From Alphaproteobacteria bacterium PA4 (GTDB lineage: Bacteria; Pseudomonadota; Alphaproteobacteria; Sphingomonadales; Sphingomonadaceae): a DNA stretch of 64,000 nucleotides. Of this stretch, positions 1 through 64,000 are shown in pieces. The stretch is from the NCBI GenBank assembly GCA_002256005.1, contig NKIQ01000005.1:1-64000 (forward strand). Reading direction: 5' to 3'. Below the pieces are notes generated by a model that made no database searches, had not been told where the DNA came from, and saw nothing but the letters and a program-made list of their open reading frames with translations. The position numbers and the translations under genes are program-made. Each line of letters opens with the position of its first letter. Position 1 is the stretch's first letter.

Positions 1-1054
1 CGCGCGCGCGCCGCCGCATCATCGTGCCGACCAGGCCGAAGCCGGCGATCAGCATGGCCCAGCTGGCCGGTTCCGGCACCCCGCCGGCGCCACCGAGATT
101 GACCTGGGTGCCCGTGCCCTTGGTGAGGAAATAGCCGACAGTGTGGTTGTCGCTTTCATAGCCGCCGACCATCGGATTTTCGGCGAATTCGACGCGGTCG
201 AAGCTGCCCTTGTCGTTGAAGAAGTTGACGAAGACATAGGGCTCGCCCTTGTTCTCGCCGCGGAACTTCTCATTGGGGTTGCCGTAGTAGAGCTCCGGCT
301 CCTTGGCCTGCTTCAGCGCGTTGATGACGTCGTCGGGGTTGAAGGTGAACAGCTTTTCGCCCTTGCTGTAGAAGGTGACGGTGTTGCCGCTGTCGAGTGC
401 CGACAGCCAATAGCCGAAATAGTTGACGCCGCCTTCGAAGTTGGTCGACAGATCGAGCGAATAGCCCTTGCTGTCGAAGGTCACGGCGTAATTGCCCTCG
501 CCATTGGCGCCGCCATATCGATCCTGGGACAGCAGGGTGACGTTGCGATAGACGCCGACGATGGTGCCATCGGTGCCGAAATCGGTCTTGAAATCACGCC
601 CTTCGCCGGTTTCCTGCTTCTCGAAGGTTTCGACGCCGCCGACCTTGAAGGTGGCGGTGGTGTTCTGCATGCCGGGCTTTTCGGATTCGAATCGCACGTC
701 GAACGGCAGGGTGGCGCCGGGCTTCTTGCCGCCATTTTGCTTTTCGAGTTCGGCCAGCTTTGCGAGCTTTTCCTTGTGCTCCTCGGCCAGTTTCTTGGCC
801 AGTTCGGGATTGTTGCGGACTTCCTTCTTCCACTCGGCGAGCTTGGCGGCCTTTTCCTCGGCGGCGCGCTTCGACTCTTCCTGGGCCTTGGCGCGTTCCT
901 CGTCACTCTGCTCGCGCGCGTCGGCTTCCTTGGCCGCTTCGGCTGCCTTGGCGGCAGCTTCGGACTCGTTCGAATAATTGCTGTCGGCGTGGGCGACGGC
1001 CGGCAGGCCAAGGCTGGCCATGGCGCTGAGCAGCGCCAGCGTGCGAATGTTCAT
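1..1054 (-). CDS. PEP-CTERM sorting-domain protein with coiled-coil N-terminus (3' end cut off by window edge)
   Basis: Exported surface or matrix protein of unknown function. The ATG at 1054 opens a Sec signal peptide (MNIRTLALL...AVAHA, about 23 residues). A charged Ala/Glu/Lys-rich stretch follows (about residues 24-100) that should form a long helix or coiled coil, then about 220 residues of mixed beta-type sequence. At the window edge lies a PEP-CTERM signal: V-PEP-A-S-W, a hydrophobic segment and an Arg cluster. In PEP-CTERM families such tails are cut by an exosortase, which is not in this window. The stop codon lies beyond position 1; the frame is open over the whole span. Weak RBS AGGGG about 10 nt upstream. 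It is preceded by a sigma-54 promoter. Sorting class is confident; function is not. Confidence 0.85.
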   Translation of the reverse strand, partial: MNIRTLALLSAMASLGLPAVAHADSNYSNESEAAAKAAEAAKEADAREQSDEERAKAQEESKRAAEEKAAKLAEWKKEVRNNPELAKKLAEEHKEKLAKLAELEKQNGGKKPGATLPFDVRFESEKPGMQNTTATFKVGGVETFEKQETGEGRDFKTDFGTDGTIVGVYRNVTLLSQDRYGGANGEGNYAVTFDSKGYSLDLSTNFEGGVNYFGYWLSALDSGNTVTFYSKGEKLFTFNPDDVINALKQAKEPELYYGNPNEKFRGENKGEPYVFVNFFNDKGSFDRVEFAENPMVGGYESDNHTVGYFLTKGTGTQVNLGGAGGVPEPASWAMLIAGFGLVGTMMRRRAR

Positions 1055-1140
1055 GATGCAAAACCCCTAATGCAAAGAAAGCTGGATGGTGACCGTGCTC
1101 ACACCCACCGTCGGAAACGGCAGAGCGCGATTGCCCAACG

Positions 1141-1160
1141 CTTTGCAATATGCGTGCCAG
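1141..1160 (-). promoter_or_regulatory. sigma-54 (-24/-12) promoter for the PEP-CTERM gene
   Basis: On the minus strand the sequence reads CTGGCACGCATATTGCAAAG, matching the RpoN consensus YTGGCACG-N4-TTGCW at every core position, with correct GG-to-GC spacing. Predicted start of transcription is near 1133, giving a leader of about 80 nt before the ATG at 1054. No other gene lies downstream on this strand within the window. That RpoN-type control is used for PEP-CTERM genes in other bacteria (PrsK/PrsR systems) is established knowledge; use here is inferred. Confidence 0.75.
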
Positions 1161-1294
1161 TTTAGATTTTGTTAGGGTTTTCGGGCACTTCAGCCACGAT
1201 CATGACCGAAACCATGCCAACATCAGTTGCATAATGCGATGCAAATGGCGAATCATAGGAGCGGTTTTTTTGCATTACGGGAATCGCGCCGCGC

Positions 1295-1329
1295 ACAAAA
1301 AAGCCGCCGCGTTGGTCATCGCGGCGGCT
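1295..1329 (-). terminator. rho-independent terminator after hflX
   Basis: A perfect 10-bp stem (AGCCGCCGCG / CGCGGCGGCT, 1302-1311 with 1320-1329) and an 8-nt loop are followed on the minus strand by six T. It sits 30 nt past the hflX stop and so closes the dusB-ntr-hfq-hflX block. The rest of 1055-1358 holds the promoter of the PEP-CTERM gene and nothing else I can name. Confidence 0.88.
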
Positions 1330-1358
1330 CTGAACGCCTGATGTCTGTCTGTGCTGCG

Positions 1359-2683
<1,325 letters not shown>

Positions 2684-2687
<4 letters not shown>

Positions 2688-2938
2688 TCGTCATCGCCTT
2701 CATCGATCTTTTCGGCGTCGAACAGCTGCACGGGGGCGGCCGGCATTACGGTCGAAATGGCGTGCTTGTAGACCAGCTGCGAATGGCCATCGCGGCGCAG
2801 CAGCACGGAAAAATTGTCGAACCAGGTGATGACGCCCTGCAGCTTGACGCCATTGACCAGAAACATCGTCACCGGCGTCTTGGTACGACGCACGGCATTC
2901 AGGAACACATCCTGCAAATTGTTGGACTTGTCGGCCAT
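2684..2938 (-). CDS. hfq: RNA chaperone Hfq
   Basis: Sm-like hexameric RNA chaperone that pairs small RNAs with mRNAs. The 84-residue product has the standard Sm1 motif ([28 protein letters not shown]) and Sm2 motif ([11 protein letters not shown]), then a short acidic tail (EKIDEGDDD). It lies between ntrX and hflX and overlaps the hflX start. The 155-nt gap to ntrX upstream (2939-3093) may hold its own promoter; I see only a weak hairpin there. Confidence 0.97.
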
Positions 2939-3093
2939 GGTTGAAGCACCTTTCCAATCTTATTGGCAGCGGGAGCCTTGCCCGTTGCGAGCGCCACGTT
3001 GCCCGGCGCCAGCTGGTGGTCCTGCCCGGGCCACCGCAGTGCAGCGTAATGCGCCGCCGCCCGCTTCTCAAGGGGTTGCCGTGCACAATGATC

Positions 3094-4485
3094 TCAGGCG
3101 TCCACCGCATCCTCCGGCTCGTCGGACAGCCCCAGCGCCTTCAGCTTGCGATGCAGCGCCGAACGCTCCATGCCGATGAACGCTGCGGTGCGCGAAATGT
3201 TCCCGGAAAAGCGCCGGATCTGGGCGCGCAGATATTCGCGCTCAAAGGCTTCGCGCGCCTCGCGCAGCGGCGTGCCCATGATCGATCGCACCGCCTGCCC
3301 CGGCACCAGCCGCGACGGCTCGGCGGTCACTTCCGACGGCAGCATGTCGATCTCGATACAGCCGATGCGCTCCGCCGGCGCCAGGATCAGCGTGCGTTCG
3401 ACGACATTGCGCAACTGGCGGACATTGCCCGGCCAGTCATAGGTCTGCAGCGCCGCCACGGCATCGTCGCTGAGCACCGGAGTCGAAACCCGGCGTTCGG
3501 CGGCGTAGCGGGTGAGGAAATATTGCACCAGTTCGGCGACATCCTCGCGGCGTTCCGACAGCGCCGGCAGCCGCACCGGCACGACGTTGAGGCGGTAATA
3601 GAGATCCTCGCGGAAGCGCCCGGCGGCGATTTCGGCGACCAGATCGCGCGAGGTGGCGCTGATCACCCGCACATCGACGCGCACCCAGCGGGCGCCGCCG
3701 ACGCGCTGGAAAATCTGTTCGGTCAGCACGCGCAGAATCTTGGCCTGGGTCGGCATCGGCATGTCGGCGACATCATCGAGGAACAGCGTGCCGCCATGCG
3801 CCTGTTCGAACAGGCCGGCGCGCACCAGATGGCCGCCCTCCTCCACCCCGAACAGCGCTTCCTCGACGGTATCGGGTGTCATCCGCGCCGCGCTGACGAC
3901 GACGAAGGGTGAGGCCTCGCGCGGGCTCCACTGGTGCAGCAACCGCGCCGCCACTTCCTTGCCCGACCCGGCGGGGCCGGTGATCAGCACGCGGCTGCCG
4001 GTGGCGGCGACGCGTTTCAGCGTGGCGCGCACGGCGTTGATCAGCGCGCTGCTGCCGGTCAGCTCGGTGTCAAAGCCGACCCGCTCCTTCAGCGCCTCAT
4101 ATTCGCGCTTCAGCCGCTCGGTTTCGGTGGCCCGGCGCACGACCAGCAGCAATTGTTCGGACTGGAACGGCTTTTCGATGAAATCATAGGCGCCGCGCTT
4201 GATGGCGGCGACGGCGGTTTCGATATTGCCATGGCCGGAAATGACGACGACCGGCAGCGTCGGATCGCGCTGCTTGATCTCGTCGAGCAGCTCGATGCCG
4301 TCGAGCCGCGAGCCCTGCAACCAGACATCGAGGATGATCAGCGAGGGCCGGCGCTCGGCAATCGCCGCCAGCGCGCTGTCGCTGTCGCTGGCCATGCGCG
4401 TGCCATAGCCTTCATCGCCCAGCACGCCGGCCACCGCCTCGCGGATATCGGCCTCGTCATCAACGATCAGGATATCGATTGCCAT
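3094..4485 (-). CDS. ntrX: response regulator NtrX lacking the GAFTGA loop
   Basis: Response regulator partner of NtrY, controlling nitrogen and redox or envelope functions in alphaproteobacteria. Receiver domain at residues 1-120 (DDE near residue 10, phospho-Asp in LIILDVWL, Lys in FIEKPF), AAA+ domain at about 140-380 (Walker A GPAGSGKE, Walker B TLFLDDV) and a C-terminal Fis-type helix-turn-helix (SGNISRTAAFIGMERSALHRK, interrupted here for brevity: helix pair at about 435-455). Where sigma-54 activators carry GAFTGA, this protein runs ALFGVEEGG-HLVRAGLFEQA, so the sigma-54 contact loop is deleted. It probably acts at sigma-70 promoters, as reported for some other NtrX proteins. It starts directly after the ntrY stop. 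Confidence 0.95.
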   Translation of the reverse strand: MAIDILIVDDEADIREAVAGVLGDEGYGTRMASDSDSALAAIAERRPSLIILDVWLQGSRLDGIELLDEIKQRDPTLPVVVISGHGNIETAVAAIKRGAYDFIEKPFQSEQLLLVVRRATETERLKREYEALKERVGFDTELTGSSALINAVRATLKRVAATGSRVLITGPAGSGKEVAARLLHQWSPREASPFVVVSAARMTPDTVEEALFGVEEGGHLVRAGLFEQAHGGTLFLDDVADMPMPTQAKILRVLTEQIFQRVGGARWVRVDVRVISATSRDLVAEIAAGRFREDLYYRLNVVPVRLPALSERREDVAELVQYFLTRYAAERRVSTPVLSDDAVAALQTYDWPGNVRQLRNVVERTLILAPAERIGCIEIDMLPSEVTAEPSRLVPGQAVRSIMGTPLREAREAFEREYLRAQIRRFSGNISRTAAFIGMERSALHRKLKALGLSDEPEDAVDA

Positions 4486-6762
4486 TTATGCCTGCATCCT
4501 CAGGGTCGCATTGGGGGTCGCGGTGTCGCTGGCGGCAAGGCCGCGGCGGAAGCGCGCGATGACCATGGCACCGCCACCGGGCGCATCGGCCAGAGTGAGC
4601 GAGCCGCCATGATCCTCGACGATCTTCTTGACGATGGCGAGGCCGAGCCCGGTGCCGCGCGCCCTGGTCGTCACATAGGGTTCGGTCAACCGCTCGCGGC
4701 TTTCGGCGGGCAGGCCGATGCCATTGTCGGTGACGGTGACCGAGACCAGGCTGCCATCATCGCCGATATCGATGTGAATCTGGCCGGGCAGCGGCTCCAG
4801 GCCATCGCTGCGCTGGCGGTCCAAGCGGCTCTGCACCGATTCGGCGGCGTTCTTGATCATGTTGGTCAGCGCCCGCGCCACCTGGTCGCGGTCACAGACC
4901 AGCGGCGCGGTGGTGGCGCCGGCGAGCGCAAAGCGGATGGCGGGAAACGCCACTTCCTGCAGGACCAGCGCCTGGCCGGCGATGGTTTCCAGCGTTTCGG
5001 GCGCGAACACCGGGCGCGGCAGCCGGGCGAAATCCGAAAATTCATCGACCATGCGCCTCAGGTCGCCGACCTGGCGCACGATGGTTGCCGTCAGCACGCC
5101 ATAGGTTTCGCTGTCCTCATGGATCTGGCGGCCGAACTTGCGCTGCAGGCGCTCGGCGGCGAGCTGGATGGGCGTCAGCGGGTTCTTGATCTCGTGCGCG
5201 ATGCGGCGGGCAACATCGGCCCAGGCGGCGCGGCGCTGGTCGGCGAGCTGGGCGGTGATATCGTCGAAGGTCAGCACGAAACCAGCCAGATCGGTCTCGT
5301 CCGATGCTTCCATGACGAAGCGCACCGACAGCGTCTGGGTTTCGGTGCCGCGCAGGATGCGCACCTGGCCGGCGGCGGCGCCGGCTTCGCGCGCTTCATC
5401 GAGCAGCGTGCCGAGCGCCGGTTCGATATCGCCGAGCATCCGGCCCATCAGCCGGTCTTCCGGCAATTGCAGCAGCGCCGTTGCCGATCGGTTGGCAACG
5501 CGGATGACGCCGGTGGCCGACAGCGACATCACCCCCGCCGACACGCCGGAGAGCACCGCCTCGGTAAACTGGCGGCGCTCGTCGAGCTGGTGGTTGGCGC
5601 CGATCAGCGCGCGCTGCTGCGATTTCAGCTGCGTCGTCATGCGGTTGAAGGCCCGGGCCAGCGTGCCGATTTCATCGGGCGCCCCGCGCAGCGGCACCTG
5701 GGCATCAAGGTCACCGGCGCCCACCCGCTCCGCCGCCAGCGCCAGCCGGGCAATCGGCGCCACCAGCCGATTGGCCAGCCAGAGCGCGAACCAGATCGCC
5801 ACCGCCAGTGTGAGCAGCGACACGGCAATGAGCAGGATGTGAAAGCGCAGCTGCATGACGCGCGAACGCTCGATCAGCTGGCGATATTCGTCGAGCGCGC
5901 TCGCCGCCCGCGCCGCGCGGGCGATCACGGCCGGATCGACCTTGCGGGTGACATAGATGAAGCGGTCGGCGGCGGGATCGGTGGCGACGATCGCTTCGAT
6001 ACGGTCGGTGCCCTTGGCCACCGCGATGCCGATGCCGGCGCGGGCGGCGCTGAGATCGATGCCCGCCAGCCGCTGCCGGACGGTCGCCTCGCTCATCCCG
6101 GCCAGCGCCACCGGCGTCAGTCGGCCGTCACGGGTGCGAGTGAAGACCGCGGCCTCGGACAGGTTGCGGCCGGCAACCTGCAATTGCAGCCCCTGGGCGA
6201 AATCGCTGCTGCCGACGCCGAATTTTGCCGCATAATCATTGATGTCGGTCGACATGGCGACGATATCGTCGGCGACGCGCTGGCGGTTTTCCTCGACATA
6301 GGCCTGGGCGATCTGGTTCGAGCCGTCGAGGATGGTCTTCACCCGATCCGAAAACCAGAATTGCACGCCGAACTGGAAGAGCAGCGAGGCGAAGATGACG
6401 ACAAGGATGGTCGGCACCGCGGCGATGCCGGCAAACAGCGCCACCATGCGGATGTGCAGCTGCGCCCCCGCCAGCCCGGCGCGGCGATTGGCGAGCAGAA
6501 TGGCGATGCGGCGGGCGATCAGCACCACCAGCACCATCAAGGGCAGCAGATTGGCGACGACCAGCAGCGTCACCAGTGGCGGCGACACGCCATTGACCGG
6601 GGCAGCCCGCCCGGTCAGCAGTGCATAGCTCGACCAGCCCATGACGATGGTGGCGATGGCGGCGGCGATTTCGAGGCGCGGATAAATCTCCGACCGCGCC
6701 ATCCAGCGGCCGATGCGGCGGCGCAGACGCAGCCAGCGGGGAGATTTGGCAGACTCGCTCAT
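4486..6762 (-). CDS. ntrY: membrane sensor histidine kinase NtrY
   Basis: Membrane sensor kinase that phosphorylates NtrX. The 758-residue protein has N-terminal transmembrane helices (about 40-145), a periplasmic sensor region, a further helix near 320 (LLIAVSLLTLAVAIWFALWL region), HAMP, PAS, a HisKA domain with [14 protein letters not shown] (phospho-His) and an HATPase domain with the N box NMIKNAAE and G boxes GTGLGLAIV. Stop abuts the ntrX ATG. A 75-nt gap separates it from ntrC. Length and domain order are normal for NtrY. Confidence 0.96.
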   Translation of the reverse strand: MSESAKSPRWLRLRRRIGRWMARSEIYPRLEIAAAIATIVMGWSSYALLTGRAAPVNGVSPPLVTLLVVANLLPLMVLVVLIARRIAILLANRRAGLAGAQLHIRMVALFAGIAAVPTILVVIFASLLFQFGVQFWFSDRVKTILDGSNQIAQAYVEENRQRVADDIVAMSTDINDYAAKFGVGSSDFAQGLQLQVAGRNLSEAAVFTRTRDGRLTPVALAGMSEATVRQRLAGIDLSAARAGIGIAVAKGTDRIEAIVATDPAADRFIYVTRKVDPAVIARAARAASALDEYRQLIERSRVMQLRFHILLIAVSLLTLAVAIWFALWLANRLVAPIARLALAAERVGAGDLDAQVPLRGAPDEIGTLARAFNRMTTQLKSQQRALIGANHQLDERRQFTEAVLSGVSAGVMSLSATGVIRVANRSATALLQLPEDRLMGRMLGDIEPALGTLLDEAREAGAAAGQVRILRGTETQTLSVRFVMEASDETDLAGFVLTFDDITAQLADQRRAAWADVARRIAHEIKNPLTPIQLAAERLQRKFGRQIHEDSETYGVLTATIVRQVGDLRRMVDEFSDFARLPRPVFAPETLETIAGQALVLQEVAFPAIRFALAGATTAPLVCDRDQVARALTNMIKNAAESVQSRLDRQRSDGLEPLPGQIHIDIGDDGSLVSVTVTDNGIGLPAESRERLTEPYVTTRARGTGLGLAIVKKIVEDHGGSLTLADAPGGGAMVIARFRRGLAASDTATPNATLRMQA

Positions 6763-6837
6763 CTGCCCGCCATGCTAGCGCCATACCGTTGTAAATGAAA
6801 CACAGTCCGTGTCAGTTTTGCGACAAGGGGTGGGAAA

Positions 6838-8268
6838 TCACGCGCGACGCACGGCGATCGGATCGAGGCCGAGGTCGGTCAGCTTCTTCCTCAGCGTGTT
6901 GCGGTTGATGCCGAGCAGCCGGGCGGCCTGCAACTGGTTGCCACCGGTGGCATTCAGGCAGGCGGTGATCAGCGGCCGTTCGACCTCGGCAAGCAGCCGG
7001 TCATAGACGCCTTCGGGCGGCAAGCCATTGGGAAAGCCGGCGAAATAGCGGGCGATGTGATCGGCGGCGGCATCGGCCAGCGTCGCGGCACCGGCGGGCG
7101 CCCGCGCCACCGGCCGTGCCGCCTGCCCCAGCCCGGCCTGCACCGCGGCTGCGCCGATGACATCGGCGCGTTCCAGCACGGCGAGCCGCCGCATCAGATT
7201 TTCCAGCTCGCGGACATTGCCCGGCCAGCTATGCTCCTGCAGCGCCGAGATGGCGGCGGCGTCGAGCGCCTTTCTGGGCAGGCCCTCGGCAGCGGCGCGA
7301 TCGAGGAAATGCCGGGCCAGCGCGGCGATATCCTCGCTGCGGGCGCGCAACGGCGGCAGCGAAAGCGGCACGACATTGAGGCGGTAGTAAAGGTCCTCGC
7401 GGAAACGCCCGGCCTCGGTCAGCGTCATCAGATCCTGGTTGGTCGCCGACACGATACGCACATCGGCACGCTGGGCGCGGGTGCCGCCGACCGTGGTGAA
7501 CTCGCCGGTCTGCAAGACGCGCAGCAGCCGCGTCTGCGCCTCGATCGGCATGTCGCCGATTTCATCGAGGAACAGCGTGCCACCCTGCGCCTGTTCGAAC
7601 TTGCCGGACGCACGGGCCTGGGCGCCGGTGAAGGCGCCGCGTTCATGGCCGAACAGCTCGCTTTCGATAAGCTCGCGCGGGATGGCCGCCATGTTGAGCG
7701 CGATGAACGGCTTGCTGCTGCGCGGCCCCATGTCGTGGATGGCGCGCGCCACCAGTTCCTTGCCGGTGCCGCTTTCGCCGAGGATCATCACCGTCAGGTC
7801 GTTGGGCACGACACGGGCAATGACGCGATAGACCTCCTGCATCGCCGCCGAGCGGCCGACCAGCGCGGTATCGTCGCCGCCGAGTTCACCCGGCTCGGCC
7901 GGATCACGATCCTCAAGTGCGGCGGCAACCGAGGCCACCAGTTCGTTGAGATCGAAGGGTTTCGGCAGATAGTCAAAGGCGCCCTGCTCGGTGGCGCGCA
8001 CCGCCGTTGACAGCGTGTTCTGCGCGCTCATCACGATGATGCGCAGGCCCGGTCGCAGCGCCAGCAGGCGCGGAATGGTGTCGAGGCCATTGCCATCGGG
8101 CAGGATGACATCGCTGATGACGACATCGCCGACGCCGGCGGCGACCTGCGCCACCAGCCCTTCGGCAGTTTCGGTGAGCACGACCTTGTAGCCGGCGCGA
8201 ATCAGCGCCTGGCGCACCACCGTGCGGATGGCGGCATCATCATCGGCGACGAGGACGGTGGCGGTCAT
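6838..8268 (-). CDS. ntrC: nitrogen regulator NtrC (sigma-54 activator)
   Basis: Sigma-54-dependent activator of nitrogen assimilation genes. Receiver with DDD pocket and phospho-Asp in [13 protein letters not shown]+ domain with Walker A GESGTGKE, an intact [15 protein letters not shown] loop and Walker [12 protein letters not shown]-terminal Fis helix-turn-helix ([20 protein letters not shown]). The stop/start overlap with ntrB is 4 nt (ATGA). Because GAFTGA is intact here but lost in the neighbouring NtrX, only NtrC of the two can be expected to work with RpoN. Confidence 0.97.
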
Positions 8269-9338
8269 GCGCCGGCCACCGGCAGCAGCACGCGAAAGAT
8301 CGTCTGTTCGGGGTCGCCGCTGCGTTCATATTCGATGACTCCGCCATGATCGGCGACGATCTTGGCGACGAGCGCGAGGCCAAGGCCGGAGCCACCGCGC
8401 TTCGAGGTGATGAAGGGTTCGAAGACATGGTCGGCAATGCCGGCCGGCACGCCCGGGCCATTGTCGATGATACGCACCTCGATAGGCAGCGACACCGGCG
8501 CGCCGCCGCCTTCCGGGCGCACCTTCAGGCCGGTGCGAAAGGCGGTGGTCATCTGGATTCGTCCCTTTTGGCCAGTGGCTTCGGCGGCATTCTTCAACAG
8601 GTTCAGGAACACCTGCACCAGCGCGTCACGGTTGGCAGCGACCGGCGGCAGCGATGGATCATAGCGTTCCTTGATGCTCAGCCCCTGCGCGAAGCCCTGC
8701 TCTGCCAGCTTCCTGACATGGCCCAGCACTTCATGGATATTCTCCGGCTTGAGCGCCATCGGCCGCGTGTCGGTGAAGCTTTCCATGCGGTCGACCAGCT
8801 TGGCGATGCGGTCGACCTCGGCGACAATGAGGTCGGTCAGTTCGCGGCCGTCGGCATCACTGCCGCTGGCCAGCAATTGCGCGGCGCCGCGAATGCCCGA
8901 CAGCGGGTTCTTGATCTCGTGCGCCAGCATCGCCGCCACGCCGACCGCGGAGCGCGCCGCGCCCTGCTGCTGCACCTGGCGCTCGACCATCGTCGCCACC
9001 GATCGGGTCTGAAAGGCGACGGTCAGCCAGTCCGGCCGGTCCCCCACCGGCGCCACCAGCACATCGGCGCGGGCGATGCGCCCGCCGGGGAATTGCAGCG
9101 CCACATCATAGGCGGCACAGCTGCCGCCTTCGTCAAAGGCGCGCTGCACCAGCCGCTCGACGATGGCGCCGCGCCCGAACGCTGCCGCCCAGCCGCGCTC
9201 GGCGAGCGCCATCTGGCTGGCGTTGAGAAAGGTTTCGGCAGCGATATTGGCGATGACCGGCATGCCATCCGGCCGCACCAGCACCGCCGGCACCGCCAGC
9301 CCGGAGAGCAGTTCCGCCGGCCCCGCCCGGTCCATCAT
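8265..9338 (-). CDS. ntrB: nitrogen sensor kinase/phosphatase NtrB
   Basis: Soluble PII-responsive histidine kinase that phosphorylates and dephosphorylates NtrC. The 357-residue protein shows an N-terminal PAS domain, HisKA with [17 protein letters not shown] (phospho-His), and HATPase with NLLKNAAEA and [10 protein letters not shown]. It has no membrane helices, as usual for NtrB. The start overlaps the end of dusB by 4 nt, the usual alphaproteobacterial dusB(nifR3)-ntrB-ntrC arrangement. Confidence 0.96.
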
Positions 9339-10339
9339 GCCGCCAGGGCGCGAACGCTGCCCTGCTGCTCGTAAAAGCGGTCGATCATGTCCACCACCGC
9401 AACGGGATCGTGCAACTGGTTGACGGCGTTGCGGAAAGCGCCGCTGTCGTGCAGCCCCTTGGTGTACCAGCCAAGGTGTTTCCGCGCCAGATTGACGCCG
9501 ATGTCGCGCGAATAGAGATCCAGCATCATCGCATAATGTTCGCGCACCAGCGCATGCTGTTCGGCCAGCGTCGGATCACCGGGCACCGGGCGGCCGGTCA
9601 GCGCCGCCATCACCTGGGCGATCAGCCAGGGCCGGCCATAGGCGCCGCGCCCGATCATCACGCCATCGGCGCCAGACTGTTCCAGCGCCGCCTTGGCATC
9701 CTCGATCGAGCAGATATCACCATTAGCAATGACAGGCACTTTCACGGCGTCCTTCACACGACGAATGAAGGCCCAGTCGGCGGTGCCGGAATAGAGCTGG
9801 CAGCGCGTGCGGCCATGCACGGTGATCAGCTGGATGCCGAGATCTTCCGCCACCCGCGCCAGTTCCGGCGCGTTGAGGCTGGCATGGTCCCAGCCCATGC
9901 GCATCTTCAGCGTCACCGGCACCTTCACCGCCTTGACCGTCGCCTCGATGATGCGGCGGGCGAGGTCGGGCTCGCGCATCAGCGCCGAACCGGCGTGGCC
10001 GTTGACGACCTTTTTCACCGGGCAGCCCATGTTGATGTCGATGATCGCGGCGCCCATGCCCTCGTTCAGCTTGGCGGCCTCCGCCATGCGCTGCGGCTCG
10101 CAACCGGCCAGCTGCATGCTCACCGGCTCCTCGCTCGGGTCCCAGGCGGCCTTTTGCAGCGATTGCCGGGTTTCGCGGATCATCGCTTCGCTGGCGATCA
10201 TCTCCGTCACCGTCAGCCCGGCGCCGAAGCGCTTGACGAGCGTGCGGAACGGCCGGTCGGTGACGCCGGTCATCGGCGCCAGGATGACCGGCATGGCGAG
10301 CGTCAACGGCCCGATCGGAATGGGGTGGATAAGGCTCAC
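9335..10339 (-). CDS. dusB: tRNA-dihydrouridine synthase DusB (NifR3 family)
   Basis: FMN enzyme reducing uridines in the tRNA D-loop. Shows the Dus TIM barrel with PVILAPMTGVTDRPFR at the N-terminus, the NMGCPVKKV motif with the catalytic Cys, KMRMGWD, TVHGRTR and the FMN phosphate site IGRGAYGRPWL. I place the start at the GTG at 10339, giving 334 residues and the normal N-terminus. The frame is open to an ATG at 10396, but that adds 19 residues that do not look conserved. First gene of the ntr block; divergent from ispDF. Confidence 0.93.
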   Translation of the reverse strand: MSLIHPIPIGPLTLAMPVILAPMTGVTDRPFRTLVKRFGAGLTVTEMIASEAMIRETRQSLQKAAWDPSEEPVSMQLAGCEPQRMAEAAKLNEGMGAAIIDINMGCPVKKVVNGHAGSALMREPDLARRIIEATVKAVKVPVTLKMRMGWDHASLNAPELARVAEDLGIQLITVHGRTRCQLYSGTADWAFIRRVKDAVKVPVIANGDICSIEDAKAALEQSGADGVMIGRGAYGRPWLIAQVMAALTGRPVPGDPTLAEQHALVREHYAMMLDLYSRDIGVNLARKHLGWYTKGLHDSGAFRNAVNQLHDPVAVVDMIDRFYEQQGSVRALAA

Positions 10340-10421
10340 ACACGTCTGCCCAAAAATCAGGCAACAGCCCCTATCGGCTTTCCCCCTGTTCGGCAAGCGA
10401 CGGGCGCGATAGAGGGCGGGC

Positions 10422-11591
10422 GTGAAGCCGCCATCAGTTCATGCCATCATCGTCGCCGCCGGCGCCGGCCTGCGCGCCGGTGGCGGCCTGCCTAAGCAAT
10501 ATCGCCGCGTCGGCGGCGCGCCGCTGCTGCGCCATGCGGTGATGCGGTTGCAGGCGCATGGCGGTATCGACGCCATCAGCGTCGTCATCAACCCGGCCGA
10601 CCGCGCGCTGTATGACGCAGCCGTTGCCGGCCTCGGCCTGGGCGAGCCTGTTGCCGGCGGTGCCACCCGCCAGCAATCGGTGCGGCACGGGCTGGAGGCG
10701 CTGGCCGCATCCCCGCCCGATCTGGTGCTGGTCCATGATGCGGCGCGCGCCTTTGTGCCCGATGCCATGCTCGATGCGCTGCTGGCGGCGCTCGCCGACA
10801 ATGATGGCGCGGTGCCGGCGCTGACGGTGGTCGACAGCCTCAGGCGCGGCGACACGCATTACCGCGCCGCCGTCGACCGCGATGGCCTGTTCCGCGTGCA
10901 GACGCCCCAGGCCTTCCGCTACGCCGCCCTGCTCGCCGCCCACCGTGCCGCCGCCGATGGCGCCACCGACGAACTGGCCATCGCCATGGCCGCCGGGCTC
11001 AATGTTGCCGTCACTCCCGGCGACGAACGCGCCTTCAAGGTGACAGAGCCGCAGGACTTCGCCAAGGCAGAGGCCATGCTCAGCGCCGATTCGCCCACCG
11101 CCTACGCCAGCCGCGCCGCCAGCGGTTTCGATGTCCACCGCTTCGGCCCCGGCGACCATGTCTGGCTGTGCGGCGTCCAGATCCCGCACACGCACGGCCT
11201 CATCGGCCACAGCGATGCCGATGCCGGGCTGCACGCGCTCACCGACGCGCTGCTCGGTACCATCAGCGCCGGCGATATCGGCGACCATTTCCCGCCGTCC
11301 GACGCCAGATGGCGCGGCGCCGCCTCCGACCAGTTTCTCGCCCATGCCGCCACGCTGGTGCGCGCCGCTGGCGGCATCATCGATCATGTCGATGTCACGC
11401 TGATCTGCGAACGCCCCAAGATCGGCCCGCACCGCGCGGCCATGCGCCAGCGCATCGCCGCCATCCTCGGCCTCGCCCTGCCCCAGGTCTCGGTCAAGGC
11501 CACCACTACCGAAATGCTCGGCTTCACCGGCCGCAGCGAAGGGCTGGCGGCGCAGGCGATGGCCAGCGTCCGCCTGCCCCTGAAGGACTGA
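10422..11591 (+). CDS. ispDF: bifunctional IspD/IspF of the MEP isoprenoid pathway
   Basis: Fusion enzyme: residues about 1-225 are 2-C-methyl-D-erythritol 4-phosphate cytidylyltransferase ([18 protein letters not shown] nucleotide site; [10 protein letters not shown]), residues about 230-389 are 2-C-methyl-D-erythritol 2,4-cyclodiphosphate synthase (GFDVHRF metal ligands, [16 protein letters not shown], ending in [16 protein letters not shown]). IspDF fusions are typical of alphaproteobacteria. GTG start. The next MEP enzyme here, ispG, is about 43 kb away. The downstream cinA-like gene begins 2 nt after the stop. Confidence 0.97.
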
Positions 11592-11593
11592 CG

Positions 11594-12310
11594 ATGGACC
11601 CCGAACTGCTGGCCCTGGCCGAAGACGTGCTCGCCGCCAATCGCGCCGCCGGCCGCTGCATCGTCACCGCCGAAAGCTGCACCGGCGGCCTGGTCGCCGC
11701 CGCGCTCACCGAAATCGCCGGCGCGTCGGACGTTTTCGAACGCGGCTATGTCACCTATTCCAACGAAGCCAAGATGGAAGCCATCGGCGTCAACCGCGAC
11801 ATCCTCGAAACCTTCGGCGCCGTCTCCGTCGCCGTCGCCTGGGCCATGGCGCAGGGCGCGCTCAAGCACAGCCATGCCGATACCGCCGTCGCCATCACCG
11901 GCATCGCCGGCCCCGGCGGCGGCAGCGACAAGAAACCCGTCGGCACCGTTGTCTTCGCCCGCGCCACCCGCGACGGCGATCCGGATATCGTCGTTGCCGA
12001 CACCCGCCACTTCGGCGATCTGGGCCGCACCGAGATCCGGCGGCAGGCGGCACTTGTGGCGCTGGCGCTGTTGTTGCCGGAGGCAAAAAACCTTGGAGGT
12101 CCTCATGCCCCGTCCCGTCCGCCTGATCGGCCTGCCGACCGACAGCAATTCCAGCTTTCTGCGCGGGGCGGCCAAGGCACCGCCACTGATCCGCGCCCAG
12201 CTGTTTTCCCCGCATGGCAATATGGCGGCGGAGACTGGCGCGGAGATCGGGCGGGACGTGTTGCTGGAGGATGCCGGCGATCTGGCGCTCGGCGAGACCG
12301 CGGCCGATGA
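11594..12310 (+). CDS. CinA C-terminal domain nicotinamide-nucleotide amidohydrolase (PncC type)
   Basis: Deamidates NMN to nicotinate mononucleotide in pyridine nucleotide salvage. The first about 160 residues are a complete CinA C-terminal domain: TAESCTGGLVAAALTEIAG with the catalytic Ser, GYVTYSNEAK, AITGIAGPGGGSDKKPVGTV. Family members end near residue 160-165, but this frame has no stop until 12310 and reads 206 nt into the following gene, adding about 70 residues of unconserved sequence. At 12085-12091 lies A-AAA-AAC in the reading phase of a -1 slippery heptamer; a -1 shift, or one extra A in the A6 tract, would end the protein at about 12124. The enzyme is certain, the true 3' end is not. 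Confidence 0.85.
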   Translation: MDPELLALAEDVLAANRAAGRCIVTAESCTGGLVAAALTEIAGASDVFERGYVTYSNEAKMEAIGVNRDILETFGAVSVAVAWAMAQGALKHSHADTAVAITGIAGPGGGSDKKPVGTVVFARATRDGDPDIVVADTRHFGDLGRTEIRRQAALVALALLLPEAKNLGGPHAPSRPPDRPADRQQFQLSARGGQGTATDPRPAVFPAWQYGGGDWRGDRAGRVAGGCRRSGARRDRGR

Positions 12311-12902
12311 TGCGCTGATCAGCGCGGCGGTGCGGCAGGCGCTGGCAGATGGCGCGGCGCCGCTGCTGCTGGGCGGCGATCATTGGGTGACGGCGCCGAT
12401 CCTGGCCGGCGTCGCGGCGCTGCGGGGCCCGGTCACCATCCTGCATGTCGATGCGCACAGCGATTGCTATGAAGATTTCGAAGGCAATCCACGCAGCCAT
12501 GCCTCGCCCTTTGCGCGGATTCTGGAGGCCGGCCATGCCAGCCGGCTGGTGCAGATCGGCATCCGCACCCAGACGGCGCATCTGCGCGATCAGGCCCGGC
12601 GCTACGGCATCGAGGTGGTGCCGATGCGCGATTTCACGCCGGCGGCGGTGCCGCGCCTGACGGGGCCGGTCTATGTCTCGATCGATCTCGATGGGCTGGA
12701 CCCGGCCTTTGCGCCCGGCGTGTCGCACCATGAACCGGGCGGGCTGAGCGTGCGGCAGCTGCTGGATGTGCTGCACGGCATCGATGCGCCGGTGGTGGGG
12801 GCGGATATCGTCGAATATAATCCCGACCGGGATATCAATGCCATGACGGCGTGCGTGGCGGCGAAGCTGGTCAAGGAACTGGCCGCGCTGATGGCGCGCT
12901 GA
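12105..12902 (+). CDS. agmatinase/arginase (ureohydrolase) family protein
   Basis: Binuclear Mn ureohydrolase fold enzyme; the exact substrate (agmatine, arginine or another guanidino compound) cannot be set from sequence. Metal-site motifs in order: GGDHWVT, HVDAHSDCYE, SIDLDGLDPAFAPGVSHHEPGG. 265 residues, slightly short for the family. The ATG at 12105 follows a strong RBS (TTGGAGG) and lies inside the overlapping end of the cinA-like frame. A palindromic repeat pair follows the stop. Confidence 0.88.
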   Translation: MPRPVRLIGLPTDSNSSFLRGAAKAPPLIRAQLFSPHGNMAAETGAEIGRDVLLEDAGDLALGETAADDALISAAVRQALADGAAPLLLGGDHWVTAPILAGVAALRGPVTILHVDAHSDCYEDFEGNPRSHASPFARILEAGHASRLVQIGIRTQTAHLRDQARRYGIEVVPMRDFTPAAVPRLTGPVYVSIDLDGLDPAFAPGVSHHEPGGLSVRQLLDVLHGIDAPVVGADIVEYNPDRDINAMTACVAAKLVKELAALMAR

Positions 12903-12918
12903 TGGCGCGCTGACGCCT

Positions 12919-13051
12919 ACCTCCCCCCGCCGGCGGGAGGTCGGACTCGCGAAGCGAGCCGGGAGAGGGGTTGCTCATGTGGGTACGAGAGAGACCCCTC
13001 ACCCGGCTCGCGCAAGAGCGCGAGTCCGACCTCTCCCTCAAGGGGAGAGGT
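12919..13051. repeat. palindromic repeat doublet, family A
   Basis: Two inverted copies around a spacer of about 23 nt. Each copy has a hairpin (ACCTC-C-rich...G-rich-GAGGT; right copy CTCTCCCTCAAGGGGAGAG) next to a second imperfect hairpin (CGGACTCG...CGAGCCGGGAGAGGGG). Lies between the convergent agmatinase and ratA genes, and its right hairpin overlaps the last codons of ratA. Same family as the elements at 17290, 17681, 18524, 18708, 44041, 49617 and 57043. Confidence 0.9.
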
Positions 13052-13490
13052 GTTTTTCGCCCCGCCCGTAAATCGCCGCCGCGCGCTCCTCGAACGCGCC
13101 TACCATGCGCCGGAACGCCTCGTGGAACACCATCCCGGCCAGGGCTTCGAACATCTTGTTCTTGAATTCGAAATCGACGCTGAAATCCACGGCGCAGCCG
13201 CCGGGCGCGGCGCGGAACGCCCAGTCGTTCTTGAGATATTTCAGCGGCCCGTCGACATAATCGACATGGACGCTCAGCGGCCGGTCCAGCGTCACCCGGC
13301 TGGTGAAGCGTTCGCGCAGCGACTTGAAGCCGACGACCATGTCCGCCACCACGATGGTGCCGTCGTTGGAGCGGATGCGCATCGCCTGCACCCAGGGCAG
13401 GAATTCGGCATAGCGGCCGATGTCCGCCACCAGATCGAACATCTGTTCGGGCGTATAGGGCAGCTCCCGCGTTTCGGCGTGGCGCGGCAT
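13038..13490 (-). CDS. RatA/COQ10-type START-domain protein
   Basis: Type II toxin-antitoxin RatA and coenzyme-Q-binding COQ10 family (SRPBCC/START fold); in alphaproteobacteria probably a ubiquinone-binding respiratory protein rather than a toxin. 150 residues; family landmarks are the start [20 protein letters not shown] (20 residues), FLPWVQAMRI, and FKNKMFEALAGMVFHEAFRRM towards the end. The ATG overlaps the lipA stop (TAATG), so the two are coupled. The last residues (KHLSP) and the TGA stop are read from the loop of a family A palindrome, so the natural C-terminus has been replaced by repeat sequence. Confidence 0.85.
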   Translation of the reverse strand: MPRHAETRELPYTPEQMFDLVADIGRYAEFLPWVQAMRIRSNDGTIVVADMVVGFKSLRERFTSRVTLDRPLSVHVDYVDGPLKYLKNDWAFRAAPGGCAVDFSVDFEFKNKMFEALAGMVFHEAFRRMVGAFEERAAAIYGRGEKHLSP

Positions 13491-14404
13491 TATCCCGCGC
13501 GCGCCCGCCGCTTCGCCTGCATTTCCGCAAAATCGGCACCGGCATGATAGGAAGACCGCGTCAGCGGCGAGGCGGCGACCTGCAGAAAGCCCTTCGACCG
13601 CGCCACGGCGGCATAGGCGGCGAAGGTCGCCGGCGTCACGAATTCCTGCACCTTGGCGTGGCGCGGCGTCGGTTGCAGATATTGGCCGACGGTGAGAAAA
13701 TCGACACCGGCGGAGCGCATGTCGTCCCACACCTGGTGCAGTTCCTGCGCGGTTTCGCCCAGCCCGACCATGACGCCCGATTTGGTGAACACCTGATCGT
13801 TCAGCGATTTGACCTGATCGAGCAGGCGCAGCGAATGGTAATAGCGCGCGCCGGGGCGGATGGTCGGATAGAGCCGCGGCACGGTTTCGAGATTGTGATT
13901 ATAGACGTCCGGCCCGGCGGCGACGATGGTTTCGACCGCGCGCTTCGCCTTGTTGCGGAAATCCGGCGTCAGGATCTCGATCGTCGTGTTCGGCGCATGC
14001 TTGCGCAGTTCCTCGATCACCTTGACGAAATGGCCGGCGCCGCCGTCGGGCAGGTCATCACGGTCGACCGAGGTGATGACGATATGTTCAAGCCCGAGCG
14101 CGCCGGCGGCTTCGGCGACATGCGCCGGCTCCAGCGGGTCGACCTTGCCCGGCATGCCGGTCTTGACGTTGCAAAAGGCGCAGGCGCGGGTGCAGGTATC
14201 GCCCAGGATCATCACCGTGGCGTGCTTCTGGCTCCAGCATTCGCCGATATTGGGGCAGGCCGCTTCCTCGCAGACGGTGTTGAGGTTCAGCCGCCGCATC
14301 AGCGCGCGGGTTTCGGCAAAGGCGACGGAGGTCGGCGCCCGCACGCGCAGCCAGTCCGGCTTGCGGACGCGGGGGACATCGAGGATGGGGCTGGCTTCGC
14401 TCAT
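13490..14404 (-). CDS. lipA: lipoyl synthase LipA
   Basis: Radical-SAM enzyme inserting two sulfurs into octanoyl groups on lipoyl domains. Auxiliary cluster [12 protein letters not shown], radical-SAM cluster [10 protein letters not shown], then the conserved [13 protein letters not shown] and the C-terminal [13 protein letters not shown] take the ATG at 14404 (304 residues); an upstream ATG at 14515 would add 37 non-conserved residues. Functionally linked to the lipoyl-bearing PdhB and PdhC encoded just downstream in the window. Confidence 0.97.
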
Positions 14405-14553
14405 GCTGCCGGAATAGCCGCTGTGCCGCGCCTTGCCAATGCGCCCGCGCCGCAGGGCAATCATGCCGCACGGGCATATCGGCGTTGCGGCGCCGCCCTC
14501 TCGCCTGCTACGCAAGGCCCCCGTCGTGCGCGACGCTGCCCAGGTGCCCGCCC

Positions 14554-15231
14554 ATGCCCGAATTTCGTTCCCTCATCGAAGGTTACCGCCGCTTCCGCTC
14601 CTCCGATTACATCGAGCAGCGCCAGCGCTACGATGCCCTCGCCAACAAGGGGCAGAGCCCCAAGGTCATGGTCATCGCCTGTTCGGACAGCCGGGTCGAT
14701 CCGACGCGGGTGTTCGATACCGAACCCGGCCAGATGTTCGTGCTGCGCAACGTCGCCAATCTGGTGCCGCCCTATGTGCCCGATGATGGCCTGCATGGCG
14801 TTTCGGCCGCGGTCGAATATGCGGTGACGCAGCTGGAGGTGCACCATATCGTCGTGCTCGGCCATGCCCGCTGCGGCGGCATTGCCGCGTCCTTTTCCGG
14901 CCAGTTCGATGGCGCCGAACATGGCGCCGGCGGCTTCATCGGTCACTGGATGTCGATGATCGCCCCGGCGCGGGACCGCATTCGCGCCGCCGCCGAAATC
15001 TCGCCCGATATCGATGCCCATGCCGCGCTGGAGCTGGAGGCGATCCGCATCAGCCTGGCCAATCTGCGCAGCTTTCCCTTCATCGCCGCCGCCGAAGCCG
15101 CCGGCACGCTGCAATTGCAGGGGGCGCTGTTCGATATCGCTGATGGGGTGCTGCGCGTGCTCGACAAGGCGAGCGGCCGGTTTGTGCCGGTCGGGATGGA
15201 TTGGGACCTGGCCAGCGACAGCCAGCACTGA
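14554..15231 (+). CDS. beta-class carbonic anhydrase
   Basis: Zn enzyme interconverting CO2 and bicarbonate. Zinc ligands and dyad are visible: CSDSRVDP (Cys, Asp, Arg) and HARCGG (His, Cys). 225 residues from the ATG at 14554; cytoplasmic, no signal peptide. The frame is open further upstream but the sequence before [11 protein letters not shown] is not family-like. Divergent from lipA with a 149-nt gap. Confidence 0.95.
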
Positions 15232-15424
15232 ACCCTGCTGCGGCGTTGCCGACAGCGCGCATTTTCAACGCGATGAAACCCGAAAGGTCGCGTCCGATAC
15301 AAACAGGGGGGCTGCACCGGACGCGACCAATACGATCTGATGTGACAGCGAGGGCAGTCGCTGCGACACCATTGGGTGACCGCTGAGGCAATCTAACCAT
15401 TCTGTAATAAAGTTCAAGACCCGA

Positions 15425-15463
15425 ACAAAAAAAATGCGACAAAAATGGTAGCAATTTTGTCGC
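15425..15463 (-). terminator. rho-independent terminator of the pyruvate dehydrogenase operon
   Basis: A perfect 9-bp stem GCGACAAAA/TTTTGTCGC (15436-15444 with 15455-15463) is followed on the minus strand by A and eight T (15427-15434). It sits 17 nt after the stop of the last gene (15480) of the operon starting at ftsB/pdhA. The remaining 15232-15424 contains nothing I recognise. Confidence 0.88.
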
Positions 15464-15479
15464 AGGGTCGCGCGTGCCG

Positions 15480-15854
15480 TCAGCGCGGCGGTTCGTCGAA
15501 CAGATAACCGCCGCCGGAACGGGCGCCGGCGCGTTGCTCGACCCATTGCTTGTGCGCCCGGAACCCGCAGAAATAGCTGCCGGCGGCGCCGACCGTGCTG
15601 CAGCTGCCGATGCTGCCTGAATCATAATCGAACAGCGCGTTGCGTTCGCGCGAGACGCTGACGCTGTTGCGGCTGCCGCGATCGGGCGGGGTCGGCAGCG
15701 GCAGGCGAAACGGCGATTTCGGCGGGTCCTTGTCGGCGCAGACGACAATCTCGCCCGGTTTCGCCTTGGGGCAGAGCGCGCTCAGGATCGGCGGGATCGG
15801 TTCGGCCGCGGCCGGGCCGGCGAGCAGCAGTATCGACACCAGCCTCGCCCGCAC
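15480..15854 (-). CDS. small secreted protein of unknown function
   Basis: 124 residues from a GTG start 25 nt after lpdA. An N-terminal hydrophobic segment ending LAGPAAAEP suggests Sec export. The mature part has a repeated-Cys pattern (ALCPK, VVCADK, GSCST, YFCGF) that could form two disulfides, and a Pro/Arg-rich middle. I do not recognise the family. Its place at the end of the operon and just before the terminator suggests co-transcription with lpdA; no functional link is evident. Confidence 0.65.
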   Translation of the reverse strand: MRARLVSILLLAGPAAAEPIPPILSALCPKAKPGEIVVCADKDPPKSPFRLPLPTPPDRGSRNSVSVSRERNALFDYDSGSIGSCSTVGAAGSYFCGFRAHKQWVEQRAGARSGGGYLFDEPPR

Positions 15855-15879
15855 GCCGCCACTCCACGCTTACCAGGCG

Positions 15880-17277
15880 CTAATAATGCAACGCCCGGCC
15901 ATAGGCGTCCAGCACGCTTTCATGCATCATTTCCGACAGCGTCGGGTGCGCGAACACCGTGTGCATCAGCTCCGCCTCGGTGGTTTCCAGCCCGCGGGCG
16001 ATGACATAGCCCTGGATCAGCTCGGTCACCTCGGCGCCGACCATGTGCGCACCGAGCAGCTCGCCGGTCGTCGCATCGAACACCGTCTTGATGAAGCCTT
16101 CCGCCTCGCCCAGCGCGATGGCCTTGCCATTGCCGATGAACGGGAATTTGCCGACCTTGACAGTGTGCCCGGCGGCTTTCGCCTTGGCCTCGGTCAGCCC
16201 GACGCTGGCCACCTGCGGGCGCGAATAGGTGCAGCCGGGGATGTTCCAATTGGTGAAGGCATGCGGGTGCAGCCCGGCGATGTTTTCGACGCAGACTATG
16301 CCTTCATGGCTGGCCTTGTGCGCCAGCCAGGGTGGGCCGGTGACATCACCGATGGCGTGCAGGCCGGCGACATTGGTCTGGCCATAGCCATTGACGACAA
16401 TATGGCCGCGGTTGGTTGCGACGCCCAGCGCCTCCAGCCCGATAGTCTCGGTGTTCGGCACGATGCCGATGGCGACGATGACATGGCTGAACGTCTCGAC
16501 CGCGGCCTTGCCATCGGCGGTAGTGATCGTTGCCGTCACCGCGTCCGCCCCCGGCGTCACATCGCTGACTTTCGTTGCGGACAGGATGCGCATGCCCTGC
16601 TTCGTCAGCGTCTTCGCCATGAAGGCGCTGACCTCCTCATCCTCCACCGGCAGGATGCGATCGAGCATTTCGACCACCGTCACATCGGCGCCCATGTCAT
16701 TGTAGAAGCTGGCGAATTCGATGCCGATGGCGCCGGAGCCGATGACCAGCAATTTCGTCGGCATGGCCGGCGGCACCATGGCGTGGCGATAGGTCCACAC
16801 CCGCTCGCCATCGGCCGGCACGCCGGGCAGGTCGCGGGCGCGGGCGCCGGTGGCGATAATGACGTTCTTGGCTTGCAGCACGCGGGTCTGGTCGCCGGTG
16901 GTCACGGTCACTTCGGTGGCGCCGGTCAGCGCCCCCTGCCCTTCGACCACCGTCACCTTGTTCTTCTTCATCAGCCCCTTGACGCCGCCATTCAGCTGCG
17001 CCGCCACCTTGCGGCTGCGCTCGGTGATCTTGGCGAGATCGAACGACACGCCGGTCGCCGACAGGCCATAGGCATCGGCATGGGTCATGTAGTGATAGAC
17101 TTCCGAGGTGCGCAGCAGCGCCTTGGTCGGGATGCAGCCCCAGTTGAGGCAGATGCCGCCGAGGCGCTCGCGCTCGACAATGGCGACCTTGAGGCCGAGC
17201 TGCGCGGCGCGGATGGCGGAGACGTAACCGCCGGGGCCGGAGCCGAGGATGACGAGATCGAAGGATTCGGGGGTCAT
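15880..17277 (-). CDS. lpdA: dihydrolipoyl dehydrogenase (E3)
   Basis: FAD enzyme reoxidising dihydrolipoamide in the pyruvate dehydrogenase complex. FAD-binding GSGPGGYVSAIRAAQLG, redox disulfide GGICLNWGCIPTKALL, NAD-binding GSGAIGIEFASFY, and the C-terminal His-Glu dyad region HAHPTLSEMMHE. 465 residues, normal. The ATG overlaps the DUF559 stop by 4 nt, so this gene is translationally linked to an inserted gene. Confidence 0.97.
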   Translation of the reverse strand: MTPESFDLVILGSGPGGYVSAIRAAQLGLKVAIVERERLGGICLNWGCIPTKALLRTSEVYHYMTHADAYGLSATGVSFDLAKITERSRKVAAQLNGGVKGLMKKNKVTVVEGQGALTGATEVTVTTGDQTRVLQAKNVIIATGARARDLPGVPADGERVWTYRHAMVPPAMPTKLLVIGSGAIGIEFASFYNDMGADVTVVEMLDRILPVEDEEVSAFMAKTLTKQGMRILSATKVSDVTPGADAVTATITTADGKAAVETFSHVIVAIGIVPNTETIGLEALGVATNRGHIVVNGYGQTNVAGLHAIGDVTGPPWLAHKASHEGIVCVENIAGLHPHAFTNWNIPGCTYSRPQVASVGLTEAKAKAAGHTVKVGKFPFIGNGKAIALGEAEGFIKTVFDATTGELLGAHMVGAEVTELIQGYVIARGLETTEAELMHTVFAHPTLSEMMHESVLDAYGRALHY

Positions 17278-17765
17278 GATACAACCTTTCCCTCTCCCCT
17301 TGAGGGAGAGGGCGACTCGCCGAAGGCGAGCGGGGAGAGGGGTTCGACGCGTGCGGCGTAGATCGTCGCCATCACATCATCGGGGCGATCCAGGATATCG
17401 GCGTTCCAGAAGCGCAGCACGCGATAGCCGCGGCCGGTCAGCCAGGCGGTGCGATCGGCATCGGCGGTGCTTTCGGCATGTTGCGAACCGTCGGCCTCGA
17501 CGATCAGTCGCTGCGCCTGGCAGACGAAATCCGCGATGAACGGCCCGATGGGCTGCTGGCGACGGAATTTGAAGCGTTCGAGACGCTTGGCGCGGAGCAG
17601 GTGCCAGAGCCGGGTTTCGGCTTCGGTCATGGCGCTGCGCATGGATTTGGCGCGGTCGAGGGTAACGGGTGGGTAAGAGCCCCCTCTCCCCGCTCGACGC
17701 AAGGGCGTCGAGTCGCCCTCTCCCTCAAGGGGAGAGGGAGAGTGTGTGTGGGGAGAGGGAGCCAT
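17274..17765 (-). CDS. DUF559 endonuclease-like protein framed by palindromic repeats
   Basis: Small protein of the DUF559 family, related to the very-short-patch/restriction-endonuclease fold; activity unproven. Core at about residues 41-140: MTEAETRLWHLLRAKRLE, FKFRRQQPIGPFIADFVC, then LIVEADGSQHAES (acidic EADG...QH site) and GYRVLRFWNADIL. Both tails are repeat-coded: the N-terminal PSPLEGEGDSTPLRRAGRG from the repeat at 17681-17739 and the C-terminal EPLSPLAFGESPSPSRGEG from that at 17290-17343. Start ATG 17765 overlaps the pdhC stop (GTG 17768 is possible); an internal ATG at 17642 would give the bare 122-residue core. It interrupts the usual pdhC-lpdA order, so it was probably inserted. 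Confidence 0.85.
   Translation of the reverse strand: MAPSPHTHSPSPLEGEGDSTPLRRAGRGGSYPPVTLDRAKSMRSAMTEAETRLWHLLRAKRLERFKFRRQQPIGPFIADFVCQAQRLIVEADGSQHAESTADADRTAWLTGRGYRVLRFWNADILDRPDDVMATIYAARVEPLSPLAFGESPSPSRGEGKVVS
17290..17343. repeat. family A palindrome, single copy, left of the DUF559 core
   Basis: Hairpin CCCTCTCCCC-TTGA-GGGAGAGGG followed by CGACTCG...CGAGCGGGGAGAGGGG. Orientation is that of the left half of a normal doublet. It codes for the C-terminal tail of the DUF559 protein. Confidence 0.9.
17681..17739. repeat. family A palindrome, single copy, right of the DUF559 core
   Basis: CCCCTCTCCCCGCTCG...CGAGTCG followed by the hairpin CCCTCTCCC-TCAA-GGGGAGAGGG; an inverted partner to 17290-17343. 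The two are 337 nt apart, with the DUF559 core between them in place of the usual spacer of about 25 nt. It codes for the N-terminal tail of that protein. A further partial GGGGAGAGGG lies at 17750-17760. Confidence 0.9.
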
Positions 17766-19090
17766 CACGCCACCAGCCCCAGCGGCGCCTCGATCAGCGC
17801 CTTGAACGCCGCCATCAATTCCGCGCCATCGGCGCCATCGATGGCGCGATGGTCGAAACTGCCGGTCACCGTCATCACCGTCGCGATCGCCAGCGCGTCA
17901 CCCACCACATAGGGGCGCTTCTCGCCGGCGCCGACCGCCAGGATCATGCCCTGCGGCGGGTTGATGACCGCGTCGAACTGCTTGATGCCATACATGCCGA
18001 GGTTGCTGACGGACGCAGTGCCGCCCTGATATTCATGCGGTTGCAGCTTGCCCTCGCGCGCCTTGGTCGCCAGCGCCTGCATTTCGCTGGCGATCACCGA
18101 CAGCGGCTTGGCGTCCGCGCCGACGATGATCGGCGTGATCAGGCCATTGGGCGCCGCCACCGCCACCGAGATATCGGCGCGGGTATAGCTGATCAGCTGG
18201 TCGCCGGCGAAGCTGACATTGGCCTTGGGGCATTGCCGCAGCGCCAGCGCCAGCGCCTTGATGACCATGTCGTTGACCGACAGCTTGATCTTGCGCGGCT
18301 CCAGCGCGGCGTTGAGCTCGCCGCGCAATTTCAGCAGTGCATCGATGCGGACATCATTGGTCAGGTAGAAATGCGGCACCGTCTGCTTGGCCTCGGTGAG
18401 GCGGCGGGCGATGACCTTCCTGACATTGCCGAGCTTTTCGGCGGTGTGCGGGATGTCGGTGGTGAAGGGGGCGGCGGGGGCCGGGGCTGCCGGTGCCGGT
18501 GCCGGAGCGGCGGGCTTGGCCGGCCCCTCTCCCGGCTCGGCTTTGCCGAGTCCGACCTCTCCCCGGCGGGGAGAGGTAAGGGCGGCTTCGACATCGGCAC
18601 GGACAATGCGGCCGTTGGGGCCGCTGCCGCTGAGCGTCGTCAGATCGACGCCCTGCAACTGCGCAATCCGCCTGGCCAGCGGCGAAGCGACAACACGCGC
18701 CCCATCCACCTCCCCCCGCGGGGGGGAGGTCGGACTCGGCGCAGCCGAGCCGGGAGAGGGGCTGGCATTGACCACCGGGGCAACCGGCACCTCAGCCACC
18801 ACCGGCGCCACCAGTGCCAGCGCCGGCGCGGCCTTCGCCACCACCGCCTCGCCCTCGGCGCCCAGACGCAGGATCACCTGCCCCACCGGCACGCCTTCGG
18901 TGCCCGCGGCGACGACCAGTTCGGCGACCACGCCTTCGTCGATGCTCTCCACCTCCATCGTCGCCTTGTCGGTCTCGATTTCGGCCAGTACATCGCCGGA
19001 TTTCACCGCATCGCCGATCTTGACGAGCCATTTCGACAGCGTCCCCGTCTCCATCGTCGGCGACAGCGCGGGCATGGTGATATCGATCAT
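17765..19090 (-). CDS. pdhC: pyruvate dehydrogenase E2, dihydrolipoyl acetyltransferase
   Basis: Core of the pyruvate dehydrogenase complex; transfers acetyl groups to CoA. Lipoyl domain residues 1-78 (lipoyl-Lys in ETDKATME), E3/E1-binding domain at about 138-176 ([16 protein letters not shown]...[15 protein letters not shown]), then the catalytic domain ending in the [12 protein letters not shown] active-site motif. Both linkers around the binding domain contain repeat-coded sequence: [19 protein letters not shown] before it and [18 protein letters not shown] after it. The latter runs into an Ala/Pro-rich linker. Overlaps pdhB by 4 nt. Confidence 0.97.
18524..18577. repeat. family A palindrome inside pdhC (after the E3-binding domain)
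   Basis: 54 nt, that is 18 codons, of the form CCCCTCTCCCGGCTCGG...CCGAGTCCGACCTCTCCCC-GGCGGGGAGAGGT, fully inside the reading frame of pdhC on the opposite strand. It codes for the segment [18 protein letters not shown] in the linker between binding and catalytic domains. Confidence 0.9.
18708..18761. repeat. family A palindrome inside pdhC (before the E3-binding domain)
   Basis: 54 nt, ACCTCCCCCCGCGGGGGGGAGGT followed by CGGACTCGG...CCGAGCCGGGAGAGGGG, in frame inside pdhC. It is inverted relative to 18524-18577, so the two copies flank the 130-nt segment coding for the subunit-binding domain, facing outward rather than inward as in normal doublets. Confidence 0.9.
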
Positions 19091-20451
19091 TTGTAGCAGA
19101 CCTTCTTCGCCGCCGTGACCACATCCTCGGCCTTCAGCAGCGCCAGTTTCTCCAGGTTCGCGGCATAGGGCAGCGGCACATCGACATTGGTGACACGCAG
19201 CACCGGCGCGTCGAGATCATCGAAGCCCTGCTCCATGGCCACGGCGATGATCTCGCTGGCGATCGAGCAGGTCGGCCAGCCTTCCTCCACCACCACCATG
19301 CGATTGGTCTTCTTGAGGCTCGCCAGCACCGTCGCGGTGTCGAGCGGCCGCAGCGTGCGCAGGTCGATGATCTCCGCCTCGATGCCCTGCTCGGCCAGCG
19401 TCTTCGCCGCATCGAGCGCGACGCCGACGCCGATCGAATAGCTGACCAGCGTCACATCCCTGCCCTCGCGCACGATCCGCGCCTTGCCGATGGGCACGGT
19501 GACATCAGCGCCCTCGGGCACGTCGAAGCTCTGGCCATAGAGCAGCTCGTTTTCGAGGAACACCACCGGGTCGGGCGAGCGGATCGCGCTCTTCAACAGC
19601 CCCTTGGCATCGGCGGCGCTGTACGGCGCGATGACGATCAGGCCGGGCACGCTGGCATACCAGGGCGCATAATTCTGGCTGTGCTGCGCCGCCACGCGGC
19701 TGGCGGCGCCGTTCGGCCCGCGGAACACGATCGGGCAACGCATCTGGCCGCCCGACATGTAATTGGTCTTCGCCGCCGAATTGATGATGTGGTCGATGGC
19801 CTGCATGGCGAAATTGAAGGTCATGAACTCGATGATCGGCTTCAGCCCGCCCATCGCCGCGCCGGTGCCGAGGCCGGCAAAGCCGTACTCGGTGATCGGA
19901 GTGTCGACGACGCGTTGGGCGCCAAACTCTTCGAGCAGGCCCTGCGTGACCTTGTAGGCGCCCTGATATTCGGCGACCTCCTCGCCCATCACGAAGACTT
20001 CGGGCGTGGTGCGCATTTCCTCGGCCATGGCATCGCGCAGGGCTTCGCGGACGGTCTGGCGTTTGAACGCCCCTCCCGCTTGCGGGAGGGACTGGGGCTC
20101 GACCGCCACGGGAACCGGCTTTGGCGTTTCGATGACGACGGGCGGTACGGCCATTGGGGTTTGCCCACCCCCGGCCCCTCCCGCAAGCGGGAGGGGAGAA
20201 GAAGCTTCCTCATCCTCCCCCGCAATCACCGCGATGACCGTGCCGACCTTGACGCCTTCCGACCCCGCCGCCACCGGCAGCGCCACCACCGTGCCGCCGT
20301 CATCGGCTTCCAGCTCCATCGTCGCCTTGTCGGTCTCGATCTCGGCGAGCACATCGCCGGGCTTCACGACATCGCCGACCTTGACCAGCCATTTGGCCAG
20401 CGTGCCTTCCTCCATGGTCGGCGACATGGCGGGCAGCTTGATTTCCGGCAT
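19087..20451 (-). CDS. pdhB: pyruvate dehydrogenase E1 beta with N-terminal lipoyl domain
   Basis: Thiamine-diphosphate enzyme subunit decarboxylating pyruvate. Residues 1-78 form a lipoyl domain (ETDKATMEL), as usual for alphaproteobacterial PdhB; residues about 128-454 form the transketolase-type E1 beta domain ([39 protein letters not shown]). The linker (about residues 85-128) is built from a family B palindrome pair, giving [17 protein letters not shown] and [10 protein letters not shown] around a Pro/Val stretch. ATG shares its A with the pdhA stop (TGATG). Confidence 0.97.
20069..20198. repeat. family B palindrome pair inside pdhB
   Basis: Left hairpin CCCCTCCCGC-TTGCGGGAGGG with GGGG flank and right hairpin CCCCTCCCGC-AAGCGGGAGGGG, inverted around about 67 nt, all within the pdhB reading frame. 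The same sequence family is inserted in uvrA at 62872-62970. Differs from family A by lacking the CGGACTCG...CGAG part. Confidence 0.88.
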
Positions 20452-21530
20452 CAGTAGGTTCCCACCAGCACATCGGTGTAGAGTTCGGTCGCGGCCGGCT
20501 CCGGCGCGTCCTCGGCGAAATCGGCGGCGGCGGTGACGATCTCGCGCACCTCCTTGTCGATGGCCTTCAGCGCCGCCTCATCGGCATAGCCCGCTTCGAT
20601 GATCTCGCGCTTGGCGTGCTCGATCGGGTCGCTCTTGTCGCGCATCGCCTGCACTTCCTCGCGGCTGCGATACTTCGCCGGATCGGACATGGAATGGCCG
20701 CGATAGCGATAGGTCTTCAGTTCCAGCAGCAGCGGCCCCTTGCCGGCGCGCACCCAGTCCACCGCCGTCTGCGCCGCGCCGCGCACGGCGAGCACGTCCA
20801 TGCCGTCGACCTGCAGGCCCGGCACGCGGAAGCTTTCACCGCGGCGGTAGAGCAGATCCTCCGACGAGGCGCGGTTGACGCTGGTGCCCATGGCGTACTG
20901 GTTGTTCTCGATGACGAAGATCACCGGCAGCTTCCACAGCTCGGCCATGTTGAAGCTCTCGTACACCTGGCCCTGGTTCGATGCGCCATCGCCGAAATAG
21001 GTGACGGCAAGGCCGCCGTCATTCTTGTACTTGTGCGCAAAGGCGAGGCCGGTGCCCAGCGGCACCTGCGCCGCGACGATGCCATGGCCGCCGTAAAAGC
21101 CATGTTCGACGCTGAACATGTGCATCGAACCGCCCTTGCCCTTGGAAATGCCGGCGGCGCGACCGGTCAGTTCCGCCATCACCGCCGTGGCCGGAATGCC
21201 GGCAGCGAGCATATGGCCATGGTCACGATAGCCGGTGATAACCGAATCGGTTTTTTCGAGCGCGGCCTGGATGCCGACCACCACGGCTTCCTGGCCGATG
21301 TAGAGGTGGCAGAAGCCGCCGATCAGGCCCATGCCGTACAATTGCCCGGCACGTTCCTCGAAGCGGCGGATGAGCAGCATCTGGCGATACCAGTCGAGCA
21401 GCTCCTGCCGGCTCGCGGCGTACCGTTTTGGTTCGTCAGGTCGCGGCCAATCGTGAATCGGCACGGGATTGGAGGGTATGGCGGCCGGCCCCTTGCCGGC
21501 GGCTGTCTTCGGTGTAGCGGTGCGCGCCAT
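20451..21530 (-). CDS. pdhA: pyruvate dehydrogenase E1 alpha
   Basis: Alpha subunit of the thiamine-diphosphate-dependent E1. ThDP motif [24 protein letters not shown] (GDG...N), [18 protein letters not shown] phosphorylation-loop-like region, and [12 protein letters not shown] early. 359 residues with a short Ala/Lys/Pro-rich N-terminal extension. First enzyme gene of the operon, 78 nt after ftsB; stop overlaps the pdhB start. Confidence 0.97.
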
Positions 21531-21608
21531 GCGTCAGGCCCCTGCGATGTTCCGACGCAGCTATAGGCCGATGCCGCAACCGGCTCAAGCCTGCGCAAAC
21601 ACAAAACC

Positions 21609-21938
21609 TTATTGGTTAGGCTTGGTATCCGGCAGAGGCACGATCACTTCATCCTTGCGGATGAATTTCATGTTCTTGCGCACCAGTTCATCGGCCATGT
21701 CGCGGTCGACGCCCTTGGGATCGAGCAGGTCGATGCGTTTCTGCAGGGCCACGCGCAATTCACCATTGGCGGCCTTTTGCTGCTCCAGCGCCAGCCGCTC
21801 GCGGCGATAGTCACCCCAGGCGAACACGCCGGTCGGCCCGGTCAGCGTGCGCGCCACGAAAAACACGATCAGCACCAGGCAGACCATCGGCACCAGCGCG
21901 CGGCCGATATAGGGGGCGAGACGATTGCGAAGCTCCAT
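21609..21938 (-). CDS. cell-division septum initiator FtsB/DivIC family protein
   Basis: Small bitopic divisome protein. 109 residues: short cytoplasmic N-terminus, one membrane helix (about 15-32, [18 protein letters not shown]), then a coiled coil ([22 protein letters not shown]) and the FtsB-like end [17 protein letters not shown]. The gene is directly upstream of pdhA, a common alphaproteobacterial arrangement, and on the same strand. ATG at 21938 chosen because the helix then starts at the expected place. Confidence 0.9.
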
Positions 21939-22052
21939 GGCGCCAGCATATCGCAAAAGCGCCACGCGCCGCAACGACCCCTGATTGCAGACAGTGGCAA
22001 GGCCGGCCACGCCTGCTATGACGGGCAAAACACTTGTCCTTGGGGAAATCAC

Positions 22053-24089
<2,037 letters not shown>

Positions 24090-24091
24090 GC

Positions 24092-25252
24092 ATGCGTGGT
24101 CTCGCCCTCGCCGCGCTGCTGTTCACGGCGCCCGCCGCCGCGCAAGCGCCTGCCGCTTCCCCCACCTATGCCGCGCCCGATTACACCCAGGATGCCAACT
24201 GGCTGTGTCGGCCCGGCCGCGCCGATGCCTGTGGCGGTGAGCTGGCCGCCACGGCGGTGGCCGGCGATGGCAAGACCAGCGTCGTCGCCCTGCCCACCGC
24301 CAAGGCACCGAAGATCGACTGTTTCTACGTCTATCCGACCGTGTCGACCGACCAGACCGGCAACAGCGATTTGAGCATCGACACCGCCGAAACCAATGTC
24401 GCCCGCATCCAGTTCGCGCCGTTCCGCAGCGTCTGCCGCACCTTTGCGCCGATGTACCGGCAGGTGACGCTGAAGGCGCTGCGCGACATATTGCTGGGCC
24501 AGGCGAGCAATGCCGATCGCATCATGGCCTATCGTGATGTCGTCGCCGCCTGGAACGACTATCTGGCGCGCGACAATCAGGGCCGCGGTGTGCTGCTGAT
24601 CGGCCATAGCCAGGGCAGCGGTGTGCTGAAGGCGCTGTTGCAGAACGAGATCGAGGGCAAGCCCGTCGCCCGCCAGATCATCGCTGCCTATATCCCCGGC
24701 AACAATGTGCTGGTGCCGGCCGGCAAGGATGTCGGCGGCGATCTGAAATCCACGCCGCTCTGCCACAGCGCCGCCGACACCGGCTGCGTGCTGGCCTGGG
24801 TCAGCTATCGCGATGGCAAGGTTCCGCCCGCCGATGCCCGCTTCGGCCGCAGCCCGACGCCGGGCCTGGCGGTCGCCTGCACCAATCCGGCGGCGCTGGG
24901 CGGGGGCCGGGCGCCCTTGCGCATGCTGCTGCCCACCGCCACCAACATCGTCGACAATGCCAGCGGCCAATCGCCCTGGGCCAAGGGGGCAGTGGTCACC
25001 ACACCGTTCGTCGCCCTGCCCGGCCTGCTCAGCGGCGCATGTGTCGATGACGGCGGCGCCCAGCGCCTCGCCATCCGCACCGACGCCGACCCCGCCGATG
25101 CCCGCACCGACACGCTCGGCGGCGATGTGATGTTCGCCGGGCAAGTGGTGGAAAGCTGGGGCCTGCACCTGATCGACGTCAACGCCGTGCTCGGCGACCT
25201 GGTGGCGCTGGCGGAGGCGCAGGGGCAAGCCTGGGAGAAGAAGGGGCGGTAA
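24092..25252 (+). CDS. exported DUF3089 alpha/beta-hydrolase-like protein
   Basis: Secreted protein of the DUF3089 family, probably an alpha/beta-hydrolase with unknown ester or lipid substrate. Signal peptide (MRGLALAALLFTAPAAAQA), then the family hallmarks NWLCRPGRADAC, CFYVYPTVSTD, FAPFRSVCRTFAPMYRQ and the nucleophile elbow GHSQGSGVLK, with a C-terminal Asp and His (HLIDVNAVLGDL). 386 residues. Starts 2 nt after the upstream stop, so probably co-transcribed with the beta-oxidation gene; a lipase-type role feeding it is a guess. Confidence 0.8.
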   Translation: MRGLALAALLFTAPAAAQAPAASPTYAAPDYTQDANWLCRPGRADACGGELAATAVAGDGKTSVVALPTAKAPKIDCFYVYPTVSTDQTGNSDLSIDTAETNVARIQFAPFRSVCRTFAPMYRQVTLKALRDILLGQASNADRIMAYRDVVAAWNDYLARDNQGRGVLLIGHSQGSGVLKALLQNEIEGKPVARQIIAAYIPGNNVLVPAGKDVGGDLKSTPLCHSAADTGCVLAWVSYRDGKVPPADARFGRSPTPGLAVACTNPAALGGGRAPLRMLLPTATNIVDNASGQSPWAKGAVVTTPFVALPGLLSGACVDDGGAQRLAIRTDADPADARTDTLGGDVMFAGQVVESWGLHLIDVNAVLGDLVALAEAQGQAWEKKGR

Positions 25253-25279
25253 AGCCTTACCTCTCCCCCTCTTCCTTCA

Positions 25280-25319
25280 CCTCTCCCCTTGAGGGAGAGG
25301 TGTCTGGTATGGGGAGAGG
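25280..25319. repeat. partial family A palindrome
   Basis: Hairpin CACCTCTCCCC-TTGA-GGGAGAGGTG followed by a truncated TATGGGGAGAGGT; a degenerate single copy between the DUF3089 gene and msrB. The 129-nt gap holds nothing else recognisable. Confidence 0.7.
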
Positions 25320-25381
25320 TGACCGCACTGCGGCGTCGCGCCCCATGTAACCATCACCCTGCCGACAACGTATAAGACAGC

Positions 25382-25879
25382 ATGACCAACCGCCGCACGC
25401 TCCTCCTCGCCAGCATCGGCGCCGCCACGGCCGTCCCCCTGCTGCGCCTGCTCGATCAGCCCGCCATCGCCGCCGGCACCACCAAATTCAGCTACACGCT
25501 CACCGACGCGCAATGGCGGGCGAAGCTGCCGGCGCTGAGCTATGAGGTGCTGCGCCACGAGGCCACCGAGCGGCCCTTCACCTCGCCGCTCAACGACGAA
25601 CATCGCGCCGGCACCTTTGCCTGCAAGGGTTGCGCGCTGCCGCTGTTCGCCAGCAGCACCAAATTCGACAGCGGCACCGGCTGGCCCAGCTTCTTCCGCC
25701 CGCTCGCCAACGCCGTCGGCACGTCGACCGATTCCACATTGGGCTTCACCCGCACCGAAGTGCATTGCCGGCGCTGCGGCGGCCATCTCGGCCATGTCTT
25801 CGACGATGGCCCGCCGCCGACCGGCCTGCGCTATTGCATGAACGGCGCGTCGCTGACCTTCACCCCCACCAAGGCCTGA
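25382..25879 (+). CDS. msrB: exported peptide-methionine (R)-S-oxide reductase MsrB
   Basis: Repairs methionine-R-sulfoxide in proteins. N-terminal twin-arginine-like signal (NRRTLLLASIGAATA) points to export. Zinc Cys pairs CKGC and CRRCG, GTGWPSF substrate motif, and catalytic Cys in RYCMNGASL. 165 residues. It is 4 nt upstream of msrA, so both stereoisomers are handled by one transcript outside the cytoplasm. Confidence 0.93.
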   Translation: MTNRRTLLLASIGAATAVPLLRLLDQPAIAAGTTKFSYTLTDAQWRAKLPALSYEVLRHEATERPFTSPLNDEHRAGTFACKGCALPLFASSTKFDSGTGWPSFFRPLANAVGTSTDSTLGFTRTEVHCRRCGGHLGHVFDDGPPPTGLRYCMNGASLTFTPTKA

Positions 25880-25883
25880 TCCC

Positions 25884-26558
25884 ATGTCGCTGTTGCGTAC
25901 CCTCGCCCTTTCCGCCCTGCTCGCCACCGCCGCCTGTTCGGGCGCCATCGCCGCCGAGCGCATGGTGACCGCCCCGGTTGCCACCACCGATTCCCCGCTG
26001 AAGGCCGGACCGCTGCAGACGGCCGTCTTCGCCGGCGGCTGCTTCTGGGGCGTCGAAGGCGTGTTCGAGCGGGTGAAGGGCGTTGTCTCGGTGCGCTCCG
26101 GCTATGCCGGCGGGCCCAAGGCGGCAGCAATCTATGATGTCGTCGGCACCGGCCTCACCGGCCATGCCGAGGCGGTGGAAGTGCGCTATGACCCGGCGAA
26201 GGTCAGCTATGGCACGCTGCTGCGCATCCTGTTCTCGGTGGCGCATGATCCGACCCAGCTGAACCGCCAGGGGCCGGACAGCGGCAGCCAGTATCGCAGC
26301 GCCATCTTCCCACAGTCGCCGGAACAGGCAAAGCTCGCCCAGGCCTATATCGCCCAGCTGACCGCAGCGAAGACCTGGCCGGGCAAGATCGTCACCACAC
26401 TGGAACCCGGCAAGGCCTTCTACCCCGCCGAGGGCTATCACCAGAACTATCTGCGCCTGAACCCCGACCAGCCCTATATCGTCTACAACGATCTGCCCAA
26501 GGTGGCGGGGCTGAAGGAACGCTTCCCGGCGCTGTGGAGCGACAAGCCGGCGGGCTGA
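25884..26558 (+). CDS. msrA: exported peptide-methionine (S)-S-oxide reductase MsrA
   Basis: Repairs methionine-S-sulfoxide. Catalytic GGCFWGVEGVF motif, then VRSGYAGG, GTGLTGHAEAVEV and QYRSAIF. An N-terminal export segment (LALSALLATAAC) ends with a Cys that could be a lipoprotein site, though the lipobox is poor. 224 residues; the family core is normal and the extra length is the leader. Pairs with msrB just upstream. Confidence 0.93.
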   Translation: MSLLRTLALSALLATAACSGAIAAERMVTAPVATTDSPLKAGPLQTAVFAGGCFWGVEGVFERVKGVVSVRSGYAGGPKAAAIYDVVGTGLTGHAEAVEVRYDPAKVSYGTLLRILFSVAHDPTQLNRQGPDSGSQYRSAIFPQSPEQAKLAQAYIAQLTAAKTWPGKIVTTLEPGKAFYPAEGYHQNYLRLNPDQPYIVYNDLPKVAGLKERFPALWSDKPAG

Positions 26559-26582
26559 GCGGGGCGGTCCGAGCGCCGCCGC

Positions 26583-26930
26583 TCAGCGCTTCGGTTCGAC
26601 GATGATGTAGACGCCCGTCGTCGTGCCGATATTGACCGCCTCGTGCCAGTCGATGCCATCGCTCCACCAGCTGCTGCCGACCTGCAAGTCGCGGGTGACC
26701 GTGCCGCTGGCGCTGGTGATGCGCATCGTCGACCCTTGCAGGATATAGCCCCAATGCGGTGCGTGATAATGGCGTTCATGGCCAACGCCCGGCGGAAACG
26801 TACAGCGCGCGACGCGCACCCGGTCATTGTCGGTGATCAGTTCGCAGACCTTGCGGCCCTGCCAGCCTGCCTCCAGCGGCGATGGCAGCGGTGCGGCGCC
26901 CGTGAGCAGCAGCGCCAGCAGTGGCATCAT
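26583..26930 (-). CDS. exported small cupin-domain protein
   Basis: 115-residue cupin barrel with a short signal segment (MMPLLALLLTGAAP). Motif 1 HERHYHAPHWGYILQG has the His pair for a metal; the second motif DGIDWHEAVNIG has another His. Function unknown. Its start (ATGATG, 26930 or 26927) overlaps the stop of the RidA-like gene, so the two are translated together. Convergent to msrA, 24 nt away. Confidence 0.75.
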   Translation of the reverse strand: MMPLLALLLTGAAPLPSPLEAGWQGRKVCELITDNDRVRVARCTFPPGVGHERHYHAPHWGYILQGSTMRITSASGTVTRDLQVGSSWWSDGIDWHEAVNIGTTTGVYIIVEPKR

Positions 26931-27370
26931 TTGGCGGTATTCGCCCAGCATTCCAGCTCGACCGCCGCACCGCGGGCGAGGCCGTTGACGCCCATCGCGC
27001 TGCGCGCCGGGAAGCGGCCGGGCTTGAAATAGGTGACGTAGATTGCGTTGAATTCGTCCCATTGTTTCATGTCGGCGAGCATCACCGTGCATTTGAACAG
27101 CGCGTCATGGGTCAGGCCGCGCCGGGCCAGCACCGCGCCGATATTGGCCATGACCTGGCGGGTTTCGGCGGCCAGCCCGCCGGGCACGACATGGTCCTGC
27201 CCCGGCACCGCACCGATCTGGCCGGAGATGTAGAGGATACCGCTCACTTCGGTCGCGTCGGAGAACGGCCGGTTGAGGGCGATGGATTCCGGCGACGTCA
27301 GATGGACGGTCGGGCCGGCGACGGCGGGCGCGGCGAGCAGCAGGGCCAGCAGTGCGGGTTTCAGGGTCAT
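26927..27370 (-). CDS. exported RidA-family protein
   Basis: RidA (YjgF/YER057c/UK114) fold; cytoplasmic RidA proteins deaminate reactive enamines and imines. Hallmarks: LYISGQIGAVPG, VMANIGAVLARRG and the C-terminal RSAMGVNGLARGAAVELECWA with the conserved Arg and Glu. Unlike classical RidA it has a cleavable leader (ALLALLLAAPAVAGP), so it acts in the periplasm. 147 residues. Coupled to the cupin gene downstream. Confidence 0.88.
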   Translation of the reverse strand: MTLKPALLALLLAAPAVAGPTVHLTSPESIALNRPFSDATEVSGILYISGQIGAVPGQDHVVPGGLAAETRQVMANIGAVLARRGLTHDALFKCTVMLADMKQWDEFNAIYVTYFKPGRFPARSAMGVNGLARGAAVELECWANTAK

Positions 27371-27387
27371 CGAGACACTCCGACTTT

Positions 27388-27521
27388 CCTCTCCCGCCTG
27401 CGGGAGAGGCGACTCGCGCGCCAGCGCGGCGGGTGAGGGTGTACGCAGACTTCGACGCGTGAATACACCCTCACCCGGGCCGGCTTCGCCGTCTCTCGCC
27501 TCTCCCGCAAGCGGGAGAGGT
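27388..27521. repeat. palindromic doublet, family A variant
   Basis: CCTCTCCCGC-CTGCGGGAGAGG with CGACTCGCGC...GCGGGTGAGGGTGT, then an inverted copy ACACCCTCACCC...CGCCTCTCCCGC-AAGCGGGAGAGG. Between ridA and pntB ends; the variant with GTGAGGGTGT arms recurs at 36530-36664. Confidence 0.88.
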
Positions 27522-27531
27522 AATCTTGCGC

Positions 27532-28944
27532 TTAGTGCCCCAAATTCTTGACGATGGTTTCCACCATCTTCTTCGCATCGGCCAGCAGCATCATGGTGTT
27601 GTCCATATAGAACACCGGATTGTCGACGCCGGCATAGCCGACCCCGCCCATCGAGCGCTTCACGAACAGCACCGTCTTGGCCTTTTCGACGTCGAGGACC
27701 GGCATGCCATAGATCGGGCTGGTCTTGTCGGTCTTGGCGAGCGGGTTGGTCACGTCATTGGCGCCGATGACGAAGGCAACATCGCACTGCGAGAAATCGC
27801 TGTTGATGTCTTCCAGCTCGAAGACTTCATCATACGACACATTGGCTTCGGCGAGCAGCACGTTCATGTGGCCGGGCATGCGGCCGGCGACCGGGTGAAT
27901 GGCGTATTTGACGCTGACGCCTTCGGCCTTCAGCAGGTCGCCCATTTCGCGCAGAGCGTGCTGCGCCTGCGACACGGCCATGCCATAGCCCGGCACGATG
28001 ATGACGCTTTCGGCGTTCTTCATGATGAAGGCGGCGTCTTCGGCGCTGCCCGCCTTGTAGGCCTTGGCGATCGCCGCGCCGGCCACCGCCGGGCCACCGG
28101 CATCGCCGAAGCCGCCGGCGATAACGCTGATGAAGCTGCGGTTCATCGCCTTGCACATGATGTACGACAGGATGGCGCCGGACGAGCCGACCAGCGCGCC
28201 GGTGATGATCATCGCGGTGTTGCCGAGCGTGAAGCCCATCGCCGCAGCGGCCCAGCCCGAATAGCTGTTCAGCATCGAGATGACGACCGGCATGTCGGCG
28301 CCGCCGATCGGGATGATCAGCAGGAACCCGATGGCGAAGCTCAAGGCGGTGATCGTCCAGAACACCCAGGCGCTCTGATCGGTGACGAAATAGCCGATGA
28401 GGCCGAGGATGCCGGCGAGGATGCCGAGGTTGATGATGTGGCGGCCGGGCAGCATGATCGGATTGCCGCTCATCCGCCCCGACAGCTTCAGAAAGGCGAT
28501 GATCGAGCCCGAGAAGGTGATCGCCCCGATGGCGACGCCCAAGCCCATTTCGATGCGGCTGGCGCTGTGGATCTCGTTGGTGACGGCATCGAGGATGTTG
28601 AACGCCGCCGGGTTGAGATAGGCAGCGCAACCGACCAGCACCGCGGCCATGCCGACGAGGCTGTGGAAGCCGGCGACCAGTTCCGGCATCGCCGTCATCT
28701 TGATGTTCTGGGCGATGTAATAGCCGATGCCGCCGCCGATGATGATGGCGCCGATGATGAACGGCAGGCCGACAGGGTGGAGCAGCAGCGTCGTGCCGAC
28801 GGCGATGCCCATGCCGATCATGCCATAGCGGTTACCCGCCTGCGATGTTTCGGGCGAGGACAGGCCGCGCAGCGACAGGATGAAAAGGACGCCTGCGATC
28901 AGGTAGGCGAGCATGGCCCATTCGGGCGTGGCAGCGTGTTCCAT
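27532..28944 (-). CDS. pntB: NAD(P) transhydrogenase subunit beta
   Basis: Membrane subunit of the proton-pumping transhydrogenase that makes NADPH. Multiple membrane helices over residues 1-260, then the NADP(H)-binding domain III (GYGMAVSQAQHALREMGDLL, HPVAGRMPGHMNVLLAEA, GANDVTNPLA, KRSMGGVGYAGVDNP). 470 residues. Last gene of pntA1-pntA2-pntB, with gaps of about 12 nt. No terminator other than the repeat doublet just after the stop. Confidence 0.97.
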   Translation of the reverse strand: MEHAATPEWAMLAYLIAGVLFILSLRGLSSPETSQAGNRYGMIGMGIAVGTTLLLHPVGLPFIIGAIIIGGGIGYYIAQNIKMTAMPELVAGFHSLVGMAAVLVGCAAYLNPAAFNILDAVTNEIHSASRIEMGLGVAIGAITFSGSIIAFLKLSGRMSGNPIMLPGRHIINLGILAGILGLIGYFVTDQSAWVFWTITALSFAIGFLLIIPIGGADMPVVISMLNSYSGWAAAAMGFTLGNTAMIITGALVGSSGAILSYIMCKAMNRSFISVIAGGFGDAGGPAVAGAAIAKAYKAGSAEDAAFIMKNAESVIIVPGYGMAVSQAQHALREMGDLLKAEGVSVKYAIHPVAGRMPGHMNVLLAEANVSYDEVFELEDINSDFSQCDVAFVIGANDVTNPLAKTDKTSPIYGMPVLDVEKAKTVLFVKRSMGGVGYAGVDNPVFYMDNTMMLLADAKKMVETIVKNLGH

Positions 28945-28956
28945 GGTTGTTGCCCC

Positions 28957-29262
28957 TTACTTCGCCGCTGCCGGCTTCTTGTCTTTTTTCTTGTACATGG
29001 CGAGCATGCGCCGCGTCACGGCGAAGCCGCCGAAGATGTTGACGCTGGCCAGCACCACGGCGAGCAGCCCCAACCATTTCGACACATCGGACCCGCCGGC
29101 GGCGGCCGACGACGCGATCAGCGCGCCGACGATGATCACGCTCGAAATCGCGTTGGTCACCGCCATCAGCGGCGTGTGCAGCGCCGGCGTCACCGACCAG
29201 ACGACATAATAGCCGACGAAACAGGCCATCACGAAGATGGAGAAAATCGACAGAAATTCCAT
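28957..29262 (-). CDS. NAD(P) transhydrogenase subunit alpha 2
   Basis: Small membrane part of the split alpha subunit: 101 residues with three helices (FLSIFSIFVMACFVGYYVV, then AISSVIIVGALIA, then LGLLAVVLASVNIFGG) and the conserved GGFAVTRRMLAMYK, ending in a Lys-rich tail. Encoded between pntA1 and pntB as in other alphaproteobacteria with the three-subunit enzyme. Confidence 0.95.
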   Translation of the reverse strand: MEFLSIFSIFVMACFVGYYVVWSVTPALHTPLMAVTNAISSVIIVGALIASSAAAGGSDVSKWLGLLAVVLASVNIFGGFAVTRRMLAMYKKKDKKPAAAK

Positions 29263-29274
29263 GGTCTTTCCCCC

Positions 29275-30405
29275 TCAGGCCGTCAGGCGTTCATGGACGA
29301 CCTTGCCGCCCTGCGTCAGCGTGATGCCCTTGCCGATCTCGTCATCGGCGGGGAACACGACGGTCTTGGCGTCCTTGTCCCAAAAGGCGTTGATCATGTT
29401 GAACAGGTTGCGGGCATAGAGCGCCGACGAATCCGCCGCCATGCGACCGGCGATATTCTTGTGGCCGATGATCTTGACGCCATGGACGCTGACGACTTCG
29501 CCGACCTTCGAACCTTCGACATTGCCGCCGCTTTCGACCGCCAGATCGACGATGACGCTGCCCGGCCGCATGCTGGCGATCTGCGCGTCCGAAATCAGCC
29601 GCGGTGCCGGGCGACCCGGGATCAGCGCGGTGGTGATGACGATGTCCTGCTTGGCGATGTGGCTGGAGACCAAAGCGGCCTGCGCCGCCTTGTATTCGTC
29701 CGACATTTCGGTGGCATAGCCGCCGCTGCCTTCGCCCTCGATGCCCTTGACGTTCTCGACGAAGATCGCCTTGGCACCCAGCGATTCAATCTGTTCCTTG
29801 GTGGCGGAGCGGACGTCGGTGGCCGAGACCAGCGCGCCGAGGCGGCGGGCGGTGGCGATGGCCTGCAGGCCGGCGACGCCGACACCCATGATGAACACGC
29901 GCGCCGCCGAAATCGTGCCGGCGGCGGTCATCATCATCGGAAAGGCGCGGCCATAGGCTTCGGCGGCGTCGATCACCGACTTGTAGCCGGCGAGGTTCGA
30001 CTGCGACGACAGCACGTCCATCGACTGGGCGCGGGTGATGCGCGGCATGAATTCCATGGCGAGCGCGGTGAGGCCGGCCCCGGCATAGCCATCGATGCGG
30101 GCGCGATCGGCGAAGGGCGCCAGGATGGCGGCGAGCATGGCGCCGGACTTGGCACCCGGCAGGTCGGCCGCAGCCGGGCCTTGCACACCCAGGATCAGAT
30201 CGGCATCGGCCAGCACGCTGGCGCGGTCGCCGGTGGTGGCGCCGGCGTCGGAATAGGCCGCATCGGAAATGCTGGCACCGGCGCCGGCGCCGCTTTCGAC
30301 GGCGATGGCGGCAACGCCCAGGCCGAGCAGTTTCTTGACGGTTTCGGGCGTGGCGGCGACGCGGTGTTCCGCATCGGCCGTTTCGCGCAGCACGGCGATT
30401 TTCAT
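29275..30405 (-). CDS. NAD(P) transhydrogenase subunit alpha 1
   Basis: Soluble NAD(H)-binding domain I of the proton-translocating transhydrogenase. Starts MKIAVLRETADAEHRVAATP, includes MDVLSSQSNLAGYKSVI, the Rossmann motif VGVAGLQAIATARRLGA and ATDVRSATKEQIESLGA. 376 residues. First gene of the pnt operon; the gene upstream on the same strand (oxidase subunit IV) is 37 nt away. Confidence 0.96.
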   Translation of the reverse strand: MKIAVLRETADAEHRVAATPETVKKLLGLGVAAIAVESGAGAGASISDAAYSDAGATTGDRASVLADADLILGVQGPAAADLPGAKSGAMLAAILAPFADRARIDGYAGAGLTALAMEFMPRITRAQSMDVLSSQSNLAGYKSVIDAAEAYGRAFPMMMTAAGTISAARVFIMGVGVAGLQAIATARRLGALVSATDVRSATKEQIESLGAKAIFVENVKGIEGEGSGGYATEMSDEYKAAQAALVSSHIAKQDIVITTALIPGRPAPRLISDAQIASMRPGSVIVDLAVESGGNVEGSKVGEVVSVHGVKIIGHKNIAGRMAADSSALYARNLFNMINAFWDKDAKTVVFPADDEIGKGITLTQGGKVVHERLTA

Positions 30406-30442
30406 GGTCTGCCCTTTTCCAGGTCTGTCAATGCGATGTGGC

Positions 30443-30577
30443 TTAGCGGACGAAGAACAGCGCCAGCAGGATCAGCACGGCGACAACGAAGATGATGCCC
30501 CACTTCGTCATGCCCAAAAAGCTTTCATAGGTCTCGCGATGCGCACCCAGGTTCGGCTCGTTGCCGTTCGTCGACAT
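30443..30577 (-). CDS. aa3-type cytochrome c oxidase subunit IV
   Basis: 44-residue single-helix accessory subunit of the aa3 oxidase: soluble AHRETYESFLGMTKWG followed by one helix (IIFVVAVLILLALFFV) and a terminal Arg. The HxETYxxF...TKWG pattern is the family signature in alphaproteobacteria. ATG at 30577 chosen (GGGAA 7 nt upstream); an in-frame ATG at 30589 would add four residues. The main oxidase genes are not in the window. Confidence 0.85.
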   Translation of the reverse strand: MSTNGNEPNLGAHRETYESFLGMTKWGIIFVVAVLILLALFFVR

Positions 30578-30704
30578 ATCGGTTCCCATATCAAATGCCC
30601 AATGCGCGCGGACGCGCCCTGCCCCCCAATAGCAGATGCGCAACGGCTGTGAAGCCTGTGCATCTTGCGGGAACGGAGTCAGCCCCGGCCCCATCAAAAA
30701 GGCG

Positions 30705-31619
30705 TTAGCGCAATGCTGTTGCCGAATGCCAGACCGAAAGTGCCTGCACCGTGGCTGCGACATCATGGACGCGCACGATTTGAACCGCATTGGCGGCCGC
30801 GTGCAGGGCCAGTGCCAGGCTGCCGGGCAGGCGTTCATCGGGCGGCACCTCACCGGCCATGCGTGAAATCAACTGCTTGCGGCTCGCCCCCAGCAGCACC
30901 GGCACGCCCAGATCATGGAACAGCGCCAGCCCGCGCAGCAGGGCGAGATTGTGATCGAGCGTCTTGCCGAAGCCGATGCCGGGATCGACGATGATGCGAT
31001 CCCGCGCAATGCCGGCGGCTTCGCAAATGGCGATGCGCACCGCCAGCCAGTCGAACACGTCGAACAGCGCATCCTCATAATGCGGCGCCTGCTGCATCGT
31101 CTGCGGGTCGCCCTGCGCGTGCATCAGCACAACGGGTGCGTTCGAGGCCGCGACCAGCGCCAGCGCCGCCGGATCATGGCCCAGCGCCGAGACATCGTTG
31201 ACCAGCATCGCCCCGGCGGCCAGCGCATCGCCCATCACCGCCGCCTTGCGCGTGTCGATGCTCCAGGCAAGGCCGGCGAGGCCGGGCAGCACCGCCGCCA
31301 GCCGGGCGCGCTCGGTGGCAAGATCGACGGGCGCCGCGCCGGGCCGCGTCGATTCCGCGCCGATATCGATCAGGTCGGCGCCGGCGGCCGCCATGGCCTG
31401 CGCCGCCGCTCTTGCCGCCTCGGGTGCGGCATGACGGCCACCATCCGAAAAACTGTCGGGGGTGACGTTGAGGATGCCCATCACCGCGGTGCGGCCCGCC
31501 AGCGCCGGGAACAGCCGCGCCAGCAACGGCCGCGGCCGGGTCAGCCGCTCGCGCACCGCCGGTGCCACATCCGCCACCGGCACCACTTCGGTCGGCCCGT
31601 CGCGGTGGCCGATGGCCAC
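30705..31619 (-). CDS. folP: dihydropteroate synthase
   Basis: Condenses pABA with the pterin pyrophosphate in folate synthesis. VMGILNVTPDSFSDGG, GADLIDIGAESTRPGA, IVDPGIGFGKTLDHNLALL, VPVLLGASRKQLI and the C-terminal VRVHDVAATVQAL are all present. GTG 31619 is the first usable standard start, but the same frame stays open 24 more codons to 31691 and those codons (PTGF, PLAGGPFLFSQ) look like the normal FolP N-terminus. An ATC at 31691 with GAAGG 7 nt upstream, inside the M13 peptidase stop, is a possible unusual start. Confidence 0.93.
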   Translation of the reverse strand: MAIGHRDGPTEVVPVADVAPAVRERLTRPRPLLARLFPALAGRTAVMGILNVTPDSFSDGGRHAAPEAARAAAQAMAAAGADLIDIGAESTRPGAAPVDLATERARLAAVLPGLAGLAWSIDTRKAAVMGDALAAGAMLVNDVSALGHDPAALALVAASNAPVVLMHAQGDPQTMQQAPHYEDALFDVFDWLAVRIAICEAAGIARDRIIVDPGIGFGKTLDHNLALLRGLALFHDLGVPVLLGASRKQLISRMAGEVPPDERLPGSLALALHAAANAVQIVRVHDVAATVQALSVWHSATALR

Positions 31620-31690
31620 CTGCGAAAACAGGAACGGGCCACCGGCAAGCGGCAGCCCGACCCCGAACCCGGTTGGCCTGTGGTAAGGGA

Positions 31691-33742
31691 TTACCAGACC
31701 TTCAGGCGATCAGCCGGCGCCAGGTAGAATTTCTCGCCCGGCTTCACGCCGAAGCTGTCGTACCAGACGTCGAGGTTGCGCACGACATAGGGGCGGAAAT
31801 TGCCCGGCGAGTGCGGATCGGTGGTCAGCAGCTGCAGCAACAGCGGATCACGATATTTCTGGCGCCAGACCTGGCTGAAGCCGAGGAAGAAGCGCTGCTC
31901 GCCGGTCCAGCCTTCGATCACCTTGGCCTTCTTGCCGCCCAGCGACAGCTTCCAGGCGTCGAAGGCGATGTTGATGCCGGCCAGATCGGCCATGTTCTCG
32001 CCCAGCGTCAGTTCGCCATTGATGTGCTTGCCGGGCAGCGGTTCATAGGCGGCATATTGCGCCACGACCTTGTCGGTCAGCGCCTTGAAGCGCGTCACGT
32101 CCTGCGGCGTCCACCAGTCGGCGAGCTTGCCGGTCTTGTCGAACTTGCGGCCCTGATCGTCGAAGTGATGGGTGATTTCATGGCCGATGACCGCGCCGAT
32201 TCCGCCATAGTTGACGGCCGGATCGGCCTTGGCGTCAAAGAACGGCGGCTGCAGGATGGCGGCCGGGAAGACGATCTCGTTCCACACCGGATTGGCATAG
32301 GCGTTGACCGTCATCGGCGTCATATACCATTCGCTGCGATCGACCGGCTTGCCGAGCTTGGCGACCTGGCGGGCATATTCGAACTCGGTGGCGCGAGCGA
32401 CATTGCCGACGGCGTCACCCTTCCGGATTTCCAGTGCCGAATAATCCTTCCACTTGTCGGGATAGCCGATCTTGGGCTTGAACGCCGCCAGCTTCTCGCG
32501 CGCCTGGGCCCGGGTCGCCGGGTCCATCCAGGCGAGATTGGCGAGGCGCTTGTCCATGGCGGCAATGATGTTCTTCACCAGCTCATCGGCCTTGGCCTTG
32601 GCTTCCGGCGGGAAATAATCGGCGACATAGAGCTTGCCCAGCGCCTCACCGAGCACGGCGGTGGTGGTGTCCACGCCCCGCTTCCAGCGCGGCTGCTGTT
32701 CGGGCTGGCCGCCCAGCGTCTTGCTGTACATGTCGAAATCGGCATCGACATAGGCCTTGGGCAGGAACGGCGCGACGTCGCGGATCAGCTGGTACGACAG
32801 ATAATCCTTCCACAGGTCCAGCGGCTCGCTGTCGACCAGCTTGGCGGCGGCCTGCAGCGACGATGGCGTCGACATGTTGATGACCGGCTGGCCTTCCAGG
32901 CCGGCAGCGGTCAGCAGCTGGCCCCAGTCGATGCCGGGATAGGCCGCGGCGAGATCGGCGCGGGCGACGGGGTTGTAGGTCTTTTCGGCCTGGCGGCGCT
33001 CGACCCGCGTCCAGTGCGTGGCGGCGATCTTGGTTTCCAGATCGAAGATGGCCTTGCCGCGGGCTTCGGCATTGTCGAAGCCGGACAGCTTCAGCAGCGT
33101 GACGATATAGGCCTGATATTTGGTGCGGGCTTCGGCGAACTTCGGGTTCGTCGTGTCGAGATAATAGTCGCGATCGGGCAGGCCCAGCCCGCCCTGGCCG
33201 ACACCGACCTGATAGGCATCGGGATTCTTGCGATCGGGGCCGACGCCGACGCCGAGCGGCGTGCTGACGCTGATGCGGCTGAAGCGGCCGAACATGGCGG
33301 CGAGCTGCGTCTTGTTCGACACGGCGGCGATGGCGTCCAGCTCGGCCTTGATCGGGGTGATGCCCTTGGCCTCGATACCGGCTTCATCCATGAAGCTGGC
33401 GTAGAAATCGCCGACCTTCTGGGCTTCGGTGCCCGGCGCGCCGCCGGTGGCCGCGGCCTTTTCGATGATGGTGCGGGTGCGCTCCTGGCTCAGGTCGCGC
33501 AGCTTGGTGAACATGCCAAAGCTGGTCTTGTCGGCCGGGATTTCCAGCGTCTTCAGATAGTTGCCGCTGGTATAGGCGACGAAATCGTCACCGGCCTTCA
33601 CCGCCGGGTCCATGCCGGCAACGTCAAAGCCGAACTTGCCGATTTCCGGGCCCTTGGCCGGCGCCGCCCCCTTGGCCGCCGCCGGCGCAGCCATCACCAG
33701 CAGCGCCATTGCGGTGGCGCCGAGAAACAACGAACGAGACAT
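31691..33742 (-). CDS. exported M13-family (neprilysin-like) zinc metallopeptidase
   Basis: Peptidase family M13, cleaving peptides in the periplasm. Signal peptide MSRSLFLGATAMALLVMAAPAAA from the ATG at 33742 (an upstream ATG at 33763 is possible). Zinc motif HEITHHFD within GAVIGHEITHHF, third ligand region GELTLGENMADLAG, substrate-binding VNAYANPVWNEIVFPA, and the C-terminal VRNLDVWYDSFGVKPG with APADRLKVW. About 683 residues, normal. Its stop overlaps the region from which folP may start. Confidence 0.95.
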   Translation of the reverse strand: MSRSLFLGATAMALLVMAAPAAAKGAAPAKGPEIGKFGFDVAGMDPAVKAGDDFVAYTSGNYLKTLEIPADKTSFGMFTKLRDLSQERTRTIIEKAAATGGAPGTEAQKVGDFYASFMDEAGIEAKGITPIKAELDAIAAVSNKTQLAAMFGRFSRISVSTPLGVGVGPDRKNPDAYQVGVGQGGLGLPDRDYYLDTTNPKFAEARTKYQAYIVTLLKLSGFDNAEARGKAIFDLETKIAATHWTRVERRQAEKTYNPVARADLAAAYPGIDWGQLLTAAGLEGQPVINMSTPSSLQAAAKLVDSEPLDLWKDYLSYQLIRDVAPFLPKAYVDADFDMYSKTLGGQPEQQPRWKRGVDTTTAVLGEALGKLYVADYFPPEAKAKADELVKNIIAAMDKRLANLAWMDPATRAQAREKLAAFKPKIGYPDKWKDYSALEIRKGDAVGNVARATEFEYARQVAKLGKPVDRSEWYMTPMTVNAYANPVWNEIVFPAAILQPPFFDAKADPAVNYGGIGAVIGHEITHHFDDQGRKFDKTGKLADWWTPQDVTRFKALTDKVVAQYAAYEPLPGKHINGELTLGENMADLAGINIAFDAWKLSLGGKKAKVIEGWTGEQRFFLGFSQVWRQKYRDPLLLQLLTTDPHSPGNFRPYVVRNLDVWYDSFGVKPGEKFYLAPADRLKVW

Positions 33743-33834
33743 GATCACTCCCCAAAAATGCACGAATGGGGCGTATTAGCGAATTAACACGGGGCCGGTA
33801 AAGCCCTATTGCTGCGACAAAAGCGTAGCGCGGT

Positions 33835-35096
<1,262 letters not shown>

Positions 35097-35108
35097 AATC
35101 GCAGGATT

Positions 35109-35131
35109 ACCTCTCCCTCAAGGGGAGAGGT
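35109..35131. repeat. family A hairpin overlapping the end of rnhB
   Basis: ACCTCTCCC-TCAA-GGGGAGAGGT, a half element without the second arm. Read from the minus strand it contributes the codons LSP and the TGA stop to rnhB. Confidence 0.85.
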
Positions 35132-35717
35132 TAAGCCGTGCCTTCACCGGCGCAAAACTGCGCCGATGGTGCAGCGTCACCCCCAGCGTCGCCAGCCCGC
35201 GCGCATGCGCCGCCGTGCCATAGCCCTTGTTCGCCGCCCAGCCATAGCCGGGGCATTCGGCGTCCAGCACCGCCATCAGCCGATCCCGCGTCACCTTGGC
35301 AAGGATCGACGCCGCGGCGATGGAGCAGCTCCTTGCGTCACCCTTGACGATGGCGGTGGCGGCGTGCGGCCAGCGCGGCAGGCGATTGCCATCGACCAGC
35401 ACATGATCGGGCGGCAATCCCAAAGCCGTCACCGCCCGCTCCATCGCCAGCATCGTCGCCCAGTGAATGTTGAGCGTGTCGATCTCCGCCACGCTGGCCA
35501 TGCCGATGCCGTGCCGCGCAGTGGCGATGATCGCCTCGAACAGCCGTTCGCGCGCCGCCTCGCTCAGCTGTTTGCTGTCATTGAGGCCAGCGGGGACATT
35601 CTGCCGGTCGAGGACAACGGCCGCCGCCACCACCGGCCCGGCCCAGGGCCCGCGCCCGGCCTCATCGACCCCGGCCACGATCCCTCGGTGCTGATCCTCG
35701 AACCGGAAATCGGTCAC
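35118..35717 (-). CDS. rnhB: ribonuclease HII
   Basis: Removes RNA from RNA/DNA hybrids and single ribonucleotides. Active-site motifs GVDEAGRGPWAGPVV, LNDSKQLSEAARE, VDGNRLP and SIAAASILAKVTRD, then GYGWAANKGYGTAAH and the HHRRSFAPVKA end. 199 residues. The last residues (NLSP) and stop come from a palindromic repeat. The ATG overlaps the thiD stop by 4 nt. Confidence 0.96.
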   Translation of the reverse strand: MTDFRFEDQHRGIVAGVDEAGRGPWAGPVVAAAVVLDRQNVPAGLNDSKQLSEAARERLFEAIIATARHGIGMASVAEIDTLNIHWATMLAMERAVTALGLPPDHVLVDGNRLPRWPHAATAIVKGDARSCSIAAASILAKVTRDRLMAVLDAECPGYGWAANKGYGTAAHARGLATLGVTLHHRRSFAPVKARLNLSP

Positions 35718-36502
35718 GGCAGCGGGTAAAACCCCAGCGGCCCATGGCCAGCGCCGAAGCCCGGCGCCCGCGCGATGCCCTGCGCCACGAACGCCCGCGC
35801 CCGTTCGACCGCCGCCGGCAGTGCCAGCCCCTGCCCCAGCGCGGTCGCCAGTGCCGAGGCCAGCGTGCAGCCGGTGCCATGGGTGTGGCGGCTGGCGATA
35901 CGCTCGCCCTGAAAGGCGCTATGCCCGCCGCGCGTCACCAGCCAGTCGGTCAGCGTGTCGCCGGGCAGATGCCCGCCCTTGGCCAGCACGGCGCCGCAGC
36001 CCGAAAGCAGCAGCTCCTGCGCCGCCAGCAGCGCATCGGCACTGTCCTCGATTTCGGTTTCGGCGAGCACCGCCAGTTCCGGCGTATTGGGCGTGACGAT
36101 GGCGGCGCGCGGCAGCAGCAGCTGCACCAGCGCGCCGGCGGCCTCGTCATCGATCAGGCTGGCGCCGCCCTTGGCGACCATCACCGGATCGAGGATGATC
36201 GGCGCGCCGACGCCGTCCAGCGCCGCCGCCACCGCCTGCACGATGGCGGCGCTGCCCAGCATGCCGATCTTGATGGCATCGACGCCGATATCATCGATGC
36301 AGGCGCGGATCTGCGCCGCGACGATTTCGGGCGGAATGGCATGGATGGCCGACACACCCAGCGTGTTCTGCACCGTCACCGCCGTCACCGCCGTCATCGC
36401 ATAGCCGCCAAGGCAGGTGACGGTCTTGATGTCGGCCTGGATGCCGGCGCCGCCGCCGGAATCGGAACCGGCGATGATGAGGATGCGGGCGGGGTCAGGC
36501 AT
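35714..36502 (-). CDS. thiD: hydroxymethylpyrimidine/phosphomethylpyrimidine kinase
   Basis: Phosphorylates HMP and HMP-P in thiamine synthesis. Ribokinase-like fold with IAGSDSGGGAGIQADIKT, GGYAMTAVTAVTVQNT, ILDPVMVAKGG, TPNTPELAVL and the catalytic HTHGTGCTLASALAT. 262 residues. Coupled to rnhB. Product feeds the thiamine diphosphate needed by the PdhAB enzymes of this window. Confidence 0.96.
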   Translation of the reverse strand: MPDPARILIIAGSDSGGGAGIQADIKTVTCLGGYAMTAVTAVTVQNTLGVSAIHAIPPEIVAAQIRACIDDIGVDAIKIGMLGSAAIVQAVAAALDGVGAPIILDPVMVAKGGASLIDDEAAGALVQLLLPRAAIVTPNTPELAVLAETEIEDSADALLAAQELLLSGCGAVLAKGGHLPGDTLTDWLVTRGGHSAFQGERIASRHTHGTGCTLASALATALGQGLALPAAVERARAFVAQGIARAPGFGAGHGPLGFYPLP

Positions 36503-36529
36503 GATGGGGGCCTCGAGTGGTCATACCCC

Positions 36530-36664
36530 CCCTCTCCCGCTTGCGGGAGAGGTCGACTCGGCGTCTTCGCCGAGCGGGTGAGGGTGTTCTTCTGCAGCGA
36601 CGCGCGGGTACACCCTCACCCGCCGCGCTGGCGCGCGAGTCGCCTCTCTTGGCTGCGGGAGAGG
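36530..36664. repeat. palindromic doublet, family A variant
   Basis: CCTCTCCCGC-TTGCGGGAGAGG, GTCGACTCGG...CGAGCGGGTGAGGGTG, spacer of about 22 nt, then the inverted copy ACACCCTCACCCG...CGAGTCGCCTCTCTTGGCTGCGGGAGAGG, with one hairpin imperfect. Between thiD and glmM on the same strand. Closely related to 27388-27521. Confidence 0.88.
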
Positions 36665-36685
36665 AAGATGGCGGCGCCCGCAAAC

Positions 36686-38017
36686 TCACCCCGCCACCAC
36701 CGCCGCGCAAATCTCCTCGACCACCGCCTTCACCAGCGCCTTGTCATCGCCTTCCGCCATCACGCGGATCACCGGCTCCGTGCCCGATTTGCGGATCAGC
36801 AAGCGCCCATTGCCGTTCAGTCGCGCCTCGCCATCGGCGATCACCGCCTTCACCCGCTCAGTCTCCAGCGGGGTGCCGGTGAAGCGCACGCTCTTCAGCA
36901 GCTGCGGCACCGGGTCGAAGATGTGCAGCACTTCGCTGGCCGGCTTGCCGGCCACCACCAGCGCCGCCAGCACCTGCAGGGCCGCCACCAGCCCGTCGCC
37001 GGTCGTCGAATGGTCGGCGAGGATCAGATGCCCAGATTGCTCGCCGCCGATGTTGAAGCCGCCGGCGCGCATCATTTCCAGCACATAGCGGTCACCCACC
37101 CCGGCGCGGTGCAGCGCCAGGCCGCGCCCCGCCAGCCAGCGTTCGAGGCCCAGGTTCGACATCACGGTCGCCACCAGCCCGCCGCCCTTCAGCGTGCCCA
37201 TGTCCTGCGCCAGCCCCGTCACCAGCGCCATGATCTGGTCGCCATCGACGACCTGGCCCTTTTCATCGACGACGATCAGCCGGTCGGCATCGCCATCCAG
37301 CGCGATCCCGATATCGGCGCCGGTTTCCAGCACGCGCAGCTGCAGCGCCTTGGGGTGCGTCGAGCCGATGTGATCGTTGATGTTGAAGCCGTTGGGCGCC
37401 ACGCCGATAGCATCGACCTCCGCCCCCAGCTCCCACAGCGCCGCCGGCGCCACGGCATAGCCGGCGCCATGGGCGCAATCGACGACGATCTTCATGCCGT
37501 CGAGCCGCAGCTGCTCCGGAAAGGTCGATTTGGCGAAATGGATATAGCGGCCGCGGGCATCCTCGATGCGCCGCGCCCGGCCGATGGCCTTGGGCTCGGC
37601 CAGCGCCACATCGGCGTCGATCATCGCCTCGATGGTCGCTTCATCCGCGTCGGACAGCTTGTAGCCATCTGGGCCGAACAGCTTGATGCCATTGTCCTGA
37701 TAGGGATTGTGGCTGGCGGAGATCATCACGCCCAGATCGGCGCGCAGCGAGCGGGTCAGCATCGCCACTGCCGGCGTCGGGATCGGCCCGGCCTGGATGA
37801 CATCCATGCCGACGCTGGTGAAGCCCGCCGTCAGCGCCGATTCCATCATGTAGCCCGACAGGCGGGTATCCTTGGCGATGACCACCTGATGCTTGTGTTT
37901 GCCGCGCAGGAAATGCGTGCCGGCGGCCTGGCCGACCTTCATGGCGATGGCGGCGGTCATCGGCGCGGCGTTGGTCAGCCCGCGGATGCCATCGGTGCCG
38001 AAATATCTGCGAGTCAT
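36686..38017 (-). CDS. glmM: phosphoglucosamine mutase
   Basis: Converts glucosamine-6-P to glucosamine-1-P for peptidoglycan and LPS precursors. [11 protein letters not shown]-terminus, phosphoserine loop [15 protein letters not shown], metal loop [13 protein letters not shown], sugar site GGEQSGHLI and phosphate-binding loop [12 protein letters not shown]. 443 residues from the ATG at 38017; upstream in-frame ATG at 38086 is not family-like. Confidence 0.97.
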
Positions 38018-38127
38018 GCGTGTTGCGCCCCCTTGGCTGTCGCCGCCTCTTAACGCGCCGCGCCCGGCTTGTCGAAGCCTTGGCATTGCCGCAAACTGCC
38101 GGCGTATTCGTATTCGGGGGGAAGTTC

Positions 38128-39792
38128 ATGACCATCGATCGCCGCCTGTTCCTCGGCGGCACCGCCGCGCTCGCCGCGCCCGGCCTCGCCCGCGCCGCCG
38201 TGGCGGGCGCCGACACCAGCCCGGCCGAGGCGAAGGCGCTGGCCGCCATCGCCGATTATCTGGAGGCGCATCGCCGCTGGTTCGCCCTGCCCGCCATGGC
38301 GATTGTCGTCGTCGCCGGCGGCCGCCAGTACATGATCAATTCCGGCAATCGCGATTACGAAGGCCGGGCGCCGCTGGCCGGCGACGAGCTGTGGCAGATT
38401 GGCTCCATCAGCAAATCCTTCATCGCCGCCATCTGCCTGCAACTCGCCGATGAAAAGAAACTCGATCTCGACGCCGATATCCGCACCGTGCTGCCGGAGG
38501 CACCGTTGCCCGATGCGCCCTTCACCATCCGCGCCCTCCTCGATCACAGCACCGGCCTGCCCGATTTCGCGCCAAGCTTCGGCCCGGCGGGGTATCGGCT
38601 GTGGACCGGTTTCAAGGCCGGCAGCCACTGGAGCTATTCCAACACCGGTTACGATCTGCTCGGCCATGCCATCGCCCGCATCGACGGTCGCCCGCTGGCG
38701 GACAGTATCGAGGTGCGCATCGCCCGCCCGCTGGGCATGACGATGACGCGCGGCGCCATCAACTGGCGCGACCGCAGCCGCTACCCCGCCAGCTACGCGA
38801 CGCTGCGCCCCGACCGGCCGGTGCTGCGCCAGAATGCGCTGGCGCCGGCGCCCTGGGTCGATGCCTCGCTGGGCGCCGGATCGGTGGCGTCGACGCTCAC
38901 CGACATGGCGCGCTATCTGCGTTTCCTGATCGGCATCGGCCGGGGCCAGGGCGGCGGCATCCTAAGCGCGGCGCGCGCCGCCGAATGGCTGGCGAAGCCG
39001 GTGGTGCAGGATGCGGCGAATCCGGCGGAAACCTATGGCCTCGGCCTCATGCACCGCCAGAGCGACGGCCGTGCGCTGTTGCATCACACCGGCGGCATGG
39101 TCAGCTTTTCCTCATCCTTCCATGTCGATGCCGCCGCCGGCACCGGTGCCTTTGCCAGCTGCGCCATCGGCGGCACCGGCTATCGCCCGCGCCTGCTCAC
39201 CGCCTATGCCGTGCAGGCAATGCGGCTGGCCGCCGAAGGCAAGGCGCCGCCCGCACCACCGGCGCTGGCACCGCCGCCGCCACCCGCCGCGGCATTGGCC
39301 ACCATCGCCGGCAGCTATGGTCCGCTCATGATCGCCGCCACCCCCGCCGGGCTGGTGGCGACCATGGCGGGGACCACCGCCCCGCTCGAACTGCGCAGCC
39401 CCGATCAGTTCGTCACCGCCCACCCGGCGCTCGCCGATTTCGCCGGGGTGGTGGTGCGCGACAAGGACCGCGTCATCGCCATCGACCATGGCCCGCACCG
39501 CTACGTCCGCGACGGCATGCGCGCGCCGCTGCCGCCCACCCCACCCCGCCTCGCCGCCCGCGCCGGTCGCTACCAGAGCGACGACCCCTGGATCGGCGGC
39601 GCCACCCTCGTCGCCCGCGGTGACCAGTTGCTGCTGGAAGGCACCGACGCCATCACCGAAATCGGCGACGATGTCTGGCGACTGGCCGAGATCGACTGGC
39701 TGCCGGAACGCATCACCTTGATGGGCACCGTGAACGGGCGCCCGCAAGTCGCCGATTTTTCAGGACGATTGCTCGAACGCCGTGATGGCTGA
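38128..39792 (+). CDS. exported beta-lactamase/transpeptidase-like serine hydrolase
   Basis: Class C beta-lactamase fold hydrolase (esterase, peptidase or peptidoglycan enzyme; substrate not predictable). Leader with RRLFLGGTAALAAPGLARA may use Tat. Active Ser in SISKSF (SxxK), Tyr in SYSNTGYD (YxN) and a third motif HTGGMVS. Residues about 395-554 form an extra domain after a Pro-rich linker. 554 residues from the ATG at 38128. Divergent from glmM; 110-nt gap. Confidence 0.85.
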   Translation: MTIDRRLFLGGTAALAAPGLARAAVAGADTSPAEAKALAAIADYLEAHRRWFALPAMAIVVVAGGRQYMINSGNRDYEGRAPLAGDELWQIGSISKSFIAAICLQLADEKKLDLDADIRTVLPEAPLPDAPFTIRALLDHSTGLPDFAPSFGPAGYRLWTGFKAGSHWSYSNTGYDLLGHAIARIDGRPLADSIEVRIARPLGMTMTRGAINWRDRSRYPASYATLRPDRPVLRQNALAPAPWVDASLGAGSVASTLTDMARYLRFLIGIGRGQGGGILSAARAAEWLAKPVVQDAANPAETYGLGLMHRQSDGRALLHHTGGMVSFSSSFHVDAAAGTGAFASCAIGGTGYRPRLLTAYAVQAMRLAAEGKAPPAPPALAPPPPPAAALATIAGSYGPLMIAATPAGLVATMAGTTAPLELRSPDQFVTAHPALADFAGVVVRDKDRVIAIDHGPHRYVRDGMRAPLPPTPPRLAARAGRYQSDDPWIGGATLVARGDQLLLEGTDAITEIGDDVWRLAEIDWLPERITLMGTVNGRPQVADFSGRLLERRDG

Positions 39793-39868
39793 GGCCGGCT
39801 TACCCGCGACGTAATTGCCGCCGCGCCGCAACCTGCCACCATGGCCCGACTGGAAAAAGGGAATCGCA

Positions 39869-40762
39869 ATGGCCCAGCTCGCCCACCTGCCCGCCGATAG
39901 CGACATCGCCGCCATCCAGGCGCTGCTCGATCGCGATGGCGCCGTCATCATCGATGATGTCATGACGCCGGCGCTGCTCGCCCAGCTGCGCGCCGAGCTG
40001 GCGCCGTTCATCGCCCAGGGCAATGCTGGCCGCGACGAATTCAGCGGCTTTCGCACCCGCCGCATCGGCGCGCTGATGGCCCGCTCCGCCGCATGTCGCG
40101 ATCTGGCGCTCGATCCGCTGGTCAACGCCGCCTGCGCCGCCTGGCTGGGGCCCTATTGCGACGGCTATCAGCTGCACTTCACCCAGGCGACCAGCATCGG
40201 CGCCGGCGAAACCCCGCAGATGCTGCACCGCGACCGCGGCGTCTGGGGTGGCCATATCAGCCGCAAGATCGAAACCCAGTTCAGCACGATCTGGGCCGTC
40301 ACCGATTTCACCGCCGCCAATGGCGCCACCCGTGTCGTGCCGGGCTCGCAGCGCTGGGCCGCCGGCCGCGAGGCGGAACCGCATGAAATCGCCGCTGCCG
40401 AAATGACCGCGGGCTCGGTGCTGCTCTATACCGGCTCCGTCCTCCACGGCGGCGGCCCCAACGAAACCAATGCGTTCCGCACCGGCGTGCTGCTGCACTA
40501 TACGCTGGGCTGGCTGCGGCAGGAGGAGAATCAGTATCTCTCCTGCCCGCCCGAAATCGCCCGCGACTTCAGCCCGGAACTGCGTGCGCTGATCGGCTAT
40601 AGCAAGGGCGGCTATACGCTCGGTTTCTTCTCCACCCCCAACGGCCCCGGCGAACCCGGCCTCGAGACCGCGCCGCCGGAGATGCTGTTCGGCGAGAAAC
40701 CCCTGCCGAAGTTCGACCAGCGCTTCGTCAGCGCGCGGGAGCTGATTCAGCAGACGAGCTGA
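39869..40762 (+). CDS. phytanoyl-CoA dioxygenase (PhyH) family protein
   Basis: Fe(II)/2-oxoglutarate dioxygenase of the PhyH family; substrate unknown. Metal-binding H-x-D in MLHRDRGVW and the distal His in SVLHGGGPNETN, followed by FRTGVLLHYTLGWLRQEENQ with the Arg for 2-oxoglutarate. 297 residues from ATG 39869. It ends directly at a long inverted repeat. Confidence 0.85.
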   Translation: MAQLAHLPADSDIAAIQALLDRDGAVIIDDVMTPALLAQLRAELAPFIAQGNAGRDEFSGFRTRRIGALMARSAACRDLALDPLVNAACAAWLGPYCDGYQLHFTQATSIGAGETPQMLHRDRGVWGGHISRKIETQFSTIWAVTDFTAANGATRVVPGSQRWAAGREAEPHEIAAAEMTAGSVLLYTGSVLHGGGPNETNAFRTGVLLHYTLGWLRQEENQYLSCPPEIARDFSPELRALIGYSKGGYTLGFFSTPNGPGEPGLETAPPEMLFGEKPLPKFDQRFVSARELIQQTS

Positions 40763-40903
40763 GGATTGCAGGAAAGGGCCTCCGGCGGCTGGGGCCTCAG
40801 GCCCCAGACCCCTTTCGTTTGTGTCGGCCAAACAAAGCAGTAGCGCTGCTTTCTAATCGAAATGGGGTCTGGGGCCCACGGCCCCAGCCGCCGGAGGCAA
40901 TCC
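40763..40903. repeat. long inverted repeat, family C
   Basis: 141-nt element. Outer arms GGATTGC...CCTCCGGCGGCTGGGGCC and GGCCCCAGCCGCCGGAGGCAATCC pair almost fully, and each arm contains its own inner hairpin (GGGGCCTCAGGCCCC; GGGGCCCACGGCCCC), followed by GACCCCTTTCG / CGAAATGGGGTC. The centre (about 40820-40858) is AT-richer. Fills exactly the space between two convergent genes; probably a bidirectional terminator or a mobile palindrome. Confidence 0.85.
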
Positions 40904-41326
40904 TTACCCCCGCGCCGGCCGCCACAGCGGACCCACTGCCACCAGCAGCACCAGCACGTTGAACAGTGCGTTCGACGCATGGCCCGACGCGATCGAGCCG
41001 GCGCTGTCGAGGGTGAACCAGGCCAGCACGCCATAGAGCACGCATTTGCGCACCGGTTCCGGGGCGAGGTCGTGGACAAAGGCCGACAGGCACCAGATCA
41101 TCACCCCCCAGCCGAGCAGAAAGCCGCCGGTGAGCGCCGACAGGAAGTGCGTGTCAGCGTCGAGCCAGCGTTGCGCGCCGTCGATGGGCCAGCTGAGCAG
41201 GTCCATCGTCAGCCGCGCCGGCTCCCGCGTGGCGGCCATGGTGCCGAGGAAGAACACCGGGCCGAAGCTGCCGACGACCAGCGCCGTCACCTTCAGCCAG
41301 AATTTGTGCTGCGCCTGGGTCGCCAT
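40904..41326 (-). CDS. four-helix membrane protein of unknown family (copy A)
   Basis: 140 residues, about four membrane helices (VTALVVGSFGPVFFLGT; LTGGFLLGWGVMIWCLSAFV; VLYGVLAWFTLDSAGSIA; NALFNVLVLLVAVGPLW). A pattern LGWGV...AWFTLDSAGS..SG....N...N is shared with the gene at 42708-43133, so the two seem to be paralogues. ATG 41326 shares its A with the stop of the upstream epoxide-hydrolase-like gene. I do not recognise the family. Confidence 0.75.
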   Translation of the reverse strand: MATQAQHKFWLKVTALVVGSFGPVFFLGTMAATREPARLTMDLLSWPIDGAQRWLDADTHFLSALTGGFLLGWGVMIWCLSAFVHDLAPEPVRKCVLYGVLAWFTLDSAGSIASGHASNALFNVLVLLVAVGPLWRPARG

Positions 41327-41703
41327 CAGGGCTGCGGCCATTCCGCCATGATGGTCATCACGTCGAAATAGTCGCGCCAATAGGTGATGAGGCCGTTGTG
41401 CACCTCGAACACGCCGGTGACCGGCAGTTCCACCCATTTGTCGGCGAGGCGGTGGCGATCGAGCCGTTCCAGCACCACCACCGGGCCGTTGACCGCCGAG
41501 CGCAGCACGCCGAATTCATTTTCCAGCGTCGGCGCGAAGAAGGGCTCCAGCACGGCGCGGATGCCGGCGGGGCCGTTGACGGCGCCGAACGGGGGCGGGT
41601 TGATATAGACGCAGGTCGGCGACACCAGCGTCATGGCGCGATCATAATCCAGCGGCTCCATCGCCTTCATGAAGGCCAGGCAGGTCTGCATCGGGTCGGT
41701 CAT
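41326..41703 (-). CDS. limonene-1,2-epoxide hydrolase-like protein (NTF2/SnoaL fold)
   Basis: 125-residue NTF2-like enzyme. The residues that matter in limonene-1,2-epoxide hydrolase are all here: Tyr and Asn in VYINPPP, the Arg-x-Asp pair in VLERLDRH, and the second Asp in YWRDYFD, so epoxide or related hydrolysis is likely. Start at the second of two ATGs (41703) because AAGGAG lies 6 nt before it. Downstream of the XRE regulator and overlapping the 4-TM protein gene; probable operon. Confidence 0.82.
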   Translation of the reverse strand: MTDPMQTCLAFMKAMEPLDYDRAMTLVSPTCVYINPPPFGAVNGPAGIRAVLEPFFAPTLENEFGVLRSAVNGPVVVLERLDRHRLADKWVELPVTGVFEVHNGLITYWRDYFDVMTIMAEWPQP

Positions 41704-41774
41704 CATGGGCTCCTTGCGATTGATGGCGGCAGCATCCGGCATCGGCGGCGGCGCTGCAATTACCCGTCAGGTCA

Positions 41775-42590
41775 TCAGCCGGCAGCGCGGAACAGCGCTT
41801 CGGTCGCCGCATCGGCCGGGAACATGGTTTCGATGCGCAATTCCTCCGCCGTCACATCCTGGGCGGTGCCAAAGGTGGCGATGACGGTGAACATCGACAC
41901 TTGCAGATCGCCCAGTTGCAGGATGAAGGGCAGCACCGGCAGCAGCGCCGTATCGGCGGCCGACCACAGCACGGCATCGTCCTGCAGCGGCGCCAGTTCA
42001 TCGAGCACGGCCTGCATCTCTTCGCCGGCCAGCGTTTCCGCCTCGCGCCGCGCTCGCTGCCACACCAGGGGGCCGACGGTCGCCCAGTTGGTGACGAAGG
42101 GCCGGATGCCGGCGGGATGGAAGAACAGACGCATCAGATTGCGTTCGCCGCCGCCGACGCGATCCCAGATGTCCGCGCCCAACATGGCGCCCAGCCGGTC
42201 GAATGGCGCATTGGCCATGCGGACATTCCAGGCCCGGTCGATGGCCACCGCCGGGAAGGGCGCATGCGCGCTCAGCATCATCTGCACCGCCGCCATCACC
42301 TGCCCCATCTGCGGATCATCGAGCGCGCGGCTGCGGAACAGCGGCGCATAGCCGGCCGCGGTCAGCCAGAGATTGCGTTCACGTAAGGGCACTTGCAGCG
42401 TTTCGCTCAGTTGCAGAATCATGTTGCGGCTGGGGTTGGCGCGGCCGGATTCGAGAAAGCTCAGATGCCGTTGCGAGACACCACAGTTCAGCGCCAGATC
42501 GAGCTGCGACAGCCGGCTGCGCTGTCGCCATTCGCGCAGCAGCCGCGGGAAGCCACTGTCGGCATCGGGGCGCGGGATCGTCATGGCCAT
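41775..42590 (-). CDS. XRE-family regulator with MmyB-like ligand domain
   Basis: Transcription regulator, 271 residues. N-terminal HTH (LREWRQRSRLSQLDLALNCG, VSQRHLSFLESGRANPSR) and a C-terminal MmyB-like ligand-binding region (LRERNLWLTAAGYAPLFR, NLMRLFFHPAGIRPFVTNW), as in regulators that bind fatty-acid-like ligands. GGAGG 9 nt before the ATG at 42590 (ATG 42599 overlaps the RBS). Divergent from the 4-TM/dehalogenase pair and first of the leftward group, so it may control both sides. Confidence 0.9.
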   Translation of the reverse strand: MAMTIPRPDADSGFPRLLREWRQRSRLSQLDLALNCGVSQRHLSFLESGRANPSRNMILQLSETLQVPLRERNLWLTAAGYAPLFRSRALDDPQMGQVMAAVQMMLSAHAPFPAVAIDRAWNVRMANAPFDRLGAMLGADIWDRVGGGERNLMRLFFHPAGIRPFVTNWATVGPLVWQRARREAETLAGEEMQAVLDELAPLQDDAVLWSAADTALLPVLPFILQLGDLQVSMFTVIATFGTAQDVTAEELRIETMFPADAATEALFRAAG

Positions 42591-42707
42591 GGTCGGCATC
42601 CTCCAGGCGCGCAGCGTCCCACAGCCGGCGCCGCCGTTCAATGACGCCAGAGGTAATTGACCGACCGCGCGGCTCTGCCAGACTGGACCCGTCAACAGGA
42701 GGCTCGC

Positions 42708-43133
42708 ATGTCATCATTCTGGCGCAACTGGTTCAATCTCTTCTGCCTTTCGCTCATCCTCTTCGGCGTGGTGCTGTGCGGCGGCGCCTTTGAGGCCACA
42801 TCCGGCGCGGTGCGGCTCATCCTCGGGTTCGAGGGCGGCAATGCGGATTTCGTCTTCACGCCGGAACTGCGCTTCGCGCTCGCCGTGATGGGCGCCGTCT
42901 CCATCGGCTGGGGCGTCAATCTGCTGGCGATGATCCCGGCGACGATTGCGCTGGGCGCCCGGGGCCGGCCGTTCTGGAACGCCATTACCGCCGGCATGGT
43001 CAGCTGGTTCGTCATCGATTCCACCCTGTCGGTGCTGACCGGCTTCGGTCTCAACGTGGTGCCCAATCTGGCATTGGCCGGCATGTATCTGCTGGGGCTC
43101 GCCGGCAGCGGCGCGCTGAAACAGCGGGCGTGA
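42708..43133 (+). CDS. four-helix membrane protein of unknown family (copy B)
   Basis: 141 residues with four predicted helices (FNLFCLSLILFGVVLCGGA; FALAVMGAVSIGWGVNLLAMI; ITAGMVSWFVIDSTLSVLTG; LALAGMYLLGLAGSG). Shares IGWGV...SWFVIDSTLS..TG....N...N with copy A at 40904-41326. Strong RBS AGGAGG 6 nt before the ATG. The dehalogenase gene starts 3 nt after its stop. Function unknown; a helper or transporter for the neighbouring hydrolase is only a guess. Confidence 0.75.
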   Translation: MSSFWRNWFNLFCLSLILFGVVLCGGAFEATSGAVRLILGFEGGNADFVFTPELRFALAVMGAVSIGWGVNLLAMIPATIALGARGRPFWNAITAGMVSWFVIDSTLSVLTGFGLNVVPNLALAGMYLLGLAGSGALKQRA

Positions 43134-43136
43134 ACG

Positions 43137-44036
43137 ATGGAGGCCCTGCGCACCCCCGCCGACCGCTTCACCGCCCTGCCCGGTTTTCCCTGGCCAGCGC
43201 ATTACATCGATGATCTGCCCGGCTATGCGGGCCTGCGCGCCGCGCGCATCGATGAAGGCCCGGCGGACGCGCCGGTGTTCCTCTGCCTGCACGGGCAACC
43301 GACCTGGAGCTATCTCTATCGTCGCATGATCCCGGTGTTTCTGGCCGCCGGCGGCCGGGTGGTGGCGCCCGATCTGTTCGGCTTCGGCCGCTCCGACAAG
43401 CCGGTCGAAACTGCAGACTATAGTTTCGATTTCCACCGCAACATGCTGATCGCGCTGATCGAACGCCTCGATCTGCGCCGCGTCACGCTGGTGGTGCAGG
43501 ATTGGGGCGGGCTGATCGGGCTGACGCTGCCGGTGGCGCCGGGCATGGCCGCGCGCATCGACCGGCTGATCGTCATGAACACCTGCATCGCCACCGGCAC
43601 GCCGCCGAGCGATGGTTTCCTCGCCTGGCGCGACTATGCCGGCGCCCGGCCGGATCTCGACATCGGCGCGCTGCTCCACCGCTCGGCGCCGCACCTGACG
43701 CAAGAAGAGACCGCCGCCTATGATGCGCCCTTCCCCGATGCCCGCTTCAAGGCCGGGGTGCGCGCCTTTCCGCCGCTGGTGATGACGGCGCCCGACATGC
43801 CGGGCGTGGCGACCTCGCTGGCCGCCAAAGCGTTCTGGGCGAATGACTGGCAGGGCGAGACGTTCATGGCCTGGGGCGCCGCCGACCCGGTGTTCGGGCT
43901 GGAGGTGATGGCCGATCTGCGCGCCGGGATCCGCGGCTGCCCGGAGCCGCTGATCATCCCGACAGGTGGGCATTTCGTGCAGGAATGGGGCGAGGAGATC
44001 GCGACCGCCGCGCTGGCGGCGTTCGGGGGGCAATAA
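43137..44036 (+). CDS. haloalkane dehalogenase, DhlA-like (HLD-I)
   Basis: Alpha/beta-hydrolase that would replace halogen by hydroxyl in haloalkanes. It follows Xanthobacter DhlA closely: RTPADRFTALPGFPW start, CLHGQPTWSYLYRRMIPVF oxyanion region, nucleophile Asp and halide-binding Trp in VVQDWGG, the second halide-site pair in DGFLAWRDY (positions of DhlA Phe172 and Trp175), acid Asp in GAADPVFG, and His in GHFVQEWGEE. 299 residues. All catalytic residues are present; substrate range unknown. Translationally close to the 4-TM gene. Confidence 0.88.
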   Translation: MEALRTPADRFTALPGFPWPAHYIDDLPGYAGLRAARIDEGPADAPVFLCLHGQPTWSYLYRRMIPVFLAAGGRVVAPDLFGFGRSDKPVETADYSFDFHRNMLIALIERLDLRRVTLVVQDWGGLIGLTLPVAPGMAARIDRLIVMNTCIATGTPPSDGFLAWRDYAGARPDLDIGALLHRSAPHLTQEETAAYDAPFPDARFKAGVRAFPPLVMTAPDMPGVATSLAAKAFWANDWQGETFMAWGAADPVFGLEVMADLRAGIRGCPEPLIIPTGGHFVQEWGEEIATAALAAFGGQ

Positions 44037-44040
44037 CTTT

Positions 44041-44171
44041 ACCTCCCCCCGCCGGGGGGAGGTCGGACTCGGGCTTGCCCGAGCCGGGAGAGGGGTTACA
44101 CGCGTGGCAACCGGCGTTGCCCCTCTCCCGGCTCGCTGCGCGAGTCCGACCTCTCCCCGGCGGGGAGAGGT
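44041..44171. repeat. palindromic repeat doublet, family A, overlapping the end of prmC
   Basis: ACCTCCCCCC-GCCGGGGGGAGGT, CGGACTCGGG...CCCGAGCCGGGAGAGGGG, spacer, then inverted CCCCTCTCCCGGCTCG...CGAGTCCGACCTCTCCCC-GGCGGGGAGAGGT. The right copy is translated as the tail of PrmC. Confidence 0.92.
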
Positions 44172-44977
44172 GGGTTCTTTTTCAGCACCAGCGCGCGATC
44201 CCGCCCGGCCAGATCGCGCTTCACCGCCACGGCAAACCCCGCCGCCATCGCCAGTGCCGCCACCGCCGCTGCTTGCGTCGCGCCGATCTCCAGCACCGCG
44301 ACGCCATCGGGGTTGAGCAGGCCGGGCAGCTGCGGCACCAGCCGGCGATAATCGTCCAGCCCCTCCGGCCCGGCAAACAGCGCCGTGCCCGGTTCATGGT
44401 CGCGCACATCTGAAGAAAGGTCCGCCGAATCTTCGACATAGGGCGGATTGCTCAAGATCAGGTCGAAGCGCTGGCGCAGCCCCTGCCCCCAATCGCCCTG
44501 GCGGAACACGCAGCGTTCGGCAAAGCCCAGCCGCCGGGCATTGCCGGTCGCCACCGCCAGCGCCCGCTCCGACTTGTCGACGCCCAGCCCGCGGGCGCGC
44601 GGAAATTCCGACAGGCAGGCAAGCAGCAACGCGCCCGACCCCGTCCCCAGATCGAGGATCGTCGCCGGCGGGTGCGCCGCAAACGCCGCCAGCGCCGCCT
44701 CCACCAGCGTTTCCGAATCCGGCCGCGGGATCAGCACATCGGGCGTCACATCAAGGTCGAGTGACCAGAATTCGCGCGCGCCGGTGATATAGGCGACCGG
44801 CTCGCCGGCCTCGCGCCGTGCCACCAGCGTCTCGAACTCCGCCTCGTCAATGGCCAGGTCCGCCGGCCCGGCCAGCAGCGCCAGCCGATCGGTACCGACC
44901 AGATGCGCCAGCAACACCTCCGCATCGAAGCGATCGATGCGACGGCTGGCGGCGAGCAGGGCGGCGGCGGCGTTCAT
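44096..44977 (-). CDS. prmC: release factor glutamine methyltransferase PrmC
   Basis: Methylates the GGQ glutamine of release factors. AdoMet motif ILDLGTGSGALLLACL, substrate motif LILSNPPYV. 293 residues. The last about 24 residues (from [19 protein letters not shown] on, ending RLPRV) are read from the palindromic repeat at 44041-44171, beyond the normal end near LVLKK. Sits downstream of prfA, the gene for its substrate, separated by another repeat. Confidence 0.95.
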   Translation of the reverse strand: MNAAAALLAASRRIDRFDAEVLLAHLVGTDRLALLAGPADLAIDEAEFETLVARREAGEPVAYITGAREFWSLDLDVTPDVLIPRPDSETLVEAALAAFAAHPPATILDLGTGSGALLLACLSEFPRARGLGVDKSERALAVATGNARRLGFAERCVFRQGDWGQGLRQRFDLILSNPPYVEDSADLSSDVRDHEPGTALFAGPEGLDDYRRLVPQLPGLLNPDGVAVLEIGATQAAAVAALAMAAGFAVAVKRDLAGRDRALVLKKNPPLPAGERSDSRSEPGEGQRRLPRV

Positions 44978-45036
44978 GGGGTGGTTTGACCATGGCGGGG
45001 CGGCGACGGCAAGGGGTGGACGGCGAGCGGCGTAAC

Positions 45037-45150
45037 CTCCCTCCCCCCTGCGGGGAGGGCGACTCGGGCACAGCCCGAGCGGGGTGGGGGTTACGCCTGT
45101 GGCCGCACGAGGACCCCCACCCCGCTCGCGCAGGGGGGAGGGAGTCGCCC
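45037..45150. repeat. palindromic repeat doublet, family A variant
   Basis: CCTCCCTCCCCCC-TGCGGGGAGGG, CGACTCGGG...CCGAGCGGGGTGGGGGTT, spacer, inverted GACCCCCACCCCGCTCGCG, and an incomplete right hairpin (CAGGGGGGAGGGAG). Together with 44978-45036 it fills the gap between prfA and prmC. Same subtype as 58278-58405. Confidence 0.88.
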
Positions 45151-45151
45151 C

Positions 45152-46219
45152 CTACCCGTCGATCGCCGCCAGCCGCGCCGCTTCATCCTCGGCGATCAGC
45201 GCGGAGACCAGTTCTTCCAGCCCCGGGCCTTCGACGATTTCGGGCAGGCGGTGCAGGGTCAGGTTGATGCGGTGGTCGGTGACGCGGCCTTGCGGGAAAT
45301 TATAGGTGCGGATGCGTTCGGAGCGGTCGCCGGAGCCGACCATGGCCTTGCGATCGGCCGAGCGCGCCTGATCGACTTTGGAGCGTTCGAGGTCATAGAG
45401 GCGCGAGCGCAGCACCTTCAGCGCCTTGGCCTTGTTCTTGTGCTGGGATTTTTCATCCTGCTGCTGGACGACGAGGCCCGAGGGCAGGTGCGTGATGCGC
45501 ACGGCGGAATCGGTGGTGTTGACCGACTGGCCGCCGGGGCCGGACGAGCGGAACACATCGATGCGCAGGTCCTTGTCGTCGATCTGCACATCGACCTCTT
45601 CCGCCTCCGGCAGCACGGCGACGGTGGCGGCGCTGGTGTGGATGCGCCCTTGGGTTTCGGTGGCCGGCACACGCTGCACGCGGTGGACGCCGGATTCGAA
45701 CTTCAGCCGGGCAAAGACGCTGTCGCCGGTGACGCTGGCGATGATCTCCTTGAAGCCGCCCATTTCGCCCGGCGACATGCTGATCGCCTCGACGCGCCAG
45801 CCGCGGGTGGCGGCATAGCGTTCGTACATGCGGTAAAGGTCGCCGGCGAACAGCGCCGCCTCGTCACCGCCGGTGCCGGCGCGGATTTCGAGCATGGCCG
45901 GCTTGGCATCGGCCTTGTCGGTGGGCAGCAGCTTCAGCGCCAGCGCGCGCTCGGCGGCGGGGAGTTGGGCGGTCAGGTCGCGCAGTTCGTCCTGCGCCAT
46001 CTCATACATCTCGTCATCGGCCGGGATGGCGGCAAGGCTCGCGGCTTCATCGCGCAGGGCGCGCAGCGTGGCGGCGGCTTCGACGACGGGGGTGAGCTCG
46101 GCATAATCCTTGGACAGCTGCACGAACCGGTCGGCGGCGAGCGCGGGATTGCCCATCTGCGCGGCGAGATCGGCGTGGCGCCGCTCGATCTGCGCGATGC
46201 GTTCGGGGGAGATGATCAT
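45152..46219 (-). CDS. prfA: peptide chain release factor 1
   Basis: Ends translation at UAA and UAG. The PxT recognition tripeptide (VPATETQGR), the GGQ peptidyl-hydrolysis loop ([17 protein letters not shown]) and the C-terminal [17 protein letters not shown] are all clear. 355 residues from ATG 46219; the open frame further upstream is only repeat sequence (46229-46358). Middle of hisS-prfA-prmC on the minus strand. Confidence 0.97.
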
Positions 46220-46228
46220 GCCAAACCC

Positions 46229-46358
46229 ACCTCTCCCCTTGAGGGAGAGGTCGGACTCGGCGCAGCCGAGCCGGGTGAGGGGTTCTCGCGCCGACGCCCC
46301 TGCCCACCTCTCCCCGCCGGGGAGAGGTCGGACTCGGCAACGCCGCGCCGGGCGCGGG
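46229..46358. repeat. two family A copies in direct orientation
   Basis: ACCTCTCCCC-TTGA-GGGAGAGGT with CGGACTCGG...CCGAGCCGGGTGAGGGG, then a second ACCTCTCCCC-GCCGGGGAGAGGT with CGGACTCGG in the same orientation and a degenerate end. Elsewhere pairs are inverted; this is the one tandem arrangement. Lies between hisS and prfA. Confidence 0.85.
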
Positions 46359-46374
46359 GCCGCGCGTGCGCCCT

Positions 46375-47598
46375 TCATGCCACCACCCCGGCAATCGCGG
46401 CGGCCAGCGCAGCGCGTTCCGCGTCATCGCCGGTCAGATGCTGCACATGCCGGCTGCCATCGGCGCGCACGAAGACGATCGCCGCCGTATCCCGCTTGCG
46501 CGCGATCTCCACCTGGCGTTTGGCATTGCCGCGATAGGCCATTTCGGCCGCCAGCCCAGCACGGCGCAGCGCCAGCAGCAGTGCCGCCGCGGCCTCGGTC
46601 ATTTCGGGCGCGTCCGGCACCACGGCGATGACGTGCCCCACCGCCGGCGCCGCCACCAGCATCGCCAACCGCTCGATCCCGCCGGCCCAGCCGACCGCCG
46701 GCGTGTCCGGCCCGCCCATGCTGCCGATCAGCCCGTCATAGCGCCCGCCGCCGATCACCGTGCCCTGCGCCCCCAGCGCGTCGGTCACGAATTCGAACGC
46801 TGTATGCCGGTAATAGTCGAAGCCCCGCACCAGCGATTCCGCCCGCACGAACGCCACACCCGACGCCTGCAACCCCTTTTGCACGCTGTCGAAAAACGCG
46901 CCGGCTTCGCTGGTCATAAACGCATCGATGCGCGGCGCATCCGCCACCAGCGCGCGGTCGCCCTCCGCCTTGGAATCCAGAATCCGCAGCGGGTTCTTCG
47001 CCAGCCGCTCGCGGCTCTCGGCGCTCAGCACGTCCATGTGCGCCGAAAAATGCGCCACCAGCGCCGCCCGCCAGGCGGCGCGCGTTTCCGCATCGCCCAG
47101 TGTGTTCAGCTGCAGCGTCACATCGCCGGCCACGCCCAGCTCGTTCAGCACCTGCTGGCCGAGCGCGATCACCTCCACGTCCGCCGCCGGCTCCGCCGCG
47201 CCGATCACTTCGGCGTCGAGCTGATGGAACTGGCGGAAGCGGCCCTTTTGCGGGCGTTCATAGCGGAACAGCGGCCCCCAGGCGGCGACCTTCAGCGGCG
47301 CATGCTGCTGCCAGCCATTCTCGATATAGGCGCGGGCGATGCCGGCGGTGAATTCCGGGCGCAGGGTCAGCGAATCCCCGCCGCGATCCTCGAACGAATA
47401 CATTTCCTTCGAGACGACATCGGTGGTTTCGCCCAGCGAGCGGGCGAACACCGCGGTGCTTTCGAAAATCGGCACATCGACCCGGCCGAAGCCATAGAGT
47501 TTGCGCACGCGGTTGAAGGTTTCGACGACATGGTCGAACCGGGCCGCTGTCTCGCCGAACATGTCCTGGGTGCCGCGCGGGCGCTGTATCTTGCTCAT
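46375..47598 (-). CDS. hisS: histidyl-tRNA synthetase
   Basis: Class II aminoacyl-tRNA synthetase. Motif 1 around [13 protein letters not shown], motif 2 [21 protein letters not shown] (Arg for ATP), histidine motifs [13 protein letters not shown] and GGGRYDGL, motif 3 [12 protein letters not shown], and a C-terminal anticodon-binding domain. 407 residues, normal. Upstream of prfA; divergent M61 gene on the other side. Confidence 0.96.
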
Positions 47599-47698
47599 CG
47601 GCGCCCGCGATAGGCGAGCAGCGCGGATTTGTCATCCTTCGCCTGTCTTTACAGGCCGCCGCACCCCCGCCTATCACCGCCGCAAAGGGGTAATATCG

Positions 47699-49612
47699 AT
47701 GCTGAAATTGTTTCCGACGCTCGCGCTCGGCCTGCTCGCCACGACCGCAATGGCGGCGCCGATCCGCAGCCTGCCGCAGCCGCTGCCGATTATCGACACC
47801 ATCCCGGCGGCGAAGGATGTGGCCTTTCCGGGCACGATGACGCTCAATATCGATGCGACCGACGTGACACGCGGCATCTGGAAGGTCGAGCAGCGCATCC
47901 CCGTCCCCGCCGCCGGGCCGTTCACGCTGCTGCTGCCGAAATGGCTGCCCGGCAACCATGCCCCGCGCGGCGAGCTGGACAAGATCGTCGGCCTGACCTT
48001 CACCGCCAGCGGCAAGGTGCTGAGCTGGAAGCGCGACCCCATCGACATGTTCGCCTTCCACATCGATGTGCCCGCCGGTGTGCACCATGTCGATGCGCGC
48101 TTCAGCTTCGCCAGCGCCACCGCCGGCAACCAGGGCCGCATCGTCGCCACCGCCGACATGCTGAGCCTGCAACCCAACAATGCCTCGCTCTATCCGGCCG
48201 GCTGGTTCACCCGCCGCATTCCGGTGACGACGACGGTGACCTGGCCCAAGGGCTGGACCGCCGCCGGCGCGCTGCGCGAAACGGCGCGCAATGGCGATGC
48301 CATCACCTATGAAACCACCGATTACGAGACTCTGGTCGACAGCCCGTTCCTCGCCGGCCGCTGGTTCCGCAAATGGGATCTGGGCCAGAATGTCACGCTG
48401 AACGTCGCCGCCGATTTCGACCGCGCGCTGGCGGCGACGCCCGAACAGATCGACGCCCACAAGCGGCTGGTCGATCAGGCGGTGAAGCTGTTCGGCGCCC
48501 GGCATTTCGATCATTATGACTTCCTGCTGTCGCTGTCCGACACCATGGGCGGCATCGGGCTGGAGCATCATCGCAGCAGCGAAAATGGCGTGCCGACCGG
48601 CTATTTCGGTGACTGGAGCAAGGGGCCGGGCGACCGCAATTTGCTGCCGCACGAATTCACCCACAGCTGGAACGGCAAATACCGCCGCGGCGCCGATCTG
48701 TTCACCCCGGATTACCGCATGCCGATGCGCAATTCTTTGCTCTGGGTCTATGAAGGCCAGACGCAATTCTGGGGCTATGTGCTCGGCGCGCGCGCCGGGC
48801 TGGCGACGAAGCAGGACACGCTCGACAGCCTCGCCGCCATCGCCGCAGTGCAGGACAATCGCCCGGCGCGGGCCTGGCGCTCGCTCGATGACACCACCAA
48901 CGACCCGGTGATCTCCTCGCGCCAGCCCAAGGGCTGGCTGAGCCAGCAGCGGAGCGAGGATTATTACAATGAAGGCATGCTGATCTGGCTGGAGGCCGAT
49001 GCCATCATCCGCCGCGAGAGCAAGGGCGCCAAGGGCATGGACGATTTCGCCCGGGCGTTCTTTGGCGTGAATGATGGCGACTGGGGCATCAACACCTATG
49101 ATTTCAATACGCTGGTCAAGACTTTGAACGGCGTGCAGCCCTATGACTGGGCGGGTTTCCTCACCCAGCGGTTGACCGAAAAGGCCGCTGGTGCGCCGCT
49201 CAACGGCTTCACCCTGTCGGGCTACAAGCTGATCTATACCGACAAGCCGACCACCGCCTTCAACGCCCCCCGCCGCGGCGTGACGGTGAACAATTTGAGC
49301 TATTCGGGCGGGCTGGTGATCGGCAAGGAGGCGCGCGTCGAACAGGTGATCTGGGACAGCGCTGCCTATGCCGCCGGCATCACGGTGGGTGACCAGATCG
49401 TCTCGGTCAACGACCGGCCCTATTCGGACGAGCTGATCAAGGCGGAAATCACCGCAGCAAAAGGCGGCACCACGCCGCTGCGCCTGATCGTCAAGACCGA
49501 GGACCGGCTGCGCCAGGTGGAGCTGCTGTGGACCGGCGGGCTGCGCTATCCGCGGTTCGAGAAGAGCGGGCCGGAGGGCGCGCTGGACAGGCTGCTGGTG
49601 GCGCGGCCTTAA
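47699..49612 (+). CDS. exported M61-family aminopeptidase with PDZ domain
   Basis: Glycyl-aminopeptidase family zinc peptidase of the periplasm. Signal peptide (MLKLFPTLALGLLATTAMA), N-terminal beta domain, catalytic LLPHEFTHSWNGKYRRG (HExxH) with the third ligand in LLWVYEGQTQFWG, and a C-terminal PDZ domain (about 530-610, VEQVIWDSAAYAAGITVGDQIV, shortened here). 637 residues from ATG 47699. A repeat doublet follows 4 nt after the stop. Confidence 0.93.
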   Translation: MLKLFPTLALGLLATTAMAAPIRSLPQPLPIIDTIPAAKDVAFPGTMTLNIDATDVTRGIWKVEQRIPVPAAGPFTLLLPKWLPGNHAPRGELDKIVGLTFTASGKVLSWKRDPIDMFAFHIDVPAGVHHVDARFSFASATAGNQGRIVATADMLSLQPNNASLYPAGWFTRRIPVTTTVTWPKGWTAAGALRETARNGDAITYETTDYETLVDSPFLAGRWFRKWDLGQNVTLNVAADFDRALAATPEQIDAHKRLVDQAVKLFGARHFDHYDFLLSLSDTMGGIGLEHHRSSENGVPTGYFGDWSKGPGDRNLLPHEFTHSWNGKYRRGADLFTPDYRMPMRNSLLWVYEGQTQFWGYVLGARAGLATKQDTLDSLAAIAAVQDNRPARAWRSLDDTTNDPVISSRQPKGWLSQQRSEDYYNEGMLIWLEADAIIRRESKGAKGMDDFARAFFGVNDGDWGINTYDFNTLVKTLNGVQPYDWAGFLTQRLTEKAAGAPLNGFTLSGYKLIYTDKPTTAFNAPRRGVTVNNLSYSGGLVIGKEARVEQVIWDSAAYAAGITVGDQIVSVNDRPYSDELIKAEITAAKGGTTPLRLIVKTEDRLRQVELLWTGGLRYPRFEKSGPEGALDRLLVARP

Positions 49613-49616
49613 AAAT

Positions 49617-49748
49617 ACCTCTCCCTGCCGGGGAGAGGTCGGACTCGGGCTTGCCCGAGCCGGGAGAGGGGCGGCGCATGTGGCCGCGTGAGAACCCCTC
49701 TCCCGGCTCGCCTGCGGCGAGTCCGACCTCCCCCCGGCGGGGGGAGGT
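49617..49748. repeat. palindromic repeat doublet, family A
   Basis: ACCTCTCCC-TGCCGGGGAGAGGT, CGGACTCGGG...CCCGAGCCGGGAGAGGGG, spacer GCGGCGCATGTGGCCGCG, then inverted CCCCTCTCCCGGCTCG...CGAGTCCGACCTCCCCCC-GGCGGGGGGAGGT. Fills the space between convergent genes, so it may act as a bidirectional terminator. Confidence 0.92.
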
Positions 49749-49754
49749 GAATGC

Positions 49755-50084
49755 TCACCCCTCCACCAGCTTCAACCCGAGTATGCACCCCAGCAACCCG
49801 GCAATCAGCGCCAGCCGCAGCAGCCCCGCCGGCTCCCCGAACCACAGCATGCCCACTGCCACGGTGCCGACCGCGCCGATGCCGGCCCATACCGCATAGG
49901 CCGTGCCCAGCGGCACGCTGCGCCCGGCATATTCGAGCAGGCTCATGCTCAGCCCCACCGACACCAGGAACGCCAAAGTCCAGGGCCAATTGCGAAACCC
50001 GTCGACGAAGCGCAGCGAGGTGGTGAAGCCGACTTCGAACAGGCCGCCGAGGATCAGCGCGCCCCAGGGCAGCAGGTTGGCCAT
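49755..50084 (-). CDS. small multidrug resistance (SMR) family transporter, SugE/Gdx-like
   Basis: Four-helix dual-topology proton antiporter. 109 residues with the conserved membrane Glu in GGLFEVGFTTSL, then GFRNWPW, SLLEYAGRSVPLGTAYAVWAGIGAVGT and WFGEP. The FEVG...GF pattern is closer to SugE/Gdx (guanidinium exporters) than to EmrE, but this is not decisive. An agmatinase relative elsewhere in the window also acts on guanidino compounds; no link is shown. Confidence 0.88.
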   Translation of the reverse strand: MANLLPWGALILGGLFEVGFTTSLRFVDGFRNWPWTLAFLVSVGLSMSLLEYAGRSVPLGTAYAVWAGIGAVGTVAVGMLWFGEPAGLLRLALIAGLLGCILGLKLVEG

Positions 50085-50153
50085 TGCGGCAATCCTTCCA
50101 TGGACGAATCGCGGAGCGGCCATTAGGTCGCATCCTGCAAACAGGAGAATAGC

Positions 50154-50738
50154 ATGCGGATCGATCAAATCCCCATCGGCGTGAACCCGCCGCACGATGT
50201 CAACGTCGTCATCGAATGCCCGCTGGGTGGGGAACCGGTGAAGTATGAGCTCGACAAGGCATCGGGCGCGCTGTTCGTCGATCGCATCCTGCACACCGCC
50301 ATGCGCTATCCGACCAATTACGGCTTCATCCCGCACACCCTGGCCGATGATGGTGACCCCATCGACGCGCTCGTCGTGGCGCGCACGCCGTTCGTGCCGG
50401 GCTGCATCAGCCGCGTCCGCCCCGTCGGCGTGATGATGATGGAAGACGATGCCGGCGGCGATGCCAAGCTGCTCTGCGTCAGCGTCAACAAGGTGCATCC
50501 CTATTACAGCGATGTGAATGAATACACCGATTTGCCCGACATTCTTCTCAACCAGATCGAGCATTTCTTCTCGCACTACAAGGATCTGGAGCCCGGCAAA
50601 TGGGTGAAGTTCCAGGGCTGGCAGAGCCGCGAAGTCGCCGAGAAACTGATCGTGGAATCGATCGAGCGCTATGACATGGCGGCCAAGGGCGTTGAAGTTA
50701 AGGCCCTGCGCGAACACCCGGGGGCGCCGCGCGGCTGA
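50154..50738 (+). CDS. ppa: inorganic pyrophosphatase
   Basis: Family I soluble pyrophosphatase. Hallmark [11 protein letters not shown], with [10 protein letters not shown] before and [15 protein letters not shown] after. 194 residues, slightly long because of a C-terminal tail ([15 protein letters not shown]). RBS AGGAG about 7 nt upstream of ATG 50154. Confidence 0.97.
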
Positions 50739-50975
50739 GAGCAAGCGCAGCTTGCGCGCAGACTCGCGCAAGCCCGGCCAGCCGGGTGGCAAAGCCGCAG
50801 CTTTGCCGAACCGGTCTGACGTCAGCCGCGGCTTTGCCGCGGCCCTTCTCCCCCGCCCTGCAAGGGAGGGGGTCGGGGGGAGGGTCGGTGGTACAGGCGC
50901 CGCCCTTCCCCGCTGAAATCGGCACATGCGGGGAGAACCCTCCCCCCAGCCCCCTCCCTTGCAGGGAGGGAGAGC
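50739..50975. repeat. array of mixed palindromes after ppa
   Basis: Short hairpins GCAAGC-gca-GCTTGC (about 50743-50757), AAAGC-cgca-GCTTT (50793-50806) and CCGCGGC-ttt-GCCGCGG (50826-50842) are followed by a pair CCGCCCTGCAAGGGAGGGGGTCGGGG ... CCCCCAGCCCCCTCCCTTGCAGGGAGGG in inverted orientation around about 80 nt. No coding potential that I trust. Lies between convergent genes. Confidence 0.75.
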
Positions 50976-50976
50976 G

Positions 50977-52377
50977 TTACCCGATCATCCTTTGCAAATT
51001 CGCCATCGCGGCCATCGCCGCCGGCCGGAACTGCTGCAGCATCGCGATGCGCGCCGTTTCCTCCGGCCGCACCGCACTGATCGTCTTTGAAAAACCATCC
51101 AGCCGGCAGTCGTGAATCCATTGTGACAGCGGCTTGTGCTGGCCCCACAGCCCCTGGTTGAACAGATTGACGAGGCTGGCGCGCGGATAGTCGGCGATGC
51201 TGTCGGGCAGTGGCACCGCCATGGTCAGCGCGTTCTGCGCCGCCTCGCCCTCGACATTGGCCTCCACCCAGGCGATCAGCGCGGCGCTGAACGCCGGCTG
51301 CGGCACCCGCACCATCTGCGGCACGATCAGGCCGGGCTGGAACACCGGCACCGGCGGCCGGCGCTCGACGGCCGACGCGGTGCAGTCGATGAACAGCGTG
51401 CCGGGCGGCGTGGCGCGCTCCCCCTGCGCCAGCACCATCCGGTCCTCTTCCAGCGCCAGCACCCGGCCCAGCCGGATGACATCGGTGATGCGCTGCAGGA
51501 TGGCGATTTCCGCCTCCGCGGCGATGGCATAATGGAACATCCCGGGCATGATGCTGCGGTCGATGCGCAGCATGAACCCGCAGGCCTCCAGCCGCAGGAA
51601 CAGGTCCTCGGCATCGGTGGCGGTGGCCAGCGCCTGCATGAGCCCCAACTGGCCGCCGACACTGTCCTCGAAAAACTCCCGCCCCGGCTGCACGCAGCGG
51701 CGGTTGAAGAACCAGGATGCGCGCGGCGCCACCCAGCTGATCATGTCGGGCGTCGCGCCGGCGCCCAGCAGCCAGAGGATCGTGTCCATCGCCGTCTTGC
51801 CGGCGCCGAGCACGGTGAAATGCCGCGGCATGGAGTCGGGCGCGCGCCACAGATCGGGCAGGCCATTGGGCGGCATGATCCGCACGCCCTCCGCCACCGC
51901 GAACTTGCGGGTGTGCGTCGCCGGCACGCTGGTGGCGAGATAGGTGGAATCGATGGTCTTGCGGGCGATATTGACCTGCGTTTCCCGGCCCGACAGCAAG
52001 GACACGATGCGGCCACCCCCGCGATAATCACTCATCGGCAAATAGCGCACCCGACCGGTCGGCAGCAGCTGACGGCGCATGACGGCATCGAAATAGCCGC
52101 TGACCTCCGGCCCCGAGGCGAGTTCGTGAAAGCCCTGGTTCAGCCCATGCGTGTCGATGCGCCCGGCGCCGAGCGGCAGCGATGCGACGCCGTAAAAGGT
52201 CGAAGGCTGGTGCAGCGCGACAAAGGGATAGGCGTCGTTCCAATGGCCGCCGGGCTTGCCATGGCGATCGACGATGGTCAGCCTCGCGTCGGGCAGTTCG
52301 GTCAGCAGCGTATCGGCAAAGGCCAGCCCCATCGCGCCGGCGCCGATGAGCAGATAATCGGTTTCGATCGTTTCCAT
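50977..52377 (-). CDS. FAD/NAD(P)-binding oxidoreductase, monooxygenase-like
   Basis: 466-residue flavoprotein with an N-terminal dinucleotide fold (YLLIGAGAMGLAFADTLL) and a second Rossmann motif (FTVLGAGKTAMDTILWLLG). HGKPGGHWNDAYPFVALHQPS resembles the early region of flavin monooxygenases. Substrate unknown. ATG 52377 selected; the gene is 5 nt downstream of the GNAT gene on the same strand. Confidence 0.75.
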   Translation of the reverse strand: METIETDYLLIGAGAMGLAFADTLLTELPDARLTIVDRHGKPGGHWNDAYPFVALHQPSTFYGVASLPLGAGRIDTHGLNQGFHELASGPEVSGYFDAVMRRQLLPTGRVRYLPMSDYRGGGRIVSLLSGRETQVNIARKTIDSTYLATSVPATHTRKFAVAEGVRIMPPNGLPDLWRAPDSMPRHFTVLGAGKTAMDTILWLLGAGATPDMISWVAPRASWFFNRRCVQPGREFFEDSVGGQLGLMQALATATDAEDLFLRLEACGFMLRIDRSIMPGMFHYAIAAEAEIAILQRITDVIRLGRVLALEEDRMVLAQGERATPPGTLFIDCTASAVERRPPVPVFQPGLIVPQMVRVPQPAFSAALIAWVEANVEGEAAQNALTMAVPLPDSIADYPRASLVNLFNQGLWGQHKPLSQWIHDCRLDGFSKTISAVRPEETARIAMLQQFRPAAMAAMANLQRMIG

Positions 52378-52382
52378 TGCCC

Positions 52383-52859
52383 CTACCCCTGCGCCAGTGC
52401 CGCCAGTGCCGCGCCTTCGACGCGCATCACCGTCCATTCGTCCTGCGGCTTCGCCCCCAGCGCCGTGTAGAAGCCGATCGCCGGCGTGTTCCAGTCCAGC
52501 ACCGACCATTCGAAGCGGGCATAGCCGCGCGCCACGGCGATCTGCGCCAGATGCACCAGCAGCGCCTTGCCGACGCCCTGCCCCCGCGCCTCCGGCAGCA
52601 CGAACAGATCTTCGAGATACAGCCCGCCGCGTCCCGCCCAGGTCGAAAAATTGGTGAAATAGAGTGCCAGCCCCACCGCCACGCCATCGCTTTCCGCCAG
52701 CACCGCCTCGGCCAGCGGGCGTTCCCCGAACAGCGCGGCGTGCAGATCGGCCTCGCTCGCCTTCACCGCATCCGGTTCCCTTTCATACACGGCGAGCGCG
52801 ACGATCAGGGCGCGGATGGTCGGGATATCGGCGGGGGTGGCGGGGCGGATGCGGGTCAT
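52383..52859 (-). CDS. GNAT-family N-acetyltransferase
   Basis: 158 residues. Acetyl-CoA-binding motif A VLPEARGQGVGKALLVHLA, upstream LYLEDLFV strand, and the C-terminal WNTPAIGFYTALGAKPQDEW. Acceptor unknown (similar proteins act on diamines or thialysine). ATG 52859, with upstream in-frame ATGs not family-like. Co-directional with the flavoprotein gene. Confidence 0.88.
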   Translation of the reverse strand: MTRIRPATPADIPTIRALIVALAVYEREPDAVKASEADLHAALFGERPLAEAVLAESDGVAVGLALYFTNFSTWAGRGGLYLEDLFVLPEARGQGVGKALLVHLAQIAVARGYARFEWSVLDWNTPAIGFYTALGAKPQDEWTVMRVEGAALAALAQG

Positions 52860-52942
52860 GCCGCACCACACCATTCCCGGTCGGGCTTCGCAAGCCCGGT
52901 TCGCCGCGCCGAGAGCGTTCACACATGTTACCAGAGATTATT

Positions 52943-52958
52943 GTGCACGCACATTGCC
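52943..52958 (+). promoter_or_regulatory. sigma-54-like promoter of the second PEP-CTERM gene
   Basis: TGCACGCACATTGC matches GGCACGCATATTGC of the perfect site at 1141-1160 in 12 of 14 positions, with the same spacing, but the -24 GG is TG here. Predicted start near 52968 and leader of about 40 nt. Weaker than the first site; strength comes from both lying in front of PEP-CTERM genes. Confidence 0.45.
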
Positions 52959-53008
52959 AATACCTCGGGCGGCGACCATGCAAGGGGTTCAACAGCAAAG
53001 GGGGGCAG

Positions 53009-53668
53009 ATGATGATCAGGGCAGGTTTGGCAGCAGCAGTGATATTGGCCGGGCTTTCGGTGCCGGCGCAGGCGGTGCTGACCGTCTATACCGACCAGGC
53101 CGATTTCATCGCCACCGGCGCGACGCTGGCCGAAGATTTCGAAGGCGTGTCGGCGGGGCAGCGCGACACCGGCCTGTTGTCGCTCGATCTCGGCAATTTC
53201 CGCTTCCTGCCCGATTCCGCCGATCTCGTCGTCGCCTCGGCCGGTTACATGAACTTCGCCGCCGGGGTCAGCCCGACCGCCAGCCATGTCCTCACCTCGA
53301 ATGGCGACGAGAATTTCAGCGGCATCCTGCAATTCGCGGCGCCGCAGGGCAGCCTGGGCATGACCCTGCTGCTCAACGATATCGGCACGGCCGGCATCCG
53401 CTTCTATGGGGCGACCGGCCTGATGGCCACCGTGCTGTTCGACGTGTCGACGCCGAACATCAGCTTCGTCGGCATCCGCAGCGATGCCGCCATCACCAGC
53501 TTCGTCTTCGTTTCGCAGGGCGGCGGCATCGTGAACACCGGCATCGACAATCTTTATACCGCCGCGCTGAGCGCCGCGCCGGAGCCGGCAAGCTGGACGC
53601 TGCTGATGACCGGCTTTGCCGCCATCGGGATCGCAACGCGCCGGCGCCGGCGGGGTTTGCACGCCTAG
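53009..53668 (+). CDS. secreted PEP-CTERM protein
   Basis: 219 residues. Signal peptide (MMIRAGLAAAVILAGLSVPAQA), a beta-rich body of about 170 residues (FEGVS..., FSGILQFAAP, VGIRSDAAITSFVF) typical of PEP-CTERM carbohydrate-module-like proteins, and the tail APEPASWTLLMTGFAAIG followed by RRRRR. The exosortase substrate class is clear; the role is not. Poly-G RBS before tandem ATGs (53009, 53012). Confidence 0.88.
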   Translation: MMIRAGLAAAVILAGLSVPAQAVLTVYTDQADFIATGATLAEDFEGVSAGQRDTGLLSLDLGNFRFLPDSADLVVASAGYMNFAAGVSPTASHVLTSNGDENFSGILQFAAPQGSLGMTLLLNDIGTAGIRFYGATGLMATVLFDVSTPNISFVGIRSDAAITSFVFVSQGGGIVNTGIDNLYTAALSAAPEPASWTLLMTGFAAIGIATRRRRRGLHA

Positions 53669-53687
53669 GGGTCATCACAGACCCACC

Positions 53688-53773
53688 CTGTCATCCCGGG
53701 CTTGACCCGGGACCCAGTTGTCTTGGCAAGCGTCGCCGAAAAACGGGGTCCCGGGTCAAGCCCGGGATGACAG
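53688..53773. repeat. perfect 28-bp inverted repeat, family D
   Basis: CTGTCATCCCGGGCTTGACC... at 53688-53715 pairs with 53746-53773 without mismatch; 30-nt loop. TGTCATCCCGGG-type repeats are widespread in alphaproteobacteria. Lies 20 nt after the PEP-CTERM stop and could end its transcript; the ispG-like fragment begins right after it. Confidence 0.9.
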
Positions 53774-53783
53774 TTCGGAACGG

Positions 53784-53826
53784 GCGGCCATTGCCACCGA
53801 CGGTGAGCCCGATATCGGTCTTGCGC
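53784..53826 (-). pseudogene. short fragment related to the 3' part of ispG
   Basis: On the plus strand, GCGGCCATTGCC and CGGTGAGCCCGATATCGGT match 55132-55167 inside ispG in 34 of 36 positions and in the same orientation. It would code for TDIGLTVGGNGR, corresponding to the conserved [12 protein letters not shown] of IspG. No further similarity on either side. Read as debris of a duplicated or replaced ispG copy; the intact gene is 1.2 kb away. Confidence 0.6.
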
Positions 53827-53875
53827 TGGTCACGACAACCGAAACGGGATCATCGGCCAGCTGTCGGCAGCGGAC

Positions 53876-53959
53876 ATGGCGAGAAGCGAAACCGCACTGC
53901 TGACTGCGCTGGGGTTTGCGCGCGAGTGGATGGACTTTGCCGCTGGATACTCGTGTTGA
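53876..53959 (+). other. 27-codon open segment ending in TGA, in phase with the next gene
   Basis: ATG at 53876 opens MARSETALLTALGFAREWMDFAAGYSC, then TGA at 53957. The same phase continues without another stop through CFHEWQELVESGHISRYR into the small gene at 54020-54208. It may be the N-terminal part of one gene broken by a nonsense mutation, or chance. No RBS of note. The about 350-nt stretch 53669-54019 otherwise holds the family D repeat and the ispG fragment. Confidence 0.4.
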
Positions 53960-54019
53960 TGCTTCCATGAATGGCAGGAATTGGTGGAAAGCGGTCACAT
54001 TAGTCGGTATCGAGTAAGC

Positions 54020-54208
54020 ATGACCTTGGACGAGGAAACAGCACGGGCAACCGAGATGTTGCGCGGGAAGATGGTGAAGCGCGTTGTTCGCCACCGAGAG
54101 GGCGAAGTGCTGATCGAGTTCGAAGATGGCTCGCGCTTCTTCGCCGATAGCGAGACATCGTTGGAGCTATCGATCTCTGTGCAAGAGGACGATTGGAACG
54201 ACCGCTAG
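54020..54208 (+). CDS. small hypothetical protein, possibly the 3' part of a broken gene
   Basis: 62 residues (MTLDEETARATEMLRGK..., VLIEFEDGSRFFADSETSLELSI), a compact soluble beta-type sequence with alternating hydrophobic residues. Start uncertain: ATG 54020, or TTG 53981, or the gene once began at 53876 before the TGA at 53957. I do not recognise the family. Confidence 0.5.
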   Translation: MTLDEETARATEMLRGKMVKRVVRHREGEVLIEFEDGSRFFADSETSLELSISVQEDDWNDR

Positions 54209-54281
54209 TGGGCGAAAGCCGACCGGAATTATCACGGCACCAAGCATCACGTTTCACCGCAAGGTTTGATTGTCTTCCGTT

Positions 54282-54399
54282 GAATCGTCATTCTGAACGT
54301 GTTCAGCTCCGCCGGCCTTCGGCTCAGCATCCATCGCGCTGCGGGACCATGTGCACCGTCGGCGCAGTGGATGCTGAAACCAGTTCAGCATGACGATTC
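54282..54399. repeat. inverted repeat, family E
   Basis: GAATCGTCATTCTGAAC at 54282-54298 pairs with GTTCAGCATGACGATTC at 54383-54399 with one mismatch; inner arms CAGCATCCA / TGGATGCTG also pair. Resembles GTCATGCTGAAC repeats seen in sphingomonads. Between convergent small genes; 54209-54281 holds nothing else. Confidence 0.8.
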
Positions 54400-54418
54400 C
54401 ACTTGAACGCGATCAATC

Positions 54419-54625
54419 CTAGCGCCCCATTCGCGTTCGCCATTGCACCGCCATCGCAACCAGCCCGAACGCCAGCAGCAGCCAGGCCAATGCGTCGCGC
54501 CACAGCGCGTCGGCATCGGTGAACAGCACCACCAGCGCCATGGTCTTGGCGATGCCGACCAGCCCCCAGAGCAGGGCATGGACCAGCCGGGCGGCGTTAT
54601 TCCGCAGCAATCGCTTCCGCCTCAT
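54419..54625 (-). CDS. small two-helix membrane protein, hypothetical
   Basis: 68 residues: basic N-terminus (MRRKRLLRN), helix 1 (LLWGLVGIAKTMALVVLF), a short loop with DADALWRD, helix 2 (LAWLLLAFGLVAMAVQW) and a basic end. Family not recognised. Confidence 0.5.
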   Translation of the reverse strand: MRRKRLLRNNAARLVHALLWGLVGIAKTMALVVLFTDADALWRDALAWLLLAFGLVAMAVQWRTRMGR

Positions 54626-54743
54626 GTGCCATCCGCCAGCGCGTCCTCACGATTCAACTTTTGGGAATCAAAAATCCATCTGCGCAATTGCGTCCAACAA
54701 TAAAGACAACAGCACCCTGAGAAAAACTCAGTGGCGAATTTGG

Positions 54744-54962
54744 CTATCGTCGTTGCAAAAAACCCAGCAATGAAAACAGTGCAATCAGCGCAACAGAGAT
54801 GCATGAAAAGCCGACAAGGCCGTCAGAAACAGCTGCATCAAAAATTTCGCTACCAGGCTTTGCCCCCGACTTATAAATACGCAATGAAAACAGAATGATC
54901 GATCCGGGCAACGTGAACGTAAGCACTAACGTCGCTATTTTCTTTAGCGGTTGATAGTTCAA
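54744..54962 (-). CDS. small hypothetical membrane protein in an AT-richer patch
   Basis: 72 residues from a TTG start: MNYQPLKKIATLVLTF, helix 1 to about residue 30, loop with SGAKPGSEIFDAA, helix 2 (LVGFSCISVALIALFSLLGF) and Arg tail. Codon use and base composition are clearly more AT-rich than the surroundings (54640-54965), suggesting acquired DNA. No family recognised; could be non-functional. Confidence 0.4.
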   Translation of the reverse strand: MNYQPLKKIATLVLTFTLPGSIILFSLRIYKSGAKPGSEIFDAAVSDGLVGFSCISVALIALFSLLGFLQRR

Positions 54963-54989
54963 CGGCTCAATCCCCGCAGAGCAACAAGC

Positions 54990-56117
54990 CTATTCCGCCG
55001 CAATCGCTTCCGCCGCCGCCTTCGCCGCTTCCAGCTCGGCCGCCTTTTTCTCCACCAGCATCACGATGTGATCGACCATCTTTTCGCTTTCGATGACATG
55101 GTCGGTGATACCGCTGAGGAACACCATGTGGCGGCCATTGCCGCCGCCGGTGAGCCCGATATCGGTTTCGCGGGCTTCGCCGGGGCCGTTGACGACGCAG
55201 CCGAGCACCGACAGCGACAGCGGCGTGGTGATGTGCGCCAGCCGGGTTTCCAGCGTTTCGACGGTCTTGACCACGTCAAAGCCCTGGCGCGCGCAGCTGG
55301 GGCAGCTGACGACGCGGACGCCACGGGCGCGGATGCCGAGCGACTTCAGGATATGATAGCCGACCTTGATTTCCTCCACCGGATCGGCGGAGAGCGAGAC
55401 GCGGATGGTGTCGCCGATGCCGGCCCAGAGCAGCATGCCGAGGCCGATGGAGGATTTCACCGTGCCGCCCTGCAGGCCGCCGGCTTCGGTGATGCCCAGG
55501 TGCAGCGGATAATCGCAGACTTCGGCGAGACCATTATAGGCGGCGACGGCGAGGAACACGTCCGACGCCTTCACCGAAATCTTGAAATTGTGGAAATCCT
55601 CGTCCTGCAGCATCTTCATATGCTCCAGCGCGCTTTCGACCAGCGCCTCCGGGCAGGGCTCGCCGTATTTTTCGAGCAGGTGCTTCTCGAGGCTACCGGC
55701 GTTGACGCCGATGCGGATGGCGCAGCCATTGGCCTTGGCGGCGTTGACGACCTCGCGCACCCGCGCCTGCGATCCGATATTGCCGGGGTTGATGCGCAGG
55801 CAGGCGGCGCCGGCGTCGGCGGCTTCGAGCCCGCGCTTGTAGTGGAAATGGATGTCGGCGACGATCGGCACCTTCACGTTGCGCACGATGGTCTTCAGCG
55901 CCGCGGTCGATTCCACATCGGGGCAGGACACGCGCATGATATCGGCGCCGACGTCTTCACAGGCGCGGATCTGCGCGATCGTCGCCTGGGCGTCGCTGGT
56001 CAGCGTGTTGGTCATCGACTGCACGGCGATCGGCGCATCGCCGCCCACCGGCACCTTGCCGACCATGATCTGGCGGCTCTGGCGGCGGGCGATATCACGC
56101 CATGGGCGAACGGACAT
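54990..56117 (-). CDS. ispG: (E)-4-hydroxy-3-methylbut-2-enyl-diphosphate synthase IspG
   Basis: [4Fe-4S] enzyme of the MEP pathway. TIM barrel ([41 protein letters not shown]) and C-terminal cluster domain with SCPSCARQ and [11 protein letters not shown] ligands, followed by [12 protein letters not shown]. An Ala/Glu-rich helix ends the protein. Start ATG 56117 chosen for AGGAG 9 nt upstream; ATG 56156 adds 13 residues. Same pathway as ispDF. Confidence 0.96.
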
Positions 56118-56241
56118 GCGAAACGGCTCCTGAATTTCTTGCCGCTCTATAGCCATTCAGTCCGGCGCGGCAAAGCGGCAAAGCCGCGCTGCCGATAGTT
56201 GCAGGGGTGCATTGCCGGCCGGGCGCGGCTAGGCTCACGCC

Positions 56242-57036
56242 ATGACCTCAATCCCCGCCGCCACCGTCATCCTGTTGCGCAGCCGCCACGACGGCACGCC
56301 CGAAATCCTGATGGTGCAGCGTGGCGACAATCTCGCCTTTGCCGGCGGGGCGCTGGTGTTTCCGGGCGGGCGCATCGATGCCGCCGATATCGCCACGGCG
56401 CGCAATCCCGAACTGGCCACGGGCTTCGACGCCCTCACCGACATCGACGCCGCGGCGCGCATCGCCTGCTGCCGCGAGGCGCTGGAGGAAACCGGCGTGC
56501 TGCTGACCAGCGGCGCCGCGCCCGACCCGGTGGCGCTCGCCGCCGCCCGCGCCCGGCTGTCGGAAGGGCCGGATGCCGACGAAGCGTGCAGCTTTGCCGC
56601 CATGCTGGCGGCGCTCGGCCACCGCGTCGCTGCCGATCGCTTCATCCCCTTCGCCCGCTGGGAACCGCCGGCCGCCGCGCCGATCAAGCGCCGCTTCGAC
56701 ACGCATTTCTATCTGGCCGACGCCGGCAACACCGCCAGCGCCGCCATCTCCCCCGATGGCCATGAAGCCGTCGCCATCCACTGGTCGACCGCCGCCGCCG
56801 TGCTGGAGCGCGAAGCCCGCGGCGAAGCGGCGCTGGTGTTCCCGACCAAGTGCAACCTCCAGCGCCTGGCGCAGTACGACAGCGTCGCCGCGATCATGGC
56901 GGCCGCGGCGGCGCGCACCCCGCCCTATGTCCAGCCCGAATTCGTGGAGCGTGACGGCCAGACCTGGCTGGTGATCCCCGAAGGCTGCGACTATCCGGTG
57001 ACGGGAGAGCCGGTCAGCGCGTTGCGGCGGGAGTGA
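56242..57036 (+). CDS. NUDIX hydrolase (NUDT19/CoA-diphosphatase-like)
   Basis: 264-residue NUDIX protein. The box is split by an insertion: FPGGRID ... ARIACCREALEETGVLL, as in NUDT7/NUDT19-type enzymes acting on CoA derivatives. LMVQRG and FPTKCNLQRLAQY are further landmarks of this subgroup. Cytoplasmic. Divergent from ispG. Confidence 0.88.
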   Translation: MTSIPAATVILLRSRHDGTPEILMVQRGDNLAFAGGALVFPGGRIDAADIATARNPELATGFDALTDIDAAARIACCREALEETGVLLTSGAAPDPVALAAARARLSEGPDADEACSFAAMLAALGHRVAADRFIPFARWEPPAAAPIKRRFDTHFYLADAGNTASAAISPDGHEAVAIHWSTAAAVLEREARGEAALVFPTKCNLQRLAQYDSVAAIMAAAAARTPPYVQPEFVERDGQTWLVIPEGCDYPVTGEPVSALRRE

Positions 57037-57042
57037 CCTTAT

Positions 57043-57175
57043 ACCTCCCCCCGCCGGGGGGAGGTCGGACTCGCGAAGCGAGCCGGGAGAGGGGTTGCTC
57101 ATGTCGGCACGGGAGTCGCCCCTCTCCCGGCTCGGCGAAGGCGCCGAGTCCGACCTCTCCCCCAAGGAGCGAGGT
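57043..57175. repeat. palindromic repeat doublet, family A
   Basis: ACCTCCCCCC-GCCGGGGGGAGGT, CGGACTCGCGAAGCGAGCC-GGGAGAGGGG, spacer TTGCTCATGTCGGCACGGGAGTCG area, inverted CCCCTCTCCCGGCTCGG...CCGAGTCCGACCTCTCCC. The left half and first spacer bases are identical to 12919-12995. Between convergent genes. Confidence 0.92.
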
Positions 57176-57510
57176 TATTGCTTCACCTTCGCGCGGAAAC
57201 TCTTCACCGCGCTCCACGCGCCATAGGCGACCAGCAAGCCCAGGAACGCCCACACCCACAGCGGAATGCCGTGCCCGACAATGGCAAGGTACAGATAGGC
57301 CGAAACAAAGCACAGGCCGGCGGCCAGGATCGGCAGCACGGCGTTCTGCCCGGCGCGCACCCGCTTGATGGCCAGCCCGGTGAACAACGCGAAGAAGGGG
57401 ATGGCGCCGACATAGATGACGGCAAAGATCACCGGATTGACGCCATAGGATTCCCCCAGCGCCATCAGCGAAGCCTGTGCCGCCGCAATCCGGTCCATCA
57501 GCATGTCCAT
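57175..57510 (-). CDS. three-helix membrane protein, hypothetical
   Basis: 111 residues: amphipathic N-terminus (MDRIAAAQASLMALGES), helix VIFAVIYVGAIPFFALFTGLA (about 28-47), helix AVLPILAAGLCFVSAYLYLA, helix IPLWVWAFLGLLVAYGAW and a basic end. Looks like small uncharacterised inner-membrane proteins of this order; function unknown. Confidence 0.65.
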   Translation of the reverse strand: MDMLMDRIAAAQASLMALGESYGVNPVIFAVIYVGAIPFFALFTGLAIKRVRAGQNAVLPILAAGLCFVSAYLYLAIVGHGIPLWVWAFLGLLVAYGAWSAVKSFRAKVKQ

Positions 57511-57615
57511 CCCGCCATCATAAAATCACCCGGCATGCGTGAAATAGCCAGTTGCCGCCACAGGGATACGCCCATAACCTGACCAAGGTTACAACCAACG
57601 GGGGAGATATCAATC

Positions 57616-57885
57616 ATGCGTATCATCATCACGACCGCCATCATCGCCTTCGCCGCCACCGCCGCCCTGGCGCAGACGGCACCGACGCCGGAACAAAAGG
57701 CCAAGGCCGAAGAGGCGATGGCCAAGATGGCCGCCGCCGACGCCAACAAGGACGGCAAATGGGACAAGGCGGAATGGAAGGCCGCCGGCCGCCGCCCGAT
57801 CGGGTTCGACAAGGTCGATACCAACAAGGACGGCTTCGTCACCAAGGACGAGCTGAAGGCCGCCGCCGCCGCCCGCGCCGGCTGA
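57616..57885 (+). CDS. exported EF-hand calcium-binding protein
   Basis: 89 residues with signal peptide (MRIIITTAIIAFAATAALA) and two canonical EF-hand loops, DANKDGKWDKAEW and DTNKDGFVTKDEL. Likely a small periplasmic Ca2+ binder or sensor. Followed by a second EF-hand protein gene; RBS GGGGAG upstream of ATG 57616. Confidence 0.88.
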   Translation: MRIIITTAIIAFAATAALAQTAPTPEQKAKAEEAMAKMAAADANKDGKWDKAEWKAAGRRPIGFDKVDTNKDGFVTKDELKAAAAARAG

Positions 57886-57975
57886 ACCACGGGACGACGC
57901 GGCGGGGGATAAGCGCCCCCGCCGCGTATGCCCCCTGCACCGGCCATCGCCGGCGCCAAAGAGGGGAAGATCGAC

Positions 57976-58269
57976 ATGCGCATTTTCGTCACCGCCAGCC
58001 TGGGCCTCGCCCTGCTCACCACCGCCATCACGCCCGCGCTCGCTGCCCGGCGTCCGGCCGTCCGCGCCGTCGTCGTGCAGGCCGTCACCCGCTTCCAGGC
58101 CGCCGACACCGACAACAGCCGCAGCCTCAGCAGCGACGAATGGAGCGCCGCCGGCGCCAAGACCGAAGCCTTCACGCTCGTCGACGCCAACGCCAATGGC
58201 GCCATCGGCATCCTCGAACTGATCAAGGCCGCCCTGACCCGCGCCTTCGCCCGCGCCGGCGCGAACTGA
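57976..58269 (+). CDS. exported EF-hand protein, degenerate second loop
   Basis: 97 residues. Signal peptide (MRIFVTASLGLALLTTAITPALA), EF loop 1 DTDNSRSLSSDEW near-canonical, EF loop 2 DANANGAIGILEL lacking some side-chain ligands. Same direction and organisation as the upstream EF-hand gene and probably a duplicate of it. RBS GAGGGGAAG before ATG 57976. Confidence 0.82.
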   Translation: MRIFVTASLGLALLTTAITPALAARRPAVRAVVVQAVTRFQAADTDNSRSLSSDEWSAAGAKTEAFTLVDANANGAIGILELIKAALTRAFARAGAN

Positions 58270-58277
58270 GCCGCGCC

Positions 58278-58405
58278 TCCCTCCCCCCTGCGGGGAGGGC
58301 GACTCACCGGAAGTGAGCGGGGTGGGGGTTGCTCATGTGGCAACGCGTGTAACCCCCACCCCGCTCGGCTGAAGCCGAGTCGCCCTCCCCGCAGGGGGGA
58401 GGGAG
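58278..58405. repeat. palindromic repeat doublet, family A variant
   Basis: CTCCCTCCCCCC-TGCGGGGAGGG, CGACTCACCGGAAGTGAGCGGGGTGGGGGTT, spacer, inverted AACCCCCACCCCGCTCGG...CCGAGTCGCCCTCCCC-GCAGGGGGGAGGGAG. Between convergent genes; same subtype as 45037-45150 but complete. Confidence 0.9.
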
Positions 58406-58425
58406 TGGGCGTCTGCTCAATTGTC

Positions 58426-59973
58426 CTAAGGCCGGAACCCGCGCCCCTTGCGCCCCGGCGTCAGCGCCCGCTGCGCGAAATTCACGAATTCGCACAGTTC
58501 GGCGCGGGTATCGCGCGGGTCGATGATGGCTTCGACGCCATAATGTTCGGCGGTGCGGAACGGCGAGCGGACGCGCTCCAGCCGCGCCTTGATCTCGGCG
58601 AGCCGGGTCACAGGGTCTTCGCAGCCTTCCAGCTCGGCGCGATAGGCAGCCTCCAGCCCGCCGGAAATCGGCAAGGACCCCCAGTCGCCCGATGGCCAGG
58701 CCATGCGCCAGCGGAAGCGGTCGGCCGGCGCATGGCCGCTGCCGGCCATGCCATAGGCCTTGCGCAGGATGACCGACGCCCAGGGCACGGAGGCCTGATA
58801 AATCGCTGCCAACGCTCTGGACCCCCAGCGGATCGTCGCCTCGTCCTCGGCGCGGCGGCCAATCAGGAAACCGGGGTTGTCGACCAGATGCACGATCGGC
58901 AGGTGGAAGGTATCGGCCAGATCGACATGGCGTTCGACCTTGCGCGCCGTCGCTGCGGTCCACAGCCCGCCCAGCGCTTCCGGGTTCGACGCCACCACGG
59001 CCACCGGCCAGCCATCGATGCGGGCAAAGCCGGTGACAACGCCCAGCCCCCATTCGCGGCCGATTTCGAACCAGCTGTCGCGATCGACGATGGCCTCCAC
59101 GATCGGGCGGATGGGATAGAGCCGGCGGCCATCGCGCGGCACGGCGCTGACCAGCCAGTCCTCGCCCTTGCGGCGCTTGTCCTTGACGGGTCCACGCGCC
59201 GGCAATTCGTCGACATGGCTCGGCAGATAGGAGAGGAACTTGCGCAGCCGGGCGAAGGCCTCCGCCTCGCTCTCCACCCGGTCATCCACCGCGCCGTTGC
59301 GGGCGTGGATATGGGCGCCGCCCAGTTCCTCCTTGGTGCGGATCTCGCCCGCCGCCGCCACCACCGGCGGGCCGGCGACGAACATCTGCGCCACGCCCTC
59401 CACCAGCAGCGAATAATGCGCCATCACCTGCCGCCCGGCGCCCAGCCCGGCGACCGGGCCGAGGCCAAGCGCCACCACCGGCACGCGCGACAGATTGTCG
59501 ACGATGAACTCCCAGCCCGGGATCTCCGGGATATAGGTGTGCCCCATGGTTTCGAGCGTGCGCACCGAGCCGCCACCGCCGGTGCCCTCGATCATGCGGA
59601 TGAGCGGCAGGCGATATTCGCTGGCCAGCCGCTCGGCATCGGTGAGCTTCCGGTGCAGGCTGGCGTCGGCCGCACCGCCGCGCACGGTGAAATCATCGGC
59701 GGTCAGCACCACCGGCCGGCCATCGACGGTGGCGCGACCATAAAGGAAGTTGGCCGGCTGGAAGGCGGTCAGTTCGCCATCATCGGCATAGGCGGCAAAG
59801 CCGGCGAGCGCGCCGATCTCGCGGAAACTGCCTTCATCGGCGACCGCGGCCAGGCGCTGGCGGGCGTTCATGCGGCCCATGGCGGCGTGCTTTTCCAGCT
59901 TGGCAGCGCCGCCCATCAGCAGCGCCGCGGCCTTGCGCCGCGCCAGTTCATCGAGTTCGGGTTGCCAGCTCAT
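58426..59973 (-). CDS. acyl-CoA carboxylase carboxyltransferase (beta) subunit family protein
   Basis: 515-residue crotonase-fold carboxyltransferase of the propionyl/methylcrotonyl/geranyl-CoA carboxylase beta type. RLPLIRMIEGTGGGGSVRT and GLGPVAGLGAGRQVMAHYS (acyl-CoA site), then IVHLVDNPGFLIG and AYGMAGSGHAPADRFRWRMAWPSG in the C-terminal half (biotin site). No biotin carboxylase or biotin-carrier gene is adjacent, so partner and substrate are open. Confidence 0.88.
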   Translation of the reverse strand: MSWQPELDELARRKAAALLMGGAAKLEKHAAMGRMNARQRLAAVADEGSFREIGALAGFAAYADDGELTAFQPANFLYGRATVDGRPVVLTADDFTVRGGAADASLHRKLTDAERLASEYRLPLIRMIEGTGGGGSVRTLETMGHTYIPEIPGWEFIVDNLSRVPVVALGLGPVAGLGAGRQVMAHYSLLVEGVAQMFVAGPPVVAAAGEIRTKEELGGAHIHARNGAVDDRVESEAEAFARLRKFLSYLPSHVDELPARGPVKDKRRKGEDWLVSAVPRDGRRLYPIRPIVEAIVDRDSWFEIGREWGLGVVTGFARIDGWPVAVVASNPEALGGLWTAATARKVERHVDLADTFHLPIVHLVDNPGFLIGRRAEDEATIRWGSRALAAIYQASVPWASVILRKAYGMAGSGHAPADRFRWRMAWPSGDWGSLPISGGLEAAYRAELEGCEDPVTRLAEIKARLERVRSPFRTAEHYGVEAIIDPRDTRAELCEFVNFAQRALTPGRKGRGFRP

Positions 59974-60214
59974 GGCGGCAGCTTAGCGTCTGGTGCCCTG
60001 AACGCCACCCTCGCAAATACCAGCCGTTACCAGCGATTGATAACCCGCAGCGGCGCCCGACTCCGCCTGCGCTGCCCCTGTCCTCGGATAGAGTGTCAAG
60101 CGCATGCGACAGTCTGCCCGGACAATGTGTTCGGCAAACATTGCTTAACAAGGCGTTTTGAGCGACACTATGTCCATCGTTCGAGAAGGCCAGTCTCGAA
60201 GGGAGCACAGGGTT

Positions 60215-60988
60215 ATGCGTGTTGATTTTTTGGAACACCCCGCCGGCAGTGCCGGATATGGGCTTGACAATGCGCCACGCCGCCCTAGCCGTGTTGCTGT
60301 GACAATACAGTCGGAACCCGCCGCGCCGCTGCCCAACCCCCGGGTGGCCCAGCTGACCGAAGGGCAGCGCGAATGCCTGCGCCTTGTCTACAACCATATG
60401 ACATCAAAGGACATCGCCCGGGTGCTCGGCGTGTCGCCGCATACCGTTGACATGCGCCTGCGCACGGCGATGAAGACACTGAACGTTGATAGCCGCATCG
60501 ACGCCGCCCGCCTGCTGGCCCAGGATGAAGCCGGTGGCGTGACGGCGCCGGACGTGTATCAGCCCTTGATATATCAGGCACCGGAGCTTGTTCGGCCGGT
60601 GGAAACGACGAAATTGGCGTCACCGGGTTCGACTGACGGTCCGGTTGCAGACGCCAGCGATTCGCAGCTTTTGCAGCCAGCGCCCCAGGACAGCCCGGTC
60701 GTCGATCCGCTCGTCAACGGCCCTCCCCGTCTGACAATCGCATCGATGACAGCTGAAGCCGTGTCATCGACACGGCTCCAGTCCATAACGGCGGATGCCG
60801 GCTCTTTTGACCCTGGAGCCGGCATCCGCCCAATGGATCCGGTCAAAGGGCTGTCAAAACCGTGGGGGGCGCGCAACGACCTGGCCGTCGGTGCGCGTCT
60901 CACCTGGATCCTGCTGATTGCCATTGGCTCGTCGCTGGCCTTCGGAGCAATCCTGTCCGCGATGGCTGCGCTCAAGTCACTTTTCTAG
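60215..60988 (+). CDS. LuxR/CsgD-type HTH protein with C-terminal membrane anchor
   Basis: 257 residues. N-terminal LuxR helix-turn-helix at about 47-105 (LTEGQRECLRLVYNHMTSKDI, VSPHTVDMRLRTAMKTLNV; 21 residues trimmed as two pieces), then a disordered Pro/Ser/Thr-rich linker of about 115 residues and one membrane helix near the C-terminus (LTWILLIAIGSSLAFGAIL). A DNA-binding domain at the N-terminus tethered to the membrane at the C-terminus is unusual for LuxR proteins. Start ATG 60215 with GGGAG 9 nt upstream; ATG 60170 is possible. Two perfect hairpins lie in the linker DNA. Confidence 0.8.
   Translation: MRVDFLEHPAGSAGYGLDNAPRRPSRVAVTIQSEPAAPLPNPRVAQLTEGQRECLRLVYNHMTSKDIARVLGVSPHTVDMRLRTAMKTLNVDSRIDAARLLAQDEAGGVTAPDVYQPLIYQAPELVRPVETTKLASPGSTDGPVADASDSQLLQPAPQDSPVVDPLVNGPPRLTIASMTAEAVSSTRLQSITADAGSFDPGAGIRPMDPVKGLSKPWGARNDLAVGARLTWILLIAIGSSLAFGAILSAMAALKSLF
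60757..60777. repeat. perfect 9-bp hairpin inside the LuxR-type gene
   Basis: AGCCGTGTC-ATC-GACACGGCT. It lies in the linker-coding part, 13 nt before a second, longer hairpin. Confidence 0.75.
60791..60829. repeat. perfect 14-bp hairpin inside the LuxR-type gene
   Basis: GCGGATGCCGGCTC, 11-nt loop, GAGCCGGCATCCGC. No mismatch. Encoded linker is unstructured, so the nucleotide pairing rather than the protein may be what is kept, or it is a small inserted palindrome. Confidence 0.8.
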
Positions 60989-61068
60989 GTCCTGCCGGAC
61001 GGTGGTCGTCCTGCGGGACACCCCACCCACGCCTCTTGTTCCGGGGCGTGAACCGAAAGGATTATCCG

Positions 61069-61461
61069 ATGATCATGAGCATCACGCCGGCCGTTGCCGC
61101 CCTGCCCACCGCCGGTGCCACCCGCCTGGCCGCCAATGACGTGGCCGAAAAGCTGGCCGCTGCCGAAGCCGCCATCGACGCTGCCATCGCCGCCGTCGCC
61201 AGCCTGACCGCCGTCATGCCGGCCGCCGCCCAGCAGGCCGGTGTCCCCCTGCATGTCGGCCATGAAGCCATGATGCACAGCGCCGAAACCTGCCAGACGC
61301 TGGTCAAGGCCCGCACCAACATCATCCGCACCCACAAGGCGCTGCGCATCGCGCAGAGCGATGTCGGCCTCGATCATGTCGCCTTCCTGCCGCTGTGCCC
61401 GCCGGAACCGCAGCGCGGCACCTTTGATACCAGCGCCCAGCTGGCGGCCGTCGCCGCCTGA
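61069..61461 (+). CDS. Ala-rich small protein of unknown function in the LuxR cluster
   Basis: 130 residues, no signal peptide or membrane helix. N-terminal half is Ala-rich and helical (LAANDVAEKLAAAEAAIDAA); the second half has VGHEAMMHSAETCQTLVKAR and a short Cys/Pro-rich segment (LPLCPPEP). RBS AAAGGA 9 nt before ATG 61069. 80 nt downstream of the LuxR-type gene and in the same direction. Family not recognised. Confidence 0.65.
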   Translation: MIMSITPAVAALPTAGATRLAANDVAEKLAAAEAAIDAAIAAVASLTAVMPAAAQQAGVPLHVGHEAMMHSAETCQTLVKARTNIIRTHKALRIAQSDVGLDHVAFLPLCPPEPQRGTFDTSAQLAAVAA

Positions 61462-61562
61462 TCCGCGCCCCGATGGCGGCCCCGCACGGGTCGCCATCGG
61501 CGGCAACTGCACCGCCGGCCACCGGTCCGGCAACCTGGCAATGACATCGAGGGGGCAAAGCG

Positions 61563-61979
61563 ATGTTTGGACAATTTCTGGGATTGGCGGCACTGCTCGG
61601 CAGTTGCCTGATGGCCTGGCGCTGGGGCGGTACCGATGAACGGCTGGCCGCCGGCGCCTTTCTGGCCGCGACCCTGATCAGCAATATCGCCGCTGCCAGC
61701 GGCTTTGCGCATGTGGAAAACGGCGTGCTGCTGGTCGATGTCGTGCTGTTCTTCGGCCTGCTCGCCCTTGCCCTGCGCAGCGATCGCTTCTGGCCGATGT
61801 GGGCCGCGGCGTTCCAGCTGGTCGGCACCATGTTCCATTTCGCCAGCATGGCCGAAACCGGCAAATTCGCCTTTGCCTATTTCGTCGCTCTCGCCTTCTG
61901 GTCCTATCCGGTGATGATCGCCCTGGGCGTCGGCACCTGGCTGGAAGGTCGCCACAGGCCGCGCGCCCGCCAGCGCTGA
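61563..61979 (+). CDS. four-helix membrane protein of unknown function
   Basis: 138 residues with about four helices (FLGLAALLGSCLMAW; LAAGAFLAATLISNIAAASG; LLVDVVLFFGLLALALR; FAYFVALAFWSYPVMIALGVG) and conserved-looking polar residues (FQLVGTMFHFASMAE). RBS GAGGGGG 8 nt before ATG 61563. Third gene of the co-directional group after the LuxR-type regulator; two GC-rich hairpins follow its stop. Confidence 0.65.
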   Translation: MFGQFLGLAALLGSCLMAWRWGGTDERLAAGAFLAATLISNIAAASGFAHVENGVLLVDVVLFFGLLALALRSDRFWPMWAAAFQLVGTMFHFASMAETGKFAFAYFVALAFWSYPVMIALGVGTWLEGRHRPRARQR

Positions 61980-62055
61980 GGCGCTGCTGCATCGCGCTGG
62001 CCCGGCGGGGCGGTGGACCACCCGCCGCCCCGTTTCGCCGTTTCCGCCCCCCTGC

Positions 62056-62080
62056 GGCGCCGTGCGTGTTGCACGGCGCC
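62056..62080. repeat. 10-bp hairpin upstream of uvrA
   Basis: GGCGCCGTGC-GTGTT-GCACGGCGCC, perfect. Another GC hairpin (CGGGGCGG/CCGCCCCG, 62006-62032, followed by TTT) lies just before and probably ends the upstream transcript. Confidence 0.65.
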
Positions 62081-62126
62081 CTTCACGTTCCTAGATTGGT
62101 GCTGACCGCGCAGCCTTGCGCATTCA

Positions 62127-62141
62127 GAACAAATATGGAAC
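62127..62141 (+). promoter_or_regulatory. LexA (SOS) operator of uvrA
   Basis: GAAC-AAATATG-GAAC, the reverse complement form of the alphaproteobacterial SOS box GTTC-N7-GTTC, exact in all eight fixed positions. It ends 10 nt before the uvrA ATG. uvrA is a standard SOS gene. Confidence 0.85.
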
Positions 62142-62151
62142 AAATCCCCCC

Positions 62152-64000
62152 ATGCTGACTCACATCCAGGTGCGGGGTGCCCGCGAGCACAACCTCAAGG
62201 GCGTCGATGTCGACCTGCCCAAGAACAGCCTGACCGTCATCACCGGCCTCAGCGGCTCCGGCAAATCCTCCCTCGCCTTTGATACCATCTATGCCGAGGG
62301 GCAGCGCCGTTACGTCGAATCCCTGTCGGCCTATGCCCGCCAGTTCCTCGAACTGATGTCGAAGCCCGATGTCGACCATATCGAGGGGCTGAGCCCGGCC
62401 ATCAGCATCGAGCAGAAGACGACGTCGAAGAACCCGCGCTCGACGGTGGCCACGGTGACCGAGATCTATGATTACATGCGGCTCCTGTGGGCGCGTGTCG
62501 GCGTGCCCTACAGCCCCGCCACCGGCCTGCCGATCACCGCGCAGACGGTCAGCCAGATGGTCGACCGCGTCATGGCCCTGCCGGAAGGCACGCGGCTGTT
62601 CCTGCTCGCCCCCATCGTGCGTGGCCGCAAGGGCGAGTACAGGAAGGAGCTGGCCCAGCTGCAGAAGGACGGCTTCACCCGGGTGAAGATCGACGGCGCG
62701 TTTCACGACATCGACGCGGCGCCGGCGCTCGACAAGAAGTACAAGCACGACATCGACGTGGTGGTCGACCGCATCGTCGTGAAGCCCGGCCTCGAAAGCC
62801 GCCTCGCCGAAAGCTTCGAAACGGCGCTGAAGCTGGCGGAAGGGTTGGCCATCGCGGAGCTCCTGGACGCGGCTCCCCTCCCGCTTGCGGGAGGGGCTGG
62901 GGGTGGGGAAGGCGCAACGTCGGCGCCCGACTCGCCCAACCCCGACCCCTCCCGCAAGCGGGAGGGGAGCAGGATCACCTTCTCCGAAAAATTCGCCTGC
63001 CCGGTCTCCGGCTTCACCATCGCCGAGATCGAGCCGCGGCTGTTCTCCTTCAACGCCCCGCAGGGCGCCTGCCCGGCCTGCGACGGCCTCGGCGAAAAGC
63101 TGCTGTTCGATGATGATTTGATGGTGCCCAACCATGCGCTCAGCATCGAAAAGGGCGCGGTCATGCCCTGGGCCAAGTCCAACCCGCCCAGCCCCTATTA
63201 CATGCAGGTGCTGGGCAGCGTCGCCCGCGCGCTGAATTTCAGCCTGAAGACGCCCTGGGCCGATCTGCCGGCGGCGGCGCAGCACGCCGTCCTCCACGGC
63301 ACCGGCGGCAAGGCCATTCCGCTGCGCTTCGAGGATGGCCGCAAGGCCTATGAGGTGGTGAAGCCCTTCGAAGGCGTCGTCGCCAACCTCGAAAAGCGGC
63401 TGCGCGCCACCGAAAGCGCCTGGATGCGCGAGGAACTCTCCCGCTACCAATCCGCCGCGCCCTGCGAAGTCTGCCACGGCGACCGGCTGAAGCCCGAGGC
63501 GCTGGCGGTGAAGATCGCCGGCGAAACCATCGCCGATGCCGTGCGCCGGCCGGTCAGCCAAGCCTTCGCCTGGGCCAAGGGCCTTGCCGAGAAACTCACC
63601 CCCAAGCAGCGCGCCATCGGCGAGCGCATCCTCAAGGAAATCATCGAGCGGCTCGGCTTTCTCGACAATGTCGGCCTCGATTACCTCAATCTCGATCGCA
63701 AGTCCGGCACGCTGTCGGGCGGCGAAAGCCAGCGCATCCGCCTCGCCTCCCAGATCGGCTCCGGCCTGTCGGGCGTGCTCTATGTGCTCGACGAGCCCAG
63801 CATCGGCCTCCACCAGCGCGACAATGACCGGCTGCTCGTCACGCTGCGCCGCCTGCGCGATCTCGGCAACACCGTGCTCGTCGTGGAGCATGACGAGGAT
63901 GCCATCCGCACCGCGGACTATATCGTCGACATGGGGCCGGGCGCCGGCGTGCATGGCGGCGCCGTGGTGGCGCGCGGCAGCCTTGCCGACATTCTCGCCA
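62152..64000 (+). CDS. uvrA: excinuclease ABC subunit A (5' part; runs off the window)
   Basis: Damage-recognition ATPase of nucleotide excision repair. Walker [21 protein letters not shown] (20 residues), first zinc-binding CPVSGF...CPACDG, then [16 protein letters not shown] signature [19 protein letters not shown] and Walker [13 protein letters not shown]. After [10 protein letters not shown] an insert of about 33 residues ([13 protein letters not shown]...DPSRKREG) coded by a palindromic repeat separates it from [14 protein letters not shown], where other UvrA proteins have only a short loop. 616 codons are visible; the second ABC half lies beyond the edge. Confidence 0.97.
62872..62970. 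repeat. family B palindrome pair inserted in frame in uvrA
   Basis: GCTCCCCTCCCGC-TTGCGGGAGGGG...GGGG and CCCC..CCCCTCCCGC-AAGCGGGAGGGGAGC, inverted around a 36-nt spacer. Exactly 99 nt, so 33 codons, without an in-frame stop. Same element type as in pdhB at 20069-20198. Confidence 0.92.

Follow-up and report, generated by a model that had tools for sequence, protein, structure and literature searches.

What is a gene for a predicted nuclease of the DUF559 family doing between pdhC and lpdA, and why is it framed by two inverted palindromes? The window in which it lies, that is, the whole stretch of 64,000 nucleotides analysed here, comes from Alphaproteobacteria bacterium PA4. In the first-pass annotation, DUF559 proteins were proposed to be the partners of these palindromes, comparable to the RAYT transposases and their REP sequences, a proposal that is now supported by a both-sided association between gene and palindromes with controls near zero.

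The DUF559 gene and its palindromic arms

The gene and its surroundings comprise the following features:

15880..17277, minus strand: lpdA (dihydrolipoamide dehydrogenase), downstream of the insertion site (ORF calls and comparison of relatives' junctions)
17274..17768, minus strand: DUF559 (Vsr/EDxHD-like) nuclease gene (ORF calls, Pfam match and purifying selection)
17290..17343, plus strand: palindromic arm on the lpdA side, with hairpin CCCTCTCCC..GGGAGAGGG, second hairpin GACTCG..CGAG and tag GGGGAGAGGGG towards the gene (repeat alignment and DNA fold)
17355..17657, minus strand: DUF559 catalytic core with the E-x-D-G-x-x-H motif (PF04480 at 130.9 bits, invariant residues and AlphaFold2 model)
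17681..17739, minus strand: palindromic arm on the pdhC side, an inverted copy with its tag towards the gene (repeat alignment and DNA fold)
17765..19090, minus strand: pdhC (dihydrolipoamide acetyltransferase), upstream of the insertion site (ORF calls and comparison of relatives' junctions)

The reading frame is intact and encodes 163-164 amino acids, with a GTG at 17768 and an ATG at 17765; judging from the sequence, the latter is the likely start codon, with a TGATG overlap with pdhC. The gene overlaps both neighbours, and of the ATGA-type overlaps originally described on the two sides, the one at the lpdA start holds (ATGA), whereas the one at the pdhC stop reads TGATG.

The protein matches the Pfam family DUF559 (PF04480, E 3.8e-38), and the 130.9 bits of its core, against a curated cut-off of 20.6, place it in this family. 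No other Pfam model exceeds its cut-off, PF18741 remaining below it, and the Vsr model PF03852 matches neither this protein nor any other of its genome. PADLOC returned nothing of weight for the window protein (best E 0.039); among the other copies of the same genome, L001 matched DpdF over a short stretch (E 5e-4) and L009 matched nothing. The acidic EADG...QH site noticed earlier reads VEADGSQH in full, and its residues E54, D56, G57 and H60 are invariant in 20 aligned sequences. The AlphaFold2 model of the protein (pLDDT 89) matches the structures 3hrl and 3r3p, the latter being the homing endonuclease I-Bth0305I (profile E 1.5e-4, Foldseek E 2.6e-5), and then Vsr (1vsr, Foldseek E 4.5e-4). 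According to this model, the fold is that of I-Bth0305I and Vsr; EDxHD serves here as a family label, and the conserved acidic and histidine residues are present.

The two arms are inverted copies of each other (57 versus 62 nt aligned; score 37.5 in inverted and 11.5 in direct orientation) and enclose a spacer of 337 nt (17344-17680). Alignment and Pfam thereby bear out the initial description of an inverted doublet around a DUF559 core, and so does the reading frame for the protein tails, since both palindromes lie within it and are translated as such. Upon DNA folding, each arm forms two hairpins. The window arms also contain GAGTC. The tags of the surveyed arms are GGGGAGAGGGG, GGGGTGAGGGG, GGGGGTGGGG and similar, none of them, by eye, being GTAG or CGTC. 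The tips of the second hairpin comprise 33 distinct sequences, 32 of them with at least two pairs, and a mean of 3.24 pairs versus 0.51 after shuffling; the hairpin structure is kept despite base changes.

The pdhC-lpdA junction across the genus

In 21 genomes of the genus, including that of the window, the junction carries an intact unit in six, a decayed one in one, no insert in seven and an unrelated small gene in the other seven. The gap between pdhC and lpdA in the genomes with no insert is 8-11 nt in six and 41 nt in one. The DUF559 gene and its arms are present or absent together, as a whole unit, and the decayed copy (G007) has kept both arms. The link between gene and palindromes had been expected to fail if the gene were ancestral at this place in all relatives; it is not, and the 14 junctions without the unit rule out a fixed ancestral member of the operon.

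The right arm stays open as the C-terminal tail in every one of the six intact copies, even though the frame is not always the same, and the end of the gene overlaps lpdA in five. The dN/dS ratio is 0.08-0.48 in 14 of the 15 pairs of these copies, the remaining pair having a saturated dS (value 0.00), which shows purifying selection on DUF559 at this site. This selection would also suit a Vsr-like mismatch or repair nuclease kept by the host, with the palindromes as regulatory hairpins or marks of tolerated sites, as would the changed expression value of DR_0221 in a Deinococcus methylation mutant, given in the available portion of PMC6712171. Such a role in host repair is, however, improbable, because it leaves unexplained the matching bare doublets elsewhere, the hairpin numbers that track DUF559 across genomes, and the Vsr genes of the same class devoid of palindromes (0/24).

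None of the 14 relatives without the unit carries a bare doublet at the junction, so that the entry of the gene into a pre-existing doublet is unsupported at this site. No target-site duplication could be fixed at pdhC-lpdA, at one site in another genus or for a unit of Sinorhizobium meliloti Ak57: in G011, pdhC-lpdA has ATGA on both sides, which may be only the stop and start codons, and the other sites are too diverged for a call. The Ak57 unit is retained in the relatives K101 and C101, whose upstream gene is 97% identical; the more distant Shinella (87% in that gene) is without it and gives no exact joint.

Palindromes around DUF559 genes elsewhere

In the phylum set, 86 of 249 genomes contained DUF559 matches, and in the Cyanobacteriota set 104 of 146 did. 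The genome-set surveys, these two included, took the locus of the best match per genome; of 188 loci resembling the window protein, the best 80 were retained. After removal of four duplicates and six with short flanks, 173 DUF559 cores became 163. With a threshold score of 18 for both-sided palindromes, matching inverted palindromes lie on both sides of 114 of these 163 genes. In the Cyanobacteriota set, the figure was 22 of 30 loci, of which 26 have 33-41% GC, and among further copies from four multi-copy genomes it was 17 of 20. None of 2280 random positions, drawn from 69 loci surrounding DUF559 genes, reached the score of 18, and 4 of 864 gene-like ORFs of such loci did; the control for the Cyanobacteriota set gave 4 of 1082 shifted positions (39 loci). 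In one common test within the same class, palindromic flanks were found for 16 of 28 DUF559 genes versus 0 of 24 Vsr genes, after one of 29 and six of 30 loci, respectively, had been dropped as cut. DUF559 genes elsewhere unlinked to palindromes would have argued against a partnership; the opposite was found, throughout the Pseudomonadota as well as in the Cyanobacteriota set, and the both-sided association is virtually certain.

The simplest reading, an old operon member flanked accidentally by dense palindromes, can draw on their frequency in the genome of the window (88 exact matches to one stem). It is nevertheless ruled out for all practical purposes by the random-position, ORF and Vsr controls; moreover, gene and palindromes occur together at pdhC-lpdA, where the decayed unit retains both arms.

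The tags point towards the gene in 79 cases, away from it in 8 and both ways in 1, with 45 of 133 giving no score. Below the threshold remain 49 of the 163 loci, including L002 and L006 of the nine copies in the genome of the window; another of the nine, L007, is truncated where its contig ends. Three of eight named plasmid-collection stretches reach 18 (L290, L291 and L293) and five do not. Both-sided palindromes were absent in Azospirillum brasilense (two records), in Escherichia coli and at one of the two Sinorhizobium K101 places (L286-L289). DUF559 copies also lie in frame within PriA, beside the Walker A motif.

Bare doublets and hairpin counts

Doublets without a gene are found within the window itself, P and Q being type names coined in this analysis:

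27387..27521, unstranded: bare doublet of type Q, which also surrounds the DUF559 genes L015, L017 and L023 (type match)
44040..44171, unstranded: bare doublet of type P (type match and DNA fold)
49616..49748, unstranded: bare doublet of type P (type match)
50850..50972, unstranded: bare doublet of the arm type of the DUF559 genes L007 and L210 (type match)
58277..58405, unstranded: bare doublet of the arm type of L008, a DUF559 gene of the same genome (type match; DNA fold z -13.3)
62872..62970, unstranded: bare doublet of the arm type of the DUF559 gene L003 (type match; DNA fold z -9.7)

Both arms are of one type in each of eight doublets from this genome, with spacers of 22-26 nt in seven and 51 nt in one, and bare doublets can be folded as one hairpin, as REPIN-like doublets are. 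The nearest protein relative of L015, L017 and L023 in this genome is L002. None of the nine copies is a both-sided gene of type P, although P doublets are common there, and arms of the L005 and L009 types were absent from a 462-kb sample of the genome. The empty sites with a bare doublet that the first-pass annotation had suggested looking for, missing at pdhC-lpdA, do exist in another genus. There, at a single site, bare doublets make up 5 of 28 loci (read among 119 genomes searched and picked for having both flanks) and have the same arms as the DUF559 units of relatives; in L271, at this site, the gene is reversed between its arms.

These observations also fit a homing passenger: the palindromes would spread by other means, and a DUF559 homing gene would cut bare doublets and be copied into the spacer, with the arms as homology. 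The closeness to I-Bth0305I in sequence and fold and the coexistence of bare doublets and units (one of them reversed) with the same arms favour it, together with the in-frame placement beside the Walker A motif of PriA, which resembles that of inteins. Presence and absence at two sites would be compatible with copying into empty alleles. Even so, we consider it unlikely. The target of a passenger would be expected to occur independently of it, and palindromes without DUF559 are rare; relatives show no bare doublet at pdhC-lpdA, and recent gene copies within a genome are lacking.

This rarity emerges from two genome sets, in which DUF559 was counted from matches of at least 60 bits and one stem was searched. 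At least three hairpins occur in 33 of 38 genomes with DUF559 versus 3 of 22 without it (p 2e-8; the genome of the window is among these 60), and, in a class set from which that genome was excluded, in 24 of 36 versus 3 of 105 (p 3e-15), so that 12 of the 36 have fewer than three hairpins of the one stem searched. The reversed control pattern gives 0-1 per genome. Two of the six hairpin-bearing genomes counted as lacking DUF559, G007 and G064, hold weak DUF559-like fragments.

Another mobiliser, a RAYT or an insertion-sequence transposase, could move the palindromes and make DUF559 irrelevant, as RAYTs are thought to do in other bacteria according to the available parts of PMC3116915 and PMC8266576. 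Searches for the Y1 family (PF01797) found it in 10 of the 60 genomes and in 1 of 24 genomes of the genus, and none in that of the window, which excludes a RAYT as the mobiliser there. Since, in addition, the tag is neither GTAG nor CGTC and the arms match DUF559 clades, this explanation, for which the Y1 family was the one transposase family searched, is highly improbable.

Pairing of protein type and arm type

When the arms of the 133 loci scoring at least 18 were shuffled among the copies of one genome, the observed correlation between arm and protein (r 0.431) was reached in 0 of 2000 shuffles (mean 0.048). Part of the match is shared descent at orthologous sites; after their removal, r was 0.361 versus 0.024, with 1 of 5000 shuffles as high. 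Each DUF559 protein is thus very probably paired with a cognate arm type. In genome G071, copies L196 and L198 have one arm type in common. The maximum identity between DUF559 copies of one genome is 48-65% (five multi-copy genomes), with no near-identical copies, and therefore the gene is not visibly spreading now.

A proposed two-component repeat system

The reading that we favour, and that we hold to be reasonably likely, is that the DUF559 gene and its two arms form the unit of a two-component system of the REPIN-RAYT kind, in which DUF559 cuts and spreads its palindromes. The nuclease would recognise its own arm type (a G-rich hairpin plus a G-rich tag) and cut the arm or the adjoining DNA, upon which host repair or replication would copy doublets to new sites. 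Bare doublets (two arms with a spacer mostly of 22-26 nt) would be the non-autonomous form, in the same relation to DUF559 as REPINs to RAYTs. For each arm type, purifying selection would keep roughly one DUF559 copy in a genome, and the units would sit where they are tolerated: at gene ends, in start/stop overlaps and in in-frame linkers. From the sequence comparisons, we infer that the nuclease probably acts on the palindromes and, with somewhat less assurance, that it spreads or maintains them by copying. Its substrate might be a single-strand hairpin, a suggestion we make with some doubt.

REPIN-RAYT systems, as described in the available parts of PMC3116915, PMC8266576 and PMC3733652, are built of doublets of inverted palindromes separated by a short spacer, which form one hairpin with an end tag, and enzyme and repeat co-evolve. 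The DUF559 system shares these features with them, as well as a cognate gene in low copy number that has its own type of repeat on either side, and the co-variation of enzyme and repeat. However, its enzyme has the Vsr/EDxHD fold, whereas RAYT is a Y1 HUH transposase; its arm tag is GGGGTGAGGGG-like instead of GTAG/CGTC; many of its arms have two hairpins; and the consensus of its arms is similar between Pseudomonadota and the Cyanobacteriota set. A gene between terminal inverted repeats, and gene-less derivatives with the same ends, are also seen in TIRtrons and in MITEs with their insertion sequences (available parts of PMC3733652 and PMC10969869), but the DUF559 unit has no transposase domain and no near-identical gene copies. 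VsrA from Caulobacter is itself a DUF559 protein, as stated in the available part of PMC12907096.

DUF559 has the Vsr fold (1vsr) in common with Vsr, even though genes matching PF03852 are without palindromic flanks (0/24). With I-Bth0305I, the window protein shares the fold and a detectable sequence relation; contrary to that enzyme, it has palindromic arms, lies in no intron or intein recognisable without a dedicated tool, and belongs to a family occupying many unrelated sites. The CcrM-associated intergenic repeats (CIR) of Caulobacter have an inverted-repeat layout and a GANTC site. Judged by the description of CIR, the window arms, with their GAGTC, share this tie to GANTC. CIR are the MITE-like repeats of an alphaproteobacterium, and the available text of PMC10969869 names no mobiliser for them.

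Biological significance

DUF559, a frequent family, is still listed in Pfam as being of unknown function. The literature searched, mostly outside subscription journals, showed no link between DUF559 and palindromes and named no mobiliser for G-rich palindromes of this kind. The pairing of DUF559 and repeat makes both testable together, since the sequence predicts, type by type, which DUF559 acts on which repeat. More tentatively, DUF559 could be the maker of widespread G-rich palindromes (with a CCCTCTCCC-type hairpin and a GGGTGAGGG-type tag), combining a REPIN-RAYT-like lifestyle with a homing-endonuclease-like enzyme, and its translatable arms may let the units settle inside genes such as priA and ispE; the pairing also bears on how palindromes get inside proteins. 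With many relatives in distant bacteria likewise framed, each by its own repeat type, these uncharacterised nucleases are strong candidates for the partners by which such repeats spread, and, if this is true, the REPIN-RAYT way of life would have arisen also with an unrelated enzyme.

The DUF559 gene between pdhC and lpdA

In the window, a DUF559 gene lies between pdhC and lpdA, enclosed by two inverted palindromic repeats, here called arms:

17274-17768, minus strand: DUF559 gene, intact (PF04480 match at 130.9 bits; cut-off 20.6)
17290-17343 and 17681-17739: inverted palindromic arms enclosing the gene

From the outside in, the arms consist of a hairpin (CCCTCTCCCCTTGAGGGAGAGGG), a second hairpin with GACTCG..CGAG, and a G-rich tag (GGGGAGAGGGG) toward the gene; both form structure upon DNA folding and belong to the reading frame, as the tails of the DUF559 protein. 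ATGA-type operon overlaps had been proposed for both ends by the first-pass annotation, which is correct for the DUF559 stop and the lpdA start (ATGA), but not for the DUF559 start and the pdhC stop, which overlap as TGATG. The second hairpin of these and other same-type arms contains GAGTC, which fits GANTC, the site methylated by CcrM in alphaproteobacteria, and recalls the Caulobacter CIR repeats. Single arms are also found in frame within PdhC (~18524-18577 and 18707-18761), and an arm pair in frame in the lipoyl-bearing E1 beta subunit (20069-20197).

Association of DUF559 genes with inverted palindromes

The suggested association of DUF559 genes with palindromes elsewhere was borne out. 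Inverted palindromes scoring at least 18 flank 114 of 163 non-redundant DUF559 cores with full flanks (a set including the best 80 of 188 loci similar to the window protein, plus the best match per genome), against 0/2280 random positions (from 69 of the DUF559 loci) and 4/864 gene-like ORFs. In one shared test within the same class, none of 24 Vsr-family genes was palindrome-flanked, versus 16 of 28 DUF559 genes. Of 20 further DUF559 copies from four multi-copy genomes, 17 were flanked. The tag points toward the gene in 79 arms, away in 8, and both ways in 1 (45 of 133 unscored). Direct repeats at the same threshold are also common (55/163 DUF559 loci), partly because whole doublets, that is, two inverted arms with a short spacer, sit beside the gene at some loci.

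The genome of PA4 itself has nine DUF559 matches, six of them with both-sided inverted palindromes scoring at least 33.5 (200-bp flanks). Two copies, L002 and L006, lack such both-sided palindromes, and the flank of a third, L007, is truncated by a contig end. The closest relatives of L002 (L015, L017, L020, and L023) and of L007 (L210), all from other genomes of the genus, are palindrome-flanked. The contigs of L007, L022, L027, L033, and L036 stop a few hundred bases or less from a DUF559 gene; such ends are expected if the repeats break assemblies, and these copies may be undercounted.

Pairing of protein and arm type

Protein similarity and arm similarity are correlated in between-genome pairs (r 0.42, 8718 pairs). 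Shuffling of arms among the copies within a genome, done for five multi-copy genomes, reached the observed r of 0.431 in 0/2000 rounds (mean 0.048). For 19 of 26 copies, with about 5 expected, the correct copy was the best fit to the arms of its nearest protein from outside the genome; the other seven did not rank first. Many of these nearest neighbours are at orthologous sites. After the removal of all pairs with a homologous flanking ORF, r was 0.361, reached in 1/5000 shuffles, and 15 of 26 copies still ranked first, the other 11 not. Protein type and arm type thus stay paired beyond single-site descent.

Bare doublets and hairpins

About eight doublets without a gene (bare doublets) and several single arms were seen by eye in the window. 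A strict tag-inward search of 462 kb of the PA4 genome, window included, gave eight doublets, all with both arms of the same type; seven spacers measure 22-26 nt, and one 51. The doublet types L008, L003, and L007, named by locus, correspond to DUF559 genes in PA4 itself; type P doublets match none of its both-sided DUF559 genes, and arms of types L005 and L009 were not found in the 462 kb. Three of the strict doublets each fold into one hairpin (z -9.7 to -13.3). Among 33 distinct second-hairpin tips, 32 pair (mean 3.24 pairs vs 0.51 shuffled), so the structure is kept despite sequence change.

Hairpins of one exact stem (CCTCTCCC, 2-6 nt, GGGAGAGG) were counted in 60 genomes, PA4 included, and in a 142-genome class set. 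At least three were present in 33 of 38 genomes with DUF559 vs 3 of 22 without it in the former, and in 24 of 36 vs 3 of 105 in the latter, PA4 left out; with the reversed pattern as a control, each genome had 0 or 1 matches. Two of the six exceptions, G007 and G064, have weak DUF559-like fragments. Within the genus alone (19 genomes with DUF559, 5 without), the contrast is weaker (p 0.012). Fewer than three hairpins occur in 5/38 and 12/36 DUF559 genomes of the two sets, respectively, and other stems are present at several DUF559 loci. Hairpins without DUF559 are thus rare, whereas DUF559 without the searched stem is less so. The scarcity of hairpins in genomes lacking DUF559 speaks against DUF559 being a passenger only, yet among the rival explanations a passenger of the homing type is the strongest.

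Y1 transposases are present in 10 of the 60 genomes, and none was found in PA4. Membership of the RAYT system was ruled out, as neither a Y1 enzyme nor a GTAG/CGTC tag turned up when looked for; two marks of an insertion sequence were also not seen.

Insertion sites

Among 21 genomes of the genus, the unit (gene plus both arms) is present at pdhC-lpdA in six, so that, contrary to what would have undone the proposed link, the gene is not ancestral there in all relatives. The unit is present or absent as a whole; in one genome, G007, both arms are kept and the gene is gutted. Without an insert, the two genes are joined by 8-11 nt in six genomes and by 41 nt in one. Seven carry unrelated small genes without palindromes (L192, L175, L178, L183-L185, and L189), those in L192 presumably an antitoxin and PIN-type toxin pair. 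Small insertions seem to favour this overlap.

The first-pass annotation had proposed looking for a bare doublet at the same place. None was found at pdhC-lpdA in the 21 genomes, but they do occur at an intergenic site of another genus (28 loci read, from a search of 119 genomes): DUF559 occupies ten loci, a bare doublet whose arms are of the same kind five, a single hairpin one, palindromes of other families eleven, and a mixture one. At L271, compared with L237-L243, the outer arms are the same but the DUF559 gene between them is reversed, a state that inversion by recombination between the arms would produce. A different palindrome family (GATCTCCCCC..GGGGGAGATGGCCGGCAGGCCAGAGGGG) lies at the DUF559-unit intergenic site in related genomes (L276-L278, L280, and L282-L285). 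At none of the insertion sites compared could an exact target-site duplication be pinned down.

Taxonomic range and units inside other proteins

Going by record titles, flanked loci include Sphingomonadales, Devosia, Labrys, a Comamonadaceae, Lysobacterales, Pseudoxanthomonas, and Methylobacter, not all members being flanked. G549 is a Gastranaerophilales record, from the phylum Cyanobacteriota; of 146 genomes sampled from this phylum, 104 also have DUF559 matches. In this set, inverted palindromes flank 22 of 30 DUF559 loci vs 4 of 1082 control positions (39 loci). The arm consensus remains G+C-rich (e.g., CCCTCTCCTTGGGAGAGGGTTAGGGTGAGGG in L320), yet 26 of the 30 loci have 33-41% GC; L330 and L335 (~0.66 GC) may originate from other organisms. 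Among eight stretches from plasmid-collection records, S. meliloti Ak57, A. lipoferum, and a Deinococcus plasmid score at least 18, and five score below. In the cyanobacterial plasmid pAQ6, the repeats around a DUF559 gene (L292, 1953-2318) belong to a different kind (CCCCGATTCGGGGGCTAGGGGG) and are mostly direct.

Several genomes of the Cyanobacteriota set carry DUF559 and its arms within the open frame of another protein, the arms translating to linkers such as PSPQPSPARGEG and PSPLAGEGRVRG. Going by host names that we assigned from sequence, the host is presumably PriA, with the insert immediately ahead of the Walker A motif, in L311, L313, L315, L323, L326, and L327, and what we take to be IspE in L308 (two copies, one inside and one in front) and L317 (in front); in L312, they stand behind a putative radical-SAM maturase-like protein. 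Insertions inside other proteins were also found in L297 and L328.

The enzyme and its proposed role

Modelled with AlphaFold2 (pLDDT 89), the core best matches 3hrl, an uncharacterised endonuclease-like protein, followed by 3r3p, the homing endonuclease I-Bth0305I, and then Vsr; a sequence profile also finds 3hrl (5.7e-38) and 3r3p (1.5e-4). Across 20 aligned sequences, residues E54, D56, G57, and H60 never vary. Purifying selection acts on the six pdhC-lpdA copies, with a dN/dS of 0.08-0.48 for 14 of 15 pairs; the remaining pair is saturated, and dS is high throughout. DUF559 identity within genomes is at most 48-65%, vs 67-85% in six orthologue-like pairs, pointing to old copies and no burst.

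A host repair role of the sort reported for VsrA in Caulobacter (PMC12907096) may exist alongside the proposed palindrome role. No DUF559-palindrome link was found in the accessible portion of the open-licence literature. REPIN-RAYT systems (PMC3116915 and PMC8266576) pair a maintained low-copy gene with many copies of doublets of the matching type, and the DUF559 nuclease gene with its doublets resembles this pattern. DUF559 would be the cognate enzyme cutting its own arms, the step from association to cutting being suggested by its fold. Most likely, this cutting would enable the spread of the doublets, of which the DUF559-bearing locus would be the rare full unit. DUF559 and its palindromes would be a system working like REPIN-RAYT with an unrelated enzyme.
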